From the NCBI GenBank assembly GCA_026388415.1, contig JAPLJV010000041.1, forward strand, positions 1-60,410: a stretch of 60,410 nt of DNA. The letters are read 5' to 3'. Both the position numbers and the translations under genes were made by a program. The notes beneath the pieces are model-generated. The model searched no databases. It saw nothing but the letters and a program-made list of their open reading frames with translations, and was not told where the DNA came from. Source of the stretch: Deltaproteobacteria bacterium (GTDB lineage Bacteria; Desulfobacterota; Syntrophia; Syntrophales; JACQWR01). Shown here piece after piece: positions 1-60,410 of the stretch. How positions within the stretch are numbered: position 1 is the first letter of the stretch; every line of letters starts with the position of its first letter.

Positions 1-2324
1 AGCGGATGCAGGGTCATGGTGAGCACAATATTTGTCCCCATTATCATTGAAAGAAAGAAACCTACTTCTGCCTGAAACTTCATTTCCGAGAAGAAATACC
101 AGGTGAGGATAGGCAGAATGATCGTTATTCCAGTATAGACAACTGCCTTACCGCAGGTGCAGATTGACTGCATAATAGTTTCGGTCCAGTTTCCCCCTTG
201 AACGGGAAACTCCTCTTGACAGCGGCTATACAGATAAATGGCAAAGTCTACCCCGACACCGACCCCTATAGCTGCTACAGGAAGCGTATTGATGGAAAGA
301 CCGATGCCCTTCCATGCCATATACGCTGCTGCCACACTATTGGCGAGGACAAGAGGAAGCGTGAGCATCAGTCCCGCGGTAATGGATCGGTAGGATAGTG
401 CGCAGAGAATAAAGATAGCCCCCAGGACTGTAAGGTCGATCAGCACATGGGCGCGCTTCATTTCTTCATTAAGAGCGATCTCCATTCCGATCCTTCCGCC
501 GGCAAGCTTGAATTCTCCGTTTGGCATTTTCATTGGCTTTGTCTTGAAAAAATCATTGGCGGCATCACGTATACGGAGCAAGTTGTCTGAAGTGTGGTCC
601 GAGAAGAAGAGCGTAATCTGTGTGCGCTCCAATTGATCATCAATAAAACGACCAAGAGTACTCCTGTTCGTGTTCTGTCGGACGTACCCCATAAGCCCGG
701 TCAACATGGTCTCGTTCCGGGGAAGCTGATACCAGACTTCATCCCCATCATGAAAGATCACATTTACCATCTTCACAGTATCTATAATGGAGGTTGAGGA
801 GCGGTAGATATCCGGCAACCTATTCTTCATGTGCCTGGCAAAGGCCTCAAAAGTAGTAAGCACGACCGGATCATAGACAGAACCCTTTTCCCCTTCATAA
901 AAGAGCATCAGGTTTTCCGATGAGGCATCAAATGTTTTGTTGATAACGGTCTGATCCTTGTTGTAGGTATGGGTGTCATAGAAAATTGGCGAACCAGGAG
1001 TCGGATCTCCTATCTTAAGTCCCTCCATCTGCCACATGCAAAGGATTGTTAATGCAATAATAAAAAACCCAACCACATATCTGCCCCGGGGGGAGATGGA
1101 GAATCCAGCGATCCGCATCATGATCTTTGCCTTCCAGTCAACCCGGGATTTCCCCTTATCCCACTCATCGCTTGCTACCTTGATGGGGATTAGGCTGCAG
1201 ACCACGGGAACCATGAAACCCGTGAGAATAATACTCATCATCCAGAAAGTCATAATGATAGCGAGATGCTGCATGAGGACGATCTTGGCAAGAATGAGGA
1301 TGGCAAAACCGGCCGCATCGGTTGTTACTGCCGCAAAATTCGGCGCGAGCATAGTCCGCATGGTCTCATAACAAGCGCGGAACCTATCGCCGCCACTGGC
1401 GTTTAATTCCTCAAAATATCTATAAGCTATCTGGTGGGAGTTGCCGATCATCCGGGAGCCAACAAGGAAGGCCAGTACGTAGAGCATGGGGTTGAAATTT
1501 ATCCCTGTGAAGCCTATAAACCCCAGGCCCCAGATGGTAAGAACTGCGGCGTTAACAAGGGGCGAGATCATACCGGGGATATTTCTAAAAACCAACCACA
1601 AAACAACCGCAATCCCAATGATGCTTATCGCAAACACTTGGTACATCTGCGATCTCGCTTCATAGATCCAACCCATAAGCATTGGATATCCGGTTATATG
1701 GATTGATATATTTTCGTCAGAATAATCCTTTCTCAATTTTTGCATCAGTTGAAACGCTCTCTCGTAAGAGATGTTTTCCTTAAATTCCGTTAAGATTATG
1801 GCGCCGGTTCCATCTCTCGACACCAGGGAACCATTATAGGCGGGATTAGAAAAAATGTTCGTCTTGAGTACCTCTGTTTCTGAAGGAGTCTTCGGGATAT
1901 CAGGCCACATGAGTGGCGCTATTACAATTTCTCCCTTGCCTTTTGCGGTGACAATCTTGGTAGCAGGACTGGCGATGGACACCGTGAGGACTCGATAAAC
2001 CTCATCCCACATTGCAACTTCCTCGGTCATCTTTTTTATTTTGCCCAGGTTAGTTTCATTAAAGATATCGCCGCTATTTGTCTTAATTGCAACAACGACT
2101 CCTGAACCGCCACTTCCGAAAACCCGGGCAAAACTGGCGTGGAGCTTGAGATATGGGTGGTCATAGGGTAGCATGTCCTGCAGCACGACTTCCCCTTTAA
2201 CCTTGAACGCGCCATATAAAAAGACCCCGGTTATGGCAAGGATAACCAATAAAACCGCCAATCTATGGCGAGACAGAAACCAGGATATTTTGTCCAGCCC
2301 TTTGCGATTGTTGCTACTCTCCAT
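1..2324 (-). CDS. RND superfamily (MMPL/HAE3-like) exporter, C-terminus cut by window edge
   Basis: The open frame runs from an ATG at 2324 (preceded by GAGAGGGG) to the left edge without a stop, about 774 codons. It reads MESSNNRKGLDKISWFLS, then a first membrane helix (LAVLLVILAITGVFLYGAF), a large periplasmic loop, and a multi-helix block containing FLVGSRMIGNSHQ. The same layout repeats in the second half (RYVVGFFIIALTILCMW, a loop, then PVAAIGVGVGVDFAIYLYSR), the duplicated RND fold. The MMPL/HAE3-like branch moves lipids, hopanoids or other hydrophobic molecules rather than typical drugs; the substrate here is unknown. It lies 50 bp downstream of the YCF48-like gene, in one operon behind the TetR-type operators. 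In other Proteobacteria such pairs often accompany DUF1302 and DUF1329 genes, which could lie beyond the left edge. The family call is firm, the substrate is not. Confidence 0.85.
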   Translation of the reverse strand, partial: MESSNNRKGLDKISWFLSRHRLAVLLVILAITGVFLYGAFKVKGEVVLQDMLPYDHPYLKLHASFARVFGSGGSGVVVAIKTNSGDIFNETNLGKIKKMTEEVAMWDEVYRVLTVSIASPATKIVTAKGKGEIVIAPLMWPDIPKTPSETEVLKTNIFSNPAYNGSLVSRDGTGAIILTEFKENISYERAFQLMQKLRKDYSDENISIHITGYPMLMGWIYEARSQMYQVFAISIIGIAVVLWLVFRNIPGMISPLVNAAVLTIWGLGFIGFTGINFNPMLYVLAFLVGSRMIGNSHQIAYRYFEELNASGGDRFRACYETMRTMLAPNFAAVTTDAAGFAILILAKIVLMQHLAIIMTFWMMSIILTGFMVPVVCSLIPIKVASDEWDKGKSRVDWKAKIMMRIAGFSISPRGRYVVGFFIIALTILCMWQMEGLKIGDPTPGSPIFYDTHTYNKDQTVINKTFDASSENLMLFYEGEKGSVYDPVVLTTFEAFARHMKNRLPDIYRSSTSIIDTVKMVNVIFHDGDEVWYQLPRNETMLTGLMGYVRQNTNRSTLGRFIDDQLERTQITLFFSDHTSDNLLRIRDAANDFFKTKPMKMPNGEFKLAGGRIGMEIALNEEMKRAHVLIDLTVLGAIFILCALSYRSITAGLMLTLPLVLANSVAAAYMAWKGIGLSINTLPVAAIGVGVGVDFAIYLYSRCQEEFPVQGGNWTETIMQSICTCGKAVVYTGITIILPILTWYFFSEMKFQAEVGFFLSMIMGTNIVLTMTLHP

Positions 2325-2374
2325 GCTTACCCCTCTCCCACTGCGTTGACGATGTGGATTGAGACACCATCAGC

Positions 2375-3430
2375 TTAATAATTACTTCTTTGCCACAATG
2401 CCGACGCTTTACCGCCGTCGTGGCGGTAGATGGCCCCCTCTCCGCCCACCGCCGTAAAGCCTGAAGCACCTCGGCTGGTAAGTCCATAGAGCCATCCATA
2501 GGTAAAAGCTGGCTTAAATTCAGGTTTATTCCAGGTAGCGCCCCCGTCAACAGACCAGACAAATGCGCGTTTCCCCCCGATCGCAATAGTGCCGGTCTTA
2601 TTTGTCGCTATGCAGAAAAGAGAGTTTTTGGGCACCGGTACCTTTACATCTTTCCAATTCTTGCCTCCGTCAACAGTCTTGGCCACGCGGCCGTCTATGC
2701 CCACCGCCCAGGCTATCTGCGGAGTAACCGCAGTAATACGGAACAGTTGATCCTCCCCTTCCACCATGCCGGTCCTTTCGGAAATAGTGAAAGAACCTGC
2801 CTCTTTAACCCAGGTTTTTCCTCCGTCTTTGGTGTGGTAAATGAGACCGTATTCACCCGCTGCCCAGCCGTTTAGAGGATCGCAGAATGAAACTGATTTG
2901 AGGATATAATCATCTTTTTTGAACTGGATATTCCAATGCTTGCCGCCATCCTCGGTGCTCAAGATATGGGTACGTTCGGTGACAATCCAACCTTTGCTCG
3001 GTGTAACGAACTGTACCGCCATCAGAAAGAAAGGCACGGGACTTATTTGTGCATTCCAGGTCTTCCCGCCATCGGCGGTGTGGATGATCGTACCCTCGTC
3101 CCCGATGGCCCACCCATGTTGCAGATCAACAAAGGATATGGAGGTGAGCGTGTAGTCCGTTCCCGTTTCCTGGCGACTCCAGGTCTTCCCGCTGTCGTCA
3201 GTGCGGAGAACAGTACCCCATCGGCCACAGGCCCAGCCGTTATTTTCTGTGGGAAAGGTGACGGAGAAAAGGTCATCACGCGATATTTGCGGTCCTTTTT
3301 TATCCGGTGAAGCCAACGCGCCCCAAACGAAAGAAAAGAGGAGCAGAAGGATGCCAAAAACGCTTACCACTTTTCTGGTCTTTGGCGTAAGAAGCGTAAG
3401 AACAAATTTTCCGGGAGCTACCAATTTCAT
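2375..3430 (-). CDS. YCF48/Hcf136-like beta-propeller (BNR-repeat) protein
   Basis: This 351-aa protein has an N-terminal hydrophobic segment (about residues 20-42, VVSVFGILLLLFSFVWGALA) that should export or anchor it. Six BNR-type turns follow: DSGKTW, DGGKTWNAQ, DGGKHWN, DGGKTWVK, DGGKNWKD and DGGATWNK, alternating with GWA(C/I/A)G strands, as in the photosystem II assembly factor YCF48. No photosynthesis genes are present, so the name marks the fold only. It is the first gene of the operon with the RND exporter and probably acts beside it in the periplasm as an assembly or substrate-handling partner; that role is inferred from adjacency. Its promoter carries the putative TetR operators. 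Confidence 0.85.
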   Translation of the reverse strand: MKLVAPGKFVLTLLTPKTRKVVSVFGILLLLFSFVWGALASPDKKGPQISRDDLFSVTFPTENNGWACGRWGTVLRTDDSGKTWSRQETGTDYTLTSISFVDLQHGWAIGDEGTIIHTADGGKTWNAQISPVPFFLMAVQFVTPSKGWIVTERTHILSTEDGGKHWNIQFKKDDYILKSVSFCDPLNGWAAGEYGLIYHTKDGGKTWVKEAGSFTISERTGMVEGEDQLFRITAVTPQIAWAVGIDGRVAKTVDGGKNWKDVKVPVPKNSLFCIATNKTGTIAIGGKRAFVWSVDGGATWNKPEFKPAFTYGWLYGLTSRGASGFTAVGGEGAIYRHDGGKASALWQRSNY

Positions 3431-3470
3431 ATTGTCCCCCCATGGGTAGGTTTTTCACATTGTTTATTGC

Positions 3471-3499
3471 GCTATATCAATCGTTCGATCTAATGTCAA
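3471..3499 (-). promoter_or_regulatory. Sigma70-type promoter of the YCF48/RND operon
   Basis: On the minus strand TTGACA (3499-3494) and TATAGC (3476-3471) are separated by exactly 17 bp, about 40 bp before the start codon at 3430. One copy of the repeated operator-like element occupies the spacer and the first -10 bases, so a bound repressor would block RNA polymerase. Confidence 0.7.
3475..3489 (+). promoter_or_regulatory. Putative TetR operator, copy 1
   Basis: The element reads TATCAATCGTTCGAT and contains the near-palindrome ATCG-TT-CGAT. It overlaps the spacer and -10 of the YCF48/RND promoter. It is identical to copy 2, 34 bp away, and matches copy 3 in inverted orientation at 13 of 15 positions. 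Confidence 0.65.
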
Positions 3500-3508
3500 G
3501 AAAAAATG

Positions 3509-3523
3509 TATCAATCGTTCGAT
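3509..3523 (+). promoter_or_regulatory. Putative TetR operator, copy 2
   Basis: This is an exact copy of TATCAATCGTTCGAT, just upstream of the -35 box of the YCF48/RND promoter. The 34-bp offset from copy 1 is about three helical turns, so both could be bound on the same face of the DNA. Confidence 0.62.
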
Positions 3524-3649
3524 TTATTTTTTAATACGGATTTTTCTATAGGACGGAGCATAAGTAATTAGAGTTACGGCGAATTACAATTGTGGTGCAT
3601 TGGCTATAAAAGATTTTCTAAACTCGGCGGACTTTTATCTTTACAATAT

Positions 3650-3664
3650 ATCGAACGTATGATA
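3650..3664 (-). promoter_or_regulatory. Putative TetR operator, copy 3, at the tetR start
   Basis: On the minus strand the element reads TATCATACGTTCGAT. It ends 10 bp before the tetR start codon at 3675 and overlaps TATGAT, a possible -10 box. Its position suggests autorepression of the regulator. Confidence 0.6.
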
Positions 3665-3674
3665 TACAACCCAC

Positions 3675-4313
3675 ATGAAAGCAAAGAAATTACCGAATCA
3701 GGAAGCGGACACCGCTCAAAAGCTTATAGAGGTCGCGATCGAGCTTTTTTCAACCGCAGGCTTTGCAGGGACATCAATACGGGATATCGCAAAAGCGACT
3801 GGAATGAGCATTTCCAATATCTACTATTATTTCGGCAATAAAGATGGCTTGTTGTTGGCTATTCTGGAGCATTCGTCTAGGCATCTCGTTGATTCGCTCA
3901 GTAATGTTGCCGAGCTTGAGATGGAGCCGTTAGAGCGGTTTAAGCTGCTGGTAAGGACGCACCTTCAGCTCGTTAAATTACACAAGAGGGAATCGAAAAT
4001 ATTTTTTCTTGACGAAGACCACCTCACACCCGAGGGGTTTAAGATTAACAAAAAGTTCCAACTCGATATCCTGAACATTTACCGGCATGAAATAGAAATA
4101 TTGAAGGAACAAGGGTACATTAACTATCAGCACCTTACCGTATTGGCCTTCAACATCCTGGGGGTAGTTAACTGGCATCTGCGCTGGTACCGTCCATCAG
4201 GTCCGTTATCATTAGATGAGTTAACCGAAGAGATCATGATCTTCATTCTCAAGGGCGTCCTCAACGGCCCTGCTTCAGTTGCGGGGCCAATTTCAACCAT
4301 TGACGGGGAGTAA
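3675..4313 (+). CDS. TetR/AcrR family transcriptional regulator
   Basis: This 212-aa protein has the TetR architecture: an N-terminal helix-turn-helix (about residues 10-56; LIEVAIELFSTAGFAGTSIRDIAKATGMSISNIYYYFGNK in two stretches, with the typical G-x-xT-SIRDIA and IYYYFGNKDGL signatures) followed by an all-helical ligand-binding domain. The C-terminal part has the fatty-acid/xenobiotic-regulator look (HLQLVKLHKRESKIFFLDE), but I cannot name the ligand. It is transcribed away from the YCF48/RND operon, and the shared intergenic region carries three copies of one 15-bp near-palindrome. The most likely job is repression of that operon and of itself. The downstream acrAB-like genes may also be targets, but the evidence there is weaker. 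Confidence 0.9.
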   Translation: MKAKKLPNQEADTAQKLIEVAIELFSTAGFAGTSIRDIAKATGMSISNIYYYFGNKDGLLLAILEHSSRHLVDSLSNVAELEMEPLERFKLLVRTHLQLVKLHKRESKIFFLDEDHLTPEGFKINKKFQLDILNIYRHEIEILKEQGYINYQHLTVLAFNILGVVNWHLRWYRPSGPLSLDELTEEIMIFILKGVLNGPASVAGPISTIDGE

Positions 4314-4698
4314 CCATTCCTGGCAATCGCGCATTTCATTTTTCAACACCCTTCCTTGTTGGCACAATCTATATGGGCGCACCTGTAGTTAGCCAGGCCC
4401 CAATCCGGAAATAGTAAGCAGCTTGTCCACCGTTACGAATTGTATTCATTGATCTTCCGTGATACAGCCCAATGTAGGCTTGAGGTGAAAGTCCGTCATA
4501 GCGCATTCAACAGATTATAAAATCAAAAGTATGCATGAACCGGATAAACCATAAAACCCAAGGAATGATCTTTCATCGGTAAATATTTCTTGACAAGAGC
4601 CCCGCCTTGCATCAATATGAACGGCAATTCATATATTGAATCAATATTCACAAAATGAACAGAACATTAAAATAGCCAAATATTCCAGGATAAACTCT
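4314..4698. other. Intergenic region without a recognisable gene
   Basis: These 385 bp hold no convincing ORF, tRNA or repeat. The only signal seen is TTGACA at 4590-4595 followed after 17 bp by CAATAT (4613-4618), a weak promoter candidate for the small ORF at 4699 and perhaps the efflux operon. Confidence 0.4.
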
Positions 4699-5130
4699 AT
4701 GGAAGCAGGGATGACAAGATGTACCGATCGCTTGCAGTTCTGCCTGATAATGGTGATGATTTTGGCCATGCCTTTCTGCCCGGCCGATCTGGTTTTTAAT
4801 GTTTCCTATCTGCCAATTCGGAACATGCATGCCGGCGTCACCTACCGCCTCCTGACGCCATTTAAACTCCATGCTTCCTTCGACTGGCGAAGTGAACGAT
4901 ATTTCCGTGTCGATCGTATTGACGAGGCGAAGCGATTGTTTTACAATGAAAAAAAGTTGACCGTCGGCGGTCAGTGGCAGGTGGGCCAGGGCGTTACTTT
5001 CGATTTTTCCGGCGGCTATACCTTTGATCGTATGTACTTTGAAGGAGAGGGCTACAGCGATCGTGACTTCAACCGGATCGCCATTGCCAACGGCCCCTTT
5101 ATCGCCGTCCGGGCGGGGCTGAATTTCTGA
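4699..5130 (+). CDS. Small outer-membrane beta-barrel-like protein, probable remnant
   Basis: The ATG at 4699 has AGGA eight bases upstream and gives 143 aa. An N-terminal hydrophobic stretch (LQFCLIMVMILAMPFC) resembles a signal peptide. The rest alternates polar and aromatic residues like beta-strands and closes with YSDRDFNRIAIANGPFIAV...LNF, a terminal strand ending in Phe as in outer-membrane proteins. The end resembles the C-terminal hairpins of DUF6268-type outer-membrane proteins, which are usually two to three times longer. I infer an internally deleted remnant or a very small barrel. It lies 48 bp upstream of the efflux operon. A longer antisense frame overlaps it but has no family features. 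Confidence 0.45.
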   Translation: MEAGMTRCTDRLQFCLIMVMILAMPFCPADLVFNVSYLPIRNMHAGVTYRLLTPFKLHASFDWRSERYFRVDRIDEAKRLFYNEKKLTVGGQWQVGQGVTFDFSGGYTFDRMYFEGEGYSDRDFNRIAIANGPFIAVRAGLNF

Positions 5131-5178
5131 TGCATCGACTTCAGGCAAATAAAATGAACGTTCGTTATGAGGTGTCTT

Positions 5179-6516
5179 ATGTGGATTTTTGACAGAGCTA
5201 AACGAATCACCGTGGTGGGGATTCTTGCAGGGTTTTTCATTCTGGGAGGCTGCGAACAACAGACCAAAACTGGTCCCCACACACAGGGCGGCCCTGCGGA
5301 AGTCGCCGTCGTGACCGTAAAACCGCAGCGGTTGGTTATCACGACCGAATTGGCCGGCCGGACGTCCGCCTATTTGGTTGCTGAAGTCCGTCCTCAGGTG
5401 GGTGGCATCATCCAGAAGCGCCGGTTTGTTGAAGGCTCCGATGTCAAGGCTGGCCAAGTGCTCTTTCAGATTGATGCGTCTCCCTTTCAGGCGGCGCTTG
5501 ACAATGCCACGGCGAATCGCACCGCCATGCAGAAGAACGCCGCCCGCGCTCAGGCTGCTCTGCAGGCAAGCATCGCCGGCGTCACCCGGCAGCAGGCAAC
5601 TATGCATTTCGCCCGGACGAACCGCGAGCGCTTCGAGGAACTGTCCAAAGACGGTGCTGTCTCCGCCAGCCAGCGCGACCAGGCCGTGGCCGAGGCCGAC
5701 GTGGCTGAGGCTACTATCCGGGCGGTGGAGGCACAGGTGGAAAACGACCGTGCGGCGGTCGCGGCGGCCGAGGCGGCCATTGATCAGGCCGAAGCCGCCT
5801 TGAAGACGGCCCGCATCAATTTGGCATATACCTCCGTCACGGCACCCATCTCTGGTCGTATCGGAAGATCAAGCGTAACGGAGGGCGCCCTGGTCGCGGC
5901 ATATCAGCCCGTGGCTCTGGCTACCATTCAACAAATGGATCCCATGTACGTGGATGTGCCACAATCCACGACGGCACTGCTGAGATTGCGGCGGCGCCTC
6001 GAGGAAGGCCAGCTTTATCACAACGGGCAACTCCGGGATAAGGTCCATCTGTTCTTCGAAGACAACGCCAAATATCCCTGGGAAGGGGCGCTTCAATTCC
6101 GCGACGTCACGGTAGATCCCACAACCGGATCAGTCATTCTGCGGATTGTCTTTCCCAATCCAAAAGGCGTTCTGCTGCCGGGCATGTTCGTCCGGGCGGT
6201 GGTGGAAGAGGGCATTAATCGGCACGCAATATTAATTCCTCAACAGGCCGTTTCACGCAACCCGCAAGGCAATCCCATGGCACTGATCGTGGATTCCGCA
6301 GCGAAGGTCCAACAGAGGATACTTATGCTCGATCGCGCCATCGGCGATGCATGGCTTGTTGCAGCGGGCCTGGCGCCCGGCGAGCAGGTGATTGTCGAGG
6401 GCATGCAAAAGGTCAAACCCGGCGTTTCCGTAAAGGCTGTCCCCTTTGCAAACGGTAGTGGAGAAGCGAATCGGGAAGGTAAGAAAACGATCCCGCTATC
6501 GGCAAAATCGAACTGA
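5179..6516 (+). CDS. RND efflux periplasmic adaptor (AcrA/MexA-like lipoprotein)
   Basis: The protein is the membrane-fusion component of a tripartite multidrug pump. It begins MWIFDRAKRITVVGILAGFFILGGC, a lipoprotein signal with the lipidated Cys in the GGC box. It continues with the biotinyl-lipoyl half-motif (VGGIIQKRRFVEGSDVKAGQVLFQID), a long Ala-rich coiled-coil hairpin (about residues 100-200), the second lipoyl half (YTSVTAPISGRIGRSSVTEGALV) and a beta-barrel domain. I chose the ATG at 5179 because GAGGTG lies just before it; an in-frame ATG at 5167 adds four residues. It starts the adaptor-pump-channel operon, 12 bp ahead of the pump gene. The motif ACGTTCG in the upstream sequence (5158-5164) is shared with one TetR operator copy. 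Confidence 0.95.
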   Translation: MWIFDRAKRITVVGILAGFFILGGCEQQTKTGPHTQGGPAEVAVVTVKPQRLVITTELAGRTSAYLVAEVRPQVGGIIQKRRFVEGSDVKAGQVLFQIDASPFQAALDNATANRTAMQKNAARAQAALQASIAGVTRQQATMHFARTNRERFEELSKDGAVSASQRDQAVAEADVAEATIRAVEAQVENDRAAVAAAEAAIDQAEAALKTARINLAYTSVTAPISGRIGRSSVTEGALVAAYQPVALATIQQMDPMYVDVPQSTTALLRLRRRLEEGQLYHNGQLRDKVHLFFEDNAKYPWEGALQFRDVTVDPTTGSVILRIVFPNPKGVLLPGMFVRAVVEEGINRHAILIPQQAVSRNPQGNPMALIVDSAAKVQQRILMLDRAIGDAWLVAAGLAPGEQVIVEGMQKVKPGVSVKAVPFANGSGEANREGKKTIPLSAKSN

Positions 6517-6528
6517 CGGAGGCGCGCG

Positions 6529-9500
6529 ATGTTATCGAGATTTTTTCTAAAACGGCCGGTCTTTGCCTGGGTTATCGCCATTATTCTGATGGTGGCGGGC
6601 TGCCTGGCCATCTACAACCTGCCTATATCGCAGTATCCGCCCATCGCTCCGCCTTCCATCGCCCTTACCGCTTTTTATCCGGGCGCGTCGGCTGAGACCG
6701 TGGAAAACAGTGTGACGCAGATCATCGAGCAGAAGATGACGGGTTTCGACAAGATGCTGTATCTTTCTGCCAGCAGTGATTCGGCCGGCGCTTCCCGCGT
6801 TGAGCTTACCTTTGCTCCGGGAACCGATCCGGACGTGGCCTGGGCCCAGGTGCAGAACAAGCTCCAACTCGCCATGGCGAGCCTGCCCCAGGTAGTGCAG
6901 CGCCAGGGCGTCATGGTGAGCAAGTCCACCCGGAACTATCTGTTGATGGTAGGTCTGCGCTCGGAAGACGGGAGCATGGACGGAAAAGACCTGCAAGACT
7001 ATGCTCAATCCAACCTGGAGAAGGTGCTCTCAAGAGTGCCGGGGGTGGGCGAGGTACAGATCTTCGGCAGTCAGTATGCCATGCGGGTCTGGCTGGACCC
7101 AGACAGGCTTACGGGTTACCAGATGACGGTTCAAGATGTCATCACGGCACTCCAATCCTACAACGTGGAAGTGTCCGCCGGCCAGTTCGGCGGGGCGCCC
7201 GCGGTGAAGGGCCAGCGCCTGAATGCCGCCATCGTTGTTCAAAGCATGCTCAAAACGCCCGAGGAGTTTGCCGCAATTCCCCTGCGAACTAACCAGGATG
7301 GATCCATTGTGCGGGTTAAAGATGTGGGACGGACTGAGCTCGGGACCGAAGCCTACGATGCCCAAATCTACTTCAATGGAAAGCCGTCAGCCGGCCTGGC
7401 CATTCGTCAGTCGGCCGGCGCCAATGCCCTGGATACAGCCAACGCCATCAAGGCCAAATTGGCGGAGATGAGCCATTTTTTCCCCCCCGGTATGAAAGTC
7501 GTTTACCCCTTCGACACCACCCCGTTCGTCAGGGTGGCTATCATTGAGGTGGTCAAGACCCTTTTCGAAGCGATCCTGCTGGTTTTTCTCGTGATGTATC
7601 TCTTCATGGGTAACATGCGAGCGACCTTAATTCCGACTATTGCCGTGCCGGTCGTCATCCTGGGGACATTCGCGGTGCTGGGGCTCTGCGGATTCTCTAT
7701 CAATATGCTCACCATGTTTGCTATCGTGCTGGCCATCGGGCTCCTGGTAGACGACGCCATCGTGGTGGTTGAGAACGTGGAACGAATCATGAGCGAGGAA
7801 GGCCTTTCACCCCGAGAGGCTACGCGCAAGTCCATGGACCAGATAACCAGCGCCCTGATCGGCATCGGGCTTGTGCTCTCTGCGGTCTTCGGCCCGATGG
7901 CGTTTTTCGCCGGTTCCACGGGGGTCATCTACCGTCAGTTCTCGATAACCATCATCGCCTCCATGTTGCTATCAGTGGTAGTCGCTCTGGTCCTGACGCC
8001 TGTGCTGTGCGCCTCACTTCTCAAGCCGGTGCCCAAAGGACATGAACCGGCAGAGTCGGGAGTCTGGTTTTTGCGACCGTTTTTCCGCTGGTTTGACCGT
8101 ATCTTTTTTCGAGCCAGAGATCAGTATCTGCGACTGGTGAGGCAGTCCCTTACCAAAGAGATTCGTTACTTGGTCATATTTCTTCTGATCGTAGCGTCAC
8201 TGTGGTTTTTGTTTCAGCGGATGCCCACGGCCTATCTCCCGGATGAAGACCAGGGGATACTGATGGTGCAGGCGATGCTTCCGGCAAACTCGACCCTGGA
8301 GCAGACCGACAGGGTTATGGAAGGCGTCAGAAACTATTTTTCGGAACAGGAGAAAGAAGGAGTGGAATCCGTTATGACGATTGCCGGCTCGAACTTCTCC
8401 GGCCGGGGCCAGAATGTGGGGATGGCCTTCGTCAAACTGAAGGATTGGAAACTTCGCAACCGGCCGGAGTTGAAGATCGGCGCTGTGGCGGGCAGAGCCA
8501 TGGCGAAATTTTCCAAGATCAAAAACGCCATGGTGTTTGCTTTTGCGCCGCCTGCGGTTATCGAGCTGGGCATGGCCAAGGGCTTTGACTTCCAGTTACT
8601 GGACCGAGGCGGTCTGGGCCACGCGGCGCTGATGACGGCCCGCAACCAGCTCCTCGGCCTGGCTGCCAAGAACCCGGTCTTGACCAAGGTCAGGCCCAAC
8701 GGCCTGGAAGATGTCCCTGAGTACCGGATTGACGTTGACTGGGAGAAAGCCGGCGCCTTGGGAGTGCCCATCGCCTCAATTCACAATACTATCTCGGCGG
8801 CCTTCGGCAGCGCCTATGTTAACGACTTCATTCAAGGCGGTCGCGTGAAGCGGGTGTACATTCAAGCCGACGCCCCTTATCGCATGTTGCCACAGGATAT
8901 GGAAAGACTTCATGTGCGCAACAATGCAGGCAAGATGGTTCCCTTTTCTTCCTTTGCGTCCGGACACTGGACTTCCGGCTCTCCGAAGCTGGAACGCTTC
9001 AACGGCTTTCCTTCCCTGAACATCCAGGGCGAGGCGGCACCCGGGAGGAGCTCCGGTGAGGCGATGCTGGCCATGGAAGGGTTTGTCAGGCAACTGCCGC
9101 AGGGAATCGGCTTTGACTGGACCGGGCTTTCCTATCAGGAGCGGCAGGCCAGTTCTCATGCGGCTCCCCTTTACGCCTTTTCCATTCTGGTGATTTTTCT
9201 TTGCCTGGCGGCCCTGTATGAGAGCTGGCCCATCCCCGTTTCAATCCTGCTGGCCCTGCCCCTGGGGGTGATCGGCGGCGTGATCGGTTCGACAATTCAG
9301 GGATTGCCTAATGACGTGTATTTTCAGATCGGACTTTTGACGACCCTCGGCCTGACCACCAAGAACGCCATCCTGATTGTCCAATTCGCCAAGTCCCGAG
9401 TGGGAGAAGGGATGGGGCTGAGCGAGGCAACCCTGGAAGCGGCAAAACTGAGGCTGCGTCCCATCATCATGACCTCGCTGGCGTTCGGCTTCGGCGTTAT

Positions 9501-9660
9501 GCCGCTGGCCTTTGCGACCGGGGCGGGCGCAGGCGCGCAAAGGGCCATCGGCACCGCGGTGCTGGGCGGAGTGGTTACCTCCACCTTCCTGGTCACCCTA
9601 TTTGCACCGCTCTTCTTTGTGCTGATCGAAAAGCTCTTCGGCAAAAAAATCGGAACGTAA
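6529..9660 (+). CDS. RND multidrug efflux pump, inner-membrane subunit (AcrB/MexB-like, HAE1)
   Basis: At 1043 aa this has the usual length of HAE1 pumps, which export drugs and other hydrophobic compounds using the proton gradient. It starts MLSRFFLKRPVFAWVIAIILM behind GGAGG. The proton-relay aspartates are D408 and D409 in LAIGLLVDDAIVVVENVERIM, and the partner lysine lies in LTTKNAILIVQFAKSR near the C-terminus. The hallmark stretches YPPIAPPSI, RLRPIIMTSLAF and TGAGAGAQRAIGT are all present. Two sets of membrane helices flank two large periplasmic loops. It is the middle gene of the operon and is intact. Confidence 0.97.
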   Translation: MLSRFFLKRPVFAWVIAIILMVAGCLAIYNLPISQYPPIAPPSIALTAFYPGASAETVENSVTQIIEQKMTGFDKMLYLSASSDSAGASRVELTFAPGTDPDVAWAQVQNKLQLAMASLPQVVQRQGVMVSKSTRNYLLMVGLRSEDGSMDGKDLQDYAQSNLEKVLSRVPGVGEVQIFGSQYAMRVWLDPDRLTGYQMTVQDVITALQSYNVEVSAGQFGGAPAVKGQRLNAAIVVQSMLKTPEEFAAIPLRTNQDGSIVRVKDVGRTELGTEAYDAQIYFNGKPSAGLAIRQSAGANALDTANAIKAKLAEMSHFFPPGMKVVYPFDTTPFVRVAIIEVVKTLFEAILLVFLVMYLFMGNMRATLIPTIAVPVVILGTFAVLGLCGFSINMLTMFAIVLAIGLLVDDAIVVVENVERIMSEEGLSPREATRKSMDQITSALIGIGLVLSAVFGPMAFFAGSTGVIYRQFSITIIASMLLSVVVALVLTPVLCASLLKPVPKGHEPAESGVWFLRPFFRWFDRIFFRARDQYLRLVRQSLTKEIRYLVIFLLIVASLWFLFQRMPTAYLPDEDQGILMVQAMLPANSTLEQTDRVMEGVRNYFSEQEKEGVESVMTIAGSNFSGRGQNVGMAFVKLKDWKLRNRPELKIGAVAGRAMAKFSKIKNAMVFAFAPPAVIELGMAKGFDFQLLDRGGLGHAALMTARNQLLGLAAKNPVLTKVRPNGLEDVPEYRIDVDWEKAGALGVPIASIHNTISAAFGSAYVNDFIQGGRVKRVYIQADAPYRMLPQDMERLHVRNNAGKMVPFSSFASGHWTSGSPKLERFNGFPSLNIQGEAAPGRSSGEAMLAMEGFVRQLPQGIGFDWTGLSYQERQASSHAAPLYAFSILVIFLCLAALYESWPIPVSILLALPLGVIGGVIGSTIQGLPNDVYFQIGLLTTLGLTTKNAILIVQFAKSRVGEGMGLSEATLEAAKLRLRPIIMTSLAFGFGVMPLAFATGAGAGAQRAIGTAVLGGVVTSTFLVTLFAPLFFVLIEKLFGKKIGT

Positions 9661-9699
9661 CCACGACAGATGATGTAACTCAATCAGAGGATCGATGAT

Positions 9700-11133
9700 A
9701 TGAATAGCAAATTGTTTTTTCTCCCCCTATGGGTGATCGTAGCTTTTCTGGGGGGGTGCACCCTGACCCCGGAATACACTCGGCCTGTCTCTCCTGTTCC
9801 TGTCGCCTGGCCGACCGGCACCGCCTACCAAGCAGCAAATCTTGCAAACGGCGCAACGACAGTTTCAGAGTTGAAGTGGAAGGAATTTTTCACCGACGAG
9901 AAGCTCCGTCAAGTCATCGCAATGGCCTTGAACAACAATCGTGATCTGCGCCTTGCCGCCTTGAATGTGGAACGGGCACGTGCCCTGTACGGCATCCAGC
10001 GCGCCGGACTTCTGCCCACGGTCAACACAGTCGGAACCATCAGTAAACAGCGTGTGCCGGGTGATCTTTCGAGCTCCGGCAACGCGACGAACCTTGAACA
10101 ATACAATGTCAATCTCGGTATCAGCTCCTGGGAAATAGATTTTTTCGGCCGCATCCGCAGCTTGAAAGATAACGCACTGGAACAATACCTTGCCATGGAT
10201 CAAACCCGCCGCAGTGCGCAGATTCTGCTGTTGTCTGCCATTGCCAACTCCTACCTTGCCCTTGCGGCGGACCGGGAAAGTCTCGCATTGGTGACCTCTA
10301 CTCTTGTGGCGCAGGAGGCCTCCTGCAAATTAGTCCGGAAGCGTTATGATGTGGGGCTTGCCTCCGAAATAGACCTGAATCGGGCGCAGAGCCAAGTGGA
10401 AACAGCCAGAGGAGACATCGCCCGCTATACGCAACTGGCCGCGCAAGATGAAAATGCCTTGAGTCTGCTGGTTGGTTCGCCGGTGCCACAGGCGCTTATG
10501 CCGCCGGAACTGGGCAGCGTCAGCCCTCCGAAGGAGATTTCTCCAGGCCTTTCCTCCGAATTGCTCCTGCAACGACCCGACGTACTGGCTGCGGAACATG
10601 GGCTTAAGGCGGCCAACGCTAATATCGGTGCCGCCCGGGCGGCTTTTTTCCCCCGCATCTCCTTGACGACCTCTATCGGGACCGCGAGCGCCGATCTCTC
10701 CGGACTCTTTAAATCCGGTCAGGGCACCTGGAGTTTCGCACCGCAGATCACGATACCGATTTTCGATGCCCGCACCTGGTCGGCCTACGACGTCACCATG
10801 ATAGAACGGGAAATGTCCGTGTCCCAGTATGAGAAAGCCATCCAGGTCGCCTTCCGGGAAGTGGCCGATGCCCTCGCCGTGCAGGGCACAGTAAATCAGC
10901 AGCTAACGGCGCAGCAATCACTGGTCAATGCGGTGGCAAAAACCTACCGTCTTTCCAATCTACGGTATAATAAGGGAATTGACAGCTACCTTGACGTCCT
11001 CGATGCGCAACGCTCACTCTACGCGGCGCAACAGGGCCTCATCATGCTTCGCCTCTCCCGGCTGACGAATCTGGTAACTCTCTATAAGGTGCTGGGGTGG
11101 GGTGAGGAAGGCGGCCGCCGCTCGGGAACATAG
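9700..11133 (+). CDS. TolC/OprM-family outer-membrane efflux lipoprotein (NodT type)
   Basis: This 477-aa protein is the outer-membrane channel of the efflux system. It has a lipoprotein signal (LWVIVAFLGGC) and then the NodT-family start TLTPEYTRP. Two repeats of the outer-membrane efflux domain follow, with typical stretches WEIDFFGRIRSLKDNALEQYL, DVLAAEHGLKAANANIGAARAAFFPRISL and KGIDSYLDVLDAQRSLYAAQQ. It begins 39 bp after the pump gene, so the three subunits form one operon. The last 52 bp overlap the 3' end of the convergent ferredoxin:thioredoxin reductase gene. Confidence 0.95.
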   Translation: MNSKLFFLPLWVIVAFLGGCTLTPEYTRPVSPVPVAWPTGTAYQAANLANGATTVSELKWKEFFTDEKLRQVIAMALNNNRDLRLAALNVERARALYGIQRAGLLPTVNTVGTISKQRVPGDLSSSGNATNLEQYNVNLGISSWEIDFFGRIRSLKDNALEQYLAMDQTRRSAQILLLSAIANSYLALAADRESLALVTSTLVAQEASCKLVRKRYDVGLASEIDLNRAQSQVETARGDIARYTQLAAQDENALSLLVGSPVPQALMPPELGSVSPPKEISPGLSSELLLQRPDVLAAEHGLKAANANIGAARAAFFPRISLTTSIGTASADLSGLFKSGQGTWSFAPQITIPIFDARTWSAYDVTMIEREMSVSQYEKAIQVAFREVADALAVQGTVNQQLTAQQSLVNAVAKTYRLSNLRYNKGIDSYLDVLDAQRSLYAAQQGLIMLRLSRLTNLVTLYKVLGWGEEGGRRSGT

Positions 11134-11438
11134 ACATGGGGCGCCTTGCCTTCGTTCCATTCCTTAGATACATAGAGGTTGCAGTAACAACTGCCGTACT
11201 CCTCAACATCCTGCTGCCGGTAGAGGCACGGACAAAAGATATCCCTGTCCTGTCCCCTGTCTCCGGAAGCGAGACGGCAGGGGCAGGCCATGTATCCATA
11301 GCGGGCCTTGTTGACGAGCAGATCACCGATAATGCTCAACGTCCACTCACGGTCCCCGTTGAGGAAATATCCCTGCGGCTCCTGGATCTTTTTTAGCAGA
11401 TCGTAATACCTTTCGGCTTCCGTCACAATGGCCGTCAT
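11082..11438 (-). CDS. Ferredoxin:thioredoxin reductase catalytic-subunit-like protein
   Basis: Starting at the ATG at 11438 the protein has 118 aa (MTAIVTEAERYYDLLKKI). It carries the three Cys pairs of the FTR beta subunit: CPCRLA, then FCPCLY, then SCYCNLYVSKEW. Four of these Cys bind the [4Fe-4S] cluster and two form the redox disulfide. The spacing after the second CPC (12 residues) is the bacterial rather than the plant type. The start overlaps the glutaredoxin stop by 4 bp (ATGA), so the two are co-translated. It probably passes electrons from ferredoxin to the glutaredoxin or a thioredoxin. The 3' end overlaps the efflux channel gene on the other strand. Confidence 0.88.
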   Translation of the reverse strand: MTAIVTEAERYYDLLKKIQEPQGYFLNGDREWTLSIIGDLLVNKARYGYMACPCRLASGDRGQDRDIFCPCLYRQQDVEEYGSCYCNLYVSKEWNEGKAPHVYVPERRPPSSPHPSTL

Positions 11439-11686
11439 AATCCCAGCGCCTTTCTGATCTCGGCCTCCTTGAATCCCACGATTACCTGGTCGCCGATGAT
11501 CATCGTGGGAAAGGAGCATTGCGGATTCAGTTTCCTGACCACCTCCAAAACAGCCGCCCTTTCCTGCCCCGATAACAGGTCAACATCGGTTGCTTCATAC
11601 CTGACCGTGCAATCATCAAGTAACTTCTTGGTTGCCTTGCAGTGGCTGCAAGTGCTCAGTGAATATAATTTTACTTTCGGCTCCAT
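11435..11686 (-). CDS. Glutaredoxin-family protein
   Basis: This 83-aa thioredoxin-fold protein starts MEPKVKLYSLSTCSHCKATKKLL; the redox motif is CSHC at about residues 13-16. The cis-Pro is in the FPTMIIGD stretch and GFKEAEI is the family C-terminal motif. A strong AAGGAGGAATA ribosome-binding site precedes the ATG. It overlaps the FTR gene by 4 bp; coupling a glutaredoxin to FTR suggests a ferredoxin-driven disulfide-reduction pathway in place of the NADPH route. It could serve ribonucleotide reductase or sulfur metabolism; nothing in the sequence decides this. Confidence 0.9.
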   Translation of the reverse strand: MEPKVKLYSLSTCSHCKATKKLLDDCTVRYEATDVDLLSGQERAAVLEVVRKLNPQCSFPTMIIGDQVIVGFKEAEIRKALGL

Positions 11687-11712
11687 CTTATTCCTCCTTA
11701 AAACTGATTACT

Positions 11713-11748
11713 TTATACCTTTTTTCCCCCGCCAGTATTGATACTCAT
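11713..11748 (-). other. Possible 11-codon leader ORF upstream of glutaredoxin
   Basis: The minus strand encodes MSINTGGGKKV followed by TAA, with GAAGGA seven bases before its ATG. It ends 26 bp before the glutaredoxin start codon. The good ribosome-binding site makes translation plausible, but a frame this short can arise by chance. Confidence 0.25.
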
Positions 11749-11774
11749 GGGGTCATCCTTCTTTGCTACACTAA

Positions 11775-14633
11775 TTATTTTTTTAGTCCGTCCCCAGTGT
11801 CGTGAGCTGGCAGCAGAATGTCTTTGATTTGCCCGGGCTGATACGCTGTTGCCCACCGCCAGCGCCCGAAACCGCCCTGCGTATTGACGGCCTGCACCCA
11901 TTCGTCGAGATATCGCCGCTTTACCCGGTCTTGCTCCGTATCCTGTCCCTTTGTTTCGAGAATCAAGGTGTCACCCGACACCAGGCGAACCAGAAAGTCC
12001 GGCCGATATTTGCGCACCACGCCACGATAGACATAAAGCACCTCAAACCCCAGATGGTCATTTTTAACCCATGCCTCTACTGCGTCGCTTTCGTCCAGCG
12101 CAAAGGCGTCGGAGGCTTCCCACGTGCTGTCAAAGACGCAGACATTGATGTGCGACTTCTTGGTGCGTTCGCACGGCTTGCCGGTGTACCAGGTGCGCAT
12201 TTCTCCTGTGGCGCGAATGGGATGATCTCTATCGAAAATCGGCTCCAGCCGCTCCGTATTTTCATAGCGCACGAATTCCCAGATGTGCTGCACGACACGG
12301 GACATATTGAGCGTAATGATCAGGCGGCGGCGCAATTCGTCCTGGTAGAACAAGGGCGGATCGATCTTAATCTTGTCGCTGCCGATAAACTTCCCCACCA
12401 ACAGCACCAATTGAGCCAGCAGGAGTTCCTTGTTGCCCGGCCAGTCTCGCTTCATCTGGTCGAAAACGTCGCGCGCCGTCTCGAAGATGATCCGCTGCGT
12501 CCGAAACTCACGCGCCAGCCGTTCCAGTTCAATGCGGTTGATATTGGTTACGTCCGGCTTGCCCTCCAGGATGGGCGCCAGCTCCGCCACCTGAGCGGTT
12601 TGAGCGGCATCCAGCGTCAAGGACGGCATCTTTGAAAAATCCAGTGAAAGCGTCGGATGGAAAACGTGATCAATGCGCACCACGTTCGGCCAGCGGATTT
12701 CATACTGCCTCCTGGCCGGGTCGGGTTCAACCGCCGTCTTCGGCGCGGGTGGCGGCGGCGGGCCATCCTGTCCGCCCTCGTGGGGTAGAAAGGTGAACGG
12801 AACGCCGAAGATGTTGACATACTCCGGCTCGAATAGCTCTATTGCTTGACCTGTGTATGGATCAACGGTCTTTTTCACTTCATAGGAGGTGCGCCGCAGA
12901 CCTCGCCCGACCACCTGCTCACACAGCAACTGGCTGCTGAAGGCGCGCAGCCCCATGATGTGCGTCACGGTCTTGGCGTCCCAACCTTCGCTCAGCATCC
13001 CCACCGAAATCACGCTCCGGATTTTCTCGCCCGGCTGCCCCACCCGCCCTACCGTGTCCACTGTCCGTCGCAAAAACTCCGCCTGCTCGGCCTTGGTCAG
13101 TTTACGCTCCAGTATATCCTCGTCTGCGACGGCATCATCCGCATCCGTCACCGTCTCGACGAGTTCCTCCTTGGCTTCCGCTTGGGCAAGCACCTTGGAA
13201 TCAATATGCAGGATGCGCTCGGAATCGCACAGTTCGTCAATGTGAATGCGCCGGGAATCAAAGGCGTGTTTGACCCGCGCAGCCGTCTCGGTGCGGTTGC
13301 AGACCGTGATCATCACCGGCGGTGTCCGCAAGCCTGCTGCCGCCCATGCCTTGTACGCTTCGCGCCAGTCGTAGCCCAGCAGATAATAGGCATTCAGCAC
13401 CAGGTCGGGCAGCGGTTCCTCCGGATTTGCCGGGCGATTCAGGTCGTCCTTTACGTCCTGGTCGTTGTAAATGTGATACAGGCGTGATTTGTAGGTTTTG
13501 GCGTCCGGTACGGCATCGTCGCGCACCACCACACGCGGTGTCTTCACCAATCCGGATTCAATGGCATCGTTCAGGCCAAAGTCGCTCACGACCCAACCGA
13601 ACAGCGCTTCCTCGGAACTCTTCTTTCCCGATGGGGTGAGCGGGGTGGCGGAAAAGTCGTAGCACTGGAGGATTCCCCGCGTGCGATGAATGCGGTCCAG
13701 ACCGCCGATCCACACCGTCGCTTCCTGGGCGCTGTCCTTCAGGTCGCGGGCGCGCAGATACTTCCCTTCCGCATCCAGGTTCACACGCCAGGCATGATGC
13801 GCTTCGTCGTTGATCACCAGCAGGTTGCGCGCATTGGCCATTTCCTGCAAGACTTCACGGGTGTAGGCCTGGTCGCTCTTGACGCCGCGCTTGTCCACGC
13901 TGCGGCGTTTCTTGAGCTGCACCTCGCTTTCCCAACTCAAGGCATGCCAGTTGCGGATCAATACCTTACCCTGGCGCAGCTTGTCCAGCATACCCGCCGG
14001 CACAATGCGGAACTCCTCGTAGTAGTTCCCCGCCGCCGCGGGCGCCAGCACCGCCAGACGGTTCTTTACCGTCAGTCCGGGAGCGATGACCAAAATGTTC
14101 CTGGAAAAGCGGGCATCCTGCGGATAGGCCACCTTGTTCAGGATATGCCAGGCAATCACCATCGTCATGACAATGGTCTTGCCTGATCCGGTGGCCATCT
14201 TGCAGCACTGGCGGACGAACGCGCCGCCATCGCCGGGGATCTCTATCCCCACCCGCTCGGCGGCAGGGGCCTCGGTCAGCCAGATGAGGGCTTCCACCGC
14301 TTCCAATTGGCAGAAGAAGAATCGTCGCGATTCGAATTCCTCGGGATCGCACCAGTGTTCCAACAGGCGCTTGGTGATGCTGGAAACGCCCGGCCAGCCC
14401 GCCTCGCGCCACGCCTTGACGCGGGGGCGAATCTGATTGACCAGCGGAATTTCAACGAAAATGCCCGGATCGTCAAAGGCCCTGGAGTTCTCGGAGGCCA
14501 CCACATACCCGGCCGGCCGGCGGCCATCCGCAAGCGAGAAGAGCCGCGTCTCGCGCTCGTAGCGCCAGTGACGCGCCGGCTCCTCGTAGGGCGAGTTGAT
14601 GATCAGGCGGTCGATGGTGCTCTGGGCCATCAC
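11775..14633 (-). CDS. Type III-like restriction endonuclease/helicase subunit (BPTD_3080-like)
   Basis: This 952-aa protein joins a superfamily 2 DNA translocase to a nuclease. Motif I is MATGSGKTIVMTM, motif II is VINDEAHHAWR, motif III is DFSATPL, and motif VI is EQVVGRGLRRTSY. Near the C-terminus YRPDFLVRL followed by LILETKGQ forms a PD-(D/E)xK nuclease site. It would cut DNA lacking the modification made by the upstream methyltransferase, whose stop codon it overlaps by 4 bp. The length and motif set match the PGAP family name BPTD_3080 restriction endonuclease, recalled rather than searched. It lies at the left end of the defence island. Confidence 0.88.
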   Translation of the reverse strand: MMAQSTIDRLIINSPYEEPARHWRYERETRLFSLADGRRPAGYVVASENSRAFDDPGIFVEIPLVNQIRPRVKAWREAGWPGVSSITKRLLEHWCDPEEFESRRFFFCQLEAVEALIWLTEAPAAERVGIEIPGDGGAFVRQCCKMATGSGKTIVMTMVIAWHILNKVAYPQDARFSRNILVIAPGLTVKNRLAVLAPAAAGNYYEEFRIVPAGMLDKLRQGKVLIRNWHALSWESEVQLKKRRSVDKRGVKSDQAYTREVLQEMANARNLLVINDEAHHAWRVNLDAEGKYLRARDLKDSAQEATVWIGGLDRIHRTRGILQCYDFSATPLTPSGKKSSEEALFGWVVSDFGLNDAIESGLVKTPRVVVRDDAVPDAKTYKSRLYHIYNDQDVKDDLNRPANPEEPLPDLVLNAYYLLGYDWREAYKAWAAAGLRTPPVMITVCNRTETAARVKHAFDSRRIHIDELCDSERILHIDSKVLAQAEAKEELVETVTDADDAVADEDILERKLTKAEQAEFLRRTVDTVGRVGQPGEKIRSVISVGMLSEGWDAKTVTHIMGLRAFSSQLLCEQVVGRGLRRTSYEVKKTVDPYTGQAIELFEPEYVNIFGVPFTFLPHEGGQDGPPPPPAPKTAVEPDPARRQYEIRWPNVVRIDHVFHPTLSLDFSKMPSLTLDAAQTAQVAELAPILEGKPDVTNINRIELERLAREFRTQRIIFETARDVFDQMKRDWPGNKELLLAQLVLLVGKFIGSDKIKIDPPLFYQDELRRRLIITLNMSRVVQHIWEFVRYENTERLEPIFDRDHPIRATGEMRTWYTGKPCERTKKSHINVCVFDSTWEASDAFALDESDAVEAWVKNDHLGFEVLYVYRGVVRKYRPDFLVRLVSGDTLILETKGQDTEQDRVKRRYLDEWVQAVNTQGGFGRWRWATAYQPGQIKDILLPAHDTGDGLKK

Positions 14634-17230
14634 GCCACCTCCATCACTTTCAGGCTCTCGATCCCCCGGTCGTCCACGATCTTGACGGCGATACGCTGAT
14701 GCTTGCCTGGTTCAAAGGGCAGCGACACCGTGCCGCGATAGGCTTCGATCAGTTCTTCGTCAATCTCTGCTTTCAGGTTGCGGGCCAGTTTCGCCCAGCC
14801 TTCGCTATCTCCTGCCATCGGGAAAAAGACCTGGCGCGGGAACAGGCTGCGTCCGTCGTAGTCGGTGTCCAACAGCCAGACGGCGATACGGTCGCTGCCG
14901 CCGGACTCGATGCCGCCGGTCTTGGTGTTGTAATAGTCGAACCCCTGGACGCTGACGCGCCATTTCCCCATGTCCTCGCCGGCGGTTATCTTCTCCAGCC
15001 GCACATCGGGCTGACCGATGAGCCAGAAGGATTCGTTGCTGGCGCGCTTTTTCTTGAGGTCGTCGGTCAAAAGATCGGCGTTCATCTGGACCTTGAGGAA
15101 CTGCATCCCCGCGAGTTCCGGCTTCATCTCGTCAATATCCTTGGCCGCTTCCGGATCGAACTGGAAGGCCGCAAAGACCAGCAGTTTGGGCCGCGGCACC
15201 AGTGTGCGGGCTTCTTCCCAGGCGTGCTCCACTTGCCGCTGTTCTAATGGCGCATGCTCCGGGCCGAAAGAAACAACGATGCGCTGGGGGCTGTAAGCCG
15301 TGCCATCTTCTCGCACGCGGTCGGCTCCCTCGGCGCTGGGCCTGGTCTCGCCGTCGGCGTGCAGCCAGCGGCAGCCGGGCAGCGGCTCGATACGGGCAAA
15401 GCGGAAGTGCTGACCGGCCTTGCCCCGGATGCCAGCGCGTAAGAGTTCATCCCGCCATTCGCTCTGGCGCAGGGTTTCGCCGGAACGGGCGATGGAGGCG
15501 TCTGCTGACGGCGGGGCATCGCCGATAATCTCCTCCACCGACTTTACTGTGGGGGCGGGCACCGCCTCGACGGTGAAGGGGCCGCTGACGCGGTTGCGCT
15601 TGCGGTCCACCAGCGGCTGATCGTAGAGCGTTTCCGTGGCGGGCGGCTCGTTGTTGGCAACGGACTTGAGGGTGACGTGCGGCACGGTCTTGTAGACAAA
15701 ACCGCTACCCACGCCTTCCTGCGGGTGGGCCAGCTCGTAATAATCAAAGACGGCGGTCATCAACCGCTGTTTAGCCAGGGTGAGCGCCACGCGCGAGGTG
15801 TCGCAGGTAATCCACCTGCGTCCCCACTGCTCGGAAACAAAGGACGTAGTGCCCGAGCCACAGGTGATGTCCATCACCAGGTCGCCGGGGTCGGTCGTCA
15901 TCAGGATACAGCGTTGGATGACCTTAGTGGCAGTTTGAACTATATACAACTTTGCTGCCACGAATGTGCTGACTACCGTGTCAGACCAGAAATTGTTGAG
16001 CGCAACGACTGGAAAATCATCTGCATATCGTTTGTAGCAAAGAGTGGAGCCCACAATCAAAAGTCTATTTAGGTTTGCTAATCTGTCTAGTCCCTCAATA
16101 GTAGTCTTCCAGTTTTTGTCGTGTCCTGTGTCAAAGGTCTTTCCCTGAAATTTATATGGCACCGATGTGTTTGTTCTAAATCCCTGTGAAAACAAACTAG
16201 ACGACATGAAGCGCCGCCCTTCAGGTATTGGCTCTATTCCTATCAGTTCTCCTCTGGTTAACTTTCTCGATGTTTTATCTGCAAGTTCAATCCAAGTATA
16301 CGCGCTTTGCATGGTGCTTTCGGTACGTTCTGAATAAAGTTGATGATACTTTAGATGATTAGCATCATAGCAATACCACAGAAGATAATCGCTTATGGTG
16401 GCAAGATATTTATCTGTCTGACCACTTGTCTTTACAAATGGGATTAGTGATACAAAATTCCCTGCCCCAAACACCTCATCCATTAACTCCCGCACATGAT
16501 GGATGTTTTCATCGCTGATCTGCACAAAGACGCTGCCGGATTCGGTCAGCAGTTCGCGCTCCAGCAGCAGGCGGTCGCGCAGGTAGGTGAGGTAGGAGTG
16601 GATGCCCAGCTCCCAGGTGTCGCGGAAGGCGCGGATCTGCTCCGGCTCGGCAGTCAGGTCCTCGTCCTTGCCGTCCTTGACTTCGCGCTTATTGACGAAG
16701 GGCTGAAAGTTGGAGCCGTACTTGATGCCGTAAGGCGGGTCGATGAAGCTCATCTGGACCGTGCCCGCCATGCCTTCCTTTTCCAGCAAGGAGTTCATCA
16801 CCAGCAGGCTGTCGCCGGCAATGAAACGGTTGCTCCAACCGTGGGCGTGCTTGTAAAACTCGATGGCCTCGCGGAGGGGCGGGTTTTCTTCAACTGTCTG
16901 GAAGAGGGAAAGTTGTGTGATCGCGGCGGGGTCAGGGGCGCGGCGCACCGCCTCGATGATGGTGCGCGGGTCAATCCGCTCATGGACGTGCAGCGAAACC
17001 GTGGGCACGTCAAATGAGGTATGCTCAGCCTTCCCCGCCCACTGCAACTGCGGGTCCAGGTGCGGGTCGTAGGCGTAGGACTTTTTCTTCTCACCCGATT
17101 CCGGGTCGGTCTCAGGCGTCACCAGCCCCACGGGCGGATTGTTGACCCGCTGCTTATCCTTGTGCTCGTAAGTTTCGATCGGGCGTTTCCCGTCGCCTGC
17201 CTGCGTGCTTGCCGTCTTCTTACGTGCCAT
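14630..17230 (-). CDS. Site-specific DNA methyltransferase (beta-class, type III Mod-like)
   Basis: This 866-aa enzyme methylates adenine or cytosine N4 at the site recognised by its partner nuclease. The catalytic DPPY (motif IV) is at residues 164-167 and the AdoMet-binding motif DITCGSGT at about 453-460, the beta-class order. The segment between them is the target-recognition domain. A long C-terminal region (about 560-866) makes it larger than common Mod proteins and probably serves complex formation. AGGAGC precedes the ATG, and a good promoter lies 60 bp upstream. The central part, about 15915-16490, is clearly more AT-rich than both flanks and covers the recognition domain, which suggests replacement by recombination. 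Confidence 0.9.
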   Translation of the reverse strand: MARKKTASTQAGDGKRPIETYEHKDKQRVNNPPVGLVTPETDPESGEKKKSYAYDPHLDPQLQWAGKAEHTSFDVPTVSLHVHERIDPRTIIEAVRRAPDPAAITQLSLFQTVEENPPLREAIEFYKHAHGWSNRFIAGDSLLVMNSLLEKEGMAGTVQMSFIDPPYGIKYGSNFQPFVNKREVKDGKDEDLTAEPEQIRAFRDTWELGIHSYLTYLRDRLLLERELLTESGSVFVQISDENIHHVRELMDEVFGAGNFVSLIPFVKTSGQTDKYLATISDYLLWYCYDANHLKYHQLYSERTESTMQSAYTWIELADKTSRKLTRGELIGIEPIPEGRRFMSSSLFSQGFRTNTSVPYKFQGKTFDTGHDKNWKTTIEGLDRLANLNRLLIVGSTLCYKRYADDFPVVALNNFWSDTVVSTFVAAKLYIVQTATKVIQRCILMTTDPGDLVMDITCGSGTTSFVSEQWGRRWITCDTSRVALTLAKQRLMTAVFDYYELAHPQEGVGSGFVYKTVPHVTLKSVANNEPPATETLYDQPLVDRKRNRVSGPFTVEAVPAPTVKSVEEIIGDAPPSADASIARSGETLRQSEWRDELLRAGIRGKAGQHFRFARIEPLPGCRWLHADGETRPSAEGADRVREDGTAYSPQRIVVSFGPEHAPLEQRQVEHAWEEARTLVPRPKLLVFAAFQFDPEAAKDIDEMKPELAGMQFLKVQMNADLLTDDLKKKRASNESFWLIGQPDVRLEKITAGEDMGKWRVSVQGFDYYNTKTGGIESGGSDRIAVWLLDTDYDGRSLFPRQVFFPMAGDSEGWAKLARNLKAEIDEELIEAYRGTVSLPFEPGKHQRIAVKIVDDRGIESLKVMEVA

Positions 17231-17572
17231 GAATGCTCCTATTTTCGTCGTGCTGATGGGGTCAGGTGTGGAATGCCGAAAAGCTGAGTGAGTAAACTAC
17301 AGTAGACCTGGATTGTCAAAGATTTTTTCGAATTTAAAAGATAAAAGAAAATGGTTGTGAAAAAATTGTCAAGAGATTAGTATTATTTCAGAATACTTAG
17401 AAAAGGATAGGGGAAGCCGGAAGTCCGCAAGTGCCAAGATAACAGATAAATGGCCATTGCATAGAGCCCTGAAGATTCCCGTGGGGCGCGGAGTTATCCG
17501 GGAACTTTAAAATAACTTGTTCGGCAACACAGGGCGAGAATGAAATAGCCCAATTAAAGGAGAATTTCCTTC
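17231..17572. other. Divergent intergenic region between the RM operon and the DUF262 trio
   Basis: This 342-bp AT-rich spacer holds the promoter of the methyltransferase (17291-17319, minus) and the ribosome-binding site of the DUF262 gene (AAAGGAGAA just before 17573). I could not find a convincing rightward promoter and saw no ORF or tRNA. Part of it may be an untranslated leader. Confidence 0.5.
17291..17319 (-). promoter_or_regulatory. Promoter of the methyltransferase/restriction operon
   Basis: On the minus strand a perfect TTGACA (17319-17314) is followed after 17 bp by TTTACT (17296-17291), which matches four of six -10 bases. It lies about 60 bp upstream of the methyltransferase start. 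Confidence 0.55.
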
Positions 17573-19255
17573 ATGAGTACACCATCGCGCATTGAAATAG
17601 AGATGCAGGGCTTAGGGCGAATTCTGCTCAATCGTAATGTCAGCGTTCCAGTTTACCAAAGGTCATACGCGTGGGAAGATGAGCATGTTCGGGACTTACT
17701 CAATGATATCACTGAAGCGATAAGCGGCAGCGAGAATGAGTATTTCCTCGGATCTATTGTTACAACCAATAACAAATCTCCAAGAGCGGAAGTGGTTGAC
17801 GGGCAACAGCGCCTTGCCACAGCAACGATTCTCCTTGCCGCGATCCGTGATCACTTCTACATAACCAAGGACTATGAGCGGGCCAATACGATTTCTTCCG
17901 ACCTATTGAGCAAGAAAGACCTCAAGACCCTGACACTGATTCCGAAGCTAAAACTGAACGATGCAGATCATGATTTCTTTGCAAGTCGAATCCTTTTGCC
18001 ACCAACTGACCCAGGTAGAGGCATTGTGGCCACTAAGCCATCACATCATCGGATAGCACGTGCTGCATATCTTGCCGAAGGGCACATTGCGCGTATGGCC
18101 AAAGCAAAGGACGCAACAGAGCTCCTGACGGATCTCGTGGGCTATCTTACGGACTCTGTTAAGGTGATATGGGTTCAAGTGCCAGACGATGCGAACGCGT
18201 TTATGGTATTCGAAACGCTCAACGATCGAGGGTTGACCTTAGCTATTACAGATCTTCTGAAAAACCACCTCTTTGGTTTGTCAGGGAACAGACTTGGAGA
18301 GGTGCAACGTGCATGGGTAAGTATGACAAGCACCTTGGAGGCCGTGGACGAAGATGAGGTCGCGTTGACATTTATTCGACATTACGTCTCATCTTCGTAT
18401 GGATTTGTCCGTGAAAAAGAACTGTACGCTGAAATTAAGCGTCGTGTAGACACCCAGCCCAAAGCCGTGGCGTTTGCATCAGCACTGGAGAAGAATGCTC
18501 ACAAATATGCTGCAATTGTTAATACTGCCGATGCACTATGGGTCAAGTATGGTGATACATGCAGAAAGCACATGGAAACACTCAGAGCCCTCCGCATGAT
18601 ACAGATTCGTCCATTGATTTTGTCAGTGCTCGATACTTTAAAGGACTCTGAGGTAAAAGCAACACTTCGGAATATGGTGTCGTGGTCTGTTCGGTTTCTT
18701 GTGCATGGTGGCCTTGGTGGCGGTACGCTGGAGACACATTACTGCCAAGCCGCTAAAGAAATTCGTGCTGGGACACTTACAACAGCAAGCCAGTTGTTCA
18801 ATAAGCTCAAGTCGGTTATACCCAACGACGTTCAGTTTCGCGATGCTTTCGTAACTGCCGCTGTATCAAAAACATATCTGGCGCGGTATTATTTGCGCGC
18901 CTTGGAGCAGCATCGGCGAGGAGACAGTGACCCAGAACTGGTTCCTAATGACAATGCTGATGTGATCAACCTAGAACACGTGCTTCCTCAAACACCTTCC
19001 ACAGCTTGGAAACACATTCCGCTTGAAGAACAAGTAGTTTTGGTGAAACGGCTCGGGAACCTTGCTTTAATGAAGACAAAAATCAACACAAAGGTGGGCA
19101 ATGACGGATATCCATTCAAGAAGCAATACTACAGAGGCTCACAATATGCACTCACCTCAAGCATTGCTACGGAGTCGACATGGGATCGAGCTGCCATTGA
19201 TCGAAGGCAGAACATCATGGCCGATCTCGCAGTTAAAACATGGCCAGTCAAGTGA
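17573..19255 (+). CDS. GmrSD-like DUF262/DUF1524 defence nuclease
   Basis: This 560-aa protein has an N-terminal DUF262 domain (ParB/Srx-like NTPase) with VPVYQRSYAWE at residues 25-35, FLGSIV, and DGQQR at 76-80. The C-terminal DUF1524 HNH-type nuclease has NLEHVLPQ at about 466 and then LGNLALM...N. This fusion matches single-chain GmrSD/BrxU type IV restriction enzymes, which cut DNA with modified cytosines using NTP. A clear AAAGGAG precedes the ATG. Two short genes follow on the same strand, with a hairpin between. Base composition is more AT-rich than the restriction gene beside it. Phage defence is inferred from family and location. Confidence 0.88.
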   Translation: MSTPSRIEIEMQGLGRILLNRNVSVPVYQRSYAWEDEHVRDLLNDITEAISGSENEYFLGSIVTTNNKSPRAEVVDGQQRLATATILLAAIRDHFYITKDYERANTISSDLLSKKDLKTLTLIPKLKLNDADHDFFASRILLPPTDPGRGIVATKPSHHRIARAAYLAEGHIARMAKAKDATELLTDLVGYLTDSVKVIWVQVPDDANAFMVFETLNDRGLTLAITDLLKNHLFGLSGNRLGEVQRAWVSMTSTLEAVDEDEVALTFIRHYVSSSYGFVREKELYAEIKRRVDTQPKAVAFASALEKNAHKYAAIVNTADALWVKYGDTCRKHMETLRALRMIQIRPLILSVLDTLKDSEVKATLRNMVSWSVRFLVHGGLGGGTLETHYCQAAKEIRAGTLTTASQLFNKLKSVIPNDVQFRDAFVTAAVSKTYLARYYLRALEQHRRGDSDPELVPNDNADVINLEHVLPQTPSTAWKHIPLEEQVVLVKRLGNLALMKTKINTKVGNDGYPFKKQYYRGSQYALTSSIATESTWDRAAIDRRQNIMADLAVKTWPVK

Positions 19256-19273
19256 GAAATGAGCCAATAAATC

Positions 19274-19308
19274 CACCGGACCCTCGTTCCTCGGGCCGGT
19301 GATCTTTT
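19274..19308 (+). terminator. Hairpin with short T-run after the DUF262 gene
   Basis: CACCGG-A-CCC pairs with GGG-CCGGTG around an 8-base loop, followed by ATCTTTT. It lies between the DUF262 stop (19255) and the Cys4 mini-protein start (19335). It could terminate part of the transcripts and set a lower level for the two downstream genes. Confidence 0.45.
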
Positions 19309-19334
19309 CGTTGTGTGCAGAGGGGGCAGTAAAA

Positions 19335-19544
19335 ATGCGTGAAAAGATCACAATACCTGCTATGCGCGAACGCGACATGCGTGATTTCCTAAAGGACCAT
19401 GGTGAGATCGAATGCGTATTTTGTGGGACTACCCTCACCTGGAACGATATCGGAGGGGTCTTTGTGAAAGATGGTGGCCCAACAGTCGTGTGCGCAGCAA
19501 CTGAATGCATTGAGCGCGCACGACAAGGTGGTACAGATGGATAA
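19335..19544 (+). CDS. Cys4 mini-protein (putative zinc ribbon), function unknown
   Basis: This 69-aa protein starts at an ATG preceded by GAGGGGG. It carries C27-x2-C30 (ECVFCG) and C53-x4-C58 (VVCAATEC), a plausible structural zinc site, after a charged helix (REKITIPAMRERDMRDFLKDHG). I do not recognise the family. The stop codon overlaps the start of the next gene by 8 bp, so the two are translationally coupled and probably act together. It may be a small regulator or an adaptor for the membrane-bound S1 protein. A longer frame from 19299 is possible but has no ribosome-binding site. Confidence 0.6.
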   Translation: MREKITIPAMRERDMRDFLKDHGEIECVFCGTTLTWNDIGGVFVKDGGPTVVCAATECIERARQGGTDG

Positions 19545-21366
19545 CCTACCAGAAATCCTGGAGTTCATTTGGTCCAAGGGTTGGATAGCGGTTCTCGTTG
19601 TCATTCTTATGCTTGTAATTCTTGATCCTGATCGCGCGGAGAAGATCAAAGAAATCTTCTTCCTGCCAGCGTTCCGGTTCTTCAAGCGAGGATCACGGCA
19701 GTACATGGCGGCAAAGATTGGATACACGTCAACGCAGTTTCTGAAACGCGAATTGCTTCCGTACTTGCCGTCAACGGCAAACGTGACAATTGTGATCAAG
19801 TGGGTCAAATCTCCGTCAGACCCTGTCCTGACGGAAAATGGTAATCTCATCTTATGCATGCGCGAGACCAACGACCAGACACGCAATGTCTTGGCTGCAA
19901 CACAAGCTGCCCTTCCTCGTGTTGTATGCACAACATTGAGACCCAACATCCACAAGGATCTTGAAGAAGCCATGGACCTGACCTTGCTTCAGAAGCTCGC
20001 GTCCGCACTTGGCAAGCATGCCAAGCCCGTCTTCCAACGGTATTTCTTGGGCTCGCGCACAGAGGACAGCGAGAACCTCCGAGATATATTCTCAAAACTC
20101 GTAGAATTGGACGCACACGGCACTTTCGTCGCTATTTTCTTGGAGGAGTTAGACGAGTTAGGTGAACGCTTATACACAGATGGTGACAGTTCTGACCATA
20201 CAGGGGAGATTATGCGTTTCCTTGAGTTCTTGCTGGCAGAGGCACGGCGACAGGAGCATGAGGAGATTAAGCTCGACTACTTCTCTTCGGTCTTCAGCGT
20301 AGGCATCATCATATTAGCCGCATCCGACAAGGTGCAAAGAGAAGGGGTGTCACCGTATGTCAATCGAATTGACCAAAAAGTGCGTCAAGGGTGTGACTCC
20401 ATTTACATCATCGCGTATCAGAAAGCATCGCGCTTTCTGGAGAAACTACTACAAGTCCTGGAAGGTGACAATCGCTTTACCTTGGCAAAAGTTGCAGTCC
20501 CACGCGTCCACAACCCAGTAACACAGCGACGCGAACAATGGAATATTGCCCAATTGCGACGGAGCCCACTGTTCTCGGACACGGACTTTGCAGAGCGTGC
20601 TGCAGCGAACGGTCTGACATCAGGAGACGAGGTCGAAGGACAGGTTTTAGATGTTTCCGCGACACAGGCGTTCGTCGACGCACTTGGTCTCAACGCGATT
20701 ATCCAAAGAGGTGACTGCGGGTGGCGGACAGTAAAAGATTGCAGGGACGTTATCTCAAATGGCGAGCGAAGGAAATTCATTCTGTCTTCAATAGACACTG
20801 AAAGAGGTAAACTAGTCTTATCTTTGCGCTTTCCAAATACTGATCCATGGAAGCGAGCCGACCTGCCACTCGTCGGACAAAGGGTAGAAGTAAAGGCGAG
20901 TTTCTGCGATGGGGTGAACTACTATTGCCATACTAGCGATGATGTTGAAGTGCTGCTGCCGCGATGTGAAATATCTTGGACCGATCATGTAGATCCGGCA
21001 GATACCGCTTTGGTCGGACAGCAGCTGTCACTTGTGATCTTCGAAAAGAATGACGATGAACGAATTCTGAAGGGAAGCATACGTCAGCAAGAAGGAGATC
21101 CTTGGCCCCTAATACACAAACGTCTTCTTAAAGGAACGCAACTTCGTGGGACAGTCGTTGAAGTTACACCCCTTTTTGTGCGCGTGAAGCTGCCCGATGG
21201 GCTTCAAGGCATCTTGCCCGACTCATCCCTACGAAAAGCAGGCTTTGAGTTAGCAGACTTCACAAAGACAGTAGTGGAGGGGCAGGGATTAGATGTCGTG
21301 GTCACCAAGGTTTTCTTAGAAAAGCGCCGTATACGCTTGGATTTGATGCGCAACGTAGACGATTAA
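19537..21366 (+). CDS. Membrane-anchored protein with three C-terminal S1-like domains
   Basis: From the ATG at 19537 (AAGGTGG seven bases upstream, 8-bp overlap with the Cys4 gene) the protein has 609 aa. A single membrane helix (GWIAVLVVILMLVILDP, about 14-31) is followed by a predicted cytosolic helical region of some 320 residues that I do not recognise. Three S1-like OB folds follow at about 362-437, 445-520 and 530-605. The first two end in the DPW signature seen between repeats of ribosomal protein S1 (NTDPWKRADLPLVGQ, EGDPWPLIHKRLLKGTQ), and the third has GILPDSSL. S1 domains bind single-stranded RNA, so the protein may hold RNA or ribosomes at the membrane. The link to defence is inferred from context. 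A frame from 19471 is also open but starts inside the Cys4 gene. Confidence 0.7.
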   Translation: MDNLPEILEFIWSKGWIAVLVVILMLVILDPDRAEKIKEIFFLPAFRFFKRGSRQYMAAKIGYTSTQFLKRELLPYLPSTANVTIVIKWVKSPSDPVLTENGNLILCMRETNDQTRNVLAATQAALPRVVCTTLRPNIHKDLEEAMDLTLLQKLASALGKHAKPVFQRYFLGSRTEDSENLRDIFSKLVELDAHGTFVAIFLEELDELGERLYTDGDSSDHTGEIMRFLEFLLAEARRQEHEEIKLDYFSSVFSVGIIILAASDKVQREGVSPYVNRIDQKVRQGCDSIYIIAYQKASRFLEKLLQVLEGDNRFTLAKVAVPRVHNPVTQRREQWNIAQLRRSPLFSDTDFAERAAANGLTSGDEVEGQVLDVSATQAFVDALGLNAIIQRGDCGWRTVKDCRDVISNGERRKFILSSIDTERGKLVLSLRFPNTDPWKRADLPLVGQRVEVKASFCDGVNYYCHTSDDVEVLLPRCEISWTDHVDPADTALVGQQLSLVIFEKNDDERILKGSIRQQEGDPWPLIHKRLLKGTQLRGTVVEVTPLFVRVKLPDGLQGILPDSSLRKAGFELADFTKTVVEGQGLDVVVTKVFLEKRRIRLDLMRNVDD

Positions 21367-21523
21367 TGAGCACGCAACAATCGCATTGAGCACTGTGGGA
21401 AACCCGGGGCGGGCTCACCGAGGCTCATGCGTGCCGTTACACATAAAAAAAGAAAGACTGATTAAAAGTTATATCCTGGTTCTGGTACAATATGTTATTA
21501 CTATAAGCGAGGAGATATTTTTT

Positions 21524-21715
21524 ATGCAAGGTATACAATATGTTACAGATGAAAAAGGGCAAAAAGTAGCAGTGCAAATTAACCTGAGAAAATTTGGTGA
21601 GATTTGGGAAGATTTTTTCGATAATTTACTTTCAAGGCAACGTGCAGAGGAACCAAGAGAATCTATTGAATCCGTCAGGGAACGGCTAAAAAAACAAGGC
21701 AAGTTGCATGTCTAA
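21524..21715 (+). CDS. Short antitoxin of a RelE/ParE-type pair
   Basis: From the ATG at 21524 (GAGGAG upstream) the protein has 63 aa: MQGIQYVTDEKGQKVAVQINL, then a helix-rich charged tail. It resembles the toxin-wrapping part of Phd/RelB-type antitoxins but is too short for a separate DNA-binding domain. It overlaps the toxin gene by 8 bp (ATGTCTAA), the usual coupling. The pair closes the defence island on the right. A longer frame from 21386 lacks a ribosome-binding site and is not favoured. Confidence 0.75.
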   Translation: MQGIQYVTDEKGQKVAVQINLRKFGEIWEDFFDNLLSRQRAEEPRESIESVRERLKKQGKLHV

Positions 21716-21968
21716 ATACCTGATAACTTTTGCCCGATCTGCCCGTAAAGAACTGGAAGCTCTCGATGTGAAACTGGTGAATAGGATTTTTCCTAAAATT
21801 GAAAATCTTTCTATAGAACCTCGACCTGCAGGTTGTCGAAAATTGGCCGGCAATAAGCATCTCTGGCGGTTAAGAGTCGGTGATTACCGCATTGTTTATT
21901 CAATCGATGACGATAAAAATCTCGTAGACATCATTGCTGTGCGTGACAGAAAAGAAGCATACAGATAG
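21708..21968 (+). CDS. RelE/ParE-family toxin
   Basis: This 86-aa protein begins MSKYLITFARSARKELEALD and ends LVDIIAVRDRKEAYR. It has the RelE-fold core KLAGNKHLWRLRVGDYRIVYSIDDD, with the conserved basic residues (R in LWRLRVGDYRI and the C-terminal R-x-R-K) expected for a ribosome-dependent mRNA interferase. Antitoxin and toxin are in the usual order and overlap. It probably stabilises the island or acts in abortive infection; neither is shown directly. Confidence 0.9.
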   Translation: MSKYLITFARSARKELEALDVKLVNRIFPKIENLSIEPRPAGCRKLAGNKHLWRLRVGDYRIVYSIDDDKNLVDIIAVRDRKEAYR

Positions 21969-22060
21969 TATAAACGGGTAGTCCCGAAGATTCTTTCACA
22001 GGTTCCGCTCATTGTGAGCTTGCTCTGGCCGCTTTCGACATGACGCCCGTTCGTTCGCTA

Positions 22061-22240
22061 TTACTTTTTCTTGTAAACATTCAAACCCACCTTGATCTCC
22101 TCATGCCCATCAACGGCAACATTCCCTTCTGACGATGCAATGATGATCGTCTTTCCTGATGATGACGGGCCAAATTCTTTGGTAAGATCAACCTTCATGG
22201 TCAGGATATTGCCTTCTAACTTCATCTCTATGTTCTTCAT
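22061..22240 (-). CDS. Conserved 59-aa protein of unknown function
   Basis: The ATG at 22240 has a strong GAGGAGGAGAAT ribosome-binding site and gives MKNIEMKLEGNILTMKVDL, ending in KVGLNVYKKK. The pattern is several short beta-strands around a Gly/Ser-rich turn (GPSSSGKTIIIASSEGN). The turn resembles a P-loop, but the protein is too small for an NTPase. I recall closely similar small proteins in other deltaproteobacteria; no function is known to me. A longer frame to 22453 would run through a palindromic repeat and is not supported. Confidence 0.7.
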   Translation of the reverse strand: MKNIEMKLEGNILTMKVDLTKEFGPSSSGKTIIIASSEGNVAVDGHEEIKVGLNVYKKK

Positions 22241-22348
22241 GGTTATTCTCCTCCTCGTAATATGACTGTGTGTTAGCATAGCACTCTCAGCCAATTGGTC
22301 AAGAGGAAATATGTGAATCTGTTTGAAATCTGTGTGGAATCTGCGTAC

Positions 22349-22389
22349 GGACACCATACTGGTTTCCGAAAATAACTGGTATGGTGTCC
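22349..22389. repeat. REP-like palindrome, GGACACCATAC family
   Basis: The arm GGACACCATAC at 22349-22359 pairs perfectly with GTATGGTGTCC at 22379-22389, and the stem continues inward with GTT/AAC after two mismatches. Such GGGGACACCATAC inverted repeats recur in deltaproteobacterial genomes next to IS200-like RAYT transposases (recalled). None is present here. Confidence 0.65.
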
Positions 22390-22446
22390 CCCGGATTTCC
22401 AGAAAAATGTTACCGAAGGGTGAGATATTTTGGATGACAATATCCC

Positions 22447-22475
22447 TTGACAAGCCAAGACAGCCCCCCTATACT
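22447..22475 (+). promoter_or_regulatory. Sigma70 promoter upstream of the UPF0182 gene
   Basis: TTGACA (22447-22452) and TATACT (22470-22475) are exactly 17 bp apart. The start of the UPF0182 gene is about 220 bp downstream, so the transcript would have a leader of roughly 215 nt that includes a strong hairpin. Confidence 0.65.
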
Positions 22476-22619
22476 CCTGACCTCGGAAAGAAATATCTTA
22501 ATAGAAAATATATCAATGATTGTAGTGCGTTAAAATAAGTACCATAGGTATCCCTGCATCTGCTTGCGCTAATCTGCAAGGTTTTTACACCCATGCTAGG
22601 CGCGGGCAAAACGAAACAT

Positions 22620-22671
22620 GAAAATCCCCCCTTAACCCCCCTTTGCTAAAGGGGGGATGGGGGGGATTTTC
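22620..22671. repeat. GC-rich palindrome upstream of the UPF0182 gene
   Basis: GAAAATCCCCCC at 22620 pairs with GGGGGGATTTTC ending at 22671, with inner arms around CTTTGCTAAAG. It resembles dispersed intergenic palindromes (the GGGGGATTT type) and is not a classic terminator. It lies 26 bp before the start codon, so it could limit translation of the UPF0182 gene. Confidence 0.6.
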
Positions 22672-22697
22672 ATATTAATTCTCTCTGGAGTAGTGAC

Positions 22698-25373
22698 ATG
22701 TTTAAAAGTAAGTATATTATCATTCTGATTATTGTCTTCGTGCTTTCTCCCTTTCTTTTGAGCCTGCTTGATTTGTACACCGATTGGCTCTTTTTCGTCG
22801 AGACCGGTTTCTCATCGGTGTTCAGTACGACCCTGTATGCCAAGTCAGGGGCCGGGCTGCTCTTCGGGGGGATGTTCTTCATATTCATGCTGGTCAATCT
22901 TTATTTTGCGAACAAGGCCCGCTTTCCTCTGTCCGGTATATACATCCTGGGAGGCGGCAACATCCGGGTAAACAAGGATGAAGTAGCTCGCCTTGTTAAA
23001 CCGGTCAGCGTACTCATCAGTATCGTCCTGGCCGTCTTTACCGGCTCCTGGGGCGCCATGCAATGGGAGGAGATGCTGCTTTTCACAAATGGGCTGGCGG
23101 TCGGAACGGTAGATCCGGTCATCGGCGAGGATATCGGTTTCTACCTGTTCAGCCTGCCGTTTATGGAGACACTCCAGTCCTTCGCCGGCTTTATGCTAAT
23201 AGCAACGATGCTCTTGGCGGCGGCGGTGTATTATGTTCGGGGCGGTATTATCCTGACGGAGCGGGGCGCGGCGGTAGATGAAAAGGTCCGGCGACATCTG
23301 GCAATTCTTACGGGTGGCTTTGCCTGTGTGATCGCCGCCGGTTTCTATCTGGACAGCTTCGGGCTGCTGTTTTCCAACAACGTCGCCTTTAATGGCGCGG
23401 GCTATGTGGATGTCAACTCCCGTCTGCTGACCTACCGGGTTCTGACTTTCCTGACACCTCTGGCGGGGGCCATGCTGGCCGTCGGGATATGGAAAAGCGC
23501 CTGGCGGATGGCGTTGCTGCCGCCCGTCATCGTGATTGCAGTTTACATAATCGGCATCCGGGTCTATCCAGGGGTGCTCCAAAAATTAAAGGTTGCGCCC
23601 AACGAGTTGGCCCTGGAAACGCCATACATTAAGAATAACCTTCAATTTACGCGTTTCGGCTACGATCTGGACAAGATTGAAACGGTGCCTTTCGATGTTG
23701 ATACGAAGCTTGCCGCTGCCGATATCGCCAACAACGATGCCACTATCAAGAACATCCGGCTCTGGGATCATGCCCCGCTGCTCAAGACCTACAGTCAGTT
23801 GCAGCAGATCCGGACCTATTACAAGTTTTTTGATGTGGATAATGACCGCTACCTGGTGAATGGTCAGTACACCCAGGTCATGCTCTCGCCGCGCGAGCTT
23901 TCCTACGGCGACCTGCCCAGCAAAAACTGGATCAACGAACGGCTTATCTTTACCCACGGCAACGGCATCACCTTCGGTCCGGTCAGCCGGATCAGCAAGG
24001 AGGGACTGCCAGAGTTTTTCGTCAAGGATATCCCGGCGGTAAGCCTGGCCGATATCAAGGTAACCAGACCCGAAATCTATTATGGGGAGCTATCCAACGA
24101 CTATGTTGTCGTCAAGACCAGAATTCCGGAATTCAGCTATCCGACCACCACCGGCAATATAAATACCACCTATGCCGGCAAAGGCGGGGTGCCCATTGAT
24201 TCGCTGCTCAAAAAAGTCCTCTTCGCCGCCAAATTCAGAACAGAAAAAATTCTGCTTTCTTCCGATATCACATCGGAGAGCCGCATCCTCTATAACCGCA
24301 ACATCAACGAGCGAGTCAGGGCGGTGGCGCCCTTCCTCCGCTTCGACGGCGATCCCTACATGGTCGTTGCGGAAAACGGCAGGCTCCAATGGATCATAGA
24401 TGCCTACACCTTATCGGATCGTCTCCCCTATTCAAAGCCGATCAAGGGGGGCGTCAACTACATGCGGAATTCCGTCAAGGCGGTTGTGGATGCCTACGAC
24501 GGCACGCTCAGCTTCTATATCAGCGACCCGCATGATATCCTGGTAAAGGTCTATAGCCGGATGTTCCCGCAGCTCTTTAAACCGATAGCGGCCATGCCGG
24601 AGGATCTGCGCCAGCATATCCGCTACCCGCACCAGTTCCTTCAGCTTCAGGCCGCCATGTTCGCCGCCTACCACATGACCGATCCGAAGGTCTTCTACAA
24701 CAAGGAGAACCTCTGGCAGATTCCGGCGCTGGGCGAAAAACCGATGGAACCTTACTACACGATTATGAAGCTGCCGGGTGAAAAGGTGGAGGAGTATGTC
24801 CTGCTGCTGCCGTTTACCCCCTCTAATCGGGACAACCTGGCGGCCTGGCTGACGGCACGTTGTGACGGGGCGAATTACGGTAAGATCCGCGCCTACACCT
24901 TCCCGCGCGACCGCCTGATCTATGGCCCAAAACAGATAGATGCCCGTATCAATCAGGATTCCTTTATATCCCAGCAGTTGTCGCTCTGGAACCAGCGCGG
25001 CTCAGAGGTCATCCGGGGGAGCCTGCTCGTGATACCGATCGAAAAGTCGCTGCTGTATGTTCAACCGCTGTTTCTGGCGGCAGACAAGGCCGCTCTACCC
25101 GAACTGAAGCGCGTGATAGTCGCCTTCGGCGATCAGGTTGTCATGGAGGAAAACCTGGAGATGGCCCTGCAGCGGCTCTTCGGCGGGAAAACTGCCATCA
25201 GGGAAGTCGCCCGGGCGGTCACGACGGATCCGAAAGCATCACCCGCCACACTGGCCAGGGAAGCGATGGTCATCTATGATAAGGCGACCAACCTGCAACG
25301 CCAGGGTGACTGGGCCGGCTATGGCGAGGAGTTGCGGAAACTGGGTCAGGTTCTGAAGCGCATGGCGCAGTAG
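22698..25373 (+). CDS. UPF0182 family membrane protein (COG1615)
   Basis: This 891-aa protein has seven or so N-terminal membrane helices (first MFKSKYIIILIIVFVLSPF), then a large soluble region of about 600 residues. Family landmarks include DLYTDWLFFVETGFSSVF, RLLTYRVLTFLTPLAGA, LWDHAPLLKTYSQLQQIRTYYKF and YPHQFLQLQAAMFAAYHMTDPKVFYN (each seen in pieces). The length matches the family. The function is unknown. The gene stands alone, with its own promoter and a long leader containing a strong hairpin. The start is ATG at 22698 with a modest GGAG. Confidence 0.92.
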   Translation: MFKSKYIIILIIVFVLSPFLLSLLDLYTDWLFFVETGFSSVFSTTLYAKSGAGLLFGGMFFIFMLVNLYFANKARFPLSGIYILGGGNIRVNKDEVARLVKPVSVLISIVLAVFTGSWGAMQWEEMLLFTNGLAVGTVDPVIGEDIGFYLFSLPFMETLQSFAGFMLIATMLLAAAVYYVRGGIILTERGAAVDEKVRRHLAILTGGFACVIAAGFYLDSFGLLFSNNVAFNGAGYVDVNSRLLTYRVLTFLTPLAGAMLAVGIWKSAWRMALLPPVIVIAVYIIGIRVYPGVLQKLKVAPNELALETPYIKNNLQFTRFGYDLDKIETVPFDVDTKLAAADIANNDATIKNIRLWDHAPLLKTYSQLQQIRTYYKFFDVDNDRYLVNGQYTQVMLSPRELSYGDLPSKNWINERLIFTHGNGITFGPVSRISKEGLPEFFVKDIPAVSLADIKVTRPEIYYGELSNDYVVVKTRIPEFSYPTTTGNINTTYAGKGGVPIDSLLKKVLFAAKFRTEKILLSSDITSESRILYNRNINERVRAVAPFLRFDGDPYMVVAENGRLQWIIDAYTLSDRLPYSKPIKGGVNYMRNSVKAVVDAYDGTLSFYISDPHDILVKVYSRMFPQLFKPIAAMPEDLRQHIRYPHQFLQLQAAMFAAYHMTDPKVFYNKENLWQIPALGEKPMEPYYTIMKLPGEKVEEYVLLLPFTPSNRDNLAAWLTARCDGANYGKIRAYTFPRDRLIYGPKQIDARINQDSFISQQLSLWNQRGSEVIRGSLLVIPIEKSLLYVQPLFLAADKAALPELKRVIVAFGDQVVMEENLEMALQRLFGGKTAIREVARAVTTDPKASPATLAREAMVIYDKATNLQRQGDWAGYGEELRKLGQVLKRMAQ

Positions 25374-25438
25374 AGAGAATATCATTTTCCCTGATTTCGT
25401 CCGATATGCAGATTGTCTCTAATTTAAGGTAACGGTAT

Positions 25439-27403
25439 TTGATCAATTACGAAAAACATCTTAATGATGAGCAGTTGCAGGTAGTGATGGAAGAGGGCGG
25501 GCCGATTCTCGTTATCGCGGGCGCCGGCAGCGGGAAGACCAGGGCCTTGACGTATCGGGTGGCGCGCCTGATTGAAACCGGCGTGCCGCCGGAGCGGATT
25601 CTGCTGGCCACATTTACCAACAAGGCGGCCAAGGCCATGCTGGCCAGGGTTAAAACGCTCGTGACCGAGGACGTCAGCCGTCTGTGCGGAGGCACCTTTC
25701 ATCACAATGCCCACCTTATCTTACGGCACAATGCCCACCTGCTGGGTTATCAGAACAATTTCTCCATCATGGACGGCGATGATGCGAAGCAACTGATGGC
25801 CAGCTCCCTGGCGGAGATCAGGGGCAAGGTGGAGGGCGATAAATTTCCGAAAGGCAATATCCTGGCCGATATCATCAGCCTTTCCCACAACCGGACGGTA
25901 GATATTGCTGCGGTGTTGCAGGACCGGTACCCCTTTTTTTATCGTTATCTGGAAGACATCGCCGCCGTAGCCGCCCGGTACGAGTTCCGCAAGAAAACCC
26001 TTAATTTCATGGATTTTGATGACCTCCTCCTGAATCTGAGAAAGCTGCTGCGCGATTTTCCGGAAGTAAAGCGCCATTACGCGGAACGCTTTTCCCATGT
26101 GCTCGTGGATGAATATCAGGATACGAATCTCTTGCAGGCGGAAATTGTTGACCTGCTCGCTTCCCATCATCGCAACCTGATGGTAGTGGGCGACGATTCC
26201 CAGAGCATTTATTCCTTCCGCGGGGCAAATTTTGCCAATATTATCGAGTTTCCGGAGCGTTACCCCGACTGCCGGATCTTCAAGCTGGAGACTAACTACC
26301 GCAGCACGCCGGAGATCCTCCACCTTGCCAATTTAAGCATTACGAACAATGAGCGGCAATTTCAGAAAACCCTGAAACCCGTGCGCGAATGCGGCATCAA
26401 GCCCATCCTGATCCCGGCGCGCAATGTTTTTCAGCAGGCGGTTTTTGTGGCGCAGCGGATCCGGGAGTTGGATCGCGATGGCCTCCCTCTCAATGAAATA
26501 GCGGTGTTATATCGGGCACATTATCATTCCATGGAGCTTCAGATGGAATTGACCCGCTGGGGAATCCCGTTTGAAATCCGCTCGGGCATCCGCTTTTTTG
26601 AACAGGCGCACATCAAGGACGTCGTCTGCTACCTCCGCATTCTGGCTAATCCTTACGATGAATTGGCCTGGAAAAGGTTGCTCGGTCTTTACAGCAAGAT
26701 TGGGAAGGCGACGGCCGGCAAGGTTTGGCAATTTATCTCCCGGCAGCAGGAAGCGCTCGCGGTAGTAGCGGGTGAGGATTTCATCAAATGTGCCGGCAAA
26801 GGCGCCGTCCCGGGGCTGACGCAATGTCGGGAGACGCTGAGAAAACTCCTGGCCGCAGATGGCAGCCAGGGGGACATACCCGCGCTGATTCAGGTTGTGC
26901 TTGATTCCGGCTATTTGGAATACATGCAGGGGAAATTTACCGATACGGCGCAGCGGGAGGATGATCTTACGCAACTGGCCGGTTATGCCGAAAAGTTTTT
27001 TTCTCTGGAAAATTTCTTGAGCGAACTGGCCCTGATGACGAATGCGGACGAAGAGGAAGATAAGATCGAAACCGAAAACAGCGGGAGGATTGTTTTGAGT
27101 TCCATTCACCAGGCGAAGGGACTGGAATGGTCGGTGGTCTTTATGCTCTGGTGCGCCGAGGGAATGATGCCTCTGGCCCGTGCGCTTTCGGAACCGGAGG
27201 GGGAGGAGGAAGAGCGACGGCTTTTCTATGTGGCCGTAACCAGGGCTAAAGATGAGCTTTATCTCTGCTATCCGCTCGTAGACTATGGTCGCGGGATGGG
27301 CAACCTGACCATCAGTCCTTCCCGGTTCATCAGGGAGCTGGCGCCGGCCGAGATGCGCCATCGGGATCGCCCCTATGAACAATGGGTGGTTGATGAAGAA
27401 TGA
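25439..27403 (+). CDS. UvrD/Rep-family ATP-dependent DNA helicase (TTG start)
   Basis: This 654-aa superfamily 1A helicase begins at a TTG, because the Q-motif (LNDEQLQVV) lies within the first 20 residues and no ATG precedes it; AAGGT lies upstream. The motifs are AGAGSGKT (I), LVDEYQDTN (II), GDDSQSIYSFRGA (III), ETNYRST (IV), SSIHQAKGLEW (V) and YVAVTRAKDELYL (VI). It is probably a 3'-5' helicase in repair or replication restart. It is close to PcrA/Rep but slightly shorter, lacking an extended C-terminal tail. Neighbouring genes are unrelated, and the PilZ gene converges on it. Confidence 0.93.
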   Translation: MINYEKHLNDEQLQVVMEEGGPILVIAGAGSGKTRALTYRVARLIETGVPPERILLATFTNKAAKAMLARVKTLVTEDVSRLCGGTFHHNAHLILRHNAHLLGYQNNFSIMDGDDAKQLMASSLAEIRGKVEGDKFPKGNILADIISLSHNRTVDIAAVLQDRYPFFYRYLEDIAAVAARYEFRKKTLNFMDFDDLLLNLRKLLRDFPEVKRHYAERFSHVLVDEYQDTNLLQAEIVDLLASHHRNLMVVGDDSQSIYSFRGANFANIIEFPERYPDCRIFKLETNYRSTPEILHLANLSITNNERQFQKTLKPVRECGIKPILIPARNVFQQAVFVAQRIRELDRDGLPLNEIAVLYRAHYHSMELQMELTRWGIPFEIRSGIRFFEQAHIKDVVCYLRILANPYDELAWKRLLGLYSKIGKATAGKVWQFISRQQEALAVVAGEDFIKCAGKGAVPGLTQCRETLRKLLAADGSQGDIPALIQVVLDSGYLEYMQGKFTDTAQREDDLTQLAGYAEKFFSLENFLSELALMTNADEEEDKIETENSGRIVLSSIHQAKGLEWSVVFMLWCAEGMMPLARALSEPEGEEEERRLFYVAVTRAKDELYLCYPLVDYGRGMGNLTISPSRFIRELAPAEMRHRDRPYEQWVVDEE

Positions 27404-27416
27404 GCTACTGTCGAGG

Positions 27417-27956
27417 TCAAGAGTACAGCTTTTTTTTCGTCAGCAGTTTTTCACCATGTTTTTTAAATTCAAATTTGAGGATTTCGTTTCTCACCTCTTC
27501 CGTCATGCCGAGAAACTTTATCCCCACCGTGAGCATATCGGGGAGATGCGGCGTTTCATCAATGCGGATTACCTCTCCGTAGAGATAGAGGATCTTCGCC
27601 GGATAGACCTGCAGTATCATCTTTATTTCCATGATATCGCCGATCTGGAAGGATTCTGCCATAATCATCATCATGCCGCTGCCGCTGATATTCACGGGTG
27701 CGAAGTCTATGGAGGCGCCGATTTCATGTTGGGCGGGGGCCAGACGAATCAGGTAGTCCAGCTTCGTATTAATCATGTTTAACCAGGCGTTCATCCGTTC
27801 ATCCTTGACCGGCAGGGGGGCGGTTTCATCAATGACAATGTCGCCCTTGGACATGCGGCATTGCAGCCCCCCGTCCTTCTTGATATCGAGACGGCGCGCT
27901 CCAAAGGGTAACAGGGTGTTCATGCGCTGATAATTTCTCTTGTTTTCAATTTTCAT
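27417..27956 (-). CDS. PilZ-domain protein (putative cyclic-di-GMP receptor)
   Basis: This 179-aa protein has both halves of the PilZ c-di-GMP site: RNYQR (RxxxR) near residue 7 and NISGSG (NxSxxG) near residue 93. The 75-residue gap between them is much longer than usual and contains a helical segment (ERMNAWLNMINTKLDYLIRL), as in PilZ proteins that oligomerise through an inserted helix. It follows the PilT-like gene by 11 bp, so c-di-GMP may control that ATPase or the pilus. This is inferred from operon position. Confidence 0.85.
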   Translation of the reverse strand: MKIENKRNYQRMNTLLPFGARRLDIKKDGGLQCRMSKGDIVIDETAPLPVKDERMNAWLNMINTKLDYLIRLAPAQHEIGASIDFAPVNISGSGMMMIMAESFQIGDIMEIKMILQVYPAKILYLYGEVIRIDETPHLPDMLTVGIKFLGMTEEVRNEILKFEFKKHGEKLLTKKKLYS

Positions 27957-27967
27957 GGCGGCCTCTC

Positions 27968-29197
27968 CTAGCGAATACCCATTTTACTGATAACGTCATG
28001 CAACGATGCATCTTCATCTATGGTTAGGATTTGCTCCATATCTTGGGCGCTATATTCAGTCCTGATTACAATCGGTTCCGGTCCCTTGCGGGTTGCCTGG
28101 CGCTCTAATGGCATCTGTTCCAGATTGCCTTCTGTAAGCGGAGACCGATAGACGATATCATCTATAATCTCGTTGGAGGGGCGGAAGGTCAGCATGGGCG
28201 GCGTGAATTTCTCGCGGGATTCCAGATATTCGCTATAATATCTTTCACTGCTGAACATCCCATCATTTTTACCCACTTGAATAGCGCTGGGGAGTTGGTG
28301 CAGCTTGTTTTCACGGATAGTATTTTTGACTGATGGCGTACCCCTGACAATGGTCAGCAAGGGCACTCGAAAACCGACCCTGGCAATATATGTCAGTTGC
28401 TGGACGATCAGCCAGCTCAAGGTTGAAGCCAACTGGAAGCGGATCTCATTTTGCGCATCCACGGGTACGGAATTGCACAAGCGGTAGATGGCCTCCTCCG
28501 GGCTGGAGGCATGCATCGTGGCCAGGACCAGATGTCCCGACTCGGCGGCGTTAAGGGTCAGTCGCATCGTTTCCGGCTCTCTCATCTCACCGACAACGAT
28601 CACATCGGGGTTTTCCCGCAAGACATCGAGGAGCCCCTGGGAGAAGGAGGGCATATGGGTATCCAACTCCCGCTGCTGGATAAAGGCTTTGTTCGATTGA
28701 AAACGATACTCGATGGGATTTTCGAGTGTTATGATGTGGGAAAAACGGGTATTGTTGATTTCATTGATAATGGCGGCAACAGAAGTGGTCTTGCCAACGC
28801 CGGTCGGGCCGCAGTAGAGAACGAGGCCGGACTTGAGGGTGGCGATTTCGTTTAGGGAAGGATGGAGATTTAATTCCTCAATGGTGGGTATATGTCCGGG
28901 CAGGATGCGGATCGCCAGGCTTAATCCCCGAGTCGTAGTGAAAACGTTAATCCGCAACCGGGCCTGACTGATTGAGATTGCGAAATCAACGGATTTCCTG
29001 CTCTGCAGAGAGGTGAGCTGATGGGCGGTAAGCAGCTTACGCGCTAAAGCATCCACTTCCTGGTGCGACCATTTGACGGTCGGGTGAAACTCGATGTTGC
29101 CATGCTTCCTTGATACCATGGGGTGACCGCCCGCGATGTAGATATCGGAGATCACTTCCTTGATGGCACTGTTGATGATATTTTTAAATCGTTCCAT
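27968..29197 (-). CDS. PilT/PilU-like type IV pilus ATPase
   Basis: This is a secretion-type hexameric ATPase with Walker A GPTGVGKTTS, the Asp box and Walker B region ENPDVIVVGEMREPETM, and the His box HLVLATMHASS. These match PilT retraction ATPases. The C-terminal 100 residues extend beyond the usual PilT length and end LHDVISKMGIR. I chose ATG at 29197 (MERFKNI) because AAGGAGGGG is spaced correctly for it; a GTG at 29203 overlaps the ribosome-binding site. No other pilus genes are in the window, so it may be a paralogue of the main PilT. It is co-transcribed with the PilZ gene and follows the Re-citrate synthase-like gene. Confidence 0.88.
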   Translation of the reverse strand: MERFKNIINSAIKEVISDIYIAGGHPMVSRKHGNIEFHPTVKWSHQEVDALARKLLTAHQLTSLQSRKSVDFAISISQARLRINVFTTTRGLSLAIRILPGHIPTIEELNLHPSLNEIATLKSGLVLYCGPTGVGKTTSVAAIINEINNTRFSHIITLENPIEYRFQSNKAFIQQRELDTHMPSFSQGLLDVLRENPDVIVVGEMREPETMRLTLNAAESGHLVLATMHASSPEEAIYRLCNSVPVDAQNEIRFQLASTLSWLIVQQLTYIARVGFRVPLLTIVRGTPSVKNTIRENKLHQLPSAIQVGKNDGMFSSERYYSEYLESREKFTPPMLTFRPSNEIIDDIVYRSPLTEGNLEQMPLERQATRKGPEPIVIRTEYSAQDMEQILTIDEDASLHDVISKMGIR

Positions 29198-29209
29198 CGG
29201 CACCCCTCC

Positions 29210-31099
29210 TTATAGCCGCCAATCAGACTTGCTTTTAGACTCATATTCCGATTTCAGGGCGATTTGCGTGGCCTCGGCCATATCTTCCGCCCGCTTCACC
29301 CAGTCTTCGAACTTGATGTCCACGCCGAAGATGCCGGCCATGTCGTCACTTTCGTTGACGATCGGGGCGGAAACGGTGATGCATAAGGCGCCTGTCATTT
29401 TCGAAATGTAGAACTCCGTAACATGAATTTTGCCGCTTTGCAAAGGTTTGATGAACCATTCGCGATCCGACTGATCCGTGCCCACGCCATAGTTTTCATA
29501 TTTGGCCCGGTCGGCGATGTTGGTGATGTTGCGCGTAATTTTTTTGCCATTCAAATCCACAACATAGGCAAACTGAATGGAGGGATTCTCTTCAATAAAC
29601 TTCTGCATCACTGGTTCCTGGAGGTCCGGTTGCATGGTCTTCATCACCGCGTGCTCAATAACTTGTTTGACCACGGCTACGGCAGCTTCGGAGGCCATCA
29701 GTTTTATTCGATCCAGCTCGGACATGAAGAGTTCAGGGATGTATTTACGGACCAGTCTGTCCATCTCATCATGGGATATGGAGGTCACGCGGCCGGCCTC
29801 GTACTGTTCCATGACCTTTTTGTGAATTTTGGAAACACCGGGATGCCGCTTGTCCACTATGTTTTCCCCGGTCAAATTCAGGTGTTGATTTAACCATAAT
29901 GAAATACCGGCATTGCCCGATTTGTCGGTGATGGTGGCCGTGATCGGTCTCTTCAGGATCTTTGTGGTGTCGAAGATATTGTAAATTTCCTCGTTCTTGA
30001 TCAGGCCGTCGGCATGGACGCCCGCCATGGTCACATTGAATTCGGACCCGATGAAAGGATAATTGGAGGGAATCCGGACCCCGATCTCTTTTTCGAAATA
30101 TTCGGCAATATCGGTGATAACAGTGGTGTCAATGCCGTTTTGATGCCCTTTTAACGAAATGTATTCGATGATCAGGCCTTCGATCGGGGGATTGCCCGTT
30201 CTCTCTCCCATGCCGAGCAGGGTGGAGTTGGCGGCGGCGCAGCCGTAAAGCCAGGCGGTGGTGGCGTTGATCATGGCCTTGTGAAAGTCGTTGTGGCCGT
30301 GCCATTCCATGAGATGACCGGGAACGCCGGCATCGTCAATAAAGGCGCGCACCAGCTTATCCACACTGCGCGGCAGCGATGCGCCGGGGTAGGTCACCCC
30401 GTAACCGAGGGTGTCGCAGAGGCGGATCTTGATATCTACGCCGCTTTCTTCCCTAAGTTTCATCAATTCGATGGCAAAGGGGATACAGAAGCCGTGAATA
30501 TCGGCCCGCGTGATGTCTTCAAAATGGCAGCGCGGCCTGACGCCGGCGTCGAGGATGGATTTGACGATGCCGAGATATTCATCGAGGGCCTGTTTCCGTG
30601 TTTTGTTGAGCTTCAGGAAGATGTGATAATCCGAGGCGGAGGTCAAAATGCCCGTCTCCTTCAGACCGGCGTTCTTGACCAATTGCACGTCCTCTTTGTT
30701 GGCCCTGATCCAGCCCGTGACTTCCGGATAGCGCAGGCCTAAAGCCAGGCATTCGGCAACCGCTTCACGGTCTTTGTTGCTGTACAGAAAGAATTCCGAT
30801 TGCCGGATAACGCCGTTTTCGCCGCCCAGCTTGCTCAGGAGCGTGAATAAATCAACGACCTGTTTTACCGTGTAAGGAGGCCGGGCTTGCTGGCCATCCC
30901 GGAAAGTGGTGTCGGTTATGAAGATATCCTCGGCCGGACTGATCGGATAGATCTTGTGATCAAAATCTATTCTGGCAATTTCCGTATAGGGAAAAACGTC
31001 CTTCTGCAGGTTGGGCTCGGCAACATCCTTCAGCTCAAATTTCCAGAATATGCTATGCTCGTGCTCGAGGACTTTTTTGTCTGCATTCCATTTCGCCAT
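29210..31099 (-). CDS. Re-citrate synthase-like HMGL-family enzyme with C-terminal Cache-like domain
   Basis: This 629-aa protein belongs to the DRE-TIM (HMG-CoA lyase/isopropylmalate synthase) family: metal-binding DTTFRDGQQ near residue 62 and WHGHNDFHKA, with GERTGNPPIEG. Its length and pattern agree with the Re-citrate synthase described from Syntrophus aciditrophicus, which condenses oxaloacetate and acetyl-CoA with opposite stereochemistry to ordinary citrate synthase (family knowledge, from memory). Residues about 498-603 (FAYVVDLNGKKITRN, GTDQSDREWFIKPLQ, AGIFGVDIKFEDW) look like a Cache/PDC sensor domain, unusual in a cytosolic synthase; it has no signal peptide. Isopropylmalate, citramalate or homocitrate synthase are the alternatives. 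Confidence 0.75.
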   Translation of the reverse strand: MAKWNADKKVLEHEHSIFWKFELKDVAEPNLQKDVFPYTEIARIDFDHKIYPISPAEDIFITDTTFRDGQQARPPYTVKQVVDLFTLLSKLGGENGVIRQSEFFLYSNKDREAVAECLALGLRYPEVTGWIRANKEDVQLVKNAGLKETGILTSASDYHIFLKLNKTRKQALDEYLGIVKSILDAGVRPRCHFEDITRADIHGFCIPFAIELMKLREESGVDIKIRLCDTLGYGVTYPGASLPRSVDKLVRAFIDDAGVPGHLMEWHGHNDFHKAMINATTAWLYGCAAANSTLLGMGERTGNPPIEGLIIEYISLKGHQNGIDTTVITDIAEYFEKEIGVRIPSNYPFIGSEFNVTMAGVHADGLIKNEEIYNIFDTTKILKRPITATITDKSGNAGISLWLNQHLNLTGENIVDKRHPGVSKIHKKVMEQYEAGRVTSISHDEMDRLVRKYIPELFMSELDRIKLMASEAAVAVVKQVIEHAVMKTMQPDLQEPVMQKFIEENPSIQFAYVVDLNGKKITRNITNIADRAKYENYGVGTDQSDREWFIKPLQSGKIHVTEFYISKMTGALCITVSAPIVNESDDMAGIFGVDIKFEDWVKRAEDMAEATQIALKSEYESKSKSDWRL

Positions 31100-31116
31100 G
31101 TGTGTTTCTCCATTAT

Positions 31117-31141
31117 GGGGACAAATTTTAAGTCTGTCCCC
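31117..31141. repeat. REP-like palindrome, GGGGACA family, intergenic copy
   Basis: The 25-bp element begins GGGGACAAATTTT and ends TCTGTCCCC. Arms GGGGACA/TGTCCCC are perfect. It fills the gap between aspS and the Re-citrate synthase-like gene. Relatives occur at 51931-51955 and 56595-56676. Confidence 0.7.
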
Positions 31142-31146
31142 GCATT

Positions 31147-32931
31147 CTATGTTACGATCTTCAGGGAAAGCTCCAGCAACTGTTCCATGGCCACCTCGGA
31201 TGGTGCGTCGGTCAGGGGGCAGGTAGCCTTTTGCGTCTTCGGAAAAGCGATCACATCGCGGATGGATTCCGCACCCGTCATCATCATGATGAGACGGTCG
31301 AGTCCAAAGGCGATGCCTCCGTGGGGCGGAGTGCCGTATTCGAGGGCATCCAGCAGAAAGCCGAACTTGCTGCGGGCATCGGCCTCGTTGATGCCCAGCG
31401 CCCGAAAGATCAGGGACTGGACCTGCTGTTGATGAATGCGGATGCTCCCGCCGCCTATCTCCGCACCGTTTAGCACCAGGTCATAGGCCCTGGCCTTCAC
31501 GCGGCCGGGATCGGCGGTGATCAGTGCCACGTCAGCCAGGTCGGGCGAGGTGAAGGGGTGGTGGGTTGATACGAAGCGTTTTTCCGTATCGCTGTACTCG
31601 AAGAGCGGGAAGGCCGTGACCCAGGTAAAGCCTAGATCCTTTTCCGCGATCAGGTTCAGCTTTTTGGCCAGATGGAGGCGCAGATTTCCGAGAGAAGCGT
31701 TGGCAATCGCCGGAGTGTCGGCCATAAAGAAGACGACGTCGCCTTCGCGAACCGCCATCTTTTCGTTAATCTGCAGCACTTCCGCCGGCGTCAGAAACTT
31801 GAAGATGGGCGACGTCCAGCCGGCGGCGGTAATTCTGACCCAGGCCAGACCCTTGGCGCCGTAGGCGGCCACATAATCCTTCAGGTCATCCATGTCTTTG
31901 CGCGACAGGCTTTGCGCATTTTCAACCTTGATCGCCTTTACCACGCCGCCGCCGGCAATGACCTCACGAAACAGCTTGAAGTCTGAATTCCTGACGATAT
32001 CAGTAAGATCACGTAATTCGAGCCCAAAGCGAACGTCGGGGTTGTCCTTGCCGTAGCGGGATATGGCCTCGGCGTACGACAGTCTGGGAAAGGGCAGGCA
32101 AAGTTCCCGCTGCAGGCAACCCCGGAACAGATGAGCCATCAGACCTTCCATGACGTTTATGATGTCCTCCTCATCAATAAAGGACATCTCCACATCTATC
32201 TGGGTGAACTCCGGCTGCCGGTCGGCCCGCAGGTCTTCATCGCGGAAGCATTTAACAATCTGGTAGTAACGGTCGAAGCCTGAGACCATGAGCAACTGTT
32301 TGAACAATTGCGGAGATTGGGGCAGGGCGTAAAACATCCCCTTGTTGACGCGGCTCGGGACCAGATAATCGCGAGCGCCTTCGGGGGTGCTTTTGGTCAG
32401 AAAGGGCGTCTCTATCTCCGTAAAGCCGGACCGGTCAAAATATTCTCGCGTGGCGGCGGCCACTTTGCTCCGCAGCAGCAGGTTTTTCTGCATCTCCGGG
32501 CGGCGCAAATCTAAGTAGCGGTATTTCAGCCGCACCGTCTCCGAGATATCAGTCCAATCATCAAGGGAAAAAGGAGGCGTTTTGGCTTCATTGAGAATTT
32601 CCAGTTCCTCCACCATGACCTCTATGGCGCCGGATTTCATCTGCGGGTTTTCCATCCCCTCCGGGCGCCGGCGAACGATTCCCCGGACGGCCAGGACGAA
32701 TTCGCTTCTGATCTTTTGCGCTTCACTGTGGGCGCCGGGACTTGTTTCGGGATTGAAAACCACCTGGACAATGCCTTCCCGGTCTCTCAAGTCAACAAAG
32801 ATGACGCCGCCATGATCCCGGCGCCGGTGCGCCCAGCCCATGAGGACAACTTCCGTGCCCTCCTGATCCAGGGACACGTTCCCGGCGTAGTGGGTTCTTT
32901 TTTGCCTGGTTATAAAGTTGGACAAGTTCAT
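31147..32931 (-). CDS. aspS: Aspartyl-tRNA synthetase
   Basis: This 594-aa class II synthetase charges tRNA-Asp. It has an N-terminal OB-fold anticodon domain ([34 protein letters not shown]-like stretch), motif 2 ([18 protein letters not shown]), the bacterial GAD insertion in the middle and motif 3 ([15 protein letters not shown]) near the C-terminus. The length is normal for bacteria. It starts 10 bp after hisS and the two form an operon. Whether it also charges tRNA-Asn cannot be told by eye. Confidence 0.97.
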
Positions 32932-32941
32932 TCACCTCAAT

Positions 32942-34213
32942 TTATAATGTAGGGGCACGTTGCAACGTAAGCAAAGTTTCTTCCATGTTGTCAAAGGCCA
33001 AGGTTGACTGCGTGCTGTTAGCCATGTCTCTGAGCTCGGCGGTTCTGTCGTTCATTTCCTTTTCCCCGAGAATCAGGGCATAGCGGCAGCCGAATTTATC
33101 CGCCCGTTTCATCTGGCTTTTCAGGCTCTTGCCAGTGTAATCCATTTCCACTGTGAGTCCTTGCATCCGCAAACGGTTGCCGAGGGCAAAAGCCGTATCA
33201 AAGGCCTCGACGCCGAGCGCGACAATGAAAAGATGCGGCCGTTGCTTAAACGACTCATCATCCTGCGGAAGCAAGGCCAGCAAACGTTCCATACCGATCG
33301 CAAACCCGATGCCGGCGATCTTTGGTCCGCCCAGCTCGGCCACCAAGCCGTCGTACCGTCCTCCCCCGGCGATGGCGTTTTGCGCGCCCAGGGATTCCGT
33401 TGTTACCTCGAAGGCGGTGCGGGTATAGTAATCCAGGCCGCGCACCATCCGCGGATTAATCTGATAGGCAAGGCCAAAATTTGCCAGTATGTCCAGTACC
33501 TTGGCCTGATGCGTCTCGCAAGAGGCGCAGAGAAAACCGCCCAGCTCCGGAGCGCCCGTCATGAGCTCGCGACAGCCTGCCACCTTGCAATCCAGCACCC
33601 GGAGCGGATTGGTGTGCAGACGACGCCGGCAATCTTCGCACAGCCCAGCTTCCCGGCCGGCCAGAAACTTCTGGATGGCTTCCCGGAAGGCGGGACGGCA
33701 GACCAGACAGCCCAGGGAATTGATCTCCAGACCCAGGTCCGTAAGTCCCAAACTTTTTAGCAAATGCGTAAGCAGCAGAATGATTTCCCCATCCGCCTGC
33801 GGACCGTCCAGGCCGAGGAACTCCACATTTATCTGGTGGAACTGCCGGAACCGGCCCTTCTGGGGCCTTTCGCGGCGAAACATGGGGCCGATGGTAAAGA
33901 GTTTGGCCACGGGGTCGGCGGCGTACAGGCTGTGCTCCACATAGGCCCGAATTACCGAGGCCGTGGCTTCCGGGCGCAGCGTCAGGTACTCATCGCCGCG
34001 GTCCAGAAAGGTGTACATCTCCTTTTCCACAATATCCGTCGCGGCGCCAATGCCCCGCTGGAAGAGTTCCGTCCTTTCGAGCAAAGGCGTCCTGATCTCG
34101 AACACCCCGAAGCTCGCAAATATGTCCCGGGCCTTTTCTTCCACATAGCGCCATTTGCCCGTCTCACCGGGCAAGATGTCTTTGCAACCCTTCACTGCTC
34201 TGATCATGGCCAT
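32942..34213 (-). CDS. hisS: Histidyl-tRNA synthetase
   Basis: This 423-aa class II synthetase begins MAMIRAVKGCKDILPGETGKW. Motif 2 is FRRERPQKGRFRQFHQINVE; the His-binding motifs are RGLDYYTRTAFEV and GGGRYDGLV; motif 3 is GIGFAIGMERLL. The C-terminal anticodon domain ends the protein. The start ATG at 34213 has AGAGAT upstream; a second ATG at 34207 is also possible. It is the first gene of the hisS-aspS operon. Confidence 0.97.
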   Translation of the reverse strand: MAMIRAVKGCKDILPGETGKWRYVEEKARDIFASFGVFEIRTPLLERTELFQRGIGAATDIVEKEMYTFLDRGDEYLTLRPEATASVIRAYVEHSLYAADPVAKLFTIGPMFRRERPQKGRFRQFHQINVEFLGLDGPQADGEIILLLTHLLKSLGLTDLGLEINSLGCLVCRPAFREAIQKFLAGREAGLCEDCRRRLHTNPLRVLDCKVAGCRELMTGAPELGGFLCASCETHQAKVLDILANFGLAYQINPRMVRGLDYYTRTAFEVTTESLGAQNAIAGGGRYDGLVAELGGPKIAGIGFAIGMERLLALLPQDDESFKQRPHLFIVALGVEAFDTAFALGNRLRMQGLTVEMDYTGKSLKSQMKRADKFGCRYALILGEKEMNDRTAELRDMANSTQSTLAFDNMEETLLTLQRAPTL

Positions 34214-34308
34214 GAAATTATAATCTCTTTAGTCCTTTTTTAAGCTGTGATATCTAGCACAGGACAGGCAAAAAGACAATGAAAAGGTTATGTAACAAAA
34301 ATTATCCC

Positions 34309-34335
34309 CCACCCCTCTTTGACATAGAGGGGTGG
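34309..34335. repeat. Palindrome between hisS and the phosphorylase gene
   Basis: CCACCCCTCT pairs perfectly with AGAGGGGTGG around a 7-base loop. It lies in the divergent spacer, about 70 bp upstream of the phosphorylase start. It resembles the other GC-rich dispersed palindromes more than a terminator, since no T-run follows. Confidence 0.55.
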
Positions 34336-34406
34336 TCCTTGCCGTCTTGACATTACCAACCAGTTCTTATATCTTCCTCAACAAAACATCTTACAGGGGA
34401 GATTCT

Positions 34407-35174
34407 ATGGGGAATATCAAGATAGGCATTATCGGCGGCTCCGGTATGGATGATCCTTGCCTGATGCAAAATATCAAGGAAAAAAAGGTAAAGACTCCCT
34501 ATGGCAGCCCGTCTTCCCAGCTTACTATCGGCAAGATAAACGGCGTTGATACGGTAATCTTGGCCAGGCACGGAAAGGATCATTCCGTGTACCCGACCGG
34601 GATTAATTTCAGGGCCAATATCTTTGCGCTGAAAAAGGAAGGCTGTACCCATATCCTGGCAACCACCGCGGTCGGTTCTTTGCGCGAAAAGATAAAACCC
34701 GGAGACCTTGTATTTGTGGATCAGTTCATAGATTTTACCAAGCAAAGAGCCCTCACATTCCACGATGAAAAGGTGATTCACACGCCGATGAGCGAACCTT
34801 TTTGCCATAACCTGCGCTCGGTCCTTGTTCAAAGCGCGAAGGCGCTCAAACTCAAGCATCATGGGTCTGGAACGGTTATAACTATTGAAGGCCCGCGATT
34901 TTCTACAAAGGCGGAATCTCATATGTTCAGAGGCTTTGGCGCTGATGTGATCAACATGTCAACGGTGCCCGAAGTGATCCTCGCGCGGGAGATCGGGATC
35001 TGTTATCAGAGCATTGCCATGTCTACCGATTATGACTGCTGGAAAGAGGAAGAAGCCCCGGTCACCTGGGAGATGATCGTTGCCATCATGGGTAATAATG
35101 CCGATAACGTAAAAAAGCTGATTCTTCTGACGATTCCAAAAATTCTGGATGCTGCGTGCAATTGCAAACAATAA
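34407..35174 (+). CDS. mtnP: S-methyl-5'-thioadenosine phosphorylase
   Basis: This enzyme splits methylthioadenosine, a by-product of polyamine and AdoMet chemistry, into adenine and methylthioribose-1-phosphate. From the ATG at 34407 (AGGGGAGA upstream) it has 255 aa. It shows GIIGGSGMDD, the phosphate-binding ARHGKDHSVYPTGINFRANI, and STDYDCW, whose aspartates favour 6-amino purines over inosine. The adenine deaminase gene follows within about 30 bp and would act on its product. The longer frame from 34332 has no ribosome-binding site. Confidence 0.9.
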   Translation: MGNIKIGIIGGSGMDDPCLMQNIKEKKVKTPYGSPSSQLTIGKINGVDTVILARHGKDHSVYPTGINFRANIFALKKEGCTHILATTAVGSLREKIKPGDLVFVDQFIDFTKQRALTFHDEKVIHTPMSEPFCHNLRSVLVQSAKALKLKHHGSGTVITIEGPRFSTKAESHMFRGFGADVINMSTVPEVILAREIGICYQSIAMSTDYDCWKEEEAPVTWEMIVAIMGNNADNVKKLILLTIPKILDAACNCKQ

Positions 35175-35204
35175 GGAGAAACAATAAATTGAAAGGAAGT
35201 CGGG

Positions 35205-36935
35205 ATGTTACAGCGCCGTAAAAAGTTAATTGCCGTTGCCGGAGGCCGGGAGCATCCCGATCTGATCCTGAAAGGCGGCACAATTGTCAATGTTTTTTCC
35301 GGTGAGATGATCGAAGCCGATGTGGCCATCGCCGATGGCTTTATCGCCGGCATTGGCAATTATGAGGGGCCGGAGATATTGGATGTGCGGGGCGGAATAA
35401 TCTGTCCGGGTTTTATTGAAGGGCACCTGCACCTGGAGAGTACGATGCTGGCTCTGCCGGAACTGGCGCGCGCAGTTCTCTCCCACGGCACAACGGCCAT
35501 TATTGCCGATCCCCATGAAATAGCCAACGTCATGGGCAAAGACGGCATCCGGTATTTCCTCGACAGCGCGGCCGGCCTCCCCGTGGACATCTATTTCATG
35601 CTTCCTTCCTGTGTCCCCGCCACCCATCTGGAGACTTCTGGCTCCCGTCTGGAAGTGAGCGATCTGATATCTTTACGGGGGGAACCGTCTGTTTTGGGTC
35701 TGGCCGAAGTGATGAATTATCCGGGCGTAGTAAATGGTGATGAGCAGGTGCTCGCCAAGGTCGCAGCTTTTGCCGATTGCATCGTTGACGGTCACGCGCC
35801 GCTGCTTTCGGGAAAAGCTCTGAACGCCTATGTGGCGGCTGGCATCCGTTCCGATCATGAATGCTCGGGTCTGGAAGAGGCTCGGGAAAAGCTCAGGCTG
35901 GGGATGCACATCATGATAAGGGAAGGAACGCTGGCCAAAAACATGCACACGCTCCTTCCCTTGATAACACCCCATTCCCTGCCGCATTTTTCTTTGGTTG
36001 CCGATGATCTTAATCCCGCCGATCTGCTTCAGCACGGGCATCTTGATCATCTGCTCAAACTGGCCATTGACCGTGGCATGGATCCGGTTTCCGCCCTCAT
36101 GATGGTCTCCCATAACACGGCCCGTTACTTCGGTTTGAAAAATAAGGGCGCCATTGCCCCCGGTTATCAGGCCGATTTGACGATACTCTCCTCCTGGCGT
36201 CACCTGCAGGTGCAAAGCGTCATCAAAAATGGTTGTCTGGTTTATGATCAAGGGGTGGTGGTTGGTAATTCTAAACGAGCAAATATATCCTATGATTTCG
36301 ATACCATGCATATAAAACCCTGGGGGCCGGCAGCGTTGGCCATGCCTTGGGAAGGAAGGGAAATTCGGGTTATGGAACTGATCCCGGGTCAGTTATTGAC
36401 CAGAGAGGTACTTGTGGAGACATCGCCCAGAGAGGGATTGCTCGCAACGGATCCCGAACGGGACATACTGAAGATCATCGTGGTAGAGCGCCACCATAAT
36501 ACGGGCAACATCGGCATCGGAATGGTGCGTGGTTTCGGACTGAAGCAGGGGGCCATCGCGTCCTCTGTTGCCCACGATTCTCATAATATCATTTGCGTGG
36601 GTGTGAACGATGGGGACATGTATCAGGCCGTTAAAACGGTGGAAGCCATGCAGGGGGGGCTGGCGGTTGTCGCCGCGGGCGAGGTTCTGGCCAGCCTGTC
36701 TCTGCCCATCGCCGGCCTCATGTCGGATGCCCCAGTTGCTGCCGTTGCCTGCAACTGGGAAGAGTTGAAGCATGCGGCAAAATCCCTGGGATGTCCTCTG
36801 TCAGAGCCATTTATGACGCTTTCCTTCCTGGCCCTGCCCGTGATACCGGAGCTGAAGATAACTGACCGGGGGCTGGTGGATGTGCGGCAATTCAAGCATG
36901 TTCCTCTTTTTGTCGCAAATAATTTCCCCCTTTAG
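35205..36935 (+). CDS. ade: Adenine deaminase
   Basis: This 576-aa metal-dependent amidohydrolase converts adenine to hypoxanthine with release of ammonia. It has the GFIEGHLHLESTM metal-binding motif, HGTTAIIADPHEIANVMG, DGHAPLL, SDHECSGLEEA and the C-terminal domain motif HHNTGNIGIGMVRGFGLK followed by SSVAHDSHNII. A good AAAGGAAG precedes the ATG. With the phosphorylase just upstream it forms a two-step methylthioadenosine-to-hypoxanthine salvage route. The stop codon lies in the loop of a hairpin. Confidence 0.95.
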   Translation: MLQRRKKLIAVAGGREHPDLILKGGTIVNVFSGEMIEADVAIADGFIAGIGNYEGPEILDVRGGIICPGFIEGHLHLESTMLALPELARAVLSHGTTAIIADPHEIANVMGKDGIRYFLDSAAGLPVDIYFMLPSCVPATHLETSGSRLEVSDLISLRGEPSVLGLAEVMNYPGVVNGDEQVLAKVAAFADCIVDGHAPLLSGKALNAYVAAGIRSDHECSGLEEAREKLRLGMHIMIREGTLAKNMHTLLPLITPHSLPHFSLVADDLNPADLLQHGHLDHLLKLAIDRGMDPVSALMMVSHNTARYFGLKNKGAIAPGYQADLTILSSWRHLQVQSVIKNGCLVYDQGVVVGNSKRANISYDFDTMHIKPWGPAALAMPWEGREIRVMELIPGQLLTREVLVETSPREGLLATDPERDILKIIVVERHHNTGNIGIGMVRGFGLKQGAIASSVAHDSHNIICVGVNDGDMYQAVKTVEAMQGGLAVVAAGEVLASLSLPIAGLMSDAPVAAVACNWEELKHAAKSLGCPLSEPFMTLSFLALPVIPELKITDRGLVDVRQFKHVPLFVANNFPL

Positions 36936-36945
36936 AAAAGGGGGA
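36925..36945. terminator. Bidirectional terminator-like hairpin between ade and the phosphohexomutase gene
   Basis: CCCCCTTT at 36926-36933 pairs with AAAGGGGG at 36937-36944 around AGA. It sits between two convergent genes, with A- and T-rich sequence on both sides. The ade stop codon overlaps it. Confidence 0.6.
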
Positions 36946-36975
36946 TTTAACTGTTATTAAAGCTACTGTGCTACT

Positions 36976-38331
36976 CTAAGAGTATTTTCCCATGATCAAA
37001 GCGAGTTCCTGTTCAATCATGCTTTTGATTTCCTGGAGCCTCGCCTCTGTAAAGGCCTCGAAACGGAGCACGAGTACGGGTTGGGTATTGGAGGCCCTGA
37101 TCAATCCCCAGCCGTCGGCAAAGGGTATCCGGACTCCGTCAATGTCAATAATGGCGTATTTTTTCTCGAAGTAGGCCTTGATATCACTTATCACCTGGAA
37201 TTTAATGTGGTCGGGGCAATCCACCCTGATTTCCGGCGTGCTAAAGGTATGGGGCACATCGGCCAGTATCGCGCTGATTTTTTTATCCGAGCTGGCAAGA
37301 ATTTCCAGCAGGCGGGCGGAGGCGTAGATAGCATCGTCATAGCCGAAGTAACGGTCGGCAAAAAACAGGTGCCCGCTCATTTCTCCGGCAAGGAGCGCGT
37401 GTTCTTCCTTCATCTTGCCCTTGATGAGCGAGTGACCAGCCTTCCACATGATCGGACGGCCGCCGTGTTTGGCGATATCATCGTAGAGCTTCTGCGAGCA
37501 CTTTACCTCGCCGATGATGGCCGCGCCGGGGTTGTCCTTCAAGACAAACCGGGCAAAGAAAAGCAGAATTTCATCTCCCCAAAGGATCTCTCCCCTGTCG
37601 GTAACCAGGCCGAGACGATCGGCGTCGCCGTCATAGGCGATGCCCGCATCGGCCTCCTTTTCCTTTACCAGCTTAACCAGCTCGCGCAGGTTGGCGGGGA
37701 TCGTGGGATCGGGGAAGTGGTTGGGAAAGCGGCCGTCCGGATCACAGTAGATGTCTGTCACCTCACAGCCCCATCTTTTGAACAGGGGCAGGGCAAAGAT
37801 TCCCCCCACACCGTTCCCGCCATCCACGACGATCTTTAAACTTCTGCCGATCTTGATATTGCCAAAAAGATAATCCTCGTAAGTCTGCGTGACATCCTGA
37901 GATTGCCTCGTTCCCGTGCCGCTTTCATAACTGCCGGCTTCCATGATCTTTCTTAATTCCTGAATTTCTGCCCCGTAGATGGTATCCGGTCCAATGCAAA
38001 TTTTGAAACCATTGAATTCAGGTGGGTTATGGCTCCCCGTGACCATGACGCCGCCGTCGGCATTGAGGTGGCGGATGGAAAAGTACAGCATCGGCGTGGC
38101 GCAAAGATCGATAGTGATGATGTTTATCCCGCTGGCCATCAACCCCTTGCCGATTGCCTCCTGATAAGCTTCCGAGCTGAGACGGCAATCCCTCCCCAGG
38201 GTCATGGTCTTGGCGCCATGGCGACGGGCGTAGGTCCCGATCGCCCGCCCGAGATCATAGACAAAATCGCTATTCAAATCCCTGTCAACGAGGCCTCTTA
38301 CATCGTATTCTCTAAATACTTCCACATTCAT
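36976..38331 (-). CDS. Phosphomannomutase/phosphoglucomutase
   Basis: This 451-aa alpha-D-phosphohexomutase interconverts hexose 6- and 1-phosphates for LPS and exopolysaccharide precursors. The phosphoserine is S100 in TGSHNPPEFNGFK; the metal loop is DGDADRLGLV; GEMSGHLFF and RASNTQPVLVLRFE are the sugar- and phosphate-binding loops. AAAGGAA precedes the ATG at 38331. It is the last gene of the surE-kdsD cluster, which fits a cell-envelope role. The AlgC-like group uses both mannose and glucose phosphates; specificity is not visible here. Confidence 0.93.
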   Translation of the reverse strand: MNVEVFREYDVRGLVDRDLNSDFVYDLGRAIGTYARRHGAKTMTLGRDCRLSSEAYQEAIGKGLMASGINIITIDLCATPMLYFSIRHLNADGGVMVTGSHNPPEFNGFKICIGPDTIYGAEIQELRKIMEAGSYESGTGTRQSQDVTQTYEDYLFGNIKIGRSLKIVVDGGNGVGGIFALPLFKRWGCEVTDIYCDPDGRFPNHFPDPTIPANLRELVKLVKEKEADAGIAYDGDADRLGLVTDRGEILWGDEILLFFARFVLKDNPGAAIIGEVKCSQKLYDDIAKHGGRPIMWKAGHSLIKGKMKEEHALLAGEMSGHLFFADRYFGYDDAIYASARLLEILASSDKKISAILADVPHTFSTPEIRVDCPDHIKFQVISDIKAYFEKKYAIIDIDGVRIPFADGWGLIRASNTQPVLVLRFEAFTEARLQEIKSMIEQELALIMGKYS

Positions 38332-38360
38332 GGCCGGATTCCTTTCGCGTTTTTCTATGG

Positions 38361-39350
38361 TTAGGGGAGGGAAATTTTCAGGCTTCCCCCGCGGCCCAGG
38401 ATATCATGCAGGTGGATGTAGCCCTGGAGTTTCATTTTTTTATCAACCACGGCCAGCGTGGTTATTTCATCACGCTGCATGAATTCGATAGTTTCGGCCA
38501 GGGAAGCGCTCGCCTCGATAGTCTTGGGCGACCCGGTCATCAGCTCCTCGACTTTCTTTCCTTTGAAATCAACATCTTTCCTGATCAGGCGGCGCAGATC
38601 GCCATCCGTCAATATTCCTGCCAGCCGGTTCTTGCCGTCCGTCACCAGGACAAAGCCCTTGTTTTTGATGTCCATCTCTTCGATGGCGGTAAGCGCGGTG
38701 GCATCCTGGGTCACCATGGGCATTTGCCGCCCCGTGATCATCACGTCGCCTACCTTGGCGCGCAGGCGCAGGCCAAGATTGCCGCCGGGATGAAACCGGA
38801 AGAAATCACTTTCCTTGAATTCCCTTTTTTCGATCAGGGCGACCGCCAGGGCGTCACCCATTGCCAAGGCGGCGGTGGTGCTGGAAGTTGGCGCCAGGCC
38901 GAAGGGGCAGGCCTCTTTCTCTACGCCGACGTCTATGGTCACGTCTGCAGATCGCGCCAACTGGGAAGAGAGGTTGCCCGTCAAGGCGATGATGGGCGTG
39001 CCGATCTGGTGTATGGCGCTGACGATCAGGTTGAGTTCGTTTGTTTCGCCGCTGTTGGACATGGCGATCACGACGTCATCCTTGGTGACGATCCCCAGAT
39101 CCCCGTGTATTCCTTCCACGGGATGGAGGAAGATGGCCTGGGTGCCGGTGCTGGTAAGCGTGGCAACAATTTTTTTTCCGATCAGACCCGACTTCCCGAT
39201 GCCGGTGATAATTACCCGGCCGGTGGAGCGGTAAATAATATTCACTGCCTGGGCGAAACTGTCATCAACTTTGTCAACGAGGTGCAGGATGCCCTCCGCC
39301 TCTATTTTCAGGACCTCCCGAGCCGTGGCTAATAACTTCTCATCAGTCAT
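38361..39350 (-). CDS. kdsD: Arabinose-5-phosphate isomerase (KdsD/KpsF)
   Basis: This 329-aa enzyme makes D-arabinose 5-phosphate, the first precursor of KDO in LPS. It has a SIS sugar-isomerase domain (GRVIITGIGKSGLIGKKI, AMSNSGETNELN, GLAPTSSTTAALAMGDALA) followed by two CBS domains (about 205-329), with the family length. It shows the genome makes a KDO-containing LPS. It lies upstream of the phosphohexomutase by 29 bp, and AAAGG precedes the start. Confidence 0.93.
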   Translation of the reverse strand: MTDEKLLATAREVLKIEAEGILHLVDKVDDSFAQAVNIIYRSTGRVIITGIGKSGLIGKKIVATLTSTGTQAIFLHPVEGIHGDLGIVTKDDVVIAMSNSGETNELNLIVSAIHQIGTPIIALTGNLSSQLARSADVTIDVGVEKEACPFGLAPTSSTTAALAMGDALAVALIEKREFKESDFFRFHPGGNLGLRLRAKVGDVMITGRQMPMVTQDATALTAIEEMDIKNKGFVLVTDGKNRLAGILTDGDLRRLIRKDVDFKGKKVEELMTGSPKTIEASASLAETIEFMQRDEITTLAVVDKKMKLQGYIHLHDILGRGGSLKISLP

Positions 39351-39518
39351 TTATGGTTTTGCCTTTCAACGGTGCTTTCTGGGGTTTGCCGTTCTTTATG
39401 CTTTCCTTGGGCAAGCTAACAAAATTTGTCACGACTTACAAGATGGATTTTTGTTTACACGACCTTGCCCGGCCTCACAAGTATACTGTCCCCGTATCTG
39501 AAGCGTCTGCTTTCTGCT

Positions 39519-40283
39519 TTAAAAAAACCTCTGTACCCTGCTCTTCAGGTCGGCCAGGGCGTCATGACGGGTCAGGTCATAATGCAGCGGCGTGATGCTG
39601 ATCAGGCCGCGGTGGAGAGCGCCGGCATCGGAATCCGGCTCGGCTGTGCCTGGACGCTGCACCTCTCCGGCCAACCAGTAGTAGGTATTATCACGGGGAT
39701 TTGTTCTTTTATCGAAGGTCTGCATCGGCATGTTTTGCCCTTGCCTGGTAACGGCAATCCCCTTAATCTCTGCTTCGGGCAGGGCGGGGACATTCACGTT
39801 GAGTACCGTATTGATAAAGGGACCTTTGGCGATCATGAAAGCGGCCATTTTCCGGGCAAACCGGGCAGCAAAGGTAAAGTCCGCATCCTGGTGCGTATCG
39901 AGCGAAATGGCCAAGGAGGGCACGCCCAGCATAACCCCTTCCGCGGCGGCGGACACCGTTCCGGAGTAGAGGATATTAACACCCAAATTGGCGCCCATGT
40001 TGATCCCCGACACCACGAGAGCGATGGGCCCGTCCGACAGCTCATGGATGCCTATCTTGACGCAGTCTGCCGGCGTGCCGGCCACCGCATAGCCCCGGAA
40101 GCGGCCGTTCTTTCCGGCTCGTCGTACCATCAGGGGTCGGGCAATGGTAATGGCATGACTCGCTGCGCTCTGTTCCACCTCGGGAGCCACAATCAGGCAG
40201 TCCGCGTCCTTGGATAATTCTTCGTAGAGGGCGCTTAATCCCCGGGAATAAATGCCGTCATCATTCGTAAGCAGATACCTCAT
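39519..40283 (-). CDS. surE: 5'/3'-nucleotidase SurE
   Basis: This 254-aa phosphatase releases phosphate from nucleoside monophosphates and short polyphosphates. The signature metal site is LLTNDDGIYSRGL at the N-terminus. VAPEVEQSAASHAIT and VVSGINMGANLGVNILYSGTVSAA complete it. Its ATG overlaps the stop of the upstream binding-protein gene by 4 bp. The 168-bp spacer to kdsD shows no gene. Confidence 0.95.
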   Translation of the reverse strand: MRYLLTNDDGIYSRGLSALYEELSKDADCLIVAPEVEQSAASHAITIARPLMVRRAGKNGRFRGYAVAGTPADCVKIGIHELSDGPIALVVSGINMGANLGVNILYSGTVSAAAEGVMLGVPSLAISLDTHQDADFTFAARFARKMAAFMIAKGPFINTVLNVNVPALPEAEIKGIAVTRQGQNMPMQTFDKRTNPRDNTYYWLAGEVQRPGTAEPDSDAGALHRGLISITPLHYDLTRHDALADLKSRVQRFF

Positions 40284-41545
40284 TTGTCACCCTGTTTTAC
40301 CTGGATTATTTTCCCGTCTTTGACCGTCAGGACAAAGGCATCTTTTTCGGCTTCGCGCGTCGCAGAAAATGAGGTCCGGCCCGTGACTCCCGGGTAGGCC
40401 CTGATTCCCTGCAGACCGTCCCGGAACTTTTCCCTCGTTGCGCCCTTGTTTTCCAGGATATTCGAAACTGCCATGCCGGCCGTATCGAAGACCTGGGCTT
40501 CCATCACATCCGGTTCCCGGCCATAGGCTGCATAAAACTTATCAACAAAGTCTATCACTCCCGGATAGCTGCTTTCGACAAAAAAACCGTCGGTAAATAT
40601 CGCCCCCTCCAGATAACCATCCTCCATGGCCAGCAGCTCCCGTGAATTCCAGCCATTCAGACCCAGGAGACGCACTCCCCGAATATCGTTGTAAACAAGC
40701 TGTGGCACGATCATCTTGACGGCCGGATAGGAATCAGGAATAAAAAGGGCCTCGAAATTGATAGTCTTAGACGGAGGCTGGTCCGCAACCTCATCTCCCG
40801 CCCGGGTTATTTCCATCGTGCCGACCAGTTTCCTGATCTGTTCGCTGAAATTGGTCTGATCATTTTTATAGGGCTCCGCCCAGACAATACTTCCTTTACG
40901 CCTCGTCACCTCTTGATAAAATAATTTCACAATCTCGGGAGCATGACCGTCATCAGGATATAAAACGGCAAACTTCCTGAGTTGCAAATCCCCCATGGCG
41001 AACTTTACCAGCGTCTTGACCTGCAGGGAACCGGAGAGAAAGTTGCGGAAGACATAAGGTCCCGCATCCGTAATTCCCTCTTTCTGTGTCAAGGTCAGGA
41101 GAGGGATTTTCCAGCGCTGCGCCTCCGGGGCCGCCACCTCGGACTCATCGCTTCCGAGGGGACCGATAATGGCCACCGCACCGGCGTTAACCAGTTTGAA
41201 CACTGCTTCGCGGACCTTTTCCGGTCGGCTCTCGGAATCCTCGATTAGCAGCTTTACGGGGCTTTGCTTGTGCGGATCAAAAAGACCGGCGGCCAGAATA
41301 ATCGCCTCCAGCACCCGGTTGCCATAGGCGGCAAACCGGCCTGTAAGGGGAAGAATGCAGCCCAGGGGCTGAGGATCTGTTCGGTCTGCCGATGTTTCGG
41401 CAACTAAAGGACCTGCGGCGGCTTTAGCCTTGTCCGTCGCTACTTGCGCAGAATTTACGGCAGTCGGCCCCGCTACCGCTGAAATGGCAGAGAACAAGAG
41501 GACAATCAGTATAATAACCGAAGATTTTGGTAAGTTATTTTTCAT
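40280..41545 (-). CDS. Periplasmic binding-fold protein (LivK/LpoA-like)
   Basis: This 421-aa exported protein has a signal peptide (SSVIILIVLLFSAISAVAG) without a lipobox Cys. A type 1 periplasmic-binding fold follows: PLGCILPLTGRFAAYGNRVLEAI, GAVAIIGPLGSDESEVAAPEAQ, YVFRNFLSGSLQ and EGAIFTDGFFVESSYPG. The family includes ABC amino-acid receptors and penicillin-binding-protein activators. With no ABC permease nearby and envelope genes around it, the activator-like role is more likely, but this is an inference. It overlaps genes on both sides by 4 bp (PLD-like gene and surE). Confidence 0.8.
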   Translation of the reverse strand: MKNNLPKSSVIILIVLLFSAISAVAGPTAVNSAQVATDKAKAAAGPLVAETSADRTDPQPLGCILPLTGRFAAYGNRVLEAIILAAGLFDPHKQSPVKLLIEDSESRPEKVREAVFKLVNAGAVAIIGPLGSDESEVAAPEAQRWKIPLLTLTQKEGITDAGPYVFRNFLSGSLQVKTLVKFAMGDLQLRKFAVLYPDDGHAPEIVKLFYQEVTRRKGSIVWAEPYKNDQTNFSEQIRKLVGTMEITRAGDEVADQPPSKTINFEALFIPDSYPAVKMIVPQLVYNDIRGVRLLGLNGWNSRELLAMEDGYLEGAIFTDGFFVESSYPGVIDFVDKFYAAYGREPDVMEAQVFDTAGMAVSNILENKGATREKFRDGLQGIRAYPGVTGRTSFSATREAEKDAFVLTVKDGKIIQVKQGDK

Positions 41546-42141
41546 CGTGGTATAAGCGACTCTATGTAGCCCAGAGCCTCGGCCGCCACCTGCGGCGATT
41601 CGATCAGCACCGAAATTTCGTTGTTATATTTCAGGGCGGACTGCGTCATGTTATGGCTCCCGACAAAAGTATATTTCCCGTCAATTACGGCCATTTTCGT
41701 ATGGGTAGTTGTCAAGGGTGAATCAAGATGCACAATCACTCCCATCTTCCTTAACCGCTCCATCGTCTGCCTATTCTCCCGGGTGTTGTCCTCGTCCGGA
41801 TTCCGGCCCTGTTCAAGCAGGACCAGCACCTTGACTCCCCGTTGGGAGGCTGCAATCAGGCTCGCCATGATGACGTCGGGATAACTGTCCCTGCTCCCCT
41901 TAGTCTTGAAATGGAAAAATGACAAGGTTATTTCTTTTTTGGCCTTAGCAATCGCATCTTTCAGGGCCGGCAAATAGTCCCTGTTTACCAGGACAGTTAT
42001 GGAACTGTTGGGATAAACGACTGGTTTCCTGCTCTCCCCTTTTTTAACCCCGGCGCTGATGGCATTGGTTGGCGACGTGAAAAAAGAGAAAATCAATAAC
42101 CAGCCCAAGGCCAGGTAAATATTATGTTTCCGACGAGACAT
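41542..42141 (-). CDS. Exported phospholipase D-like protein, single HKD motif
   Basis: This 199-aa protein has a signal peptide (YLALGWLLIFSFFTSPTNA) and one PLD catalytic motif, THTKMAVIDGKYTFVGSHN, so it should act as a dimer like the Nuc nuclease. The domain starts at YLPALKDAIAKAKKEI. It could cleave phospholipids or nucleic acids in the periplasm; the single-motif, small size favours nuclease-like members. It is the first gene of the envelope operon, starting just after the dnaK terminator, with a 4-bp overlap to the next gene. Confidence 0.85.
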   Translation of the reverse strand: MSRRKHNIYLALGWLLIFSFFTSPTNAISAGVKKGESRKPVVYPNSSITVLVNRDYLPALKDAIAKAKKEITLSFFHFKTKGSRDSYPDVIMASLIAASQRGVKVLVLLEQGRNPDEDNTRENRQTMERLRKMGVIVHLDSPLTTTHTKMAVIDGKYTFVGSHNMTQSALKYNNEISVLIESPQVAAEALGYIESLIPR

Positions 42142-42151
42142 AAATTCCTTA

Positions 42152-42184
42152 TAAAAACGCCCGGGTGATTGATCATCCCGGGCG
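42152..42184 (-). terminator. Rho-independent terminator after dnaK
   Basis: On the minus strand CGCCCGGG pairs with CCCGGGCG, the inner TGAT/ATCA extends the stem, and TTTTTAT follows. It lies 40 bp after the dnaK stop and separates the chaperone genes from the PLD-like gene. Confidence 0.9.
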
Positions 42185-42223
42185 CCATTTATAACAATTC
42201 GATAACTGTTGAATATTAAACCG

Positions 42224-44149
42224 TTATTTCACATCTTCAAAGTCCGCATCAACTACATCGTCATCCTTCTTGCCTGCTCCGGCTCCGGCGCGACCGCCGG
42301 CCTCTGGTCCACCCTGAGCTCCTGCTGCGCCGGCGTGGAGTTCGGAGGCCTTCGCATACATAGCCTCAGCCAGCTTGTGCGAGGCATTGGTCAATTCTTC
42401 CTGGGCCGCCTTTATTTCCGTCAGATCATCGCCTTCCATGGCTTTCTTGACTCTGGCAATCGCCTCTTCTATTCTGGTTTTTTCGGCGGCGCTGATCTTT
42501 TCGCCAAATTCCTTGACGTTCTTCTCCACACTGTAAATCAGGGAATCGGCCTGATTCCTGGCCTCAATCATTTCCTTTTTCTTACTGTCTTCTTCAGTAT
42601 GGGCTTCCGCTTCCCGAATGAATTTCTTTATCTCTTCTTCTGAAAGTCCGCTGGAGGCGGTAATCTTGATGCTCTGCTCCTTGCCGGTGCCAAGGTCTTT
42701 GGCTGAAACATGCACGATCCCGTTGGCGTCAATGTCGAAGGTAACTTCAATCTGCGGCAATCCTCGCGGCGCCGGCGGGAGGCCCACCAACTCAAACCTG
42801 CCCAGCGTGCGGTTATCGCCGGCCATAGAGCGTTCCCCCTGGAGAACGTGAATGCTGACGGCCGGCTGATTATCGGAGGCCGTTGAGAAAATCTGGCTCT
42901 TTTTGGTAGGAATGGTGGTGTTCTTCTCGATGAGCTTGGTCATCACCCCGCCCAAGGTCTCGATGCCCAGCGACAGGGGCGTAACATCCAGCAGCAGCAC
43001 GTCCTTCACGTCACCGGCCAGAACCCCGCCCTGAATGGAGGCCCCGATCGCGACTACCTCATCGGGGTTGACACCCCGGTGGGGCTCCTTAGCGAATATC
43101 TCCTTTACCTTTTGCTGCACACGCGGCATCCGCGTCATTCCACCGACAAGAATAACCTCATCAATGTCCTTGGGAGTCAAATTTGCGTCCTTTAGAGCCG
43201 TAAGACAGGGGGCCATTGTTTTTTCGATCAGCTCCTCGACCAACGACTCCAGCTTGGCACGGGTAAGTTTGATATTCATATGCTTGGGACCGGCGGCGTC
43301 GGCGGTGATGAAGGGCAGATTGACATCCGTTTCCATGGCTGTGGAAAGCTCCATCTTCGCCTTTTCCGCTGCTTCCTTGACTCGCTGTAGGGCCATTTTG
43401 TCGTTCCTGATATCAATCCCCTGGTCTTTTTTGAACTCCGCGGCCAGATACTCCATCAACCGCTGGTCAAAGTCTTCACCGCCCAGATGCGTATCGCCAT
43501 TGGTCGCCTTGACCTCAAAAACTCCCTCACCCAGCTCCAGAATGGAGATATCAAAAGTTCCGCCGCCCAGGTCATAGACGGCGATTTTCTCGTCTTTTTT
43601 CTTATCCAGACCGTAGGCCAGAGCGGCCGCGGTCGGTTCGTTGATGATCCGCAGGACATTCAGCCCGGCAATCTTGCCCGCGTCTTTGGTGGCTTGCCGC
43701 TGGGAGTCATTAAAATAGGCGGGCACGGTAATCACGGCATCGGTTACCTTTTCGCCCAGATAGTCTTCGGCCGTCTGCTTCATCTTGACGAGAATCATGG
43801 ATGATATCTCGGCGGGGCTATAATTCTTGTCCCTGATTGTGACCTGGGCATCGCTGTTTTTCGCCTCGGTAATCTTGAAGGGGCTGACCTTGATGTCGTA
43901 CTGCACTTCTTTAGTGCTGAATTTACGTCCGATCAGCCTTTTCACGGCATAGACCGTATTCTCAGAATTGGTCACAGCTTGTCGCTTGGCCACCTGCCCC
44001 ACCAGACGCTCGCCGCTTTCCGTAAAGGCCACCATGGAAGGAGTCGTCCGGTTCCCTTCCTGATTGGCGATTACCACAGGGTCTCCGCCTTCCATAATAG
44101 CGACGCATGAATTTGTTGTTCCCAAATCAATCCCAATAATCTTACCCAT
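42224..44149 (-). CDS. dnaK: Molecular chaperone DnaK (Hsp70)
   Basis: This 641-aa chaperone starts [22 protein letters not shown] behind AAGGAGGAAT. The ATPase signatures [17 protein letters not shown] and [15 protein letters not shown], the linker ([19 protein letters not shown]) and a Gly/Ala-rich C-terminus ending [13 protein letters not shown] are all present. It is intact and of normal length. It follows grpE by 42 bp; hrcA and dnaJ are not in the window and no CIRCE element was seen. Confidence 0.98.
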
Positions 44150-44191
44150 ATAATAATTCCTCCTTAACCGCTGATAAGTGCTGATTTGACT

Positions 44192-44758
44192 TTATTTATT
44201 ATTATTCCCCTGGGCCGGCGCTCTGCCCACCGACACCTTGGCAGCTTTCAACAATCGGCCCTTCAGGAGATAACCCTTTTCAAATTCTTCGACAACCTTG
44301 CCGTGTCCCTCAGCTTCACTTTCCACCTGCAACATGGCATCGTGCAGCTCAGGATTGAAATCTGTGGCCACCGAATCTATCGCTTCCACACCGTGCTTGC
44401 CGAGGCAACACAACAACTGATCCTTGACTAATTTAAAGCCCTCCTTGAATGCCCCTACATCCGCAGCCTTACCGGCATGTTCCGCAGCCCGGTCGAGGCT
44501 GTCAATAATGGGCAAGACATCCCGAATGAGCGTTTCATTGCCGTAGGCTATGGCATCGGCCCTTTCTCTGGCGGCCCGCTTGCGATAGTTTTCCAGCTCC
44601 GCCAGAGCCCTCACGTACTTGTCATAATTTTCCGCAGCCTTTTTTTCCGCTTCCTCAAGTCTGGCCAGCAAATTATCGCCCTGCCCTTCACCATCCGGCT
44701 CCTTAGCCGCTGGCGCTTCCTGCTCAGTTGTTGTTTCCTTCTTGGTTTTCTTCACCAT
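44192..44758 (-). CDS. grpE: Nucleotide exchange factor GrpE
   Basis: This 188-aa cochaperone releases ADP from DnaK. An acidic, Lys/Glu-rich N-terminus is followed by a long dimer coiled coil (LARLEEAEKKAAENYDKYVRALAELENYRKR in pieces). The C-terminal beta domain carries VEAIDSVATDFNPELHDAMLQVES and YLLKGRLLKAAKVSVG. A hairpin with a TTGACA lies upstream. The gene order grpE-dnaK is usual. Confidence 0.95.
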   Translation of the reverse strand: MVKKTKKETTTEQEAPAAKEPDGEGQGDNLLARLEEAEKKAAENYDKYVRALAELENYRKRAARERADAIAYGNETLIRDVLPIIDSLDRAAEHAGKAADVGAFKEGFKLVKDQLLCCLGKHGVEAIDSVATDFNPELHDAMLQVESEAEGHGKVVEEFEKGYLLKGRLLKAAKVSVGRAPAQGNNNK

Positions 44759-44802
44759 ATTTGTCTATTAAAACTCCTTTTGCCGAAATCACTGCTGCCG
44801 TT

Positions 44803-44860
44803 AGTAAGTTAGAAATCATATTCTGCGTATTTTTGCAGAGTGTGATTTTGTCAACTTACT
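44803..44860. promoter_or_regulatory. Long imperfect hairpin between gmhA and grpE
   Basis: AGTAAGTT (44803-44810) pairs with AACTTACT (44853-44860), and TCTGC (44822-44826) pairs with GCAGA (44835-44839), giving a 58-bp stem-loop. It contains a minus-strand TTGACA at 44854-44849. No T-run follows, so it is more likely a leader structure or operator of grpE-dnaK than a terminator. Confidence 0.45.
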
Positions 44861-44877
44861 TATCCCGTTTATCGGGG

Positions 44878-45462
44878 CTATATAATGTCCGGCTGCTGAA
44901 AAAGCTTATAATCAACCATTTCGCAGATCACATGACCGACGGTAATATGCGTTTCCTGTATTCGGGGCGTATTACTTGAGGAGACTTTCAACGAATGATC
45001 CACGATCCGGGCAATCGCCCCGCCATCCTTGCCCGTTAAACCGATTGTCACCAGTCCCATCTTCCTGGCTGTCTCCAGGCCTTTAATAACATTGGGGGAG
45101 TTGCCGCTGGTGCTGATTCCCCAGGCCACATCGCCCTCCTGACCCAAGGCCCTGATCTGCTTACTGAAAATCTCGGAAAAATCATAATCATTGCCGATGG
45201 CCGTAATAATCGAAGTATCGGTACTCAGGGCCATAGCTGACAGCGGCGGTCTTTCAATGAGAAAGCGGTTGACGAATTCGGCTGCCAGATGCTGGGCATC
45301 GGCCGCTGATCCGCCATTGCCAAAAATCATTATTTTATTGCCCCTTTTGAGGGCTGCCGTAAGAGCCTCAACTACTGCGACAATCTTCAGCAGGTTCTCG
45401 TTGACAAAAACTTCCTTGACCTGACTGCTTTCCTTAAACGACCTGACAATGTGATCTTCCAT
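44878..45462 (-). CDS. gmhA: Sedoheptulose 7-phosphate isomerase
   Basis: This enzyme makes D-glycero-D-manno-heptose 7-phosphate, the first step of LPS inner-core heptose. From ATG at 45462 (AGGA upstream) it has 194 aa, the family length. SIS-domain landmarks are IMIFGNGGSAADAQHLAAEFVNRF, ERPPLSAMALSTDTSIITAIGND and WGISTSGNSPNVIKGLE. Upstream ATGs (45492, 45534) would add a tail not typical of the family. It completes the LPS-precursor set with kdsD. Confidence 0.9.
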   Translation of the reverse strand: MEDHIVRSFKESSQVKEVFVNENLLKIVAVVEALTAALKRGNKIMIFGNGGSAADAQHLAAEFVNRFLIERPPLSAMALSTDTSIITAIGNDYDFSEIFSKQIRALGQEGDVAWGISTSGNSPNVIKGLETARKMGLVTIGLTGKDGGAIARIVDHSLKVSSSNTPRIQETHITVGHVICEMVDYKLFQQPDII

Positions 45463-45594
45463 TTTATTCCTGACAGAGGATATTTCCCACATCCTGATGA
45501 ATTTTGGCCTAATATATTTACCCGCTCCCCCCATGTCAAGGGAGGCAGGCTTGATAAATTCATGGGAAAAATGGGCAAGGGGGGTGGGGAGAAG

Positions 45595-47658
45595 TTACAA
45601 ATCGTTTAAATCCGTATGTTTTTTTCTATCCTGCAGTTCCGCCAGTTTACCTTTGTTCCAGCCCGCTGTGCGGCTGAAATATTGCGTTATCCGGGCGATC
45701 CCGGCCAAATCTCTGGCACCGCAAAACGGACAGATTTCTTTGAGTCCGCGGGAGGTTGTGCCGCAATCGTTACACGTGCTGAATTCGGGAGAAAATACGA
45801 TCTGATCGTTACTTGTTTCCTCGAAAACACGGGCAACAAAAGCGGCCAATTTCTCGGGATCGGGCAAGTAATCGTTCAGCCAAACGTTAGTCATTACGCC
45901 CCCCCGGATCAACGGATGGAAAATCCCTTCCTGCTTTGCCCTTTCCAAAGGACTTACGGGCGCTGCAACGGCCAGGTGCGTGGAGTTGGTGTAATAGATT
46001 TCTCCCGTCGCCAGATTTCCCTTGACGATATGCCCGGCTTCTGGGGAAAAATATTTCAGATCCAGGCGCGCAAAACGGTAAGCCGTCGTTTCGGCAGGCG
46101 TCTGCTCCAGGAGAAACTGCATGCCGTGCTGCCGACCGAGTCTCTCCGCCTCGGCCAGCAGATGGGAAATGATTTTATATCCGCAGGCCAGCGCCTCCGG
46201 CTGATGCAACTCCTGGCCCCGGTGAATCTGGACCAGCTCATTGAGTCCCGTCACTCCCGTCAGATAGACGGCGTTCTTCATCCGGAGGTAGGAAAAGCCG
46301 TCGTTCTTCATGGTCAGCATGGCGAGCGGCCCTGATTCGCCATAGGAAAGGAGCTTCTCCATAAAATCCCGCTTCTCACAGTGGGCCTGCGCCGCCAGTT
46401 CCATGGCCTGGGTTGCCAGGGTCATTAACCGGCCATCATCACGGCCGGCCTTATAACCCAGACGCGGCAGGTTCAGGGTCACATTCTGGATGGCGAAGCT
46501 GCGGCGTTCCCAGGCAGCCCGGGCCGCTTCCGGGCAATTTTCCTCTGCGGCGCTGTTGATGGAACCGCAGGAATTTCTTATCCAGTTCCCGCGGTCAAAG
46601 ACGAAACAGGTATTCCCCTTCTCGCCGGCCACGGCACAGATATGGTTGAGGAATTCACTGTGTCCCGGCGACTCGAAAAATGTCTTTCCGATGTGGACCA
46701 GCGGCCGGGGGAAGATAAACGGGCGCCCCTTGGCATCTCCCTCCTTGAATACCTCGAAAATTGCCCAGGCAAACCGCCGGGCATCAGCCAAATAGTCGCC
46801 ATAAGTCTTGCCGGCCATTTCACCTTGCGGGCCGATGACCGGGCTGCCTTCCAGATGCCGGGGCAAATCCCAGTAAAGATGGATGTCCGTAAACATGGAC
46901 TGCCCCCCCCGGGCCGACGTCAGTTGGGAAAACTCATAAATGAGCATCTGCGCGAACTGTCTGACCTCTTTATCATTCATGGCGGCCAGATAGGGGGCAA
47001 AAGAAAAGTTTATGGCGTCCCAGGCAATCACGCCGGCAAAATGACCCTGCAGCGTGGCGCTGAATCTTACCATGTGGGCCAGCAGGACTTCCGCATGTTT
47101 GGCCGGCTTGGCCACCGTCAGGGCATGGGGGAGATCAAGCCCGAATCTTTTTAAATATTCCAGCGACTGGCAGGCACTGTAGGGCCGATCAACGTATCCC
47201 AAACCATGAATATGAATATCTCCCGTAATATGGGCCTTGGCCACGTCAGCGGAAAAAACATCCAGCAACGCATATTCTCTTTTGATGCCCTCGGCCAGAA
47301 TAAGGTTTGTACCCTCCGGGCTGTGGGGCAGGTTGGCGTTTTCCTTGTTCTCCAGCAAAATGAGCTGGCTGACATCATAGAGGGGGAAACCGATGCGGGC
47401 ATGCCTGTTGCCGGCACGCTCCAAACCACGCTCGATGAGCCTGGCGCCCACCAGTTCCCTGATCAGGGACGACGTCAGCAGGTTGATGCCCGATGATAAT
47501 AGCTGTTTTTCCACTTCCCGGCTGATCTCTTCGGCCGTGATCACATCAATATCGGTCTCGCGGAGCAGGGCATCAACAACCCGCTGACGATTCCAGCGGG
47601 AGACGTCTTCTGCGGACGTGCGCACAAAGAGGGTCAAGTCCGTAGTCTCAGGCGGCAT
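45595..47658 (-). CDS. nrdD: Class III (anaerobic) ribonucleotide reductase-like protein, radical Gly apparently missing
   Basis: From ATG at 47658 (AGGAAG upstream, 16 bp after the HD gene) the protein has 687 aa and an N-terminal ATP-cone-like region (MPPETTDLTLFVRTSAEDVSRW). The body shows NrdD features: DIHIHGLGYVDRPYSACQS, TSARGGQSMFTDI, NVTLNLPRLGY, and a Cys4 zinc site (CNDCGTTSRGLKEICPFC). The C-terminal loop, normally R-x-T-G-Y with the radical glycine, reads ARITQYFSRTAGWNKGK: CAA (Q659) stands where Gly is expected. No activase gene (nrdG) is adjacent. Either this is a non-canonical paralogue or the alignment misleads; it is otherwise well preserved. Confidence 0.82.
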   Translation of the reverse strand: MPPETTDLTLFVRTSAEDVSRWNRQRVVDALLRETDIDVITAEEISREVEKQLLSSGINLLTSSLIRELVGARLIERGLERAGNRHARIGFPLYDVSQLILLENKENANLPHSPEGTNLILAEGIKREYALLDVFSADVAKAHITGDIHIHGLGYVDRPYSACQSLEYLKRFGLDLPHALTVAKPAKHAEVLLAHMVRFSATLQGHFAGVIAWDAINFSFAPYLAAMNDKEVRQFAQMLIYEFSQLTSARGGQSMFTDIHLYWDLPRHLEGSPVIGPQGEMAGKTYGDYLADARRFAWAIFEVFKEGDAKGRPFIFPRPLVHIGKTFFESPGHSEFLNHICAVAGEKGNTCFVFDRGNWIRNSCGSINSAAEENCPEAARAAWERRSFAIQNVTLNLPRLGYKAGRDDGRLMTLATQAMELAAQAHCEKRDFMEKLLSYGESGPLAMLTMKNDGFSYLRMKNAVYLTGVTGLNELVQIHRGQELHQPEALACGYKIISHLLAEAERLGRQHGMQFLLEQTPAETTAYRFARLDLKYFSPEAGHIVKGNLATGEIYYTNSTHLAVAAPVSPLERAKQEGIFHPLIRGGVMTNVWLNDYLPDPEKLAAFVARVFEETSNDQIVFSPEFSTCNDCGTTSRGLKEICPFCGARDLAGIARITQYFSRTAGWNKGKLAELQDRKKHTDLNDL

Positions 47659-47674
47659 GATTATCTTCCTGTCA

Positions 47675-49090
47675 TCAGATGTTGGTCTTGTCGCCCTCGC
47701 CAAAGGTACTGAGAGTTTTTTCCGCGGCGACGGTAAGCTCTTCATCATAATCATGGCTGAGGGAAAACACCCGGAAGTGCACGACCCGGGCGGGTATGAA
47801 CCGGTAGATGTCGCGCAGGGGCTCCGGCGATGTAAGCCCCGTCACGGGATTAAAAATATTGATTCTTTTTTCTGTCTCCGCCATCGGGTTCAAGGGGCGC
47901 GGGTCCTGAGTTGCCTGATCTACCCGAAAGGGCAATCTTTTAAGCGATGCGGGCAGATAGAACCGTATCCGCTCCTCATAGTCTTTACTGCCGGCGAAGG
48001 CGGCGCCCCTGGTAATCTGGTCAATGGAAAATTCCGTAGTAAAAGACATTTTCCACTTCACCTCCCGATTGTGGAGTTTCGCCCACTCCTGACCGAGCTT
48101 TCTCTTCTTGCTGTCCTTGTCATTTTGCCAACCCTGCACCTCTTGAAACAGGCGCCATTCGTCGAGACGGAGGTACGCATCCAATGCCTCAAGGGGGTTA
48201 AAGGGAAAAATAATATTCATGGTGTCGCGGAATATCTCCTGCAGATGCAGATCCAGCGCCCGGGTAGTTCGATGAAAATAGACATTCGTGTAAAGGTTCA
48301 ACCGGGCATTCAAAAACCGGCTCAAGGTGGAAATGCCGGCCTGATGGAGGGTCAGACCGTCGCCTGTAAAAAATGAGTAATAGCGGAGCCGGGCAATATC
48401 CACGATATCCACGGAAAATCCCGTCGTGTAGGCGTCTCTCTGCACATAGTCAAGGTTATCCACGGTGTAAATACCGGAAAAAAGCTGCCGCAACAACTGC
48501 AACCACCGGGGCTGCTTGACGCTGCGCTCCGTGGGCAGCTTGATCAGGAAGGCCACTTGCTTCGGGTCCAGGCGCTCGCCGGATGCAAAGGCGCCGCTGG
48601 GGCTCCTCATGATCTGACTGATAATCTTCCCGAGTTTTCTCGTAATGATCTGCTGACCCAATACTTCGTGGTTCAGATTATAGGCGTTGAGAAAATTATC
48701 GTCAAAGAAGTGCCCGTAAGGGCCATGCCCCACATCGTGCAGCAATCCCGCGATCCGCAGCAACTCCTCGACATGATTCAAAGAGGGGACGTCCTTGCAT
48801 ACCTCACGCAGGCTCGGATAAAGATGCCGTCCAAATTCGCCGGCCATATGCATTGTGCCGAGCGAATGCTGGAAGCGGGTGTGCTCGGCAGCTGGATAGA
48901 CCCACCGGGCGCTCTGCAACTGAAAAATCCGGCGCAGCCGCTGCACCCAGGGTGAATCAATCAGTTCCTTCTCCGTCTTTTCCAAAGGGAAATCGGGCGT
49001 CGGCACGGTGAAGGAAACATAATGATAGATGGGATCGGCAATCAGCGCCATCCCCTTATAGACATTGGCATATTCATGCAGCGGTTTCAT
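47675..49090 (-). CDS. HD-domain phosphohydrolase (dNTPase/SAMHD1-like)
   Basis: The protein (471 aa from the ATG at 49090) has the HD metal site: HTRFQHSLGTMHMAGEF, then GLLHDVGHGPYGHFFDD, and the distant Asp in YTVDNLDYVQRDAYTTGF. This set matches dNTP triphosphohydrolase-like HD proteins that break dNTPs to nucleosides. It directly precedes the NrdD-like gene, so synthesis and breakdown of deoxynucleotides may be co-regulated. The ATG at 49090 (MKPLHEYANVYKG) has no clear ribosome-binding site; an in-frame ATG at 49138 would add 16 residues. Confidence 0.85.
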   Translation of the reverse strand: MKPLHEYANVYKGMALIADPIYHYVSFTVPTPDFPLEKTEKELIDSPWVQRLRRIFQLQSARWVYPAAEHTRFQHSLGTMHMAGEFGRHLYPSLREVCKDVPSLNHVEELLRIAGLLHDVGHGPYGHFFDDNFLNAYNLNHEVLGQQIITRKLGKIISQIMRSPSGAFASGERLDPKQVAFLIKLPTERSVKQPRWLQLLRQLFSGIYTVDNLDYVQRDAYTTGFSVDIVDIARLRYYSFFTGDGLTLHQAGISTLSRFLNARLNLYTNVYFHRTTRALDLHLQEIFRDTMNIIFPFNPLEALDAYLRLDEWRLFQEVQGWQNDKDSKKRKLGQEWAKLHNREVKWKMSFTTEFSIDQITRGAAFAGSKDYEERIRFYLPASLKRLPFRVDQATQDPRPLNPMAETEKRINIFNPVTGLTSPEPLRDIYRFIPARVVHFRVFSLSHDYDEELTVAAEKTLSTFGEGDKTNI

Positions 49091-49151
49091 AGGCCCATAT
49101 CTACAATAATACGGACAAAATATCAAACCTTTATCCATCGGGCCTTTTTTA

Positions 49152-49178
49152 TTGTAATGTTGTGATAAATGCTATAGT
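49152..49178 (+). promoter_or_regulatory. Extended -10 promoter of queF
   Basis: TGCTATAGT ends at 49178, an extended -10 (TATAGT preceded by TGC), with TTGTAA at 49152-49157 as a weakly spaced -35. The queF start is 40 bp downstream. No preQ1 riboswitch fold was recognisable in the leader. Confidence 0.45.
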
Positions 49179-49217
49179 GTCGAGTATTAAATCACTAAAT
49201 TCGGGAGATAGATGTAA

Positions 49218-49961
49218 TTGGATGAATTTACGAACGAATCAGATATGGAAGGTTTAACTCTCCTGGGCAGCGAAGCTAAGCCCGCACGAGTACTGGAAAT
49301 ATTTCCCAACCATCATCAGGAGCGCGATTACACGGTAACGCTGGTGACAGGCGAGTTTACCTGTCTTTGCCCAAAGACGGGGCAACCTGATTTCGCCCGT
49401 ATCACCATCAAGTACACACCGGACAAGTCGCTCGTAGAATCGAAGTCCCTGAAGCTTTATCTCGCCTCCTTCCGCAACGAAAGCACATTTCACGAACACG
49501 TGACCAACGTAATACTGGACGACCTCGTGCAGACGATGGCGCCGCGCTGGTGCAAGGTGAGCGCGGAATTCGCCGTGCGGGGGGGCATAGCCATCACGGT
49601 GGACGCCGAATACAAAAAAGCCGTCCCCCCTCCGCCCCGACCGAAAACCCCGGACGAGCCGGAGAAGCCGAGATGGATCGCCGCAGACAAAAGAACGGGC
49701 GGGGATAATTATCGCCCGCCCGCCGCCCGCTGGGACAGGGATCAAAGCCGCCCGGAAAGGAAAGCATATCCGCCCGCAAGGGAGACCGGAAGAGAGACCC
49801 CGGGAGAAAGAAAATGGCCGGAAAAAAGGGAATATCGCCCCGAGCAAGATAAACGTTGGCCGGCGCAAGGGGGACCTCGCCCCGAGGGAGAATACAAGCG
49901 TTCTGAGCGTAAGACTACGAAGTCTTTGGGAGAAACCAGAACCTGGCGGAAAAGGACGTAG
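49218..49961 (+). CDS. queF: preQ0 reductase QueF with a long disordered C-terminal tail
   Basis: The first 135 residues are a unimodal QueF, which reduces preQ0 to preQ1 with NADPH for queuosine: the catalytic Cys is C51 in CLCPKTGQPDFA, the QueF motif ESKSLKLY starts at E74, and FHEHVTN follows. The TTG at 49218 has GGGAGA upstream; the next in-frame ATG (49245) has none. Beyond residue 140 lies a tail of about 107 residues rich in Pro, Arg, Lys and Glu (RPERKAYPP, REYRPEQDKRWP), absent from ordinary QueF. It should be disordered and basic; a role in RNA or protein binding is a guess. Confidence 0.92.
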   Translation: MDEFTNESDMEGLTLLGSEAKPARVLEIFPNHHQERDYTVTLVTGEFTCLCPKTGQPDFARITIKYTPDKSLVESKSLKLYLASFRNESTFHEHVTNVILDDLVQTMAPRWCKVSAEFAVRGGIAITVDAEYKKAVPPPPRPKTPDEPEKPRWIAADKRTGGDNYRPPAARWDRDQSRPERKAYPPARETGRETPGERKWPEKREYRPEQDKRWPAQGGPRPEGEYKRSERKTTKSLGETRTWRKRT

Positions 49962-49971
49962 GATAAAGTTA

Positions 49972-51012
49972 CTAAGGCAAAATAATAACCTTCATGGACT
50001 CGCCGCCTGCTGCAACGAGGGCGAAACCCTTGCCTGCTTCTTTGAGAGGCAGGCGATGGGTGATCATCTCCCGCACCGCCACCCGCCCGCTCCGGATGAG
50101 TTCAATAGCAATAACAGCGTCTTTGGGACTGTTGCCATAGGAAGGCATCAGCCTGATCTCATTCCGCCAGAAGTCGTTGATGGGCAAGGGCAGCGTTATC
50201 CCGGGGTCGGTGGTGGCAAAGCAGAGAATCGTCCCGCCGCGATCCACGGCATGCATGGCTTGCGTGAATGCCGCCGGGGCTCCGGTGCAGACGATGACCA
50301 GATCGGCCAGCCTGCCGCCGTTGATCGCACGCAGACGGGCCGGAATGTCGTCGGCGGCGGAGAGCGTCATGTCGGCGCCGAGCTGCCTGGCCATGCCCAG
50401 TCGGTAGGCATTGATGTCCGTGACGATAACCCGACCCGCCCCGGTGGTGCGGGCCAAGAGCAGATGCAACAACCCGGAGATGCCGCCTCCCAGAATGAGG
50501 ACGGTCTGACCGGATTGCAGCCCCGCCAGCCTCTGCCCGCGCACGACGCAGGCCAGCGGTTCGATGAAGACGCCTTCCTCAAAAGAAACTCCTTCCGGCA
50601 GGATGAAGACGCCCCGATCCACATTGATTGGGGGCACGCGGATAAATTCCGCAAATCCGCCGGGATCGTAATTGGTTGTATGCAGGGTCTCGCAGGCGGT
50701 ATGATGATCGCTCAGACAATAATGACAGGTATTGCAGGGAACGTGGTGGGAAACAAAGACCGGATCACCTTTTTTATAGCCAGTCACCCCTTCGCCCAGG
50801 GCCGCGATAACGCCGGCAATTTCATGCCCCAGCACCAGCGGCGCTTTCTGCAAGCGATACCACTCCAGCACATCGCTGCCGCAGATCCCACTGGCGATGG
50901 TCTTGACTAAGATCTCACCCGACCCGATTTGCGGTACCTGCATTTCCTGCAACCGCACGTCCCGGTTGTTGTAGTACATGGCGACCTGCATCACTTCCCG
51001 CTCCAAATTCAT
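49972..51012 (-). CDS. Zinc-dependent alcohol/polyol dehydrogenase (MDR family)
   Basis: This 346-aa protein has the MDR catalytic zinc site (SGICGSDVLEWYR, GHEIAGVIAALGEGV), the structural zinc cysteines (CNTCHYCLSDHHTAC) and a Rossmann motif (LILGGGISGLLHLLLA). It is closest in pattern to sorbitol/threonine dehydrogenases. Its ATG overlaps the aldolase stop by 4 bp; an ATG at 50991 with GGAG is the alternative start. The pairing with an LsrF-like aldolase suggests one short pathway, possibly acting on a phosphorylated or deoxy sugar, but the substrate is unknown. Confidence 0.88.
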   Translation of the reverse strand: MNLEREVMQVAMYYNNRDVRLQEMQVPQIGSGEILVKTIASGICGSDVLEWYRLQKAPLVLGHEIAGVIAALGEGVTGYKKGDPVFVSHHVPCNTCHYCLSDHHTACETLHTTNYDPGGFAEFIRVPPINVDRGVFILPEGVSFEEGVFIEPLACVVRGQRLAGLQSGQTVLILGGGISGLLHLLLARTTGAGRVIVTDINAYRLGMARQLGADMTLSAADDIPARLRAINGGRLADLVIVCTGAPAAFTQAMHAVDRGGTILCFATTDPGITLPLPINDFWRNEIRLMPSYGNSPKDAVIAIELIRSGRVAVREMITHRLPLKEAGKGFALVAAGGESMKVIILP

Positions 51013-51806
51013 CTGCCTTCTTTAATGCTCATAAACATGTCATCGGCGGCGGCGACAGTATAATTTTCATGAATGATGGCCTGCAAGGCCCTGATCATGG
51101 CCACCGGATGGGGATGCTGCCAGACGTTTCTGCCCAGATTTAGGCCGATGGCGCCCCTCTGTATGCCATCATGAACGAAATCAAATACTTCCCGTTCTGT
51201 TTCGCATTTCGGCCCGCCCGCCATAACCACGGGAACCGGACAGCCGTTAATGACCTTCTCAAAGTTTTCACACCAGTAGGTCTTAACCACCCGGGCGCCC
51301 AGCTCGGCCGCGATCCGGCAGCTCAAGGCCAGGTAGCGGGCATCCCGCTTGGCCAGCTCCTTACCTACCGCCGTTACCGCCATGACCGGCAGACCGTAGT
51401 TTTCGCACTCATTAACCAAGTTGGACAGATTGACCAGCGATTCCCGCTCATAGTCGCTGCCCACAAAAATAGACATGCCCACGGCGGACGCATTGAGGCG
51501 CAATATTTCCTCGATGGAGACAACAACCCGTTCATCGGCCAGATCCCGTCCCACCACGCTGGTCCCGCCCGAAACCCGGAGGATGATGGGTTTTTCCCCC
51601 AAGGGATCTACGCAAGACCGCAAAACGCCGCGCGTCACGAAAAGGGCGTCACAGTAGGGCAATAGCGGCTTGATCGTCTCCCCGGGTTTTTCCAGACAGG
51701 AAGTTGGTCCCTGGAAGTAGCCGTGATCAATAGGTAAAAAAAAGCAGTGCCCATCCGGCTGGATGAGCTGCGCCAAACGATTCTTCATTCCCCAATCCAT
51801 TTCCAT
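51009..51806 (-). CDS. LsrF-like class I aldolase/thiolase (DeoC/FbaB superfamily)
   Basis: This 265-aa TIM-barrel enzyme closely follows LsrF, which cleaves the AI-2 degradation product: DWGMKNRLAQLI, PIDHGYFQGPTSCLE, TRGVLRS and CPVPVVMAGGPK are shared stretches. The expected Schiff-base lysine is K175 in VVKTYW. No other lsr genes are nearby, so AI-2 metabolism is not implied. Related archaeal enzymes (ADTH synthase, FBP aldolase) are alternatives. It is followed, with a 4-bp overlap, by the MDR dehydrogenase. Confidence 0.8.
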   Translation of the reverse strand: MEMDWGMKNRLAQLIQPDGHCFFLPIDHGYFQGPTSCLEKPGETIKPLLPYCDALFVTRGVLRSCVDPLGEKPIILRVSGGTSVVGRDLADERVVVSIEEILRLNASAVGMSIFVGSDYERESLVNLSNLVNECENYGLPVMAVTAVGKELAKRDARYLALSCRIAAELGARVVKTYWCENFEKVINGCPVPVVMAGGPKCETEREVFDFVHDGIQRGAIGLNLGRNVWQHPHPVAMIRALQAIIHENYTVAAADDMFMSIKEGR

Positions 51807-51930
51807 TCACCTCCCTTGCGGAAATTATTTTCTTGGGGTACATATATTAATTAGTCTGGAACTGCAACCTTAAGGTTGCTATCACCAGGCAAATCTTATT
51901 GACACAATACAACTATTTGCGTATGGAGGG

Positions 51931-51955
51931 GGGGCTGATTTGAAATCTGTTCCCC
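51931..51955. repeat. REP-like palindrome overlapping the HD-GYP gene start
   Basis: This 25-bp element begins GGGGCTGATTTG and ends ATCTGTTCCCC, matching the GGGGACA family. The probable TTG start codon (51940) lies inside it. TTGACA (51899-51904) is followed after 17 bp by TATGGA, a promoter with a poor -10, just upstream. Confidence 0.65.
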
Positions 51956-53643
51956 TTGTACAGCCCGATAATAATTTACAGGCGGCCCCGATGGCATTTT
52001 TTTCCTCCTTGAAAGGCGTTAGAGCGAAGCAGAGATTCCTGGCCTTCTTTGCGCTGTCGTTCCTCTTTCCCATCCTGATAGCCATTTTCATCATAAACAA
52101 TTACATCGAGCCCGTTGTCGGCAAGGACCAATACGCACTTTTCCACAATGCCTTTGATTTAGGCATTGCGGCCATGCTTTTCTTCCCCCTGATCAGTTTC
52201 TTCCTTATGTACCGCTGGCTTAGCACACTTGAAAATGTAACCGCCAATATTATGTCCAGGTCAGAGGCGATCGCCAGACGGGAAGATGAATTTGTAACCC
52301 AGCATATTGAAGAAGATCATGAATTTGCTGTACCGGCCACGGAGCATCATCCGGAAGAAAACGAAGTACAAACCCTTATCCGGTCCTTCAATACCATTTT
52401 CCAGACTGCGGCAGACCAACTGGCGGAGCGGAACCATCTGCGCGAACTCCTGGCGCGCTTGATCGGCATTGCCTCCAGCCTGACGGCGGAACTGGATTTT
52501 GACCGTCTCTTTCCCCTTGTTGTCGGCAATGTCACAGAGGCCATGCTGGCGGAGCGAACCAGCATGTACGTTGTGGACTGGGAGAACCGGGAACTATGGA
52601 CCAAGGTTTCAGAAGGGGTAAGGCAGATCCGCCTCCCCATGGGGCAGGGAATCAGTGGCCGCGTTGCCGAAACGGGAGAGATGCTCAATGTCATTGACGC
52701 TTGGGAATTACCCTACTTTGACCGCTCCTTCGATCTGAATAATAACTTCCGAACCCGCTCCGTGCTCTGTCTGCCCATTAAGAACCGCGCCGGAGAAACC
52801 ATTGGCGTGCTTCAGGTTATCAATAAGAAAGGCAAGGATCGTTTCGATGAGGAAGATGAGACTTTCATGAGAGGGCTAACCTCTCAGATCGCCATTGCCC
52901 TCGAGAATTCAATCCTCGTTGACGAAATTCTGCTCTCCTTCAACAGTTCGATGACCACTCTGTCCGCCATCGTTGATGCGCGACATCACTTTACGGCGGG
53001 CCATTCCGACCGGGTTAAGGAATATTCCCTGATGATTGCGACAGAAATGAACCTGCCCAAAGAAAAAATCGAGCCTCTGAAATATGCCGCCCTGCTGCAT
53101 GACATCGGCAAGATCGGCATTCGGGACGACGTCCTGATGAAGGCCGGCGCTTTCACTCCGGAGGACTGGGTGGAGATGAAGGCTCACCCCTCCAAAACGA
53201 GGACGATCCTGGACAATTTCCACTTCTCCCGCAACTTGAGACAGGTCCCGGAGATCGCCTGCCGGCACCATGAAAAGATGGATGGAACCGGTTATCCCGA
53301 TGGTCTTACGGGCGATCATTTACCACTGGGTTCCAGAATTATTGCCGTGGCCGATGTGTTCGACGCCCTGACCTCGCGGCGGGATTATCCCAAATATGCC
53401 TTTGGTGAAACCATGGATAGTGAACCCATGCCGCTGCACCGGGTGATTGCAATTCTCCGGCAGGATGCCGGCAATCATTATGACCCGCAGGTTGTGTCCG
53501 CCTTTATGAAGACGCTCCCTCAAGCCCTGCTCCGGTACCGCGGTGAACATTTTACTGCCGCTTACGTTGATGACACGCTCCAGGAACTCAGCCCGGAACT
53601 ATTATCGGGGAAGATAATTTCGTCTCCTGTGAACATTAAATAA
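51940..53643 (+). CDS. Membrane GAF-HD-GYP protein (probable c-di-GMP phosphodiesterase)
   Basis: The protein has two N-terminal membrane helices (LAFFALSFLFPILIAIFII and AAMLFFPLISFFLMYRW), a HAMP-like linker, a GAF sensor domain (about 190-320) and an HD-GYP domain with HDIGKIGIRDDVLMK and HHEKMDGTGYPDGL. HD-GYP domains degrade c-di-GMP. With the TTG at 51940 (purine-rich GGAGG upstream) it has 567 aa; the first ATG at 51991 would lose 17 residues and place the repeat outside the gene. It runs straight into the ABC exporter gene (TAA then ATG). Confidence 0.87.
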   Translation: MKSVPLVQPDNNLQAAPMAFFSSLKGVRAKQRFLAFFALSFLFPILIAIFIINNYIEPVVGKDQYALFHNAFDLGIAAMLFFPLISFFLMYRWLSTLENVTANIMSRSEAIARREDEFVTQHIEEDHEFAVPATEHHPEENEVQTLIRSFNTIFQTAADQLAERNHLRELLARLIGIASSLTAELDFDRLFPLVVGNVTEAMLAERTSMYVVDWENRELWTKVSEGVRQIRLPMGQGISGRVAETGEMLNVIDAWELPYFDRSFDLNNNFRTRSVLCLPIKNRAGETIGVLQVINKKGKDRFDEEDETFMRGLTSQIAIALENSILVDEILLSFNSSMTTLSAIVDARHHFTAGHSDRVKEYSLMIATEMNLPKEKIEPLKYAALLHDIGKIGIRDDVLMKAGAFTPEDWVEMKAHPSKTRTILDNFHFSRNLRQVPEIACRHHEKMDGTGYPDGLTGDHLPLGSRIIAVADVFDALTSRRDYPKYAFGETMDSEPMPLHRVIAILRQDAGNHYDPQVVSAFMKTLPQALLRYRGEHFTAAYVDDTLQELSPELLSGKIISSPVNIK

Positions 53644-55416
53644 ATGCCACATCACAGCCGTGACTTCAATCGCCCTCCCGGCAGCTCTTTAAAGCCCTTG
53701 CGGGCCATGGTCCCTTTGCTGCGACCCTACTTGGGCGTCGTACTTGGGGCGCTGGTCGCCTTATTGCTTGCCTCGGGCGCCTTTCTGGCGCTGCCCGTCG
53801 CAGTGCGTTATGTCATTGATTTCGGTTTCTCCGCCTCTAATGCTGCCACGATTGATCGGTATTTCACGCTTTTTCTGGGCATCGCCCTGCTGTTCGGGAT
53901 CTTCGGCGCGGCGCGCACCTACCTGGTAAACTGGCTCGGTGAGCGGGTGGCGGCGGACCTGCGAAAAAAAGTTTATGATCATGTGATCCGCATGGACCTG
54001 ACCTTTTTCGAAGTCACCAAGACCGGCGAGGTGCTTTCGCGCCTGGCCGCCGATACAACGCTGATTCAAGCGATCTCCGGGGCCGGGCTCTCGATCATTC
54101 TGCGCTCTTCCATCCAGCTTGGCGGCGCCCTGGTGCTGCTCGCCATTACCAATCCGCGGCTCATGAGTTACATCGTGGTATTGGTGCCGGCGGTGCTGGC
54201 ACCCATCCTGGCCGTCGGCCGCTGGGTAAGGCGCTTATCCCGGGCTTCTCAGGACCGCCTGGCCGAGGCGGGCGGGTTGGCCGGCGAGACCATAAACGCG
54301 ATTCAAACAGTGCAGGCGTTTACCGCAGAGGAGTCGTCCAGCCACCGCTTCAGCGGGATGGTCCAGGTAAGCTTCGCCACCGCCGTGCGCCGCATCAAGG
54401 CCCGAGCCCTGTTTTCCACCGTGGCCACAACCGGCCTGTTCGGCGCGCTGATTGTAGTGCTTTGGATCGGCGCCCGGGCGGTGCTGGGGGGCGAGATGAC
54501 GGGGGGCGAACTGGGTCAGTTCGTCATTTATGCAATGGTGGTGGCCATGTCGGCGGCCTCCTTGAGCGAGGTGTGGGGTGAACTGCAGCAGGCGGCCGGC
54601 GCGATGGAACGGCTCCTGGAACTGCTCAATGCTAAACCAGCAATTGAGTCCCCCGTAAATCCCACGGCACTGCCTGACACCCGCGCCGGCCGCATTCGCT
54701 TCGACAAAGTTTCCTTCAGTTACCCGTCGCGCCCCGATACCCTGGCGATAAATGATTTTGACCTGGAGATTTTGCCCGGCGAGAAGGTGGCCTTTGTCGG
54801 TCCATCCGGCGCAGGCAAGAGTACGGTCTTCCAGTTACTGCTGCGCTTCTACTCACCCAGGGAGGGACGTATTATCATCAACGGCGTTGATATCGCCAGG
54901 GCGCGGCCGGAAGACGTGCGCGCCCGCGTCGGCATCGTCCCTCAGGAAACGGTTATCTTTGGGGCCAGCGCCCGGGAAAACATCCGCTTCGGTCGCCCAG
55001 GGGCGACAGATGAAGAGATAGGAGCGGCGGCCCGAGCGGCGGCGGCGGATGGATTTATCCGGCGCCTGCCGCTGGGCTACGACTCTTTCCTCGGAGAACG
55101 CGGAACGCGGCTATCGGGAGGGCAGAAACAGCGGATCGCCATTGCCCGGGCGATCCTCAAGGATCCGCCGATCCTGCTGCTCGACGAAGCGACCAGTTCC
55201 TTGGACGCCGCAAGCGAACGTCTGGTGCAGGAGGCGCTGGAATACCTGGAGAAGGGCCGCACGACAATTGTTATCGCCCATCGTCTGGCCACGGTGCTGA
55301 AAGCTGACCGCATCGTCGTCATGCAGGAAGGGAGAATTATCGCCATCGGCCGTCATGAAGAATTGGTCCGCCGCAATGCTCTGTATGCCAGACTCGCCGA
55401 ACTGCAATTTGTCTAA
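53644..55416 (+). CDS. MsbA-like ABC exporter, fused permease and ATPase
   Basis: This 590-aa half-transporter has six membrane helices in the first 310 residues and a nucleotide-binding domain: Walker A GPSGAGKST, Q-loop IVPQETVIFGAS, signature LSGGQKQRIAIARAI, Walker B ILLLDEATSSLD and the H-loop IAHRLATV. It resembles MsbA and other lipid or drug exporters and should work as a homodimer. The ATG directly follows the HD-GYP stop codon, so both share a transcript. Substrate unknown; LPS lipid A is a possibility, given the LPS genes in this genome. Confidence 0.92.
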   Translation: MPHHSRDFNRPPGSSLKPLRAMVPLLRPYLGVVLGALVALLLASGAFLALPVAVRYVIDFGFSASNAATIDRYFTLFLGIALLFGIFGAARTYLVNWLGERVAADLRKKVYDHVIRMDLTFFEVTKTGEVLSRLAADTTLIQAISGAGLSIILRSSIQLGGALVLLAITNPRLMSYIVVLVPAVLAPILAVGRWVRRLSRASQDRLAEAGGLAGETINAIQTVQAFTAEESSSHRFSGMVQVSFATAVRRIKARALFSTVATTGLFGALIVVLWIGARAVLGGEMTGGELGQFVIYAMVVAMSAASLSEVWGELQQAAGAMERLLELLNAKPAIESPVNPTALPDTRAGRIRFDKVSFSYPSRPDTLAINDFDLEILPGEKVAFVGPSGAGKSTVFQLLLRFYSPREGRIIINGVDIARARPEDVRARVGIVPQETVIFGASARENIRFGRPGATDEEIGAAARAAAADGFIRRLPLGYDSFLGERGTRLSGGQKQRIAIARAILKDPPILLLDEATSSLDAASERLVQEALEYLEKGRTTIVIAHRLATVLKADRIVVMQEGRIIAIGRHEELVRRNALYARLAELQFV

Positions 55417-55501
55417 CCCCTATATCGGGCGTTGCTTTATCCGTCCTCATTTGTTAGCCTGCGAACTGAAACAAGATGTCAACGGGAGGTTGACGCTTTT
55501 T

Positions 55502-56080
55502 ATGACCGATGTCGTATGGCATATTTACCTCGGTGAAATACCCCATGGTCGGGAAGGGAATTATTGGGTGAGCTTTGAAAGCGATCCGGCACTGAAAGTG
55601 ACGAAGGCCAATATCTATGGCCGCTGTCTGCCCTGCATCCAAAATCTTTATGAGCATCTGCAGCAAGGTCGTCAAGAGATCGCCCTCGGCACGGCCCTCC
55701 ATTGCTGGAAGATAACTGCGGTCGTTCGGGACTTGGATGAAGCCGTGGCCCTGCTTACGGAGTTTGAAAAGAGATTCCCCCAGGGGCATGTTTACGGGAA
55801 AATGGGCAATGGCAGGCCCGGCGCAACGACTAATGTCGTTGTCTTCCATGCGGAAAACGAAGCGGAGAGGGATCGCCTGCAAGATGCTCTGACTCAGTGC
55901 GTAGAGTCGCTGGACATTAGTGCGCCCGTACAGATCTCACGAGGTTGCGCCGTCCTCTACCACGATATCCTGGGCGATGGAAGGAATTGGCAGCCCGTGA
56001 CCGCGATCAAACATCCGGAAAACGTGGCCCCGTTGCTGGCAAAAATTAAAGAACTTCTGTACCGATCGGCAATCTCGTGA
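55502..56080 (+). CDS. Unknown soluble protein, 192 aa
   Basis: From ATG at 55502 (GGGAGG about 12 bases upstream) it reads MTDVVWHIYLGEIPHGREGNYW and ends ELLYRSAIS. I do not recognise the family. It has no signal peptide or membrane helix. Mixed alpha/beta features appear, with a Cys-x2-Cys (GRCLPCIQNLYEHL) and a repeated-looking half (EAVALLTEFEKRFPQGHVYGKMG, ERDRLQDALTQCVESLD). It follows the ABC exporter by 85 bp and is probably in the same transcript. An in-frame start at 55355 would overlap the exporter gene and is less likely. Confidence 0.6.
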   Translation: MTDVVWHIYLGEIPHGREGNYWVSFESDPALKVTKANIYGRCLPCIQNLYEHLQQGRQEIALGTALHCWKITAVVRDLDEAVALLTEFEKRFPQGHVYGKMGNGRPGATTNVVVFHAENEAERDRLQDALTQCVESLDISAPVQISRGCAVLYHDILGDGRNWQPVTAIKHPENVAPLLAKIKELLYRSAIS

Positions 56081-56227
56081 AGTTTTCACAATTATCGGAC
56101 CGGCAAGGATCATATGAATTACTTCCCTCCCGCATATATTTCATTGATAATGAACGTGGTTTTGGTTACCGGGAGGAGTTGCTGCTGCCGACTTAGTAAC
56201 AGGTTCATTCACCTCTTCCTAAAACAT

Positions 56228-58048
56228 CTATTGCCGCTTACGGTCTTTGCCGGGGTACGTTAACACCTTGCTTTTCTGGTAAGTTCGCGCTCCCTCATTG
56301 GTCGGCCTTTTAGGATAATCCGGCCGTTTGTCTTTGGCGGGACTGATGACGACGTGTTTGCCGTTGATCATGAGGCCCGCAAAGGCTCCCAAAACCTGGG
56401 AAGAGAAGGTGTTTTCCACTTCCAGCATCGTTGACGTGTTCATGATTTCTATCTTGCCGAACCGGATGCCGCGATTGCCCGTGGCGTCGTTGATCTCGCC
56501 GATCAGGCGGCCCGGATTGGCGCCGTCTTTCTTGCCCACATTGATGATGAAGCGGGTAAATTGCCCGGTGGAGGCTGATTTGGCGATCTTACCTGGGGAC
56601 AGATTTGAAATCTGCCCCTTCCTGTTGGCAGGCAAACTTGCAACCTGTCCCCTCCCCTGCTTTGAAATCTGTCCCCCCTTGTACTGGCCTCCCCCCCTGA
56701 TTTCGTGGCTTTTCTTATATTCCACTACATTCAGATCCGGGGCGTTCCGGTAATATTCCAGGAAACGATTGAACTCAACGGAAACAAATCTTTTGATCAG
56801 CTCCTCGCGATCCAGATCCGCCAGGGTGGCCATGATAGCCGGCAGAAAGGGATCAATCTGCTTATGCTCAACTTCGACCTGTTTCATGATTTCGATCAGC
56901 CGGAGCAGTTGTTTTTCGCAGACCTCCTGTCCCGATGGGATAGGTTGCTTCTGGAATGTCCTTTTGAGCTTGCCTTCGATCTCGGCAATCCGATGCTTTT
57001 CCCGCAGATGGATAATGGCAATGGAGATCCCCGCCTTGCCAGCCCGGCCAGTGCGGCCACTCCGGTGGATGTATTGGGAGGTTTCGTCGGGCAGATTGTA
57101 ATTGATCACGTGGGTCAGGTCAGTGACATCGAGACCGCGGGCGGCGACATCGGTGGCCACCAGCAACTGCAGATTCCTGCGGCGGAATTTATTCATCACC
57201 AGGTCCCGCTGGGCTTGCGAAAGTTCACCGTGCAGGGCGTCGGCATTATAGCCGTCCTGCATAAGCTTGTCGGCCACTTCCTGGGTCTCCTGGCGCGTGC
57301 GGCAGAAGATAATGGAATAGATATCCGGGTTGCTGTCCACGATTCTTTTTAAGGCCGGATAACGGTCTTTGGCCTGGACCATGTAATAGACATGATCCAC
57401 GTTCTCGGCGCCTGCATTACGGCGGCCCACGGTTACCTCAACCGGGTCGGTCATGTATTTGTCGGCAATGGCGGACACTTCCCGGGACATGGTGGCCGAG
57501 AACAGCAGGGTATTCTTCTCTGCCGGCGTTTCGGCCAGGATGGCGTTCAGTTCATCCTGAAAGCCCATCTGCAGCATCTCTTCGGCTTCGTCCAGAACAA
57601 CCGTGCGGATGGCTTTGATATTTACTTTGCCGCGCCGCATCAGATCGTGCAGCCGTCCGGGAGTGGCGACGATAATCTGGATTCCCCGCCGCAGGGCGTT
57701 GATCTGCGTCTCGATACTGGCCCCACCGTACACCGCCAGGATAGTTATCCCAGGGAGATACCTGGCGTATGCGGTCATATCCTTGGCCACCTGGACGCAC
57801 AGTTCGCGGGTCGGACACAAGACGAGCGCCTGCGTTTGTTTGCGGTGGAGATCGGTCAACTGGAGCAGCGGTACGCCAAAAGCGGCAGTTTTACCGGTTC
57901 CCGTCTGTGCCAGCCCGATCATATCTACCTGCCTGGCCAGCAGGGTGGGGATTATCTGTTCCTGCACGGGGGTGGGTGTGGTAAAGCCCAGCTCCACAAG
58001 CCCCTTGAGGATGTCGTTATTGATGCCCAGTTCTGAAAATGGTGTCAT
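56228..58048 (-). CDS. deaD: DEAD-box RNA helicase (CsdA/DeaD-like) with in-frame repeat insertion
   Basis: This 606-aa helicase unwinds RNA in ribosome assembly or cold adaptation. The motifs are AQTGTGKTAAF (I), TPGRLHDL (Ib), LDEAEEML (II; DEAE, not DEAD), SATMSRE (III), DVAARGLDV (V) and HRSGRTGRAG (VI). A C-terminal RNA-binding domain (FTRFIINVGKKDGANPGRLIGEI) is as in DbpA/CsdA. The linker, about residues 458-486, is encoded by GGGGACA-type palindromic repeats in frame, giving GQISKQ, GQVASL and GQISNL. The insertion lies between domains, which explains why it is tolerated. Confidence 0.92.
   Translation of the reverse strand: MTPFSELGINNDILKGLVELGFTTPTPVQEQIIPTLLARQVDMIGLAQTGTGKTAAFGVPLLQLTDLHRKQTQALVLCPTRELCVQVAKDMTAYARYLPGITILAVYGGASIETQINALRRGIQIIVATPGRLHDLMRRGKVNIKAIRTVVLDEAEEMLQMGFQDELNAILAETPAEKNTLLFSATMSREVSAIADKYMTDPVEVTVGRRNAGAENVDHVYYMVQAKDRYPALKRIVDSNPDIYSIIFCRTRQETQEVADKLMQDGYNADALHGELSQAQRDLVMNKFRRRNLQLLVATDVAARGLDVTDLTHVINYNLPDETSQYIHRSGRTGRAGKAGISIAIIHLREKHRIAEIEGKLKRTFQKQPIPSGQEVCEKQLLRLIEIMKQVEVEHKQIDPFLPAIMATLADLDREELIKRFVSVEFNRFLEYYRNAPDLNVVEYKKSHEIRGGGQYKGGQISKQGRGQVASLPANRKGQISNLSPGKIAKSASTGQFTRFIINVGKKDGANPGRLIGEINDATGNRGIRFGKIEIMNTSTMLEVENTFSSQVLGAFAGLMINGKHVVISPAKDKRPDYPKRPTNEGARTYQKSKVLTYPGKDRKRQ
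56595..56676. repeat. Cluster of three GGGGACA-family repeats inside the helicase gene
   Basis: A nearly full palindrome occupies 56595-56618 (begins GGGGACAGATTTG, ends TCTGCCCC). Two half-elements follow: AACTTGCAACCTGTCCCC ending at 56652, and TTTGAAATCTGTCCCC at 56661-56676. All are read in frame by the helicase gene on the minus strand. Confidence 0.7.
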
Positions 58049-58079
58049 GTCGTTTTATTCAACCTTCTTTCATTTTTCG

Positions 58080-60410
58080 TTACATAAACCGGCGCAAAAA
58101 GCGACCGGTGAGAGATTCATCGTTTTTGACCACTTCCTCGGGCGTGCCGTTCGCCACTATCCGCCCACCGCCCGGCCCTCCTTCGGGACCCAGATCAATA
58201 ATATAATCAGCCGATTTTATGACGTCCAGGTTGTGTTCAATAACCACAAGCGTATTGCCCATATCCACCAAGCGCATGAGGACCTCGAGCAGCTTTCTGA
58301 TATCATCGAAGTGCAGACCGATCGTCGGTTCATCGAGGATATAGAGGGTATTGCTGTTCGTCCGTTTGGCTAATTCCCGGGAAAGCTTTATTCTCTGCGC
58401 CTCTCCGCCCGACAGGGTCGTCGCCGACTGTCCGAGGCGGATGTAACCCAAACCTACGTCGCTCAAGAATTGCAGCTTGGATCTGAGCGACGGTATATTC
58501 GTGAAGAAGGTAAGCGCCTGCTCGACCGTCATATCCAGCACATCGGCAATGCTTTTGTCTTTATACTTGATTTCCTGGGTATCCTGGTTAAAGCGCCTTC
58601 CCGCGCAAACATCACAGGTGACGTAAACATCGGGCAGGAAATGCATCTCGATCTTGATCAGGCCGTTTCCCTCGCAGGATTCGCACCGGCCCCCCTTGAC
58701 GTTGAAACTGAAGCGGCCCGGCTTGTAACCCCTGATCCTGGCCTCCGGCAGTCCGGCAAACAGATCGCGGATCGGCGTGAATATCCCCGTATAGGTGGAT
58801 GGATTCGAGCGGGGCGTCCGACCGATGGGCTGCTGATTGATCATGATAGTGCGCTCGACGTCGCCCAGATCAACTATCCGTTTTATTTTGACTGGATTAC
58901 CGCTCCAGGAAGTAGGGGCGACGCAGGCATCGCCCCTACTGAATTGCCGCGCCATTGCTCCATAGAGGGTTTCAATCACCATGGTGCTCTTGCCGGAACC
59001 GGAAACGCCCGTGACAGCGGTAAAAATACCTACGGGGATACGGATGTCAATATCCTTCAGGTTGTGCTCGTGTGCCCCTTCCAGAACAATGAACCTTGTT
59101 GCCTGGCGGCGCCTGGGCGGCACGGGAATGGAGAGACGGCCAGAGAGATAGCCGCCCGTGAGGGAATTTTTGTCCTGACAAATTTCTGCCGGCGTGCCCT
59201 GAAAAGTCACCTCGCCTCCCTGCAGGCCGGCGCCCGGTCCCATATCAATGATATAATCTGATTTCAGCATCATGTCGGCGTCATGTTCGACGACCAGGAC
59301 CGTATTCCCCATATCGCGCAGCCTTTTAAGCGTGGCGATGAGCCGCTCGTTGTCGCTCTGGTGCAGACCGATCGTGGGCTCGTCCAGCACATAAAGCACG
59401 CCGACCAGGCCGGAGCCGATCTGGGTGGCCAGACGGATGCGCTGCGCCTCGCCGCCGGAAAGGCTGGTTGCCGAGCGATCCAGACTCAGATAGGTTAGCC
59501 CTACATCGAGCAAAAAACGCAGCCGCTCCTTGATCTCCTTCATGATCCGCTCGGAAATCAGCCACTCCTGAGAGGTCAGGTCAAGGTGGGTGAAGAATTC
59601 CATACACTCCGCGATAGACAGGGAACAGACTTGATGGATATTCCGGCCCGCTACCGTTACGGCCAGGCTTTCTTTCTTTAATCGCGTGCCCGCGCAGGCC
59701 GGGCACTCCGTCAGGCTGATGTATTTTTCCAGTTCGCTGCGCACCGCCGGAGAGTCCGTCTCACGGTAACGCCGATCCAGACGGTTGAGGACGCCCTCAA
59801 AGGGCTTGGTGTAAAAGAACCGCTGCCCGCCCTTATCGAGGTGAAAACGGATTTCCTCCTTATCCGACCCATGAAGAATGACCCTTCGCACGTTTTCAGG
59901 CAAGGAGTTAAAACTGGTATTGACATCAAAGTGATAGTGCTTGGCCAGAATGTCGAGCAATTGATGATAATGCAGGGAATGGCGACCGGCCCAGGGGGCA
60001 ATGGCGCCTTCGCGCAGCGACAGCTCACGGTCCGGCGCAATTAGCTCCTCATCAAAGTACATCTTGCTGCCCAATCCCGCACATTCAGGACAGGCCCCGT
60101 AAGGGCTGTTGAAGGAAAAGATCCGCGGCGCCAGCTCCGGTACGCCGATGCCGCATTCCGGACAGGAGTATTTTTCGCTGAATAACACCTCCGCGCCGCC
60201 CGCATCCACCTTCACGAGTCCCTCGGCCAATCCTGAAGCCAGCTCCAGTGAGTCCCGGAGACGCTTTCTGACCCGATCGTTTAATATCAGCCGGTCCACG
60301 AACACATCAATGTCGTGACGCTTGTTCTTGTCGAGGACTATGTCTTCACCCAGCTCCCGGGGGAGGCCGTCAATACGAACCCGGACATAGCCTTCTTTCT
60401 GCAACTTTTT
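58080..60410 (-). CDS. uvrA: UvrA excinuclease subunit, N-terminus cut by window edge
   Basis: The frame is open to the right edge, showing about 775 residues of the damage-recognition ATPase of nucleotide excision repair. It includes both zinc modules (YSCPECGIGVPEL with GACPECAGLG; GGRCESCEGNG with VTCDVCAGRRF), the first ABC signature LSGGEAQRIRLATQ, second Walker A GVSGSGKST, second signature LSGGEAQRIKLSRE and two LDEPTIGLH Walker B motifs. The first Walker A lies off-window. Residues encoded at about 58905-58945 form an unusual insertion (SRGDACVAPTSWSGNP) from a palindromic repeat, between LYGAMARQF and VKIKRIVDL. The stop is at 58080. Confidence 0.96.
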   Translation of the reverse strand, partial: KKLQKEGYVRVRIDGLPRELGEDIVLDKNKRHDIDVFVDRLILNDRVRKRLRDSLELASGLAEGLVKVDAGGAEVLFSEKYSCPECGIGVPELAPRIFSFNSPYGACPECAGLGSKMYFDEELIAPDRELSLREGAIAPWAGRHSLHYHQLLDILAKHYHFDVNTSFNSLPENVRRVILHGSDKEEIRFHLDKGGQRFFYTKPFEGVLNRLDRRYRETDSPAVRSELEKYISLTECPACAGTRLKKESLAVTVAGRNIHQVCSLSIAECMEFFTHLDLTSQEWLISERIMKEIKERLRFLLDVGLTYLSLDRSATSLSGGEAQRIRLATQIGSGLVGVLYVLDEPTIGLHQSDNERLIATLKRLRDMGNTVLVVEHDADMMLKSDYIIDMGPGAGLQGGEVTFQGTPAEICQDKNSLTGGYLSGRLSIPVPPRRRQATRFIVLEGAHEHNLKDIDIRIPVGIFTAVTGVSGSGKSTMVIETLYGAMARQFSRGDACVAPTSWSGNPVKIKRIVDLGDVERTIMINQQPIGRTPRSNPSTYTGIFTPIRDLFAGLPEARIRGYKPGRFSFNVKGGRCESCEGNGLIKIEMHFLPDVYVTCDVCAGRRFNQDTQEIKYKDKSIADVLDMTVEQALTFFTNIPSLRSKLQFLSDVGLGYIRLGQSATTLSGGEAQRIKLSRELAKRTNSNTLYILDEPTIGLHFDDIRKLLEVLMRLVDMGNTLVVIEHNLDVIKSADYIIDLGPEGGPGGGRIVANGTPEEVVKNDESLTGRFLRRFM
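58911..58940. repeat. REP-like palindrome AGTAGGGGCGA inside uvrA
   Basis: The arm AGTAGGGGCGA (58911-58921) pairs with TCGCCCCTACT (58930-58940) around an 8-base loop, 11 perfect base pairs. It is read in frame on the minus strand by uvrA. It resembles GTAGGGGCG dispersed palindromes seen widely in bacterial genomes (recalled). Confidence 0.75.

Follow-up and report, generated by a model that had tools for sequence, protein, structure and literature searches.

A recurrent, patchily distributed two-gene unit of a Cys4 mini-protein and a membrane-anchored, probably Alba-like RNA-binding protein

In the stretch of DNA analysed here (the window, 60,410 nucleotides from a Deltaproteobacteria bacterium), a gene for a 69-residue protein with four cysteines and a gene for a 609-residue membrane protein form a unit of two genes, not three, and the nuclease gene that precedes them is probably just a neighbour. 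An earlier note had read three rightward genes (17573-19255, 19335-19544 and 19537-21366) as one module; all three open reading frames are real, and the last two do constitute a unit, of which we found no description in the literature. Judging from the model of a relative, the larger protein is probably tethered to the membrane and binds RNA through an Alba(+S1) architecture; a putative zinc mini-protein is conserved alongside it. With slightly better than even confidence, we explain the pair as an accessory unit that moves horizontally, in which a zinc-ribbon protein accompanies an RNA-binding protein anchored in the membrane.

The same pair was found at five further independent loci, of which three come from bacterial MAGs, one from a soil contig and one from Marinitoga camini virus 1; at each of them, a Cys4 ORF in which all four cysteines are invariant lies directly before an N-terminally anchored membrane protein. 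Because the two-gene arrangement recurs in this way, it is not due to chance. In the window, the Cys4 gene (19335-19544, forward strand) runs with its stop codon 8 nt into the start of the membrane-protein gene (19537-21366, forward strand), which bears out the overlap reported previously, and an AAGG Shine-Dalgarno-like run at 19525-19528 precedes the 609-aa ORF. The genes overlap by at most 8 nt at four of the six loci; at the remaining two, about 5 nt and about 34 nt lie between them. Residues C27, C30, C53 and C58 of the Cys4 protein are invariant in 6/6 homologues, and the protein, a putative zinc ribbon, presumably binds zinc.

The pair is rare and patchy. Profiles of the Cys4 protein and of the membrane protein match the same three genomes among 155 of the order, where no Cys4 match lacks its partner gene; the pair was also detected in one of 29 genomes of a second class and in one of 309 in a sample of another phylum. 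Two extra matches to the membrane-protein profile within the order, G453 and G459, are marginal (E 9e-4), and the former was rejected as a family member since it falls in a miaA gene. At least one phage carries the pair: in Marinitoga camini virus 1 it is annotated as UF08_10/UF08_11, between ssb and terminase. A second phage probably carries it too, as the membrane protein alone has a full-length fold match in Siphoviridae sp. ct5jB2 (A0A8S5TTG3, TM 0.71/0.73, E 4e-19). Directly upstream of the pair in G018 lies a gene for a trypsin-like protease, and before that one for a tyrosine recombinase. At the G369, G455 and soil loci, the pair sits among metabolic genes, with no known defence genes and no phage genes directly beside it. 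In G369, a phage-type metallopeptidase is encoded 2 kb away from the pair.

Outside the S1 domains, the pair was unmatched in PADLOC-DB 2.0, PHROGs, NCBIfam and Pfam; the PADLOC-DB 2.0 search covered the Cys4 and membrane proteins of the window and the five membrane-protein homologues. Moreover, a tblastn search of plasmids with four queries from the membrane-protein region gave no match, pattern scans of viral contigs with six queries gave no relative, and a first genome-contig search with the window membrane protein as query gave nothing. No flanking direct repeats marking an insertion were found. A match to the Rfam fluoride riboswitch, antisense inside a gene, scored 17.8 bits against a threshold of 34 and was taken as chance.

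The membrane protein has one strongly hydrophobic stretch, residues 11-29 (19567-19623; mean KD 2.46), which forms the single membrane helix proposed before, and all six homologues carry a hydrophobic anchor at the N-terminus. The helix is followed by a conserved region that is mostly helical and has no confident fold match (residues about 45-240, 19669-20256), by an Alba/IF3-C-like nucleic-acid-binding domain assigned by alignment to the G369 model (residues about 247-345, 20275-20571), and by three S1 domains, all on the forward strand. Pfam S1 matches the protein with an E-value of 1.4e-17, and a repeat HMM resolves the three domains at residues 358-432 (20608-20832), 448-518 (20878-21090) and 528-606 (21118-21354). 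DPW linkers follow the first two domains. Since the number of S1 domains at the six loci is 0, 0, 0, 1, 3 and 5 by repeat HMM, these domains are optional in the family. The three repeats resemble bS1, their DPW linkers being like the NPW linkers of the genome's own rpsA; however, bS1 lacks the membrane helix found here, and the window protein has only three repeats, with a variable and often zero number in its relatives. The protein scores 104 bits against the NCBIfam rpsA model (cut-off 577) and is not the sole rpsA of the genome, which carries a separate six-S1 rpsA-like gene. Thus, the 609-aa ORF does not represent the gene for ribosomal S1.

The roughly 320 residues outside the S1 domains indeed have no match in Pfam, as had been remarked, but they are no longer without a candidate fold. 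AlphaFold was run on the window protein first, with a poor result (pLDDT 54.7) that was excluded from fold searches, and the model used in these searches is that of the relative G369 (pLDDT 79.6, pTM 0.73); the folding alignments comprised the family members other than the phage-record row. Residues 246-355 of the G369 model superimpose on Alba chains with Z-scores of 12.0-10 and rmsd of 2-3 over about 80-93 residues, sharing the beta-alpha-beta-alpha-beta-beta topology of Alba, Rpp20-Rpp25 and the IF3 C-terminal domain. Foldseek gave probabilities of up to 1.00 and TMt up to 0.78 against Alba, but E-values of only 0.1-0.6. An hhalign comparison with Alba fell in the same register as the structures, at a score of 17.5 that one in 200 column shuffles equalled and with a low hhalign probability. 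As the Pfam Alba model matches none of six family members, we call the domain Alba-like and do not assign it to that Pfam family. In the G369 model, the Alba/IF3-C-like fold ends the conserved region, and it abuts the S1 repeats directly where these are present; by comparison with this model, the window protein is predicted to hold the same fold. Unlike Alba itself, the domain stands inside a membrane-anchored multidomain protein in a bacterial and phage setting. Matches of other parts of the G369 model to M1 aminopeptidases (Z about 7.5) and to an exopolyphosphatase (Foldseek E 0.04, TM 0.14) are at noise level, and those to SpoVS and GNAT rank below Alba.

The combination of a helix, an Alba-like domain and S1 domains looks suited to holding RNA at the membrane, which supports this part of the earlier note's idea; the S1 domains are optional in the family. 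In the explanation that we favour, the zinc-ribbon and membrane proteins would be co-produced from overlapping or closely spaced genes, and the latter would run from its N-terminal membrane helix through a long helix and the conserved, mostly helical region to the Alba-like domain and then, in part of the family, to one to five S1-type domains. Because basic residues come after the helix, the Alba and S1 domains most likely lie on the cytoplasmic side of the anchor, where they would bind, along the inner face of the membrane, RNA or complexes of RNA and protein, for example transcripts or ribosomes. The zinc protein would most likely be a partner or switch of the membrane protein, presumably in physical contact with it. 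Our best guess is a role in defence or superinfection exclusion, in which the carrier is most likely protected from competing phages or other elements through capture or sensing of RNA. Taken on its own, such a protective role is less likely than not, and the metabolic neighbours without known defence genes at three of the six loci lend it little support. A more specific form, a new kind of immunity unit of phages and chromosomes in which the tethered Alba/S1 protein would capture invader RNA or invader-translating ribosomes at the inner membrane, the zinc mini-protein would act as a gate and the number of S1 domains would be tuned to the targets, is unlikely as it stands.

Two further readings of the pair deserve attention, each of them doubtful. 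Firstly, it may be a toxin-antitoxin-like or abortive-infection pair, in which the membrane protein stops growth through RNA or ribosome binding or through membrane harm and is restrained by the zinc mini-protein. The small first gene overlapping a larger second one, the strict co-occurrence, the phage carriage and the patchy spread resemble type II toxin-antitoxin and small-partner membrane defence pairs, in which a small gene is likewise coupled to a larger, effector-like gene on mobile DNA; however, no family is shared with these systems, no known toxin fold or motif and no enzymatic motif was recognised in the membrane protein, and toxins of this kind do not usually have its size or RNA-binding domains. 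Secondly, and with no greater probability, the pair may benefit the phage, aiding phage or prophage replication or the control of host translation at the membrane, with the chromosomal copies being remnants of prophages or elements. Its place in Marinitoga camini virus 1 and the second viral homologue (ct5jB2) point this way, and S1 and IF3-C/Alba folds both occur in translation proteins, but the G369, G455 and soil loci, with no phage genes directly beside the pair (though the metallopeptidase gene is near that of G369), argue against it.

Far less probable is an ordinary cellular tether for mRNA or the degradosome. RNase Y-type membrane-tethered RNA-processing scaffolds combine a membrane helix, a long helix and an RNA-binding domain, and the helices and RNA-binding domains seen here, as well as the metabolic neighbours at three loci, would fit a role like that of RNase Y or an RNase E anchor. 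The window protein, however, has neither a KH nor an HD domain and no recognised nuclease, and is patchy, phage-borne and accompanied by a zinc mini-protein; at the frequencies given above, its spread is too patchy for a core function.

The preceding gene (17573-19255, forward strand) encodes a 560-aa protein that is, by its sequence, an intact single-chain GmrSD-like nuclease. Pfam GmrSD_N (E 6.8e-34) and GmrSD_C (E 1.9e-21) both match, the DGQQR and LEHVLPQ motifs are present, and DUF262 and DUF1524 stand in one full-length chain, as a HEC-06/GmrSD-like assignment demands; the best model, HEC-06 PDLC04157, matches over the full length (E 5.9e-189). Catalogued as a one-gene system, HEC-06 is reported to have antiviral activity (PMC12988326). 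The protein itself is ordinary; what is new is its neighbour alone, and that neighbour is not conserved. Between the nuclease and Cys4 genes, a G+C-rich hairpin, CACCGGACCC/GGGCCGGTG, followed by ATCTTTTC (19274-19301, forward strand), is not significant against shuffles (z -1.4) and is a possible weak terminator or attenuator. The earlier note's division of labour, with the nuclease directed against modified DNA and the pair sensing or holding RNA at the membrane, gains from the shared strand, the 80-bp gap and the alike low GC3 of the three genes (0.47, 0.44 and 0.53, against 0.62-0.74 in most flanking genes), on which account they may have arrived jointly. But no DUF262 gene adjoins the pair at any of the five other loci (with the G018 contig spanning only 5.5 kb, the pair of G455 close to the end of its contig and the phage locus read from annotation only), which is the outcome set beforehand as refuting the three-gene module; two pair-bearing genomes have DUF262 genes on other contigs and three more have none that we found, the pair is absent from both other genomes of the order in which a HEC-06 relative occurs, HEC-06 is catalogued as a system of one gene, and the hairpin with its short T-run separates nuclease from pair, so that we give the module very little credence and judge the nuclease an independent neighbour.

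A mistaken three-gene system is thereby replaced by a small family of gene pairs that is open to testing and unusual in architecture. If the pair truly protects against phages, it would represent an unusual immune mechanism that acts on RNA at the membrane; if instead the phage is the beneficiary, the pair would offer an unusual way of acting on host translation.

The three rightward ORFs of the earlier note are present in the window, which is contig C41 of a 2.79-Mb genome. They encode a GmrSD-like nuclease of 560 aa (17573-19255, plus strand; Pfam GmrSD_N and GmrSD_C), whose match to HEC-06 among the PADLOC models spans its full length (E 5.9e-189), a mini-protein of 69 aa with four cysteines, Cys4 (19335-19544, plus strand), and a membrane-anchored S1 protein of 609 aa (19537-21366, plus strand). 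The last has a single strongly hydrophobic helix near the N-terminus, three S1 domains and two DPW linkers, and the genome also has a separate six-S1 rpsA-like gene. GC3 is low in all three genes compared with most neighbours, which favours their common arrival.

By profile and tblastn searches, the conserved N-terminal region of the membrane protein was found at five further independent loci: G018, G369 (Deltaproteobacteria MAG contig JAPLJC010000050), G455 (Syntrophaceae MAG contig PLMV01000200), a soil contig and the phage Marinitoga camini virus 1, with pairwise BLASTP E-values of ∼1e-9 to 1e-25 among the first five members known. G455 and the window genome share an order, from which a Syntrophales origin of the window is probable. 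The soil contig was counted as one locus, as the same DNA, proteins included, occurs in two MAGs under two phylum labels (L025 and L026; Gemmatimonadetes and Spartobacteria); at least one of the two contigs is probably misbinned.

Each of the six loci has, immediately 5′ of the membrane protein gene, a small ORF whose four cysteines are invariant. In the window the membrane protein gene starts 8 nt inside the end of the Cys4 ORF; the junctions elsewhere are an ATGA overlap in G018, 1-nt overlaps in G369 and the phage, and gaps of ∼5 nt in the soil contig and 34 nt in G455. Moreover, the Cys4 and membrane-protein profiles matched the same three genomes among 155 of the order; two more membrane-profile matches there were marginal (E 9e-4), and the one examined falls in miaA. 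Cys4 and the membrane protein are a strongly co-conserved two-gene unit. The best PDB match of the Cys4 profile, the Hsp33 redox zinc domain, was not significant (E 0.07); a redox-sensing role is conceivable.

Of the single system of adjacent genes that had been proposed, this coupling stands and the nuclease as third part is unsupported. A DUF262 gene adjoins the pair at none of the five other loci, of which G018 lies on a short contig of 5.5 kb, G455 lies close to the end of its contig, and the phage locus has its flanking genes taken from the deposited annotation. Searches of the carrier genomes placed the DUF262 genes of G369 and G018 on contigs other than those of the pair and found none in G455 or either soil MAG, and the two other genomes of the order that have a HEC-06 relative are without the pair. 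HEC-06 itself is catalogued as one gene acting alone, for which antiviral activity has been reported (PMC12988326). The nuclease is probably just a neighbour of the unit. Between nuclease and Cys4 lies a hairpin with a short T-run (19274-19301), not exceptional against shuffles; a perfect 11-nt inverted repeat (19299-19309 / 19341-19351) could compete with it, and might act as an attenuator.

The G369 member was modelled with AlphaFold on an alignment of five members (pLDDT 79.6, pTM 0.73), and in Foldseek this model matched many Alba chains of the PDB, most with probability 0.9-1.0 and target TM 0.57-0.78, at E-values of 0.1-0.6. VIA-align gave Z from 12.0 to ∼10 over ∼80-94 residues for the Alba series, with Rpp20/25 and IF3 C-terminal domains ranking next, and the order of secondary structures in the model is that of Alba. 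With hhalign, PYVKRA...IYLLSRGK pairs with NYVLAA...IVIKARGRA of archaeal Alba, a score matched by 1 of 200 column-shuffled controls; of the four Alba sequences in this test, Sso10b agrees letter for letter with the PDB and 8xao was taken from it. The stretch formerly called unrecognised is indeed without a match to the Pfam Alba model, but through the G369 model an Alba-like region is placed at residues ∼247-345 of the window protein, directly before the first S1 domain (start 358); the span between the helix and this region gave no confident fold match. S1 domains number three in the window, one in G369, five in the soil contig (one weak by HMM) and none in G018, G455 and the phage. From the modelled fold and these counts, the membrane-tethered Alba-like domain with optional S1 domains is likely the business end.

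The pair is patchy: 3 of 155 genomes carry it in the order, 1 of 29 in the class to which G369 belongs, and 1 of 309 in a sample of the phylum of one soil MAG. It is unnamed in Pfam (outside S1), PHROGs, NCBIfam and PADLOC, and no description was found in a literature search that lay mostly outside the subscription literature.

In the window the pair neighbours the HEC-06 gene, a type III-like restriction-modification pair (11775-17230, minus strand; mod with N6_N4_Mtase, res with a weak ResIII match), which is divergent from the DUF262 gene and unlike it and the Cys4/S1 genes in GC3 (0.71-0.74), and a pair of lower G+C just downstream of the S1 gene, a RelB-like antitoxin with a ParE/RelE toxin (21527-21968). 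A strong G+C-rich hairpin, single copy in the window, follows the S1 gene (21360-21440, z -2.5). One rival explanation is that the two coupled genes are themselves a toxin-antitoxin-like pair. Another is that they benefit a phage: in Marinitoga camini virus 1 they lie between the ssb and terminase genes, and the G369 model has a full-length match in a 346-aa protein of a siphovirus. Upstream of the G018 pair are a trypsin-like protease and a tyrosine recombinase; with a Schlafen/AlbA_2 protein after the pair, all on one strand, this locus (L009, 1-5528) is possibly a mobile element. The last rival is a cellular RNA tether; around the pair in G369, G455 and the soil contig lie metabolic genes, with no noteworthy PADLOC match. 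A putative phage metallopeptidase (PF18894; L010, 2207-2665) lies ∼2 kb upstream of the G369 pair.

Judged by its anatomy, the pair most likely works at the inner membrane, where it would capture or sense RNA, free or complexed with protein; the putative zinc mini-protein would be a partner or a switch of the membrane protein. The structural half of this RNA-capture reading is well supported. As an accessory unit, the pair may protect its carrier against competing elements, a role that we offer as a tentative guess.
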